Shown piece after piece: positions 1 to 25,750 of a DNA stretch of 25,750 nt. The notes below the pieces were generated by a model. That model was not told the origin of the DNA. It ran no database searches and worked only from the letters and a program-made list of their open reading frames with translations. The stretch lies in the IMG/VR virus record IMGVR_UViG_3300044618_000790, positions 1 through 25,750 of that record; one strand, 5' to 3'. Position numbers and translations under genes: made by a program. The DNA is from a virus. Every line of letters starts with the position of its first letter. Position 1 is the first letter of the stretch.

Positions 1-956
1 CCAATAGCTCTTGCTTCACGCTCTCTTGCATCGGTTAACTTATCAAAAGCACCAGATGCCTCAAGGGCTCTAACTGAGTTGAAGTACAAAGCTTGAGACA
101 GATCTTGTGCGCCAGCGGCATCCATGTTACCGAGTTTTTCAGTAACAAGTGTTAACTCCGTGAGTGCTACAATGTTTTCATTAGCGCTAATTCCCAATTC
201 AGCAAAATCTGTTGCAAGACCAACTACAAGATCTTTTGATACACCAAATTTATTACTTAAACCAGTTAACGCAAAATCAAGAGCCTTAAATGAATCAACC
301 ATTTTGTTAATAGCAGCCTGGCGCTCTGCACCACCAAGACCCTTGCCAAGCTTCTTATCAGCCTGTTCGGCTGTCATTGCAACGCCTTCAAGAACCTTTG
401 TTAGTCTTACAAGAGCAGCATCAACTTTAACTAAACTTTGTAGACCAGTTCTTGCAAACAGCAACAATGGTGCTGTAAGGTTAATCATCAAGCTTCTACC
501 AACGAATTGGGCATCCTTACCCATCTTCTGAAGTCTTAGCGAGATATTAGAGAGGTCTGATCCAAAAGACCTAATTCTCAAACCACGAAGTGTTGTTGAA
601 AACGCCTTGAGTTGATTTTGAGTAAAAGTTAGCTCTTTACCAAGTTTTGTTGTAGGACCACCAGCTTTTAATATTGCGAGGTTATAGTTCTGAATATTAG
701 AGCGGAGGCGCTTGCTCTCTTCAGAAAGAGCAGCTTGATTTCTCTTTAGTTCTTTTAAGCTATTAGCGTGTTGATTAACACCTTTGCTCGTGATGCCTAA
801 TGCTTTATTGACAGCTTTAGCATGGCTATCCAGTGCCCTCATTGGCACTGTTACACCCTTTAGGTTAAGAGCAAGATTTCGTACAGATGCGCTTAAATTA
901 GCGACATCCTTAACACCCGTAGTATGTACGCTAATTATTAGATCTACATCAGACAT
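1..956 (-). CDS. Tail tape measure protein, N-terminal part (cut by window edge)
   Basis: The tape measure sets tail length and fills the tail tube before DNA ejection. The frame reads from the ATG at 956 without a stop to base 1, giving at least 318 residues. It begins MSDVDLIISVHTTGVKDV and goes on with a helical, Lys/Gln/Leu-rich stretch (NQHANSLKELKRNQAALSEE), then a hydrophobic patch (SLMINLTAPLLLFARTGL) and Ala-rich helices. This is the usual N-terminal make-up of siphovirus tape measures. Its place directly after the frameshifted chaperone pair is the conserved order and is the strongest argument. No clear Shine-Dalgarno sequence precedes the ATG; a TATATT hexamer lies nine bases upstream, so a short leader is possible. 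The C-terminal part lies outside the window. Confidence 0.88.
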   Translation of the reverse strand, partial: MSDVDLIISVHTTGVKDVANLSASVRNLALNLKGVTVPMRALDSHAKAVNKALGITSKGVNQHANSLKELKRNQAALSEESKRLRSNIQNYNLAILKAGGPTTKLGKELTFTQNQLKAFSTTLRGLRIRSFGSDLSNISLRLQKMGKDAQFVGRSLMINLTAPLLLFARTGLQSLVKVDAALVRLTKVLEGVAMTAEQADKKLGKGLGGAERQAAINKMVDSFKALDFALTGLSNKFGVSKDLVVGLATDFAELGISANENIVALTELTLVTEKLGNMDAAGAQDLSQALYFNSVRALEASGAFDKLTDAREREARAI

Positions 957-1004
957 ATTTGTACCAATATAGATTATCCCATTTTATACAGTAAATAGCA
1001 ATCA

Positions 1005-1636
1005 TTATTCCTGCGTGTAGCCTAATGGAATACCGAAGCTCATGACCTCAAACGGTCTCATCGGCTCATCTGGAACTTTATCTTCTGGCGAATACCAGTC
1101 TTCATCAAAGTCAACATCTGCTCCTTGGGAAAGAGCTAGGGCTTTAATTTCTTTACTATATTCATTTGAACAAGCTCGGTACAGAAGAAACATTTCGTGA
1201 AGAATTAAAGACTCCTCTAATTCCTCTAGACTTCTCCATGCACCGACTTGAACAAATATTTCTGACTCATACTTCAGAAGGGGGATCTCATTCCATGATA
1301 GAGGCTGACCGCCTCCACCTTCCCCGTTTATTGGTTTGGGTCGTTACCCATTGCAGCAGCCATTACTTCACCGAATGTTCTGAGGTCAAGAATATCCTCA
1401 AGAGCATCACGGTTTGCTGCCAACTCTGGATCTGCCTTACGCAAAGCAATAGAAGCTGCTGCGATCATCTTATCAATATCATCATCAGTCATACCCGCTT
1501 CGTTATCAGTCTTCATTTCGTTTGCAACCTTCATGAACTCACGGAGGTGCTTAATCGTCAAAGGCTTAACTACTCTCTTTTTTCCATCAGAAAATGTAAT
1601 CTCAGTACCCTTGAACAAATCGTTATTTGTTGTCAT
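1005..1636 (-). CDS. Tail assembly chaperone, long form made by -1 ribosomal frameshift
   Basis: This is the equivalent of lambda gpGT, which binds tape measure and tail tube subunits during tail assembly and is absent from the virion. The first frame (1636 down to the AAC at 1336-1334) encodes MTTNNDLFKGTEITF to GNDPN. Slipping back one base at CCCAAAC (1340-1334) enters a frame that is open from 1343 to the TAA at 1007-1005. It adds 109 residues starting PINGEGGGQPLSWNEIPLL and ending FGIPLGYTQE, for about 210 residues in all. The second frame has an internal ATG at 1193, but most of its coding potential lies upstream of that ATG, which favours fusion over separate initiation. Position between major tail protein and tape measure matches the family. 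Confidence 0.85.
1281..1340 (-). other. Programmed -1 frameshift signal: CCCAAAC plus downstream stem
   Basis: On the minus strand the heptamer CCCAAAC (1340-1334) is in register as C CCA AAC in the first frame, matching the X XXY YYZ rule. It lies just before the TAA at 1330-1328. Downstream, GGGGA (1325-1321) can pair with TCCCC (1285-1281), enclosing a 7-bp hairpin with one G-U pair and loop GGTCA (1317-1299). The outer stem starts eight bases after the heptamer, a normal spacing for a stimulatory structure. The heptamer is certain; the structure is a pairing seen by eye and was not folded. Confidence 0.8.
1328..1636 (-). CDS. Tail assembly chaperone, short form (no frameshift)
   Basis: This 102-residue product is the lambda gpG equivalent, made when ribosomes do not shift. 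It has a short beta-like start (TEITFSDGKKRVVKPLTIKH) followed by acidic helices (GMTDDDIDKMIAAASIALRK), a common pattern for these chaperones. An AAGGAG lies 12 bases before the ATG, a rather long spacing. The terminator-like hairpin at 1678-1724 separates it from the major tail protein gene, so it may depend on read-through or on a promoter in the 1637-1677 interval. I see AT-rich hexamers there but no convincing promoter pair. Confidence 0.85.
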   Translation of the reverse strand: MTTNNDLFKGTEITFSDGKKRVVKPLTIKHLREFMKVANEMKTDNEAGMTDDDIDKMIAAASIALRKADPELAANRDALEDILDLRTFGEVMAAAMGNDPNQ

Positions 1637-1677
1637 GTTTAAATATTGCTCCTTGTTATAATCGTAGGGAATATAAG

Positions 1678-1724
1678 AAAAACTCCCAGGTTTCAGTATA
1701 TCATACCGATTCCCAGGAGTTTTT
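1678..1724 (-). terminator. Terminator-like hairpin after the major tail protein gene
   Basis: AAAAACTCCTGGG (1724-1712) pairs with CCTGGGAGTTTTT (1690-1678), 13 base pairs with two G-U pairs, closing a 21-base loop that holds a small GTAT/ATAC inner stem. The T run is at the stem end on both strands, so it could act both ways. It lies between the abundant major tail protein and the chaperone genes, where partial termination would lower chaperone supply. Confidence 0.75.
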
Positions 1725-1749
1725 ACTTAGTACAAATTTTTGGTGTTAA

Positions 1750-2328
1750 TTATTGCTGATCAATAATCTTGCCGTATTCGTAGCCTGTATCACCAGTTAC
1801 TGGCAAAACACGGAACGATACTTCAAACACGGTTGCTTCAGCTCTCTTCATTGAAATCATTGAAGTGGTCATTGACACTGCACGCTTAGTATTAAACTTG
1901 CGGGTCTTTGTTACCGATGCTGTTGAACCAGGGGCATTACCAGTTACCTGGAGTGCGTACTCAAATGGGTACACGCCCTGTGAACCAAACAACAATGTCT
2001 TTGTGTTTGCGCCATCATTATTTGCTTTGATTGACTCTCCACCAGTTACATTGTCATAGCTCCATGCTGTTGCAAGGTTGTTAAGAGTTCCTTCTGCGAG
2101 GGTTGTCTTAACCATTACTTTCACCTTTGACTGAATGACCTTTGCTGCGTCACCGTACTGGTCAATTTCAATGTCAACCATGTCTGGTTCCCACGAAATT
2201 TCAAGACCACCTTGGGTTGCGCCCACATCTGTCAAGCTATCAAAATCTGAGTTTGTCATCGTGATGTTGGAAACACCAGTTTTTACTGTTGCTTCACCAA
2301 CTACGATATTGGAAGTTGTTACTGCCAT
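1750..2328 (-). CDS. Major tail protein (tail tube subunit)
   Basis: A 192-residue protein with a beta-rich, low-Cys sequence (EATVKTGVSNITMTNSDFDS at the start; PFEYALQVTGNAPG near residue 120; VFEVSFRVLPVTGDTGYEYG near the end), of the size and type expected for a siphovirus tail tube subunit. Recognition rests on sequence style plus position: after the tail terminator and just before the chaperones and tape measure. The start has a strong AGGAGG about seven bases upstream, as expected for a product needed in high copy, and the gene is followed by a terminator-like hairpin. I cannot assign it to a named subfamily. Confidence 0.8.
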   Translation of the reverse strand: MAVTTSNIVVGEATVKTGVSNITMTNSDFDSLTDVGATQGGLEISWEPDMVDIEIDQYGDAAKVIQSKVKVMVKTTLAEGTLNNLATAWSYDNVTGGESIKANNDGANTKTLLFGSQGVYPFEYALQVTGNAPGSTASVTKTRKFNTKRAVSMTTSMISMKRAEATVFEVSFRVLPVTGDTGYEYGKIIDQQ

Positions 2329-2343
2329 TTTACTATCCTCCTG

Positions 2344-2538
2344 TTATTCAAGGACAAATATTTTCTTGCCCTTGCGATCTCGCCATTTAGAAATCTTTAC
2401 GGCGTGATCTAATTTTATTTCATCTGAGCGGCGACCTATTCCTACGCCTTTTTGCCACTCAAACTCATAAACCTCTTTACCTAGTTTCACGGAAAACCCT
2501 GGGGTCTTGCCGATGTATGTAATTACATTATACTTCAT
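2344..2538 (-). CDS. Small basic protein of unknown function in the tail gene block
   Basis: A 64-residue, Lys-rich protein (MKYNVITYIGKTPGFSVKLG to KISKWRDRKGKKIFVLE) with alternating beta-type segments. I do not recognise a family. It lies between tail terminator and major tail protein, with 15 bases to the major tail protein and 25 to the gene before, so it is probably co-expressed with virion genes. There is no Shine-Dalgarno sequence before its ATG; instead TATCAT lies eight bases upstream. A minor tail or neck accessory protein is possible; this is a guess from position only. Confidence 0.7.
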   Translation of the reverse strand: MKYNVITYIGKTPGFSVKLGKEVYEFEWQKGVGIGRRSDEIKLDHAVKISKWRDRKGKKIFVLE

Positions 2539-2546
2539 ATACTTTT

Positions 2547-2552
2547 ATGATA
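2547..2552 (-). promoter_or_regulatory. Possible -10 box giving a near-leaderless transcript
   Basis: TATCAT lies eight bases before the ATG at 2538 and no Shine-Dalgarno sequence is present. No good -35 box is seen 16-18 bases further upstream. Listed because the same geometry occurs at better promoters in this window. Confidence 0.3.
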
Positions 2553-2563
2553 CCACAAATATA

Positions 2564-2974
2564 TCAGAGGCTCACTGAGAACAGCGAGAAATCAAGGTCC
2601 ATTTGGTACCAACCTTCTTTTTCAATAGGCTCTGACAAAGAACTTGATACCAGTTGTGAGCTAAGAACTCTTACGCTTGAACTGGCAACATTCCCTTGAA
2701 TCTGATCCCCTTCTCCAAGGAGCTTGATTAATCTTTCTGAGATTTGAAATAACCTGTCAACATCCGAATCATAAATAGAGTATCTAATTGCGTCATACCT
2801 GTTCCAGTATGACTCAACAGATGGGATATGTGGATTGTAATAGTAAATTACAAAAGGAGCTGTTTCTGTGCTGTAACCAATTACTGGGAAAAAATTCATA
2901 ACTTTCCCAGCAATATTAGCCAGAGTGGTATCTGCCTTAAGGTAAGTGTTTATAGAATAGACGCTAATTGGCAT
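2564..2974 (-). CDS. Tail terminator / tail completion protein
   Basis: This protein would cap the tail tube at the end that joins the head. It has 136 residues. It begins MPISVYSINTYLKADTTLAN, the helix typical of this group (a short chain at residues 1-20 followed by a hydrophobic strand such as PFVIYYYN at about 60-67). A helical DVDRLFQISERLIKLL follows near residue 95, and it ends with strands (WYQMDLDFSLFSVSL). This matches the general pattern of the DUF3168 / lambda gpU-like tail terminators. Gene order supports it: after the gp10-like protein and before the major tail protein. It starts three bases after the previous stop. Confidence 0.72.
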   Translation of the reverse strand: MPISVYSINTYLKADTTLANIAGKVMNFFPVIGYSTETAPFVIYYYNPHIPSVESYWNRYDAIRYSIYDSDVDRLFQISERLIKLLGEGDQIQGNVASSSVRVLSSQLVSSSLSEPIEKEGWYQMDLDFSLFSVSL

Positions 2975-2977
2975 AAA

Positions 2978-3508
2978 CTACCTTACCACATCCACCCCGC
3001 CAGCACCTCTTGCGGTAAAACCTTGTCTAATAAATTCTTGTTTAAGGTTTTTAATAATAACTTGTTTTGCAATCTCTCTAATTTCTTTTCTTTTTGAAGG
3101 AATCGCTACTTTTCTAACAGCTCTATAGAACTCCGAATAGCCTTGTGCAACAGAGGCTGATCTTACTTTCATAATCCCATTTCCTTTTCCTCTGATTACA
3201 CCACCACCTTTTTTACCAGTTAAAAGAATTGCAGATCCGATCTGGATGTTTCCACCATCTTTTCTAAATGACCCTTTTGGATATGGTTTTACTTTTAAAG
3301 TCATGCCTGTTGGACCAAATGGAATGATTTCGTATTGTAAATACTTTGCAGCCCTTCCTAGATCGGCTGTTGCCATCTTCATGTCACGCTTTGACCTCAT
3401 CATTGCCTGCACTTGTGCATGCTGAACTCGGACTGGTAGGACTGAATAGTAAATAGCAGCCATCTCTGTTTGAATCAAAGCTGACTTGTTAACCCGAATA
3501 CTAAGCAT
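2978..3508 (-). CDS. HK97 gp10-like neck/tail component
   Basis: A 176-residue basic protein. It has an N-terminal helical region with many Arg and Lys, a middle GPTGMTLKVKPYPKGSFRKD segment, and a C-terminal helix pair (PSKRKEIREIAKQVIIKNLK) ending in ARGAGGVDVVR. Size, charge and position between head closure and tail terminator fit the HK97 gp10-like family, often annotated as a neck or minor tail protein. It overlaps the upstream head-closure gene by eight bases, pointing to translational coupling. Family assignment is by pattern and order, not by a recognised signature. Confidence 0.62.
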   Translation of the reverse strand: MLSIRVNKSALIQTEMAAIYYSVLPVRVQHAQVQAMMRSKRDMKMATADLGRAAKYLQYEIIPFGPTGMTLKVKPYPKGSFRKDGGNIQIGSAILLTGKKGGGVIRGKGNGIMKVRSASVAQGYSEFYRAVRKVAIPSKRKEIREIAKQVIIKNLKQEFIRQGFTARGAGGVDVVR

Positions 3509-3875
3509 TTTCCGTAATCTTCCTACAGGTTAAAAGAATCATTCTAACCTTACCGTTATAACCAGTTCTTTTATCAATGTTTACAATCTCTACTGGATAA
3601 TCAACTATTGAATTACCGTAGCGGTCAACTACATTTTGAATTTTATTGCTATAGTTTGCATACTGAGCATCTTTGTGTGAAATAAAAAATTCAACCTCGT
3701 CAATATTTGCAACATACGGATATGTTCTTCTTTCAGAAGACATTGACTGATACAGGGCTTTAATTGTTCCCGACATTGTGTATGATGTTGTTTGTTGCCC
3801 AGCAGCATTAACAGATGTTGTCTTAGTGTAGACATCCATTTTGTGCGGAAGGTTTATAAAAACACCGTTAGACAT
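3501..3875 (-). CDS. Head closure protein (head-tail stopper type)
   Basis: A 124-residue beta-rich protein with the features of the SPP1 gp16 / HK97 gp7-like head closure group: an early strand INLPHKMDVYTKTTSVNAAG, a repeat of short strands (SGTIKALYQSMSSERRTYPY), and a late turn (YPVEIVNIDKRTGYNGKVRM) ending in a hydrophobic strand. Such proteins close the connector after packaging to hold DNA in. The ATG directly abuts the stop of the connector gene, and its end overlaps the next gene by eight bases, the usual tight order of connector, closure, gp10-like and terminator. Confidence 0.7.
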   Translation of the reverse strand: MSNGVFINLPHKMDVYTKTTSVNAAGQQTTSYTMSGTIKALYQSMSSERRTYPYVANIDEVEFFISHKDAQYANYSNKIQNVVDRYGNSIVDYPVEIVNIDKRTGYNGKVRMILLTCRKITENA

Positions 3876-4805
3876 TTAAACCACATAGTCCATTACAAAC
3901 AGCGTGTAGTCCATAAGAAGGACATCTGCATCAATGTTGCCCGTTGTCTCAAAGAAGTTTGTGGTATTGATTTCATATCTAATTGTATCCATTTCAACTC
4001 TTTGAATTCCATGCCTTCTGAATTCAGAATCGTCATTCATCATGTCAACCAGCAAAAGATCCGCTGCCTGCTCAATATTGTTCGGAACAAATTGCCAACC
4101 AAAATCACCCTCAACTCTGTAAATACTTTGCTTATCAAATCTATTTACAAGCAAAAGAACATTCACGCTATCCAGAACAGATTTTCTAAATTGCAGGTAG
4201 TAGGAACTACCGAAGCTGTGAGGCTCTCTGATTTTCTCAATGTGATTTAAAGTTGCATCGGAGTAGTCGTGCAGAACCGTTTCATCATTTGTTCCTGGGT
4301 CGGATGTGACTTTCCTTAGCGTAGTGATTGGGTTTGGGATATGAAGTGTATTCTTCCCAGAACCCATGACCTCAAGATATTTATTAGGATAGTATTCAAA
4401 GGATTGACCACAGTAGGTATTAATAATATTCCTTACCTTTTTCTCCATCTTTTCAAACTTGTCATACCAATCGGTTTCAAGCTCTGGATGGTCTTCAAAG
4501 AAGGTGTCAATATCAATGTATGGCGTATAGACATTAAAGTATTGTGACTGTGTGTATGATGTCGCACTTATCGTATATGTAAAATCAGCACGATATCTTC
4601 CCGCAGCATTTAGCACATAGATACCAGAAGCTGCTTGACCATAGGTGATAGTATAAACTCCAGCACTTGATCTTGTTGCGTTTGTTGGACCAGAAACAAG
4701 TGATCCAAATTCATGGTATAAACTAACTGACACCACATTAGATGTAGGGTCGCTTGGAAGCGTTAAAGTTAGTGTTTTGCTTGTTTCAATCTTTACATCA
4801 TCCAT
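3876..4805 (-). CDS. Head-tail connector (gp6/gp15-like) with N-terminal Ig-like domain
   Basis: A 309-residue protein in two parts. Residues 1-95 look like a beta sandwich (KTLTLTLPSDPTSNVVSVSL; AGRYRADFTYTISATSYTQS). From about 96 there is the helical connector body typical of HK97 gp6 / SPP1 gp15 adaptors: YIDIDTFFEDHPELETDWYD, a helical stretch around KKVRNIINTYCGQ, and a late IEQAADLLLVDMMNDDSEFR helix followed by an aromatic tail. It would form the ring under the portal. It heads the run of neck and tail genes. No Shine-Dalgarno sequence precedes the ATG; TATAAT ends exactly six bases before it, suggesting a leaderless message. The beta domain fused in front is unusual for an adaptor and may add contacts on the outside of the neck. 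Confidence 0.72.
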   Translation of the reverse strand: MDDVKIETSKTLTLTLPSDPTSNVVSVSLYHEFGSLVSGPTNATRSSAGVYTITYGQAASGIYVLNAAGRYRADFTYTISATSYTQSQYFNVYTPYIDIDTFFEDHPELETDWYDKFEKMEKKVRNIINTYCGQSFEYYPNKYLEVMGSGKNTLHIPNPITTLRKVTSDPGTNDETVLHDYSDATLNHIEKIREPHSFGSSYYLQFRKSVLDSVNVLLLVNRFDKQSIYRVEGDFGWQFVPNNIEQAADLLLVDMMNDDSEFRRHGIQRVEMDTIRYEINTTNFFETTGNIDADVLLMDYTLFVMDYVV

Positions 4806-4811
4806 AATACA

Positions 4812-4831
4812 ATTATAACAGTATTACTGTT
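4812..4831 (-). promoter_or_regulatory. Leaderless promoter with a perfect palindrome, before connector operon
   Basis: TATAAT (4817-4812) is followed by exactly six bases and then the ATG at 4805, the spacing expected if transcription starts on the start codon. Next to the -10 box is the 15-bp palindrome AACAGTA-A-TACTGTT (4831-4817). No -35 match is seen at 16-18 bases, so the palindrome may be an activator or repressor site. The -10 box and palindrome are seen; regulation is inferred. Confidence 0.5.
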
Positions 4832-4840
4832 TTTCAGCCT

Positions 4841-5002
4841 TTAAAAAGTCTGCATTGCTAATGACACTTCTAAATCATTTATTTTATTAGTGACATTTTG
4901 CGTATTAAGAATCCATTTTTCCCCATCCCAAACCCAAGTCTTTCCGTTAGCAGAATGCGTATCGTCAGTAGCTGGATTGGAGGGAAAATTGATAGCAGCC
5001 AT
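4841..5002 (-). CDS. 53-residue fibre-tip or adaptor-like small protein
   Basis: The sequence MAAINFPSNPATDDTHSANG followed by KTWVWDGEKWILNTQNVTNK matches a module often found in phage tail fibres and baseplate proteins: a stretch ending in a short 'W-x-W-x-G-x-x-W' turn that covers fibre trunks. Here it stands alone and ends after a short helix (INDLEVSLAMQTF). It could be a small virion adaptor or a relic of a larger fibre gene. It has no Shine-Dalgarno sequence; TATAAT occurs twice upstream, the nearer one 11 bases before the ATG, in a setting shared with the gene before it. Confidence 0.72.
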   Translation of the reverse strand: MAAINFPSNPATDDTHSANGKTWVWDGEKWILNTQNVTNKINDLEVSLAMQTF

Positions 5003-5013
5003 AGTTAGTATCC

Positions 5014-5019
5014 ATTATA
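5014..5019 (-). promoter_or_regulatory. Possible -10 box before the 53-residue gene
   Basis: TATAAT 11 bases before the ATG, within the string TATAATGGATACTAACT and then ATGGC. A second TATAAT lies at 5021-5026. The arrangement is near-identical to that at 5409-5414. No clear -35 box. Confidence 0.35.
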
Positions 5020-5046
5020 GATTATAAAGAACTTTTTTACGAATTT

Positions 5047-5397
5047 TTAAACAATTCTATTAACATAGCCAGAAATGTTAATAACATTTGCTGTTCCAGC
5101 AAACCCTCTAATAACAAGAGAGTTGTTCATAGGAAGCCCTGGGACAACTAGTGTTAATCCAGCCTCAGCAGGAATGGTTGATTCAATATGATCTGTGTTA
5201 GCAGTTGTTCCACCGTATTCAATGGTTAGTTTAACTGCACTTGTTGATGAGTTAACGGCATAAATCCAAATTTCATCTAATGATGATGTCCCAGAAACGC
5301 AAGTATGAATCAATGTACCAGCAGTTGCGGTATTAGCAATTACAATTTGCTTACCATCTGTTGAGCCAGATAAGAGTCGTTTAGAAAAGGTTGCCAT
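5047..5397 (-). CDS. Small beta-sandwich virion-type protein
   Basis: A 116-residue protein of alternating strands (FSKRLLSGSTDGKQIVIANT; EIWIYAVNSSTSAVKLTIEY; LTLVVPGLPMNNSLVIRGFA; ISGYVNRIV), with almost no charged residues in the strands. This style is common among small phage surface or baseplate proteins. The 110-residue protein at 23216-23548 has the same general plan, including internal lines such as 'IKSINICNTSD' against 'IWIYAVNSSTS', and may be a distant relative. No enzyme motif is present. It lies between a zinc ribbon gene and the 53-residue gene and probably belongs to the fibre or baseplate set. Confidence 0.72.
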   Translation of the reverse strand: MATFSKRLLSGSTDGKQIVIANTATAGTLIHTCVSGTSSLDEIWIYAVNSSTSAVKLTIEYGGTTANTDHIESTIPAEAGLTLVVPGLPMNNSLVIRGFAGTANVINISGYVNRIV

Positions 5398-5408
5398 AGT
5401 CTATATCA

Positions 5409-5414
5409 ATTATA
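5409..5414 (-). promoter_or_regulatory. Possible -10 box before the 116-residue gene
   Basis: TATAAT 11 bases before the ATG, within TATAATTGATATAGACT and then ATGGC; no Shine-Dalgarno sequence and no clear -35 box. Shares TATAAT-N-GATA-N4-ACTATGGC with the next gene's upstream region. Confidence 0.35.
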
Positions 5415-5431
5415 ATCCATTTAGAGCTTTT

Positions 5432-5605
5432 TTACCACTTATTATGAGGGCAATTTAAACCCTCAATAACAATAGATGTAACAAAACAGTTACATTCATG
5501 TTCGGTGCAATTTTTATTTTCTCCAAGATATTCACACTGCTCGCATATGCGAATACATTCTTTTTTCTCTTCTGTGAGATCTTGTAAGTTTTCCCAAATT
5601 ATCAT
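5432..5605 (-). CDS. 57-residue zinc-ribbon miniprotein
   Basis: Starts at the ATG at 5605, which overlaps the TGA of the 525-residue gene as ATGA; the longer frame upstream (to 5761) only reads through that gene and is rejected. Cysteines fall at residues 17, 21, 24, 33, 38, 40 and 52, giving ICEQCEYLGENKNCTEHECN followed by C and an end of NCPHNKW. This is the same plan as the 51-residue protein at 19816-19971 (CxxC, CxxCxC, CP..KW). Small zinc ribbons of this kind are frequent in phages; their role is not established. Coupling to a fibre gene suggests a role with fibre proteins, such as assembly or a small virion part. That is inference. Confidence 0.8.
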   Translation of the reverse strand: MIIWENLQDLTEEKKECIRICEQCEYLGENKNCTEHECNCFVTSIVIEGLNCPHNKW

Positions 5606-7179
5606 GCCCAGTATACCCAATGCTCCCATGTTCCAGACAGGTTTGTGTAAGTTGCTGTCCCAGCTTGTCCTGTACCCCATATTAGACCATTCGGGAATGA
5701 ACCGCAAGTTGATCCGTTCCAACCAGCACCTACAGCCCCATCCGAGTTTCCCCAGTTGCATGACTGCTGCACATTGTTAAAGAATCCATGACCACCTGCA
5801 TATCCAAGAAATATCCTATACCCAGTTCTTGTTCCAGATGTTGTATAAATGTTTGTAAAGTTTGTTGTGTTGTATCTCTCGTATCCAGCAAAATAACCAG
5901 TATGTCGTATATCCAAAGTATCTCTTTGAACAAGCAACCCCTGATATGGAATATCCAAACCCAATCTATTTACTGTTGCGGTTCCGTTGTATGGACTTGA
6001 AAAAACTCTTACCCAAGGTTTTGATTCAATATAATTTGGTGAATAATACAATTCAACTGCCGATGTCATTGCGCCATCTCTAAACCAATAATTTCCTGCT
6101 GGATAACCAAGGTTTTGCAAAAACATTGGTGATGTTGCTGGATTAGATTGCGTTCCGTATGCTGGTGGTTTCTGAAGAGGATACCTTACGACAACAATTC
6201 CAGATCCACCTTCACCACCTTTATTGGTATTGTTATAGTGGGAACCTCCACCACCTCCACCACCAGTATTTGAGCCAGCATCACCGCCTCTGGTATTAGT
6301 TTGTGCATTGTTACTACCACCGTATCCGCTATATCCATTATTATAACCAGCACCGCCAGAGTTAGAACCTACTGCCCCACCGCCTCCACCACCAATGCCT
6401 CCGTTACCACCGCTGCCAGCAGAATAAGCAGCTCCACCACCTCCACCGCCCCAATATAAATCAACACCAAGGATTGAAGAAAATTTTCCAGGACCACCAT
6501 TTGGTTGATTTGTTGAGTCAGCACCTGGACCGCCTGCACCACCACCTCCACCAGAATAGTATTGACCACCACCTTGCCCACCACGACTTCCTTGACCAGA
6601 AGTTCCTACAACTGGTGCTCTGACATTGGTATCGCTGTATCCACTATGACCACCACCAGAACCGCCAGTAACTCCATTGCCATTATTTGGTGTGTATCCA
6701 TAATATGAACTTCCACCATAACCACCACCAATTGCGGTTAATGTTCCAAATGTAGAATTATTACCGCTTGTTGCAGAAATAGTAAATTGATGAACTGATG
6801 GCTGTGGTCCTGCAGTACCATCTGTCCTGTATCCACCATTACCTGCTGGACCACCAAACCCACCTCTACCAACAGAAAGCGATATAACCTCTGGTCCTTT
6901 AACAGGATATATGCCAGTGAGAACTCCACCGCCCCCACCGCCTCCACCCATATCCATTCCACCGCCCCCACCGCCAGCAACAACAAGGTATTCAACATAT
7001 CCATCTGAACCAGGATCGTGAATTGTGATAGATGATGAACCAACAGTTGTAAATGCGTGAACACGGTATTGAATACTGCCAACAGTAATTGTTGATTCAA
7101 CTCCACCAGTTGCTATTACTGGTCTAAAGCCCGTATATCTAGATACTGTTTTACTAGGGTTTAATTTTCGTATATCCAT
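5602..7179 (-). CDS. Glycine-rich adhesin-like tail/baseplate protein
   Basis: A 525-residue protein. Residues 1-60 form an N-terminal strand-rich part; 61-333 are dominated by glycine runs (YLVVAGGGGGG, GGYGGSSYYG, WGGGGGGAAY) and close with the typical GGSGIVVVRY strand at 324-333. Residues 335-525 form a C-terminal aromatic-rich domain ending LSGTWEHWVYWA, with cysteines at CNWGNSDG and STCGSF. Glycine-rich domains of this type occur in phage adhesins, where polyglycine helices can pack into a sandwich at the fibre tip. A receptor-binding role is therefore likely but inferred. The start overlaps the stop of the 201-residue lectin-like gene, and its own stop overlaps the zinc ribbon start. 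The alternate frames show long, false open stretches because of the GGN codons. Confidence 0.78.
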   Translation of the reverse strand: MDIRKLNPSKTVSRYTGFRPVIATGGVESTITVGSIQYRVHAFTTVGSSSITIHDPGSDGYVEYLVVAGGGGGGMDMGGGGGGGGVLTGIYPVKGPEVISLSVGRGGFGGPAGNGGYRTDGTAGPQPSVHQFTISATSGNNSTFGTLTAIGGGYGGSSYYGYTPNNGNGVTGGSGGGHSGYSDTNVRAPVVGTSGQGSRGGQGGGQYYSGGGGGAGGPGADSTNQPNGGPGKFSSILGVDLYWGGGGGGAAYSAGSGGNGGIGGGGGGAVGSNSGGAGYNNGYSGYGGSNNAQTNTRGGDAGSNTGGGGGGGSHYNNTNKGGEGGSGIVVVRYPLQKPPAYGTQSNPATSPMFLQNLGYPAGNYWFRDGAMTSAVELYYSPNYIESKPWVRVFSSPYNGTATVNRLGLDIPYQGLLVQRDTLDIRHTGYFAGYERYNTTNFTNIYTTSGTRTGYRIFLGYAGGHGFFNNVQQSCNWGNSDGAVGAGWNGSTCGSFPNGLIWGTGQAGTATYTNLSGTWEHWVYWA

Positions 7180-7784
7180 TAATAAGATGTTCCATTCCAG
7201 GCTTTTTTAATTACCCGAATATTTGTGAATCCACCTGTGTTTGCAGAGTTTGAATAAAATGAACTATCAACATACACAGTTTTACCAGCAGCATACGCCG
7301 CACTATAAAGAAGCGTTGCGCCATTGTAATGCTTGTTAAAACCATCTGCTGTATATACAATATAAAATTTACTTAAAGGAGACCACACAGCCAAGCTTTC
7401 ATTGCCAGCTCCGTTATTGTACATACCATAATTACTTTGTCTATAAGGGTATGATGCATGGTCAATACTTGCATAACTAGCATTTGTTGTTGGATCTTCA
7501 TTCCATCCAATCATTGCGTAGTTAAATGTTGTATCAACATAGCTTGAGTTTTTATTAAACTCAATTGTGCATGGCGCTGTGAATGATTGAGATGAGTAGG
7601 CTTGATTATCCCAACCAAACCCGCCTGACATTTTAAATATTGAAACAAGGTCTGTGCCGTTTCCTCTTGCAATTAAATTTCCACTTAATGTGAAGTTAAG
7701 AGTTTCATATTGTAAATAAGTAGGGAGATTATTAGGCAACCAAGTTGAAACAGATGTTGACGGTAATAATCTTTCCGCTTTCAT
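7179..7784 (-). CDS. Lectin-like (concanavalin A/LamG fold) structural protein
   Basis: A 201-residue protein with the strand pattern of a concanavalin A-like domain: a WDNQAYSSQSFTAPCTIEF strand pair near residues 76-94, YAMIGWNEDPTTNASYASID near 107, KFYIVYTADGFNKHYNGATL in the middle-late part, and an end of NTGGFTNIRVIKKAWNGTSY. Single domains of this kind are often carried by phages as sugar-binding fibre or baseplate subunits. It is translationally coupled (TAATG) to the 418-residue fibre upstream and to the glycine-rich protein downstream, so the three probably form one adsorption set. Confidence 0.68.
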   Translation of the reverse strand: MKAERLLPSTSVSTWLPNNLPTYLQYETLNFTLSGNLIARGNGTDLVSIFKMSGGFGWDNQAYSSQSFTAPCTIEFNKNSSYVDTTFNYAMIGWNEDPTTNASYASIDHASYPYRQSNYGMYNNGAGNESLAVWSPLSKFYIVYTADGFNKHYNGATLLYSAAYAAGKTVYVDSSFYSNSANTGGFTNIRVIKKAWNGTSY

Positions 7785-9040
7785 TACGAGAATATTCTTG
7801 CTGCCAGAATTGGCTGATCATCGTCAGCTACACCTCCAAGAGCAACCCATGAACTTCCAATATATGCCTTAATTGTTGGCACTGTTGAATCAACCCAGAG
7901 ATCACCTTCTGTTGGAGATACTGGGGCAGTATTGGAATACGGAATAAGCTTTTCTTTAGCATCAAGTTGTGATTGTATTGACGATGTAACCCCGTCTAAA
8001 TATCCAATCTCTGTTGATGTAACATTAGCAATTGATGTTGTTTCTGGAAGAACAATTGTTCCCGTGAATGTAGCATTTGCAAGAGGGGCTTTTAGATCAA
8101 GTGCTGTCTGTGTAGCGTTTGAGATTGGCTTTCCAAGGTCTGTTGTATTATCAACACTTCCAAGACCAACCATTGATTTTGTAATACCTGAAACAGTTCC
8201 TGTGAAGGTAGGATCCGCAAGTGGTGCTTTAAGAGCGATTGATGATGTCAATGTTGTTGACAGAGATTCGTTATTTGCAAGCGATGTTGCAATCTCACCA
8301 AGAGTGTCTAGTGTTGCTGGTGCTGAATTTATCAAATCCCCAATAACGGTTTTTACATAAGCAGTCGTTGCGATCTGTGTATTATTTACTGTGTTAGCGG
8401 CAGTTGGGGCTGTTGGTACTCCAGTAAATGCTGGGGATGCAATGTTGGCTTTTAAAGTAACTGTATTTGAAAGAGTACTAACATTGGCAGACAGGGTTGT
8501 GACAGTATTTGAAAGAGTACTTGCATTACCTGAAATGTCTGTTACGGTGTTTGATAATGTACTTAGATTTGCAACTGTTGCATAAACTGTTGGTGTTACC
8601 CATTCTAAGCCAATCGCAGTGGATGAGTTCGCAGTTAATACCTTCCCATTAGTCCCGACTGGAAGACGGACTATCTCAGAAGAATTTCTTGCTAAGATAT
8701 CTCCCTTTGTTGTTAGGGTTGTAGAACCACCCTCTGGACCTGTGAGACCAGTAGCACCTTGAGAACCATCAGCGCCAGATGTTTCAACCCAATAACTATC
8801 GTAATAAATAAATGTTTTACCAGTATCAGATTCAAACCACAAGTCACCCTCTGATGGCGATACTGGTGGTGTTTGAGATACGGTTATACCGCCAGAGCTA
8901 CTAAACTCAACAATTGCATTACTTGTGTTCTTGTAATAAATTTTTCCATCAGCATAGTTAATAGCAAGCTCACCAGTCTCAAGAGATGTAGGAGCAGTAT
9001 TAGCAGTACCCGAATTTTTTAATTTAATTACATTAGCCAT
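7784..9040 (-). CDS. Tail fibre protein with coiled-coil and 'FTG' repeats
   Basis: A 418-residue fibre. Residues 1-45 (VIKLKNSGTANTAPTSLETG) form an attachment module shared with the next gene upstream. Residues 56-90 and 371-402 are two copies of a 'PVSP-EGDLW' turn module. Residues 88-105 are collagen-like (GADGSQGATGLTGPEGG). Residues 161-202 are three 14-residue coiled-coil units (TLSNTVTxxSxNxS). Three LKAxxAxxxFTG units start near 196, 270 and 316, the first followed by the widespread TQIATTAYV fibre motif. It ends DDDQPILAARIFS. These are well-known trimeric fibre elements, so host binding is the expected role. Start has AAGAGG upstream. Confidence 0.85.
   Translation of the reverse strand: MANVIKLKNSGTANTAPTSLETGELAINYADGKIYYKNTSNAIVEFSSSGGITVSQTPPVSPSEGDLWFESDTGKTFIYYDSYWVETSGADGSQGATGLTGPEGGSTTLTTKGDILARNSSEIVRLPVGTNGKVLTANSSTAIGLEWVTPTVYATVANLSTLSNTVTDISGNASTLSNTVTTLSANVSTLSNTVTLKANIASPAFTGVPTAPTAANTVNNTQIATTAYVKTVIGDLINSAPATLDTLGEIATSLANNESLSTTLTSSIALKAPLADPTFTGTVSGITKSMVGLGSVDNTTDLGKPISNATQTALDLKAPLANATFTGTIVLPETTSIANVTSTEIGYLDGVTSSIQSQLDAKEKLIPYSNTAPVSPTEGDLWVDSTVPTIKAYIGSSWVALGGVADDDQPILAARIFS
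8435..8560 (-). repeat. Three 42-base units encoding coiled-coil in the tail fibre
   Basis: Three consecutive 42-base units code for TLSNTVTDISGNAS, TLSNTVTTLSANVS and TLSNTVTLKANIAS. The DNA copies differ at silent positions, so they are old rather than freshly duplicated. Repeat number may vary between relatives and change shaft length. Confidence 0.75.
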
Positions 9041-9053
9041 TTAAGCCTCTTGT

Positions 9054-9938
9054 TTAGAAAGTACCACCATCAATTGTAGCAGTGTTCGCAGCAAGTGCTG
9101 CGAGCTGAGCGCTGTAGGCTTGAACATTTGAACCGATTGCAAGACCTAGTGCGGTTCTTGCATCAGCGGCTGTCGTTGATCCAGTACCGCCGTAAGCTAG
9201 TCCAACAGCAGTTCCCTGCCATGTACCAGTAGCGATTGTACCAACAGATGTAAGGCTTGATGTAACAACACTTGAAGCCAAAGTTGTATTTGAAAGTACT
9301 GCTGAGCCCCCAATGTAGAATGACTTACCAGAAACAATATTGAAGTGCTCAGAAGATGTCCAAGCGTCAGTAGCATCAACCCAGTTCAATGTCTTATCTG
9401 TTGCACCTTTGATTGTAAATCCAGCACCATCAGCAGTAGTATCTGTCGGTGTTTCAACATTAGCAAGAACAATATTCTTATCTTCAACAACGAGTGTTGC
9501 TGTGTTAAGAGTTGTTGTATTGCCTTGAACAGTTAAGTCTCCAGTAACAGTCAGGTTGCCTGGTGTTGTGACATTTGCTGCCAAAGAAATTGTTCCAGCG
9601 TTATAAACAATTTGGTTTTCAGTACCAGACAGGGTTGGAAGTGAACTGTCAACATATGCCTTTGTAGCAGCATGCGTATTGGCTGAAGGAGTGGGAACAA
9701 TTACAACACCAGAAAAAGTCTTGTCTCCAGTGATTGTTTGTGCTGTTGAAAGTGTTGTATAAGCACCATAACCACCAATAGCCTCCACAGCAGTAGCGCT
9801 TCCACCTGCACCACCAGTTCCCTTACCGTAGTAAAGAATATTATCTACTTCGTTAAATGCTAATTCTGCATTCTCCAAACTTGTAGGTGCGCCAGCACTG
9901 CCAGTCGCCCTTCTTTTAATTCTCAGCGTATTCGCCAT
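9054..9938 (-). CDS. Tail fibre/baseplate protein with major-tropism-determinant-type N-terminus
   Basis: A 294-residue fibre-type protein. The start MANTLRIKRRATGSAGAPTS followed by LENAELAFNEVDNILYYG is the N-terminal attachment module seen in many fibres and in major tropism determinants. It is followed by HAATKAYVD (about 88-96), strand repeats (GNLTVTGDLTVQGNTTTLNT, about 128-147) and a LAYGGTGSTTAADARTALGL motif near 248-267 that is common in fibres. It ends NTATIDGGTF. The first 45 residues are a clear paralogue of those in the 418-residue fibre, so both may use the same docking site. Its start overlaps the previous stop as TAATG. No variable repeat or reverse transcriptase is seen nearby. 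Confidence 0.8.
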   Translation of the reverse strand: MANTLRIKRRATGSAGAPTSLENAELAFNEVDNILYYGKGTGGAGGSATAVEAIGGYGAYTTLSTAQTITGDKTFSGVVIVPTPSANTHAATKAYVDSSLPTLSGTENQIVYNAGTISLAANVTTPGNLTVTGDLTVQGNTTTLNTATLVVEDKNIVLANVETPTDTTADGAGFTIKGATDKTLNWVDATDAWTSSEHFNIVSGKSFYIGGSAVLSNTTLASSVVTSSLTSVGTIATGTWQGTAVGLAYGGTGSTTAADARTALGLAIGSNVQAYSAQLAALAANTATIDGGTF

Positions 9939-10237
9939 TAGTAATTCCCTCCATCCATTAATAGATTTGCTGCACTATGAACATGATCTGCCCTAGCCGC
10001 TAAATTGCTTACTCCAACACTTGCAGTTCTAGTGACATCGGCTGGATCTGATGTAGCAAAGGAAAGTGATGCTAAATTTATAGTTCCAGCGGATTGAGTT
10101 AGTACTGTTGTATCATTCGTTTGTACGGTTACTGCTGTAATCTCAGAAGCAACCGTGATATTTGAGACATCTGTAGATACAGATAGAGATGTTATGTCAC
10201 CACTAGTTACCTGAACGGTTGTGATGTCCCCAGCCAT
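9938..10237 (-). CDS. Small beta-repeat baseplate/fibre linker
   Basis: A 99-residue protein of short strands (ITTVQVTSGDITSLSVSTDV, then ITVASEITAVTVQT) followed by ASVGVSNLAARADHVHSAAN near residues 73-92 and a LLMDGGNY end. The 'ARADHVH' element followed by a 'DGG-aromatic' end is often seen at the junctions of phage fibre proteins; the 294-residue protein downstream ends similarly with IDGGTF. It is coupled by TAATG overlaps on both sides. Role as a linker between baseplate and fibre is inferred. Confidence 0.68.
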   Translation of the reverse strand: MAGDITTVQVTSGDITSLSVSTDVSNITVASEITAVTVQTNDTTVLTQSAGTINLASLSFATSDPADVTRTASVGVSNLAARADHVHSAANLLMDGGNY

Positions 10238-10569
10238 TACCTACTTACCTCACCAGTTACTGTTACTGTTCCAGTAATCAGTGTGGTGATAATGGTGCCA
10301 TTAGTTTCTTGAAAATCATAAACATATGTCCCTGCAGCAATATTTGCTGTAGCCGCAGCAGACAAAGACATAACAACAATGCCATTAGCACCGTTTGTAA
10401 TTTCAGATGTAAATGTCGCTGCAGCCGTGTCAGAGTTTCTTTTCTTTCTAATCTGACCAGAGTAAGTTCTAGATGTAATAGTTACATTAGCATTAGCACT
10501 ATTTCTAATGCGTAGCTCATGAGCATAAGTATCGCCTTGATAAATAGTAATATTTCTAGTTGCAGCCAT
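10237..10569 (-). CDS. Baseplate upper protein-like N-terminal (BppU-type) protein
   Basis: A 110-residue protein with the pattern NITIYQGDTYAHELRIRNSA, SGQIRKKRNSDTAAATFTSE, an SLSAAATANIAAGTYVYDF run and a final TLITGTVTVTGEVSR. This is close to the beta-sandwich domain found at the start of baseplate upper proteins (BppU_N type), in which a polar 'G-D' turn is followed by a strand and a late 'G-x-Y-x-Y-D' element. It would dock fibres to the baseplate. It is the first gene after the endolysin. The start codon and ribosome-binding site lie within a 9-bp hairpin. Confidence 0.72.
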   Translation of the reverse strand: MAATRNITIYQGDTYAHELRIRNSANANVTITSRTYSGQIRKKRNSDTAAATFTSEITNGANGIVVMSLSAAATANIAAGTYVYDFQETNGTIITTLITGTVTVTGEVSR

Positions 10570-10591
10570 AATATCTCCTATAAGATATTAT
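10568..10591 (-). promoter_or_regulatory. Hairpin covering the ribosome-binding site and start codon
   Basis: ATAATATCT (10591-10583) pairs perfectly with AGATATTAT (10576-10568), loop TATAGG. The AGGAG ribosome-binding site spans the loop and downstream arm, and the ATG (10569-10567) overlaps the end of the stem. If folded, it would limit initiation until a ribosome or factor opens it. There is no T run, so it is not a terminator. Confidence 0.6.
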
Positions 10592-10601
10592 CAAAGATTG
10601 G

Positions 10602-11444
10602 TTATGCCAGCAACGCAGCCCAAGTGTCTTGATCAACATCACCTGTAACTGAAAGACCTCTTGATTTTTGAAATTGCTTTACAAGCTCTTGTGTTTTAGG
10701 TCCAAAATCACCATCTGGCTTGCAAGCAAAACCATGTTTTGCAAGAAGAGTTTGCGCTTGCTTTACGGCAGAGCCTTTATTATCTTTCACAATGTTTGGC
10801 TTAGATGCAGCAGCTACTTTATTTGGAGCAGGGGTTGCTGCCTTTGCTTCAGCAGCAGCTTTTTGCTCTGTTACTGAACCAAATGGACTGCCTGGCTTTG
10901 GATTACGAGCAACATAATCCTTTACTGCTTGAGGTACTGCGTCACCACAAACATAACGGATATGCCAAGGCTCTGAAGGAACTACTTCCCAACTCCACCC
11001 AAACTTTTCAACATTAGCAATCAACCAATTAATTCTTTTCTTATCACTTGCATTAGCAATATCAACTGCCAAGCCGAGGTTATGCTGTGACTTACCAGGT
11101 GTGGCAAGCATCGCCATACCTTTCTTCAAGTACCAAGTCTTACCTTCAAAAGTTTTTGTTGATCCAGTTCCTGTATTCTCAAGAGTGTAGCGAGTAAGAA
11201 ATCCAGCCTTTTGGCTCTCATAACTACGATATAGATCGCCGCTACTCGTGGGCTTAAGCTCAACACCATCAGCCTTTGCAGCCTCAACCATTGCCAACCA
11301 TGCATCAGCCGCAAGGTAAAACAATTTTCCACCGCCTGGAATATCCCTGAGTAAACTTGCATGTAATTTACCTGGTTCAACACCTTTAAGCGCAACAGGC
11401 ATCTTTACTTCAACGATATAATCCCATTCTGTTCTCTTAGCCAT
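10602..11444 (-). CDS. Endolysin: VanY-type peptidase M15 with peptidoglycan-binding domain
   Basis: A 280-residue lysin that should cut peptide bonds in host peptidoglycan. The M15/VanY zinc site is visible: SQHNLGLAVDIA gives H121 and D128, and SEPWHIRYV gives E158 and H161, the standard HxxxxxxD plus ExxH layout. An Ala/Pro-rich linker (about 188-218) leads to a C-terminal PG_binding_1 domain (DNKGSAVKQAQTLLAKHGFA, about 221-279, ending TWAALLA). No signal peptide is seen, so it depends on the holins for export. AAGGAG lies ahead of the ATG. It follows the two holin-like genes by 12 bases, forming the lysis cassette. Confidence 0.93.
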   Translation of the reverse strand: MAKRTEWDYIVEVKMPVALKGVEPGKLHASLLRDIPGGGKLFYLAADAWLAMVEAAKADGVELKPTSSGDLYRSYESQKAGFLTRYTLENTGTGSTKTFEGKTWYLKKGMAMLATPGKSQHNLGLAVDIANASDKKRINWLIANVEKFGWSWEVVPSEPWHIRYVCGDAVPQAVKDYVARNPKPGSPFGSVTEQKAAAEAKAATPAPNKVAAASKPNIVKDNKGSAVKQAQTLLAKHGFACKPDGDFGPKTQELVKQFQKSRGLSVTGDVDQDTWAALLA

Positions 11445-11456
11445 TACTTAATCTCC

Positions 11457-11702
11457 TTATTCTTTAGTTGCTTTTTTGTCAATCTTAGAAAAAACACTAT
11501 TGATTTCTTCAATACTAAGTTTACCATCATCCAGGAAAGCTCGTGACAAACCTTCAACAACATACGCAACACCCGCAATGCCCGCCATGAAAATTGCTTT
11601 CCATAGCGGGACACCTGCGATTGATCCAGCACCGACAACACCTAAGCCAGTTGCGGCGAAGGTAGCGAGTATTCTGAGTAGAATATTCTTTATCTGTGCC
11701 AT
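11457..11702 (-). CDS. Holin-like membrane protein 1
   Basis: An 81-residue protein with two hydrophobic segments (about 6-30, ILLRILATFAATGLGVVGAG, and about 33-52, PLWKAIFMAGIAGVAYVVEG). A polar C-terminal tail rich in acidic and Lys residues follows (FLDDGKLSIEEINSVFSKID). Size, two segments, charged tail and adjacency to the endolysin fit a class II-type holin that forms the lesion for lysin release. It could also be an accessory membrane protein, since a second candidate lies just upstream. Confidence 0.78.
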   Translation of the reverse strand: MAQIKNILLRILATFAATGLGVVGAGSIAGVPLWKAIFMAGIAGVAYVVEGLSRAFLDDGKLSIEEINSVFSKIDKKATKE

Positions 11703-11711
11703 TGTCTTAAC

Positions 11712-11909
11712 CTACTTGGTTCTTCCAAAAGCCGAATCGTTTGGATTCAACCAACGCATAATTACTGGTGCAATAGCAGCGACACCTGCTGTAGCAATTG
11801 CTTTCGGGTCATGATTGCCTGTCATATAGACAGCCAAAGCAGCTCCAAAAAACGATCTCGCCCATGACGAGAGCATTTTCTTATTTGATTCATTCAACAA
11901 AGTAGACAA
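11712..11909 (-). CDS. Holin-like membrane protein 2 (TTG start)
   Basis: About 65 residues, starting at TTG (11909-11907), which lies seven bases after a very strong AAGGAGG; no in-frame ATG fits better. The first hydrophobic stretch (about 17-29, ARSFFGAALAVYM) is followed by GNHDPKAIATAGVAAIAPVIM (a second segment) and WLNPNDSAFGRTK. Small two-segment proteins of this type next to lysins are commonly holins or holin antagonists. Having both this and the 81-residue protein suggests a holin/antiholin pair, but which is which cannot be told from sequence. Confidence 0.68.
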   Translation of the reverse strand: MSTLLNESNKKMLSSWARSFFGAALAVYMTGNHDPKAIATAGVAAIAPVIMRWLNPNDSAFGRTK

Positions 11910-11961
11910 AAGACCACCTCCTTACCCCAACGGGTCAATACCTATTATATCTCAGAGTTAT

Positions 11962-14640
11962 TTATTCGTCATTCTTTAGAATTTCATGTACATAATGCAC
12001 AAGAATAGCAGTTAGCGTTGCAATTCCAGCAATTCTCTGAGTTACCCCAGAAAGCGTAATGTAGACAACAAGGCTTCCTGCGAGGGTAAATGCCAATCCA
12101 GCAGTAATATCCCACATCTTTTTGCTAAAACCAAACCAATTAAACTTTTTCATTTCTTTACCCTCCCTTGTATAATACTTGTATATACTATTTTTTGCAA
12201 AATCTTCACCATCGTCTTCTCCTGGACCTGCAATTTCTCCAGAGAACCCGCCTTCTGATTCTTCTTCTTTTCTAGAACGACCTTCGGTTCCCCCAGAACT
12301 TCCAGAGCTTCCAGAACCACCAGACCCTCCCGAACCACCAGATCCACCAGATGAACCACCAGTGCTTCCTCCAGTAGATGCAGAGCCAACAGCTATTGCA
12401 GCTACTGCGGCTGTTGCAGCCAAGATTGATTTACGGGTTCCAACATCAATAGATGAACCTGTTGGGATGTAGTCATCAAACCCATCTCCATAGATGTCAA
12501 CTTCTTCCTCAAACGATTCCTTAATTTCAGCAGGAGCGTCAGTAAGCGCTGTTGCTAATTCTGTTTTCTGCTCTTCGGTAAATTGATCTGGCTCAATTGC
12601 AGCGAATACTTCCGCAATTTGTTCAATAGGAAGTTCTTCAAAGTTTCCATTTTCAATAACTGCAATCGCAGTATCTGGATCAATTGTCTCTTCACTGATT
12701 GCGTCAATGACATTTTCTAGTGCGTCAACTGATTCAATGTTTTCAATAACATCCAGAACCTCTTCTGCCGAAAGGCTGTCTAGGATTTCTGTCAACTGCT
12801 CCACAGATACTTCTTCAAAAACCTGATCTAGTTGCTCAACAGAAAGTGTGTCAATTAAATATATGACATCTTCCACAGAAGCGTTCATAATCTCGTCAAT
12901 GACTTGATCAACCTGCTCTTCCGTTAATACCTCTTCAGTTATAACAACTTCAAACTCTGGAATAAAAGTGTCTATAATTTCAGGTTCTATAATTTCGGTC
13001 TCTATGATTTCAAAGTCTGGCAGGCTGGTGTCCACTTCAACTTCTTCTAAAATTGAGTCTATGGGTTCAAACTCAGGTACCGTAATTGCTGGTTCCTCAA
13101 TTACCGTTTCAATCTCAGGTAGGGGCTCAGAGGGCTCTGGGAGCTCCACTGTTGTATTTATAGGTGGATATACAATGACAGGGGGCTCTGGTATATTTAT
13201 AAAAACTGTGGTGGTGGTGGTTGTAGACGCAGCGGGTTCAGATGTTGTTATGTCAATAACTTCTTGAGGACCATACAGGCAATTCCCAACCCCTTCCCCC
13301 ACACATGGAGATGTACCTGCTTGAATTTTAAATCGTACAGAGCCATAGCCAGTCTGTGAGGATGGGTTGATTGTGTAAGTAGTGTTTGCGCCATATGTCC
13401 AGACACCCCAGCCGCCAGACTCTACCCCGTTATTCAAATCATAAAAAAGAATGTTGTACATGTATGGCTGTGTATTGCTTGCATTCGGTGCATCCCAATT
13501 TAGAGTTACACTTCCATTTTCATTCGCTGTAGCTGTTAAATTTTGAATTGAATTAAAGTAGGGTGCAATACTGGTGGTCGTGGTGGTAGTTGTAGTAGTG
13601 GTTGTATTTGGAACTGTTGTTGTAGTGGTTGTGGTGGTTGTAGTGGTGGTTGTAGTGGTCGTGGTTGTAGTAGTCGCTTCTGTAGTAGTCGTTGGGGGGA
13701 GTGTTGGAGCAGTTTCGTTATTTGGCTCAACCCCGCCAAATGTTTCGCAAGATCCACCCTGAACACATTTCTGCGTTGAGCCTATTTCATCATCAACCAT
13801 CAACACTGGCGATAAACCTTGGTCATCTAAGTTAAATGATGTAAAACCAAGTTTGTATGTTCCTGATACAGAAACTTCATAAGTTGACACTTGCCAGCCA
13901 GTAGCACCGTAGGAGTTTGTTGAATAGTCTCCTGTGCCTGGATTTGTAAAACCAAGAAGTGCATATGATTGTTCAAAATTATTTACAGTTATAACTGGAG
14001 TAGATGCAACGGTGACAGGGACAAGTGAGGTAATTGAGCCATCATTAAATGGAACATAATCAGTTGCCATGTAGTTCCAAGACATTGTGTAAACTATTCC
14101 TGCGGTTAATTGAACTTCACGAGTAATCCATGCAGCATCGGTTGGATTGCCAGCACCAAAACCAGCAGCAGAAGCCTGTTGTGCAAGCATGGTTCTGATT
14201 GCAGAATTATTTGCTCCAGAAAGACCAACGGCATTAGTTGCTTGGTCAAATGTTTGCTGACCTCTTGGTTGTAGGGCAACAGCATAAGTCCCACCCTTTG
14301 GAGAAAAAGTCCAGCTACCAGCAGCGACTGCAGGAGCATAGTATGGATTTGGGCTGCCATTTGAAAGTGTTGGACTTCCCATCGCCCCATTTGCGCCATG
14401 AGTAAAAGTTCTTGAACCATTAAAGATTGTTACGCCAGTACCGTTCCCATTAATTGAAGACCCAAGGGTTCCTGTTTGTGATCCTCTTGACCAGCCAGTA
14501 AAGGTATTATCTTCAAATCCCGCATCTGGAATGGAGACAGGGTTTGCGTTTGCATATGGGGAAGAAACAAATATAGATACAAAAGATACAATTAACGCAG
14601 GGAGTATCGCCCAAGAGCCTTTACGAAAGTTAATGTTCAC
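11962..14640 (-). CDS. Large exported, membrane-anchored modular surface protein
   Basis: An 892-residue protein of unknown function, unlike anything else here. Residues 1-32 form a signal peptide (SWAILPALIVSFVSIFVSS, then ANA before Asn33). Residues 33-290 are a beta-rich ectodomain (PDAGFEDNTFTGWSRGSQTG). About 317-356 are two poly-Thr tracts. A fibronectin III-like domain (NLTATANENGSVTLNWDAP) follows at about 358-465. Then come a Pro/Glu-rich stretch, acidic helical repeats at about 575-720 (VEQLTEILDSLSAEEVLDVI), a Gly/Ser linker and two hydrophobic C-terminal segments (ITAGLAFTLAGSLVVYITLS). It starts with GTG, with a promoter placed for leaderless expression. It precedes the holins. 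A cell-surface role such as superinfection exclusion, or lysis assistance, is speculation. Confidence 0.82.
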   Translation of the reverse strand: MNINFRKGSWAILPALIVSFVSIFVSSPYANANPVSIPDAGFEDNTFTGWSRGSQTGTLGSSINGNGTGVTIFNGSRTFTHGANGAMGSPTLSNGSPNPYYAPAVAAGSWTFSPKGGTYAVALQPRGQQTFDQATNAVGLSGANNSAIRTMLAQQASAAGFGAGNPTDAAWITREVQLTAGIVYTMSWNYMATDYVPFNDGSITSLVPVTVASTPVITVNNFEQSYALLGFTNPGTGDYSTNSYGATGWQVSTYEVSVSGTYKLGFTSFNLDDQGLSPVLMVDDEIGSTQKCVQGGSCETFGGVEPNNETAPTLPPTTTTEATTTTTTTTTTTTTTTTTTTTVPNTTTTTTTTTTTSIAPYFNSIQNLTATANENGSVTLNWDAPNASNTQPYMYNILFYDLNNGVESGGWGVWTYGANTTYTINPSSQTGYGSVRFKIQAGTSPCVGEGVGNCLYGPQEVIDITTSEPAASTTTTTTVFINIPEPPVIVYPPINTTVELPEPSEPLPEIETVIEEPAITVPEFEPIDSILEEVEVDTSLPDFEIIETEIIEPEIIDTFIPEFEVVITEEVLTEEQVDQVIDEIMNASVEDVIYLIDTLSVEQLDQVFEEVSVEQLTEILDSLSAEEVLDVIENIESVDALENVIDAISEETIDPDTAIAVIENGNFEELPIEQIAEVFAAIEPDQFTEEQKTELATALTDAPAEIKESFEEEVDIYGDGFDDYIPTGSSIDVGTRKSILAATAAVAAIAVGSASTGGSTGGSSGGSGGSGGSGGSGSSGSSGGTEGRSRKEEESEGGFSGEIAGPGEDDGEDFAKNSIYKYYTREGKEMKKFNWFGFSKKMWDITAGLAFTLAGSLVVYITLSGVTQRIAGIATLTAILVHYVHEILKNDE
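13573..13692 (-). repeat. Poly-threonine codon tract
   Basis: Trinucleotide-like ACN codons encode two Thr-rich runs broken by EA and VPN. Codons mix ACT, ACC, ACA and ACG, so it is not a pure microsatellite, though slippage could still alter its length. Such tracts in exported proteins are often stiff, glycosylated stalks. Confidence 0.85.
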
Positions 14641-14646
14641 ATAAAG

Positions 14647-14676
14647 ATTATAACTTAGAAAAAGTTAATTTGACAA
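14647..14676 (-). promoter_or_regulatory. Sigma-70-type promoter, leaderless, before the large surface protein
   Basis: TTGTCA (14676-14671), 18 bases, TATAAT (14652-14647), then exactly six bases to the GTG at 14640. The expected transcription start falls on the start codon, and no Shine-Dalgarno sequence exists. It is the best promoter in the window and makes the surface protein and lysis genes a separate unit from the halogenase cassette. Confidence 0.75.
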
Positions 14677-14730
14677 AAGTTTTAAACCTATTAAATAGAA
14701 TAACGATAAATATAATACTGAACGGGCACA

Positions 14731-15021
14731 TTAAAACCACCACCAATATTTAATTATTGATGCAGAAGCAAGAAACACCCATGCGATATTAAACCAAATA
14801 ATGGTTGGCATAGTCTTAATTGTTGATGTCAGAATTAAAGCCAAACTTGACACAAGAGCAAATATATATAACCACCAAAACTGCACCCCAAACAACAGAC
14901 CTGGAAATATGATGGCGATCTTAGTCATAAAAGCCCAAGCTTCAACTATATTTGTCTTAGTCCAATATTCACGACTGCCCCATTTTTTTGAAACAGATTT
15001 AATGTCTTTAAAACTAAGCAT
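14731..15021 (-). CDS. Trp-rich small membrane protein at end of halogenase cassette
   Basis: A 96-residue protein with about three hydrophobic segments (about 28-46, 48-66 and 73-91) after a polar N-terminus (SFKDIKSVSKKWGSREYW). It has ten tryptophans (14, 20, 29, 49, 50, 76, 81, 93, 94, 95) and ends KYWWWF. Its ATG overlaps the stop of the 2OG-oxygenase-like gene (TAATG), so it belongs to the cassette. I recognise no family. Candidates are a membrane anchor for the enzymes, an exporter-like subunit, or a substrate; the Trp content next to a tryptophan-halogenase-like enzyme makes the last worth testing but is not evidence by itself. Confidence 0.72.
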   Translation of the reverse strand: MLSFKDIKSVSKKWGSREYWTKTNIVEAWAFMTKIAIIFPGLLFGVQFWWLYIFALVSSLALILTSTIKTMPTIIWFNIAWVFLASASIIKYWWWF

Positions 15022-15752
15022 TAGATAACAATCAACTCTAACTGATCTTCTTGATTCATTTCTATTGAAGTTGGATTTCCAACAATATCAAAGTCAACTA
15101 AATTATTTTTTATTTGATCAATTTGATTATATTTTGAAAGAACAATATCAAATGAAAGAGTTACTCTTTCAGAATCTCCATTGTGGATACTACTTCCGTG
15201 AGGAATGAATGATGGGAACAAGGTTAGCAATCCTGGTTCATTTTCTGATTCATACCCCTTGCTTGGGAGAAATGGGTTGTAGAATTTAGTAACCGTACCC
15301 TCACTAGCAAGGACAAGATTCCCTGATAGATGAGTCCAGGGTCCATGAGCATGGTTATGTATATTTATATTTTGCCCTTTCCTCATGACATTTGCCCAGC
15401 AAAGTATTTTTACATCAAATCTTTCCACTCCAAGAGCTTCTATATAGGCAATATACATTTGATGAATACATTGTTTTACAAGCGCAATTTCTGGTTCATC
15501 CCATCTAAATACATTGTAAGAGCAGAATCTTACAGTTAAGCTATCTTTGCCAAGAGAACTACCTTCATCACTATAACCAGCAGTATCTAGAGCTGGTATC
15601 TCGTCAATAATCAACTGCTCTTTGCTTAAAATAATATCTGCCAATCTTTGTGCAAGACCTGGGGGAATTATGAAGTCCTCGGCTAAACTAAACTTCCATT
15701 CAGGGGCAAGAGGGCTTTTTTTTTCATTATTTTTTGATGTAAGAATTCTCAT
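15021..15752 (-). CDS. 2OG-Fe(II) oxygenase-like protein (2OG-FeII_Oxy_5 type)
   Basis: A 243-residue protein with a double-stranded beta-helix signature: GQNINIHNHAHGPWTHLSG (127-144), then GLLTLFPSFIPHGSSIHNGD with distal H185, and ERVTLSFDIVL with R196 as the likely 2OG-binding Arg. This matches the general pattern of the putative 2OG-FeII_Oxy_5 family, often found in cyanophages and marine bacteria. The proximal site offers H132, H134 and H136 but no HxD acid, so the iron ligands are uncertain. Without the acid, hydroxylation is not assured; in some Fe/2OG halogenases halide takes that place, but I would not claim this here. It is coupled by TAATG to the halogenase gene upstream. Confidence 0.75.
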   Translation of the reverse strand: MRILTSKNNEKKSPLAPEWKFSLAEDFIIPPGLAQRLADIILSKEQLIIDEIPALDTAGYSDEGSSLGKDSLTVRFCSYNVFRWDEPEIALVKQCIHQMYIAYIEALGVERFDVKILCWANVMRKGQNINIHNHAHGPWTHLSGNLVLASEGTVTKFYNPFLPSKGYESENEPGLLTLFPSFIPHGSSIHNGDSERVTLSFDIVLSKYNQIDQIKNNLVDFDIVGNPTSIEMNQEDQLELIVI

Positions 15753-17254
15753 TATACTCCTAAAAACTCATTATGAGTAATACAAATATTTTCAAGACTA
15801 GATGTTTTTTCTAAATAATTGCTATACATGCTAATGAATTCGGGTGTGAATAGACCATTGTAAAGCATTTCTTGTTGTATTGTAGATTTATCTATATAAC
15901 CAACACCCATTAAAATAGCAATATAACCATACAAACCAAACATTGAAACATTGTTTATATCATCATATGAAATAATATTTTGTTTACATTTTTCTAAAAG
16001 AAGATCCACACCTTCTGTTGGGCGATATTCTTTTTTATAATTTTTCCAAAAATCATTATTTTTTTTATCTGTTAAATAATGTATGTATATAAAATCAATA
16101 ATCTCTTTATTGCTCTCAACAAAAAAATTGTTATAAAGATCTATATTGTATTTATTTATATTTTTAACAAAGTTTCTATTTGACAAAATTTTCTTTAAAT
16201 ATCTTGCTGTTCCTAGTAAAGATGTTGCTTCTAATGGTTCAACAAATCCGCTTGATAAACCAATAGCGGCGCAATTATTGATCCATGACTTTTCATAGTA
16301 CCCAGCTTCAAAATTAAATGTATTTACAATCTCAACATCAGTATTAAAATATTTGTCAATTTCATCTTTAGCTTCATCTTTACTAATATATTCATTGTTA
16401 AAAACATAGCCAGCACCAACTCTTGTTTGTGTTGGTATATTCCACATCCACCCATAATCCATCGCTATGGCTTCCGTGTATGGTTTTATTTCATTCTTAT
16501 TTTTTAAGAAAAATGCCATTGCGGAGTTCATTGGTAAATGCTCTTTATATGATATCCACTTTGCCTTATAAAAAGAGCCAATAATTAATCTCTTAAAACC
16601 ACTGCAATCAAAAACAAAATCGCAATCATAATTAGTATTATTATTGCAAGATAATGACTGTATGAATCCATCACTATCTGTATTTATTTTTTGAACAATT
16701 GCATCAACATGATTAACACCTCTTGATATTGCAACTTTTTTTAAAAACTCAGCCAGCTTTCTTGCGTTGAAATGAACAGCGAAACTAGATATAGATCGGC
16801 TACCATTCACATCCGTTGGTGGTTTATTAAACGGAACCATATTTTTTTCACTCAATCTTCCAACCCAATCAATTCTCTTAAAAGAATTATTTTGGTAGAA
16901 GTCAAAAAGCATTAAATCAAGTGAGTTAGTTCCTGTAAAATTAGAGAAGGGTTTAACTGAATCAATGGCTAAATCACCTATTGGTTTAAATGTATAGTAA
17001 TAATCCTGACTTGACCAATTAGTAAATTTGATACCATTTTTAATTGTTGCATCACAATTTTTAATCAAATCTAATACTGATATTCCTAAAAATTGCATTA
17101 AATCAACAACGCCTGGAACAGTACCTTCGCCCGCTCCAAGAATACCAATCTCTTCACTTTCAATAACGGTAACATCAGATTCGGGGTGCATCCTTTTGCA
17201 ATACAATGCCGATAGCCAACCAGCAGTTCCTCCACCAACAACAATAAATTTCAT
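15752..17254 (-). CDS. Flavin-dependent tryptophan-halogenase-like enzyme
   Basis: A 500-residue protein of the tryptophan halogenase family (PrnA and RebH have about 530-540 residues), which use FADH2, O2 and halide to halogenate an aromatic substrate. Visible motifs are the FAD-binding GGGTAG at 7-12, ESEEIGILGAGEG at 32-44, ATIKNGIKFTNW with K72 at the place of the catalytic Lys, DCSG near 216, WMWNIP at 269-274 (the WxWxIP family signature), and SGFVEPLEATS at 335-345 with E342. The residue after E342 is Ala where PrnA has Ser. A cyanophage member, VirX1, is a working halogenase. A separate flavin reductase is normally needed and none is in view. The start overlaps the upstream gene by four bases. 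The DNA is markedly AT-rich. Confidence 0.92.
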   Translation of the reverse strand: MKFIVVGGGTAGWLSALYCKRMHPESDVTVIESEEIGILGAGEGTVPGVVDLMQFLGISVLDLIKNCDATIKNGIKFTNWSSQDYYYTFKPIGDLAIDSVKPFSNFTGTNSLDLMLFDFYQNNSFKRIDWVGRLSEKNMVPFNKPPTDVNGSRSISSFAVHFNARKLAEFLKKVAISRGVNHVDAIVQKINTDSDGFIQSLSCNNNTNYDCDFVFDCSGFKRLIIGSFYKAKWISYKEHLPMNSAMAFFLKNKNEIKPYTEAIAMDYGWMWNIPTQTRVGAGYVFNNEYISKDEAKDEIDKYFNTDVEIVNTFNFEAGYYEKSWINNCAAIGLSSGFVEPLEATSLLGTARYLKKILSNRNFVKNINKYNIDLYNNFFVESNKEIIDFIYIHYLTDKKNNDFWKNYKKEYRPTEGVDLLLEKCKQNIISYDDINNVSMFGLYGYIAILMGVGYIDKSTIQQEMLYNGLFTPEFISMYSNYLEKTSSLENICITHNEFLGV

Positions 17255-18000
17255 TGATCTATTAAATTGTTCTTAATTTCTTTAAGAACAATTTCTCTCA
17301 TTGAAGATTCTTTGAAATATTGATATCTTGGTAATAATTTTGACCATTTTCTAAGTATCTTGAAATTAATTAGTGTTGTTGCAATATTAAACAATTTTGG
17401 TGTCATTGAATATCTTTTGAGCACAACCTCTTTATCAGTATGAAATTCCCAATACATCAATGGATCTCCCTCTGGCACATGTAATTTATTATTATCGGAC
17501 CAAAGATTGAACTCAGCCATTAGCGGTCTATACCATCTTCCAATGTCAAACTGACCTGGCACAATAGCGCCATACTTCAAATGCTCGGCTTTATGAAAAA
17601 ATGGCGATGTCATTGAGACTTCCAGACTTTCTTCTGCAAATAGACCGAACGCCATTTGATATTCAACTAAGTATTGATTCCTAAGCGTTGGTGCATGAGG
17701 CATATATGCGGGAGTATTTGTATTTCTTGTATTTACATATCGGATATCTGGATATCCGTCATCATTTATAAAAACCTCAATTTCGGTTTCTGCAACATTT
17801 TTGATAACATATGTTCGCTTAAGTTTTTCAGACACAGCGGGGCAATTCATGAAGTTTGCAAATTCATCTTTTGGTTCAAAGTTTTTAATTAGATCTCTAT
17901 AGACATTTTCTGGTTTTCTATATAAAACATCTAGGTTAATATCTTTTTTAGGATCCCACCAAGGGCACCAATAAACCACTATTTGATTATTTTTTTTCAT
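17251..18000 (-). CDS. Unknown protein A of the halogenase cassette
   Basis: A 249-residue protein, MKKNNQIVVYWCPWWDPKKD at the start, with CPAVSEKLKRTYVIKN near 53-68, a beta-hairpin-like TEIEVFINDDGYPDIRYVNT, and HVPEGDPLMYWEFHTDKEVV near 174-193. It ends in basic helices. I recognise no characterised family. It lines up in layout with the 264-residue neighbour: Cys-Pro start, 'I-x-V-x-I-x-x-DG' turn, 'VS' strand, then '(I/V)PEG(T/D)P' and a charged strand, so the two are probably distant paralogues with one beta-rich (perhaps cupin-like) domain each. It overlaps the halogenase start by four bases, arguing for matched amounts of the two proteins. Confidence 0.75.
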   Translation of the reverse strand: MKKNNQIVVYWCPWWDPKKDINLDVLYRKPENVYRDLIKNFEPKDEFANFMNCPAVSEKLKRTYVIKNVAETEIEVFINDDGYPDIRYVNTRNTNTPAYMPHAPTLRNQYLVEYQMAFGLFAEESLEVSMTSPFFHKAEHLKYGAIVPGQFDIGRWYRPLMAEFNLWSDNNKLHVPEGDPLMYWEFHTDKEVVLKRYSMTPKLFNIATTLINFKILRKWSKLLPRYQYFKESSMREIVLKEIKNNLIDQ

Positions 18001-18005
18001 AAGAA

Positions 18006-18800
18006 TTAATCATATCTCTTCTTATGCCATAGATATCTAGTGTATCCACTTGTGAAATACTTTCTGAGAATAGAGCTCTTTTTCATAACTTCATACAAAT
18101 CATACTTTTCTAACTCATATTTCCAATTTCTTCTTACCATTGGAACAAGTTGATACATCGGTGTCCCTTCTGGGATTAAGAATTCGGTATATTCTTTTTT
18201 GATATAAAAAGGGATTGTTCCTTGACCACTTACATATCCGTAATCAGCATCCACGATTCCAGACAGTGTAACGAACGGAAGGTCATAGCGGTTTGCAGGG
18301 TGTTGAAACATTATTGAGACATCCTTTGGGGTATCCGCAACCCAGTTCTCCATCCAAACAAACTCAATAGGATGATAACCATCTGGCATTTTCTGAATAG
18401 GAACACCTTTGGGATATTGCCTTGTTCTTATCATTTCCGTTCCTGGAATTCTTAACGGAGAGTTTGTTGTAACAATATGATTACCATCTTTATCATAATC
18501 TATTGTTACATAAATATCAGCCCAAGTTGATTGAATATATCCACCCGTCATTGCATCATAATAAGGCATACATCTTTTTACAGTCGTATTCAAACCTGGG
18601 GCTGCTGTCATGTAATCTGGCTTATCAGTAAGAAATTGAGGTATTACCTTATACCACTCTGGGATAAAATCCCTTGCTGGTCTTGGAGGAACCTGAGCAG
18701 ATTCTGCTGAAGCGGTTACTGGGATAAACTTAATGAGATTTTTTTTCTTATCTCTTTTTCTTTCATAAGCCTTATCTCTTTTATAAAAATCTTTTGTCAT
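18006..18800 (-). CDS. Unknown protein B of the halogenase cassette
   Basis: A 264-residue protein with a basic start (DKAYERKRDKKKNLIKFIPV), a Pro-rich PPRPARDFIPEWYKVIP (about 38-54), TVKRCMPYYDAMTGGYI (about 73-89), TPKDVSIMFQHPANRYDLPF, LSGIVDADYG and FLIPEGTPMYQLVPMVRRNW (about 208-227). Proteins with this 'RPC/RCMP... IPxGTPxxQ' style occur as uncharacterised phage and bacterial proteins near oxygenases. It overlaps the PKHD oxygenase stop by four bases and shares layout with unknown protein A. No catalytic motif is evident. A substrate carrier, or an oxidoreductase of a jelly-roll fold, is possible; both are guesses. Confidence 0.75.
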   Translation of the reverse strand: MTKDFYKRDKAYERKRDKKKNLIKFIPVTASAESAQVPPRPARDFIPEWYKVIPQFLTDKPDYMTAAPGLNTTVKRCMPYYDAMTGGYIQSTWADIYVTIDYDKDGNHIVTTNSPLRIPGTEMIRTRQYPKGVPIQKMPDGYHPIEFVWMENWVADTPKDVSIMFQHPANRYDLPFVTLSGIVDADYGYVSGQGTIPFYIKKEYTEFLIPEGTPMYQLVPMVRRNWKYELEKYDLYEVMKKSSILRKYFTSGYTRYLWHKKRYD

Positions 18801-19417
18801 TTAAATCTTGGTCCTTCCATCCACACAACTAAACTTCTCCGTACACCATCTGTTACAGGAGTAACACGATGCATTGCAAAAGAAGGAAAAAATATCGCAC
18901 TACCTTTTGTTTGCTTTATCACATACTCAGGCTCACCCTCTGGCATAATACCCAATTCAAAACTACCGCCCTCGTAGGAATCTTCATCTGACAGAAATAC
19001 CGAAACAGATAGCTTTCTTGTTAAAGAAACAGCATCCCCTTCGCCCTCTTTATTTGTTTGCATGTCATAATGCCATGCATAATGATTATGCCGATTATTG
19101 TACTCTGCGTATTGAATTTTTTCAAAACCCCAAATATCATAATTAAAATAATTATTATTTACATAATCAGTCACTTCTTTTATTCTTTCAAATATTAAAC
19201 CATTCTCTTCTTTCGGGAAAAGAAAAGTGGATTGAGATCTACGAACATAGTGATCAACATTGTCCATCACCCCAAGTGATGAATCTTGCAGTCTTTCATT
19301 TTTTGAAACATATTCAATAATATCGTCACATTCCTGATTGGAAAAGATATTATCTAAAACAATAAATGGTCTACTTAGACTGTAATGCCTGTTGTGATTA
19401 ATTACAATATTTCCCAT
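18797..19417 (-). CDS. 2OG-Fe(II) oxygenase, prolyl-4-hydroxylase (PKHD) type
   Basis: A 206-residue enzyme that should use Fe(II), 2-oxoglutarate and O2 to hydroxylate a protein or small-molecule substrate. The facial triad is clear: H116 and D118 in AWHYDMQ, and H183 in SFAMHRVTPV, with R193 ten residues later for 2OG. The EGGSFELG turn at 149-156, KGSAIFFPSF at 171-180 and the WMEGPRFK end are typical of PKHD-type hydroxylases such as PiuC-like proteins. Length matches the family. A Shine-Dalgarno-like AGGAATAGG lies just before the ATG. It is the first recognisable enzyme of the cassette. Substrate unknown; cyanophages carry relatives. Confidence 0.92.
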   Translation of the reverse strand: MGNIVINHNRHYSLSRPFIVLDNIFSNQECDDIIEYVSKNERLQDSSLGVMDNVDHYVRRSQSTFLFPKEENGLIFERIKEVTDYVNNNYFNYDIWGFEKIQYAEYNNRHNHYAWHYDMQTNKEGEGDAVSLTRKLSVSVFLSDEDSYEGGSFELGIMPEGEPEYVIKQTKGSAIFFPSFAMHRVTPVTDGVRRSLVVWMEGPRFK

Positions 19418-19419
19418 TT

Positions 19420-19806
19420 CTACCTATTCCTATCGTGATAAAAACTATCTAATACACCTCTAATACTATTTATACGATCTAGATCTGATTGAGATAAAGA
19501 TGTGGACTGTGTTAGTGCTTTTCTATACTCTGGATATTCGTGGAACACCAGTTTATAATAATGATTAACGAGCGTGATTGCTCCGTAGACAGCGGAAGTA
19601 TCTAAATACATTTTGTCAGACAATGCTTCTTTCAAGATTAAAAATTGGTTATCAACATGTTCAATAACAGCATTTGTAATATCAAACAAGATTTCTGGAT
19701 GGGCATCAAATATACCAAAAAATTCTACTGTTTGACCAATAAAATAAAACTGACCTTCATAAATAACAACTGGACCGTGAATTGATTGCTTTATTTCATA
19801 GCTCAT
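19420..19806 (-). CDS. Unknown protein, first gene of the halogenase cassette
   Basis: A 128-residue protein, SIHGPVVIYEGQFYFIGQTV near the start followed by a helical remainder (TNAVIEHVDNQFLILKEALS, then VYGAITLVNHYYKLVFHEYP and SQSDLDRINSIRGVLDSFYH). I do not recognise a family. It ends two bases before the PKHD oxygenase start, so it is co-expressed with the cassette. The ATG has no Shine-Dalgarno sequence; TAAAAT ends six bases before it, the same spacing as at the good promoter at 14647. It may be a small partner or regulator of the enzymes; nothing in the sequence decides this. Confidence 0.72.
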   Translation of the reverse strand: MSYEIKQSIHGPVVIYEGQFYFIGQTVEFFGIFDAHPEILFDITNAVIEHVDNQFLILKEALSDKMYLDTSAVYGAITLVNHYYKLVFHEYPEYRKALTQSTSLSQSDLDRINSIRGVLDSFYHDRNR

Positions 19807-19812
19807 GAGTCA

Positions 19813-19818
19813 ATTTTA
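19813..19818 (-). promoter_or_regulatory. Possible leaderless promoter for the halogenase cassette
   Basis: TAAAAT ends six bases before the ATG at 19806, with no Shine-Dalgarno sequence. It overlaps the end of the zinc ribbon gene. The -35 region (TTCAAC, spacer 19) is weak. Confidence 0.4.
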
Positions 19819-19971
19819 CCACTTTTCAAGCGGGCATGTTGAATTTGGGAGCTGAACTTTAATTCTCATAAAACATCCGCACTCTTTACAGGTGTTTGTT
19901 GGTTTAAAAAACCTTGGACATTTCTTGCAAATATCAAGTCTTTGCTCAGGTAGCGATTTAATGTCGCTCAT
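19816..19971 (-). CDS. 51-residue zinc-ribbon miniprotein
   Basis: A short gene read directly from the DNA: ATG at 19971, TAA at 19818-19816. The protein has cysteines at 15, 18, 28, 31, 33 and 46 (DICKKCPRFFKPTNTCKECG, then CF and CPLEKW at the end). This is the compact zinc-ribbon plan of many phage miniproteins, and the same plan as the one at 5432-5605. AGGGG lies ahead of the ATG. It starts ten bases after the stop of the Cys-rich lectin-like gene, so it is placed after a fibre-type gene just as the second ribbon is. Function unknown; a metal-binding chaperone or virion part is a guess. Confidence 0.85.
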   Translation of the reverse strand: MSDIKSLPEQRLDICKKCPRFFKPTNTCKECGCFMRIKVQLPNSTCPLEKW

Positions 19972-19980
19972 CACTAACCC

Positions 19981-20892
19981 CTAACTATAGTTAAATGTTT
20001 CTACTTCGGTTGTTGCATTTAGGGTTGAAGGACCAGCCATCAAGCCATGCTTCTTTGCTCTTCCTGATGTCACCCCAGATACACCTGCACCCAACACAGT
20101 CCCGCCAGATGACATCTGTGCAGAAATGTTTACACCAGAGCTATTGCCTGCTGAAATAACCTGAGCTTCCACATATGCAATATAATCACTATTACTAGTC
20201 ACATTGGCGACAGTAGCTGTTAGTTGCTCTACGACAGAACCAGATGTCTTTTTAACAACCTTGACATCATGCTTATACCATGTAGTAGCAGTTGCCGCAT
20301 ATGATACATAACATGTAGATCCACTCAGAGAACCACCCGATGGGCATGAATAAACTCCGTTTGGATACCATGCGGGACTAACCTGCCCAACCCAGACTCC
20401 ACCTTGTAAAAAATAACATGCAGCATGAAATGTCCAGTCCCCTGGACACACGGGGTATGAGCCCTGAGATGCGCCATATGTGTAGTTGCAATTAGTACCG
20501 CTTAATGTCCCACCAGAAGGGCATGAATAAGGAGCTGCTGTGTATGAAGATTTCGTAGTATGAGCACCCCACCAATTATTGGCATCAGTTACCCAGAAAG
20601 AGACTCCATAGCCAGCGCCATTGTTTGCACCAGTAGCTTTAACTACTGCACCTTCACTTTTTGCATCAAACGCAGCAACTGGATACGATGCGCCAGGTGT
20701 GACTGCGTATGCTTTATTATTAGTAATACCCCAAGTTCCGCTTACAGACTCCCATGGTTTTGTTGCTGATGTAGGAAGCGCTGATGTAGTATTAGCTGCA
20801 ACAAAAGTATCTTGAAAAGCAGCTAGCTTTGCAAGAAGTTGCCTTGGGCTCAATGGTCCAAGAGATTTAGATGCTTTAAAAAGAAAACCCAT
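19981..20892 (-). CDS. Cys-rich lectin-like structural protein
   Basis: A 303-residue protein. Residues 26-115 and 205-300 look like two halves of a concanavalin A-like fold (GTWGITNNKAYAVTPGASYP; GAGYGVSFWVTDANNWWGAH; WYKHDVKVVKKTSGSVVEQL). Between them sits a Cys-rich insert (about 118-200) with two copies of YSCPSGG(T/S)LSG(T/S)xC, at 122-135 and 181-194, and a middle CPGDWTFHAACYF. That gives six cysteines (124, 135, 149, 159, 183, 194), enough for three disulphides. It is likely a surface virion protein binding host glycans; the insert may be the binding tip. The start is after GGGGGG, 12 bases past the 650-residue fibre stop. Confidence 0.75.
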   Translation of the reverse strand: MGFLFKASKSLGPLSPRQLLAKLAAFQDTFVAANTTSALPTSATKPWESVSGTWGITNNKAYAVTPGASYPVAAFDAKSEGAVVKATGANNGAGYGVSFWVTDANNWWGAHTTKSSYTAAPYSCPSGGTLSGTNCNYTYGASQGSYPVCPGDWTFHAACYFLQGGVWVGQVSPAWYPNGVYSCPSGGSLSGSTCYVSYAATATTWYKHDVKVVKKTSGSVVEQLTATVANVTSNSDYIAYVEAQVISAGNSSGVNISAQMSSGGTVLGAGVSGVTSGRAKKHGLMAGPSTLNATTEVETFNYS

Positions 20893-20904
20893 TATACCCC
20901 CCTG

Positions 20905-22857
20905 TTAGAAGTTCAAGCTTGAACTACCAAAGACTGTCCACGCACTTCCTGTTCTTAGTAACACGAAGCTAAAGATGTCAATTTTACTTGCAGTACCTGC
21001 AGGAGCAGCTCCACCAGCCCATTTAATCGTCTGTGCAGATCCACCGATTTGCAATGCGTTTGGAATATAGGCAGTTGCTCCTTGAGTAACAATTACAGTT
21101 ACAGCCAATGCTCTATCATTTGTCGTTGGAGCGTTTGTGACATTTAATGTAAAGTTTGCTGCTGGAGAGCTTACATAAGTAATGTTTGTAGCTGTCCAGT
21201 CTAGTGTGAGAACATTGGTTGTGATCGTTCCAGATGTTGCAATTTCAGACATCTCAGCAGCCGTTAATGGACCAGACACTGTTAGACCGCCAGTTAATGT
21301 TGTATTACCAGTCACCGCAAGGTCTGTTGATACAGTAGCATTTCCTGTTACTGTTAAGTTTGTTGATGCTGTAGTATTCCCTGTTACTGTTAGATCTGTT
21401 GTTATAGTAACATTTCCAGATACAGAGGCGTTACCGCTCGCTTCAAGATTTGCAACAACCAAGGATGCATTTGAAGATGCAGCAAAGTTTGCTGTGCTTG
21501 ACGGAGCTGTTGTTAGATTAGTAAACAACTTAAACTTACCATCGCTTGCATCTCTTAATAGACCTGCATACTTGACAGCGCCATCGTTAAACTTACCAGC
21601 GAAACCAAGGTCAAAAGTATCAGCAGCGTTTGTATTTCCCATGAACACAATTGGGTCTGACACGGTAAGGTTGTTTGATTCAAACGCACCACCACCTACA
21701 GTGATGGTTCCTTGAATATTAGTATTACCGCTAATGTAAACATTACCACCAACACCAAGACCGCCAGCAACAACAAGTGCTCCAGTTGTAGCACTTACTG
21801 AGTTAGTAGCGATATTAACTGTTACAGATGTGTTTGGAGTAATAACCATTTGAGTATCATTACTTGACAAACCGCCTGCCGCAAAAACAATCTTGTTTTG
21901 CTGACCATTACCACCAGTAGCAAGAACAAGGTTTCCGTTTCCTGCAGTGTTTGCTGGAGCTTCCATGAAAATATAGCCATCGTGGTCAGCGGTAATTGTG
22001 AATGATGGATCACTAAAGTTAGCTGATGTGATACCCATGTCAATCCAGCCAGCATCGTCATCGCCTGCATCGGCATACGCAATAAAGTCAGTTGAGCTAT
22101 TTGCATTTGTTCCTAAGTTTCTAAAAGCAATTTGCGAGTAATCTACAACATTTGATTGAAATGCAGCTACTGGATTAGTTAATGAGTTTGAAAATGTTTG
22201 AGCATTTGTTCCAACATAAACACCATCATCATTTGTAACAATCAGCGAATTTGATATCTGAGCAGATGTAATCTGAAGACTCGTTGTCCAGACTGCAGCA
22301 TTGCCATTCGTTGACAATAGATAATTAGCATTGCCAGCTTGTGATGGCAATGAGTCTGTTCCAGAAACAACTTCTGCCCACCTCTCAGCTGCTTCAGCTG
22401 CAAAACCACCAGAGCCAGATGTGTGATCAAGAAGAGCAACATAATAACTGATACCATTTGTTACAACATCATCAACTAAATATGCAGTAGTTGTAGCCCA
22501 AAAACTACGATTTCTAAGACCACGGGTGAAAGATTGCCATTTATTTGCTGCAAGGTCTGTTGCGAATGTGCCTGATGTGTGTGCAATCAAACAAATATAG
22601 GTTGAACCACCTCTAACAACAATATCGTCTACTAAATAAGCAGTTGCTGTTGCCCAGTTCCCCTTGTAGTCCTGTCCTTCAGACATGACACTCCAGTATG
22701 TTGCATTAGTTGGTAGGTTATTGCTTGCATTGGTTGTATTGATATATACATAGGATTTACCACCATATGTAACAACATCATTTATTTCATATGTAGTACC
22801 ACTATTGTAAGCACCCTGATGGTAGAACCTAAGTCTACCAAGATCTATTGCAGCCAT
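20905..22857 (-). CDS. Large fibre protein with three N-terminal carbohydrate-binding-like repeats
   Basis: A 650-residue structural protein. The N-terminus has three similar units of about 50 residues (about 12-58, 64-113, 115-166). Each has a W/Y-x-x-x-(T/A)xY-x-x-(N/D)D(V/I)V opening and an aromatic strand (GGKSYVYINT, GGSTYICLIA, GISYYVALLD), the pattern of small chitin- or sugar-binding modules. The middle is a beta-repeat shaft (GALVVAGGLGVGGNVYISGN, about 359-378) and a 12-residue repeat region at 471-530. A C-terminal domain starts near AAEMSEIATSG. It is likely the main side or tail fibre. The ATG follows directly on the stop of the 121-residue gene upstream. Confidence 0.82.
   Translation of the reverse strand: MAAIDLGRLRFYHQGAYNSGTTYEINDVVTYGGKSYVYINTTNASNNLPTNATYWSVMSEGQDYKGNWATATAYLVDDIVVRGGSTYICLIAHTSGTFATDLAANKWQSFTRGLRNRSFWATTTAYLVDDVVTNGISYYVALLDHTSGSGGFAAEAAERWAEVVSGTDSLPSQAGNANYLLSTNGNAAVWTTSLQITSAQISNSLIVTNDDGVYVGTNAQTFSNSLTNPVAAFQSNVVDYSQIAFRNLGTNANSSTDFIAYADAGDDDAGWIDMGITSANFSDPSFTITADHDGYIFMEAPANTAGNGNLVLATGGNGQQNKIVFAAGGLSSNDTQMVITPNTSVTVNIATNSVSATTGALVVAGGLGVGGNVYISGNTNIQGTITVGGGAFESNNLTVSDPIVFMGNTNAADTFDLGFAGKFNDGAVKYAGLLRDASDGKFKLFTNLTTAPSSTANFAASSNASLVVANLEASGNASVSGNVTITTDLTVTGNTTASTNLTVTGNATVSTDLAVTGNTTLTGGLTVSGPLTAAEMSEIATSGTITTNVLTLDWTATNITYVSSPAANFTLNVTNAPTTNDRALAVTVIVTQGATAYIPNALQIGGSAQTIKWAGGAAPAGTASKIDIFSFVLLRTGSAWTVFGSSSLNF
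21268..21447 (-). repeat. 36-base repeat units coding for fibre shaft
   Basis: Units of 12 residues (LTVTGNTTASTN, LTVTGNATVSTD, LAVTGNTTLTGG and an earlier LEASGNASVSGN) in tandem, with one half unit. The DNA copies are similar but not identical. Changes in unit number would change shaft length. Confidence 0.7.
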
Positions 22858-23223
22858 TTATACAACCTCCACTATCAAATTCTTTTCGTTACCAGTATAC
22901 CAAGAAAATGTTAATTCAGCTTGACTGGTTAACCAGTTTTTATATATATCATGATTTGAAGGATCAAAATACTCATTATCCGCAGTAAAAGTATCCCCTA
23001 ATCTATGTTTTGGAATTGACACCACATTGGTTCCAGTGTCATATTCATTTGTAATCGTACCTGGCTCAAGGATTTCTTGAACTATCAGCTTTGCATTTGC
23101 TGGGTAGTATTGAAACCCATAAAACTTATCGCCAATCTTAAACTCTTCTTTTGTCGTATCCCAGGTTATAATTGCAGATGCACCAGAACCACCTGTTCCA
23201 CCACTATTAACAAGATTAGGCAT
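22858..23223 (-). CDS. Unknown structural protein, Gly-rich N-terminus
   Basis: A 121-residue protein with a flexible start (LVNSGGTGGSGASAIITWDT) followed by a strand-rich domain (EEFKIGDKFYGFQYYPANAK; GTNVVSIPKHRLGDTFTADN) and an end of SWYTGNEKNLIVEVV. I do not recognise a family. It overlaps the preceding beta-sandwich gene by eight bases and directly abuts the 650-residue fibre gene, so a role as fibre-attachment or baseplate component is likely but unproven. No cysteine or catalytic motif is visible. Confidence 0.68.
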   Translation of the reverse strand: MPNLVNSGGTGGSGASAIITWDTTKEEFKIGDKFYGFQYYPANAKLIVQEILEPGTITNEYDTGTNVVSIPKHRLGDTFTADNEYFDPSNHDIYKNWLTSQAELTFSWYTGNEKNLIVEVV

Positions 23224-23548
23224 ATTCTACCCCACTAATATTAAAGGTTACAGAGCTGTTACTGGAAGCAACATAGACATTGCTATTTACTGGAACAACA
23301 ATTGATGTGTTATAGAACAAAACATCATTTTTAATGATATTAGCATTACTAACAATTTTATTGTTATTTGCTGGGGATGCTCCTGCTACTAAAATATGAA
23401 TACTAGCAGTAGCATTTGCTGTGTCACTTGTATTACAAATATTAATTGATTTAATAATTGTGTAATTACCAGCCGTGTTTGCAACGGTATAAACATTAGA
23501 ACCCGTTGAATTACCTAGATATAAAGACTTCGGAACTAGATTTGCCAT
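23216..23548 (-). CDS. Small beta-sandwich virion-type protein
   Basis: A 110-residue protein: VPKSLYLGNSTGSNVYTVAN, then NYTIIKSINICNTSDTANAT and SIHILVAG, a loop (PANNNKIVSNANIIKNDVLF) and final strands VPVNSNVYVASSNSSVTFNI. The 'T-I-I-K-S-I-x-I-C-N-T-S' strand with a turn to 'I-x-I-L' is a common layout of small phage structural proteins that may decorate tail or head. It resembles the 116-residue protein at 5047-5397 in plan. The ATG directly abuts the previous stop. Confidence 0.7.
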   Translation of the reverse strand: MANLVPKSLYLGNSTGSNVYTVANTAGNYTIIKSINICNTSDTANATASIHILVAGASPANNNKIVSNANIIKNDVLFYNTSIVVPVNSNVYVASSNSSVTFNISGVEYA

Positions 23549-23890
23549 TTATGCCCCCATCCACATTAAAACTTCATTGTCATAAGTTGTTGTATTCATG
23601 TCTTGAATAGTCGCTGCGTCAAGAATATGGTCTACAAATGCACCAGATGTGTGTGATCTTGCGGTTGTTCCATCATAACCACGAATCTGGATTGTAAAAA
23701 TATTTGTACTTCTTGAAGAGATAAGCATCTTTTCTTCATCAGATGTTCCTCTATCAACAACTACTGCAAAAGGATTTGATCCAGATGGAAAACCAACAGC
23801 GTCAGTTACGGAAAAAGAAGAAGCGCTATTTGAAATATTTGCACTTAAGTTAGTCCTTAGAGCAGCACCTGTAAATTCTCTTCTCAGCAT
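23549..23890 (-). CDS. Small phage tail-type protein with 'DRGT-EE' motif
   Basis: A 113-residue protein. I start it at the ATG at 23890, five bases after AAGGGG; the TTG three bases earlier would be too close to that site. The central FPSGSNPFAVVVDRGTSDEE followed by KMLISSRSTNIFTIQIRGYD and GTTARSHTSGAFVDHILDAA is a pattern I have seen in many phage structural proteins, where a strand pair displays 'D-R-G-T-x-x-E-E' and 'R-G-x-D-G-T-x-A-x-x-H'. The function is not established; it is a likely virion or tail-tip subunit. Confidence 0.75.
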   Translation of the reverse strand: MLRREFTGAALRTNLSANISNSASSFSVTDAVGFPSGSNPFAVVVDRGTSDEEKMLISSRSTNIFTIQIRGYDGTTARSHTSGAFVDHILDAATIQDMNTTTYDNEVLMWMGA

Positions 23891-23899
23891 CAAAACCCC

Positions 23900-24283
23900 T
23901 TAGTCAATGCTGATATCAAGATCGCCAGTTGCGATTCTTAAAGTATCCCCAGCATCTGTTGTTTTATTTGTTGTAAGTGTTCCATACAACAACATGTTTC
24001 CAGTTGTAATTGCATCAAAAATACCAATTGCTACAGTTGTTGCTGCTGGCATTCCTGTAAAATCAATGTTGCTATCATTTGATGTTGCACCGCTTGAAGC
24101 AGCGGTAAATGTTGCAATTTGACGAGCATATGAACCACCAGTAACTTCTGTTCCACCAGCTGCATCAGATGGTGCGGCTGTAAATAGCGCTACATAAACA
24201 TCTGCTGGCATTGTGTACGAAGTAGTACCCAGGAAGTGATCAATAAGTTTATTCTCAAGATAGTTTGTAAGATTGCCTGCCAT
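23900..24283 (-). CDS. Phage tail-type structural protein
   Basis: A 127-residue protein with a helix-first pattern (GNLTNYLENKLIDHFLGTTS), PADVYVALFTAAPSDAAGGT, EVTGGSYARQIATF and a late GDTLRIATGDLDISID. This layout ('L-x-x-x-L-x-x-x-L-L-D-H', 'YVALFTAAP', 'GTEVTGGSYAR') is widespread in phages and usually listed as a tail or baseplate protein of unknown role. It has a strong AGGAGG before the ATG, in line with high expression. It comes directly after the Lys-rich 99-residue gene, two bases apart. Confidence 0.8.
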   Translation of the reverse strand: MAGNLTNYLENKLIDHFLGTTSYTMPADVYVALFTAAPSDAAGGTEVTGGSYARQIATFTAASSGATSNDSNIDFTGMPAATTVAIGIFDAITTGNMLLYGTLTTNKTTDAGDTLRIATGDLDISID

Positions 24284-24285
24284 TA

Positions 24286-24585
24286 TTAATCCTCCTGATT
24301 AGTATAATACATTTCTTTTTCTTCATCACTAGGTAATCTAAAATTATCCAATGCAAGAAGCAAGTTGGCTTCTTCTGCTGGAAGCAAGCCCATTTTATTT
24401 CTTTGTGAAAAACGGAATCCAGATGCAGTTGAATATCCAGCTCCGCTTTCAAATACAATTAAAACCTTTCCTTCTTCAGAAATGTTTTCTTCAATAATTT
24501 CTTTTTTAACTGCAACTTTCTTTGCTACAGCTTTCTTCGGTTTATTAATTTTTTCGGATGTTACACTTGTTTCTTTATTAGTCAT
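24286..24585 (-). CDS. Lys-rich small protein after the capsid gene
   Basis: A 99-residue protein. The first 30 residues form a basic, histone H1-like tail (KINKPKKAVAKKVAVKK), followed by an acidic turn and a compact domain (VLIVFESGAGYSTASGFRFS, then QRNKMGLLPAEEANLLLALD) ending EMYYTNQED. I recognise no family. A basic tail could bind packaged DNA or fold onto the capsid; these are guesses. It is the first gene of the unit that begins after the capsid terminator, with its own promoter. No Shine-Dalgarno sequence is seen. Confidence 0.7.
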   Translation of the reverse strand: MTNKETSVTSEKINKPKKAVAKKVAVKKEIIEENISEEGKVLIVFESGAGYSTASGFRFSQRNKMGLLPAEEANLLLALDNFRLPSDEEKEMYYTNQED

Positions 24586-24592
24586 ATGATCA

Positions 24593-24621
24593 ATCTTACC
24601 ACTTATGTTAATTTAAATCAA
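24593..24621 (-). promoter_or_regulatory. Promoter restarting transcription after the capsid terminator
   Basis: TTGATT (24621-24616), 17 bases, TAAGAT (24598-24593), then seven bases to the ATG at 24585. No ribosome-binding site, so again near-leaderless. It sits just downstream of the terminator, so genes after the capsid can be controlled separately. Confidence 0.55.
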
Positions 24622-24637
24622 TTTAAATATGATAAAA

Positions 24638-24661
24638 GGCGGGGTTCTTGTGAACCCCGCC
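24638..24661 (-). terminator. Intrinsic terminator of the capsid gene
   Basis: GGCGGGGTTC (24661-24652) and GAACCCCGCC (24647-24638) form a perfect 10-bp GC-rich stem with loop ACAA, followed by TTTTATC on the minus strand. It lies 25 bases after the capsid stop codon. Confidence 0.92.
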
Positions 24662-24685
24662 CAATATCTACTTTAATTGTTTAAA

Positions 24686-25732
24686 TTAGAGTGAACGCAA
24701 CTTAACATTCTTACCGATTACATATGAATCAGCATTTTCAATGTTGGCTGCAACTCTCATGTACTGTGTGTACTCAATTGTGTCAGTCTTTGGCTTGAAC
24801 TGGCGGTACACTGTGATGTCACGGTGGATACCAATTACACGGTTGTTAGGGAATGTAAGTTCCACAAAACCATGTGAGCCTGCTGCACCAGAGTAGTCAC
24901 CAGTTGCGGTTTCTGGCATCAAAGGTACTTCAATCAGAGGAATACCGAATGGTGAAAGACCAGTTGCACCTGGACCACCATTTGCTCTCATTGAACCTTG
25001 CAAGAACGCCATTTCACCAGCTGTTGACATTGGAGCAGGTGCGCCTGCTGTTGCCTCAGTTGCCGAGTTTGGATTACCCAAGCTATAAATTGAATCCTGA
25101 ACAAGTCCTGGACCTGTGAAGAATCGCAATTCATTGCGGCGCTGCAAGTACTTGCTTGGCAAGGTACGAAGAACTTTGTCAAAGACCGAACGGGAAATGT
25201 TATTTCCTCCGAAGTCTACAACATCTCCGCTTGTTCTTGCAAGCTTGTTGAAACCATCAAGAGCCTTAATAAGACCATTGTTTGACGATGTATTACCGTT
25301 GATAAACAAGTCATCAAGGTCGTTTGCTGTCTGACGAGCCATAATCTGTGCGATATGGTCTTCCAGTGAAGCGCCCTCAATGTTGTCTTCCAACGATTCC
25401 GTTGAAATATTCCAGTCAAGACGAAGCTTTACAGTTGAAAGCGATACCTTGCTGAATGTAACGGCTGCGTTTGCGCCATCATCTGTTGCTTCGGTTGCCT
25501 TTGCAAGCAAACGAGTGCCGACAGATACCTTGTCAATATCCATCTGTGGAGTACGCATACGAATTACTCGTGCGTTCTTCATCAATACTGACTGATCAAC
25601 AACGAAGTCAAGGAAGCGATTTGCTTGCTCTGGGTAGAGAAGTCCACCACCACCGCTGACTGGGTTGCTGTTTGAAACCACTGTCGTAGTGACTTCATCT
25701 GCTTTTGATAAAATTTCTTGTTGTGTTGCCAT
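24686..25732 (-). CDS. Major capsid protein
   Basis: A 348-residue capsid subunit of the HK97 fold type. It begins with a short helical arm (QQEILSKADEVTTTVVSNSN), then a Gly-rich turn and LLYPEQANRFLDFVVDQSVL near residues 31-50, a typical start of the capsid body; TANDLDDLFINGNTSSNNGL near 134 and LIEVPLMPETATGDYSGAAG near 263 also fit. The end includes VIGIHRDITVYRQFKPKTDT and YVIGKNVKLRSL. Length fits an unprocessed HK97-type protein without a long delta domain. A strong AAGGGAGG (25748-25741) is eight bases ahead. It is monocistronic here: a strong terminator follows. No scaffold or protease gene is in view; they would lie beyond 25750. Confidence 0.88.
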   Translation of the reverse strand: MATQQEILSKADEVTTTVVSNSNPVSGGGGLLYPEQANRFLDFVVDQSVLMKNARVIRMRTPQMDIDKVSVGTRLLAKATEATDDGANAAVTFSKVSLSTVKLRLDWNISTESLEDNIEGASLEDHIAQIMARQTANDLDDLFINGNTSSNNGLIKALDGFNKLARTSGDVVDFGGNNISRSVFDKVLRTLPSKYLQRRNELRFFTGPGLVQDSIYSLGNPNSATEATAGAPAPMSTAGEMAFLQGSMRANGGPGATGLSPFGIPLIEVPLMPETATGDYSGAAGSHGFVELTFPNNRVIGIHRDITVYRQFKPKTDTIEYTQYMRVAANIENADSYVIGKNVKLRSL

Positions 25733-25740
25733 ATGTTAAT

Positions 25741-25748
25741 CCTCCCTT
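25741..25748 (-). promoter_or_regulatory. Strong ribosome-binding site of the capsid gene
   Basis: AAGGGAGG on the minus strand, eight bases before the ATG, consistent with very high expression. It contrasts with the Shine-Dalgarno-free starts elsewhere in the window. Confidence 0.8.
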
Positions 25749-25750
25749 AT

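Follow-up and report, generated by a model that had tools for sequence, protein, structure and literature searches.

Th-Hal, RebH and PrnA are free-tryptophan halogenases, and QhpG, LodB and GoxB are flavoproteins required for modifying tryptophan inside proteins, as in tryptophylquinone cofactors. The halogenase and 2OG oxygenases of cyanophages have been explained by antibiotic protection (PMC2984593) and by nitrogen signalling or DNA repair (PMC3037559). A cluster in phage S-SSM6a, with a halogenase, 2OG oxygenases, a cupin and carbamoyltransferases, was proposed as a secondary-metabolite system in a passage that does not mention an adhesin link (PMC7824862). In cyanophage Syn10, VirX1 is CPUG_00131, which aligns with PDB 6QGM from end to end; together with a tandem halogenase it lies just downstream of Gly_rich_2 proteins. 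A literature search on hydroxylation or halogenation of phage tail fibres found nothing relevant.

The window considered here is the whole stretch of 25,750 nucleotides, from a relative of Stanwilliamsviridae, and WhiB on related contigs points to an actinobacterial host. Sequence comparison points to an uncultured virus of actinobacteria that carries a fibre-linked enzyme island (Table 1). Seven ORFs are tightly packed on the minus strand from 19806 down to 14731, with successive gaps of 2, -4, 5, -4, -1 and -1 bases, as a sequence-only reading had described. The start of the run at 19806 has to be moved, since the run extends upstream through a tail fibre, u303 and g0 (gaps of 12, 6 and 9 bases); tail fibre and adhesin genes are thus continuous with the enzyme genes, which favours adhesin tailoring. 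The lysis genes directly follow the island in this phage.

Table 1. Genes of the fibre-linked island in the window, in order of the run
Feature	Coordinates	Strand	Basis
Tail fibre, 650 aa, first gene of run	20905..22857	-	phrog_9851 tail fiber 6.6e-21
u303, adhesin-like protein, candidate substrate	19981..20892	-	alignment; orthologues
g0, 52-aa four-Cys protein	19816..19974	-	DUF6171 / phrog_13558
g1, 128 aa, island core	19420..19806	-	26-41% orthologues, same place
g2, PKHD/P4H-type 2OG-Fe(II) oxygenase	18797..19417	-	Pfam, PDB, motif
g3, phrog_7084, predicted dUTPase-like (beta-clip) fold	18006..18800	-	AlphaFold, Foldseek
g4, phrog_17480	17251..18000	-	PHROG 5e-27; 43-54% orthologues
g5, flavin-dependent halogenase (FAD motif, K72, WMWNIP, E342)	15752..17254	-	Pfam, PDB, invariant residues, tree
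g6, 2OG-FeII_Oxy_5 family protein	15021..15752	-	Pfam, phrog_81
g7, 96-aa Trp-rich membrane protein (10 Trp), halogenase-associated	14731..15021	-	locus counts, profile, alignment

The motifs read directly from the sequence are all present. In g5 these are the GxGxxG FAD motif (GGGTAG, residues 7-12), K72 as the equivalent of the catalytic lysine K79 of PrnA, the WxWxIP motif (WMWNIP, 269-274) and EPLEA at 339-343, in which E342 is the equivalent of the active-site glutamate E346 of PrnA; K72, W269 and E342 are unchanged in an alignment of 18 phage halogenases. The match to Pfam Trp_halogenase (PF04820; 345 bits, 8e-103) is above the curated cut-off and the nearest solved structures are halogenases (Th-Hal, PDB 5lv9, 3e-65; VirX1, 4e-49), whilst the local alignment with PrnA stops at PrnA residue 430 of 538, so that the C-terminal part, where free tryptophan is bound in PrnA, may not be conserved. 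By family membership g5 is a genuine halogenase-type flavoenzyme, with halide incorporation predicted. The cassette had been called self-contained, but a set of 13 related contigs, of which three exceed 100 kb, contained no recognised member of the Flavin_Reduct family, so that description is abandoned and FADH2 is proposed to be supplied by the host. The halogenase tree has three clades in this one slot, those of the window, of L066 and L249, and of L239 and L240; its row labelled VirX1_Syn10 is the tandem neighbour CPUG_00132.

The two oxygenases differ in how completely they match their families. The 206-aa g2 has the iron ligands HxD...H (H116, D118, H183), scores 5e-15 with Pfam 2OG-FeII_Oxy_3, above the curated cut-off, and matches a PKHD-type hydroxylase (PDB 3dkq, 2.6e-9). 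The assignment of g6 to 2OG-FeII_Oxy_5 stands on profiles (Pfam 7e-9, 36.4 bits against a cut-off of 27; phrog_81, 7e-23), but canonical HxD/E ligands were not found in its sequence, which has solely HNH at 132-134, and its enzyme activity is consequently uncertain. The PKHD and Asp_Arg_Hydrox families include members that act on small molecules, which counts against adhesin tailoring.

Pfam and PHROG searches with g1 gave no match. The AlphaFold model of g3 (mean pLDDT 69, pTM 0.66) retrieved with Foldseek only dUTPases or dCTP deaminases among the 50 matches listed (best E 6e-4), yet g3 matched no dUTPase profile in Pfam or NCBIfam; this fold is unaccounted for by adhesin tailoring and counts against it. 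Homologues of g3 in bacterial genomes are mostly in Alphaproteobacteria, where no halogenase was recognised nearby and no conserved neighbour offered an explanation (g3 ORFs were located in about half of the loci), and in haloarchaeal tailed viruses g3 is a lone gene, without a halogenase in the stretch examined. The supposed relatedness of g3 and g4 is weakly borne out by a match of g4 to the PHROG family of g3 at 9e-4, but a profile-profile comparison of the two found no similarity; a structure model of g4 was unusable (pLDDT 36). The last gene, g7, associates with halogenases generally: a halogenase is present at 60 of 67 g7 loci, and the g7 profile gave 8/8 as against 0/5 in the halogenase-less relatives. 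It is predicted from the alignment to be a membrane protein and is always the last gene of the island in orthologous relatives, whichever halogenase clade is present. Neither g7 (among 50,697 phage records) nor the His-rich adhesin described below has a match in isolated phages, so their contexts rest on metagenomic contigs.

Co-occurrence of the seven genes proved partial. The full set was found solely in one phage species and a relative at about 95%, but a core of u303-g0-g1-g2-(g3)-g4 stays together among relatives, with g0 kept ahead of g1, and g7 is linked to the halogenase. The halogenase is exchanged in place and the Oxy_5 protein and other enzymes vary, the varying partners including extra 2OG oxygenases and a carbamoyltransferase; the idea of a single indivisible unit was accordingly dropped, the halogenase being swapped and Oxy_5 not universal. 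Other island versions bring genes of the Asp/Asn hydroxylase family and sulfotransferase-like genes; many members of these families modify proteins, which favours adhesin tailoring. The enzyme set changes along with the adhesin type upstream, and the tail fibre (61-79% in relatives) has an N-terminal part common to fibres adjoining other island versions. In a set of 96 halogenase clusters a 2OG oxygenase lay within 6 genes in 51/87 (control 9/55) and an adhesin-like gene stood at most 8 genes upstream in 30/84 (control 56/505). The remaining 54 of the 84, with no recognisable adhesin upstream, count against adhesin tailoring, as do the halogenase cluster of S-RIM44, which adjoins tRNAs, talC and hli genes, and those of the L188 group, which lie in a lysis-like region.

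The candidate substrate u303 occurs in every orthologous island version (47-61%) and has in the alignment a variable Cys/Trp/Tyr-rich insert flanked by two YxCPSGGxxSGxxCxY repeats. Its richest 80-aa segments reach 0.19 for HWY and 0.23 for WYC. Many island-linked adhesins have 12-44% His in an 80-aa segment against a background 99th percentile of 10%; in five relatives that lack a halogenase, the Gly-rich adhesins have HWY of 0.06-0.12. That the window's own candidates are only mildly aromatic-rich and not His-rich argues against tailoring, and so do the version-B Gly-rich adhesin (G022), which is not rich in His, Trp or Tyr, and the fact that the His-rich loci were mostly gathered via g7.

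The reading favoured here, at a probability of roughly 60%, is that of a modular, late-expressed island that would tailor tail adhesins with host-supplied FADH2. Across many relatives, the pattern suggests an enzyme set that chemically finishes the host-gripping protein tip. Also in its favour are the exchange of halogenases in one slot, the frequency of 2OG oxygenases and adhesin-like genes around halogenase clusters, the His-rich adhesins, the second fibre locus of G028-G030, the position of VirX1 and its tandem neighbour in Syn10, and the weak NCBIfam matches of g5 to QhpG, LodB and GoxB, which serve to modify tryptophan inside proteins. Gene content, motifs, family assignments, the linkage to adhesin genes, the exchange of halogenases and the association of g7 with halogenases are observed; what is modified and how, when and to what benefit, and what g3, g4 and g7 do, we infer as follows. 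The island would be expressed late, together with the tail fibre, and after translation g2 (PKHD-type) and g6 (Oxy_5-type) would hydroxylate side chains of the adjacent adhesin whilst g5 would halogenate its aromatic side chains (Trp/Tyr, possibly His), the host providing FADH2, 2OG and Fe(II). The substrate here is most likely u303, with its variable Cys/aromatic insert, or the fibre that it follows; g3 and g4 would probably assist in recognising or holding it and g7 would be the halogenase's membrane partner. Finished adhesins would differ in binding, stability or cross-linking, and a phage that swapped its enzymes together with its adhesins would present a chemically different surface to the host.

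Three targets had been offered for the cassette, a virion protein, a host surface and a peptide, of which the first is now the best supported. Regarding a peptide, comparison with RiPP clusters left g0 as the sole short conserved ORF, a four-Cys DUF6171 protein of conserved sequence, and no transporter was seen. It is unlikely that the product of the island is a small molecule bearing halogen and hydroxyl groups (an antibiotic, a toxin or a capsule or host-surface decoration). This is the prediction published for S-SSM6a (PMC7824862), and carbamoyltransferases in L174, L240 and S-SSM6a, as well as the sugar- and nucleotidyl-transfer genes adjoining some halogenases (DSL-LC01, S-SSM6a), agree with it. 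However, the genes sit in a structural run, the variation of the enzyme set with adhesin type would be unexpected, and Pfam recognised no scaffold-building enzyme, export or resistance gene among the seven or their neighbours. Moreover, in S-SSM6a too the cluster comes after three Gly/Cys-rich proteins that are related to one another and after a homologue of the window's fibre (34% over 147 aa, in a 1477-aa protein adjoining the halogenase cluster).

Modification of a host protein or surface structure, for instance as a superinfection block or release aid, would suit a predicted membrane protein and an island immediately preceding the lysis genes, but it is improbable given that island type tracks the upstream adhesin and that G028-G030 have the island at a second fibre locus, where it follows another adhesin, a His-rich one, away from the lysis genes. 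Least probable of all is that g5 is a QhpG/LodB-type protein-tryptophan monooxygenase, so that the island only hydroxylates. QhpG adds two hydroxyl groups to a protein-bound tryptophan and is structurally similar to FAD-dependent halogenases (PMC7876137), and g5 has weak NCBIfam matches to QhpG, LodB and GoxB; that to QhpG reaches 32 bits with a cut-off of 240, against 345 bits for Trp_halogenase, and with the invariant residues and nearest structures described above g5 does not group with non-halogenase monooxygenases. A role in nitrogen or 2OG metabolism was dropped because the adhesin linkage would not follow from it.

A wider form of the tailoring reading is put forward tentatively, at somewhat less than even odds: phages may widely run exchangeable halogenation and hydroxylation, and in some versions sulfation or carbamoylation, of Gly-, His- or Cys-aromatic-rich receptor-binding adhesins, with g7 as a dedicated membrane partner and a Gly-rich tail adhesin as the natural substrate of VirX1. 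The adhesin linkage provides a single testable alternative to the earlier explanations and a concrete hypothesis for the VirX1 substrate. If true, phages recognise hosts with the help of side chains that their sequences do not reveal. Host-range prediction and work on adhesins would then be affected, and enzymes able to halogenate whole proteins would become available.

The adhesin links of the S-SSM6a and VirX1 clusters, g7 and the His-rich adhesins appear to be undescribed in the accessible literature. The island resembles the Syn10 arrangement in having a viral flavin-dependent halogenase behind Gly-rich adhesin-like proteins, but g5 is closer to the bacterial tryptophan halogenase Th-Hal than to VirX1, and g7 sets the window apart from isolated phages, the VirX1 setting included. 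With S-SSM6a it shares the packing of a halogenase with 2OG oxygenases in a phage, but S-SSM6a has carbamoyltransferases whereas the window is without one, though its relative L240 has one. The fold, FAD motif, WxWxIP motif and equivalents of K79 and E346 are common to g5 and to Th-Hal, RebH and PrnA, but g5 aligns with only part of PrnA and is encoded in a run of phage fibre genes. QhpG, LodB and GoxB have a related flavin fold and act on tryptophan within a protein; in contrast, g5 is far under their family cut-offs and retains the halogenase lysine and glutamate.

The seven minus-strand ORFs of the sequence-only reading lie at the positions claimed, all the motifs it named were confirmed in the sequence, and the cassette is real. 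Pfam matches above curated cut-offs (2OG-FeII_Oxy_3, Trp_halogenase and 2OG-FeII_Oxy_5) were found among the seven proteins, the scan giving no family for the remaining four, and PHROGs placed g3 and g4 in phrog_7084 and phrog_17480, both of unknown function. The row was as described, but its true start lies upstream at the tail fibre, which is followed by the adhesin-like protein u303 and a 52-aa DUF6171 protein (g0), with gaps of 12, 6 and 9 bases. Directly after g7, the small Trp-rich membrane protein, and ahead of small lysis-region genes, is an 892-aa protein with a signal-peptide-like start, poly-Thr linkers and a hydrophobic C-terminal region, whose length differs between relatives.

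The window is an IMG/VR fragment whose major capsid protein shares ~54% identity with the corresponding protein in Streptomyces phages, e.g. Jay2Jay (Stanwilliamsviridae). WhiB, a mark of actinophages (PMC10202952), is encoded in 7/11 related contigs and, with the capsid likeness, makes an actinobacterium the likely host.

Locations and gene content of the features compared
Feature	Location	Content
Tail fibre	window 20905-22857	
u303	window 19981-20892	
892-aa protein	window 11962-14640	
Second Gly-rich adhesin	window 5602-7179	Gly_rich_2, 525 aa
Version A (window, L066/L139, L093, L097, L099, L249, L239, L240)		fibre, u303, g0, g1, PKHD, (g3), g4, halogenase, partner enzymes, g7
Version A partners		window, one Oxy_5; L139, three Oxy_3; L249, three of same kind; L239, Oxy_5-like; L240, Oxy_5-like, oxygenase, carbamoyltransferase
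Version B (L065, L088)		Gly-rich adhesin, phrog_274 oxygenase-like, halogenase, sulfotransferase-like, Asp/Asn hydroxylase-family
Version C (L070)		two further adhesins, halogenase, g3 relative, three 2OG oxygenase-like
Version D (G028-G030)		second fibre locus, behind His-rich adhesin
His-rich adhesin-like proteins	L269:2949-4370, L264:2224-4230, L301:3839-5449, L241:2530-3714	repeats such as HHHTPGGHHHTPNGH; His content as high as 44% over 80 residues; His-rich part flanked by collagen-like and polyglycine stretches
Island	L174:468-10658	Gly-rich adhesin, carbamoyltransferase, two sulfotransferase-like, several 2OG oxygenases, JmjC/cupin, halogenase, APS-kinase-like, nucleotidyltransferase-like
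Gene row	L188:5820-9811	sulfotransferase, Asp/Asn hydroxylase-family, APS-kinase/cytidylyltransferase-like fusion, 70-aa protein, halogenase, g7
Version-B halogenase	L145:5271-6800	
115-aa protein	L145:7444-7791	
"DNA endonuclease V" matching 2OG-FeII_Oxy_3	L394:5392-6024, L394:8434-8925, L393:14267-14815	

Single-protein scans found the full set in just one species and a close relative. A capsid-protein search gathered 80 relatives, and comparison of the same genome position revealed several versions of the island, the enzyme gene set behind the adhesin (version A being truncated by contig ends in L093, L097 and L099; the version B sulfotransferase-like protein scoring 3.7e-4 for Sulfotransfer_3, below cut-off), whilst a halogenase is lacking altogether from five relatives. 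The window's second Gly-rich adhesin lies in a separate fibre locus, the same kind of site that holds the version D island. In the contig L002, identity is 98-100% for u303, cassette and downstream genes but only 77-79% for capsid and fibre, which suggests that recombination took place between the fibre gene and u303.

A quick tree of 104 halogenases (where the label VirX1_Syn10 marks VirX1's tandem neighbour) puts the window enzyme in a clade of 50 rows (support 98), the L066 enzyme in a separate one of 30 rows (support 99) and those of L239/L240 in a third. Since these clades occur amid orthologous surrounding genes, the halogenase is, to judge from the tree, swapped at the same position among relatives. 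The presence of K72 and E342 favours halogenation over plain hydroxylation. A search of 13 related contigs gave no flavin reductase (the control was detected in 13/14 genomes), and FADH2 would therefore be supplied by the host. The C-terminal KPDSDGWWAWDEDTKKWMF of the L145 halogenase is similar to KKWWDWDEDSLSW, the Trp-rich tail of a 115-aa protein encoded two genes upstream, and is a possible docking element.

The 96-aa membrane protein g7 belongs to no known family. A g7-only scan gave 80 loci, the ORF being recognised in 67 and a halogenase present in 60 of these, several of the other seven being truncated by contig ends; a halogenase-only scan found g7 as a neighbour in 34/77 loci by our own count. 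Among the relatives eight contigs have both and five neither (Fisher p 8e-4), whilst G020 has the halogenase but ends shortly downstream. The occurrence of g7 beside halogenases of several clades suggests a working partnership. The predicted fold of g3 resembles dUTPases, no dUTPase profile matched it, and substrate binding is a guess.

Tail-adhesin tailoring is the most likely role of the cassette (probability about 0.6); the main rival, that the genes form a small-molecule pathway, is considered unlikely. Among 87 halogenase clusters with sufficient flanking genes, with other positions in the same loci as controls, a 2OG oxygenase lay within six genes in 51/87 vs 9/55 (p 7e-7) and g3 or g4 in 37/87 vs 7/55 (p 2e-4); g7 was near in 45/87, a figure inflated by halogenases partly collected via g7. 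An adhesin-like gene lay upstream in 30/84 vs 56/505, an association that is enriched, not universal. Ahead of the island, D-type loci and many of those derived from g7 carry an adhesin-like gene whose product combines collagen-like and polyglycine stretches with a segment reaching 12-44% His per 80 residues, against 10% at the 99th percentile of other proteins. Every such His-rich adhesin with at least four genes downstream is followed by a halogenase, these loci having mostly been collected via g7. His-rich segments are absent from Gly-rich proteins of the five halogenase-less relatives, and u303 has a variable Cys/Trp/Tyr-rich insert instead. Sulfotransferase-, APS-kinase- and nucleotidyltransferase-like genes in L174 and L188, the latter row being repeated in many related contigs, suggest that sulfation is part of the repertoire of some islands.

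Earlier work on cyanophages described clustering of halogenase and oxygenases; the adhesin link, g7, halogenase exchange and His-rich adhesins are not described for these clusters in the parts consulted of the open-licence PubMed Central literature. Proteins of cyanophages and PHROGs called DNA endonuclease V (phrog_274, phrog_2297) match 2OG-FeII_Oxy_3, some below cut-off, and that annotation looks wrong. Cyanophage Syn10 encodes VirX1 and a further halogenase directly downstream of Gly-rich proteins, two of which are Gly_rich_2, and the published S-SSM6a cluster (PMC7824862) sits behind a fibre homologous to that of the window and three Gly/Cys-rich proteins, one of which narrowly exceeds the Gly_rich_2 cut-off.
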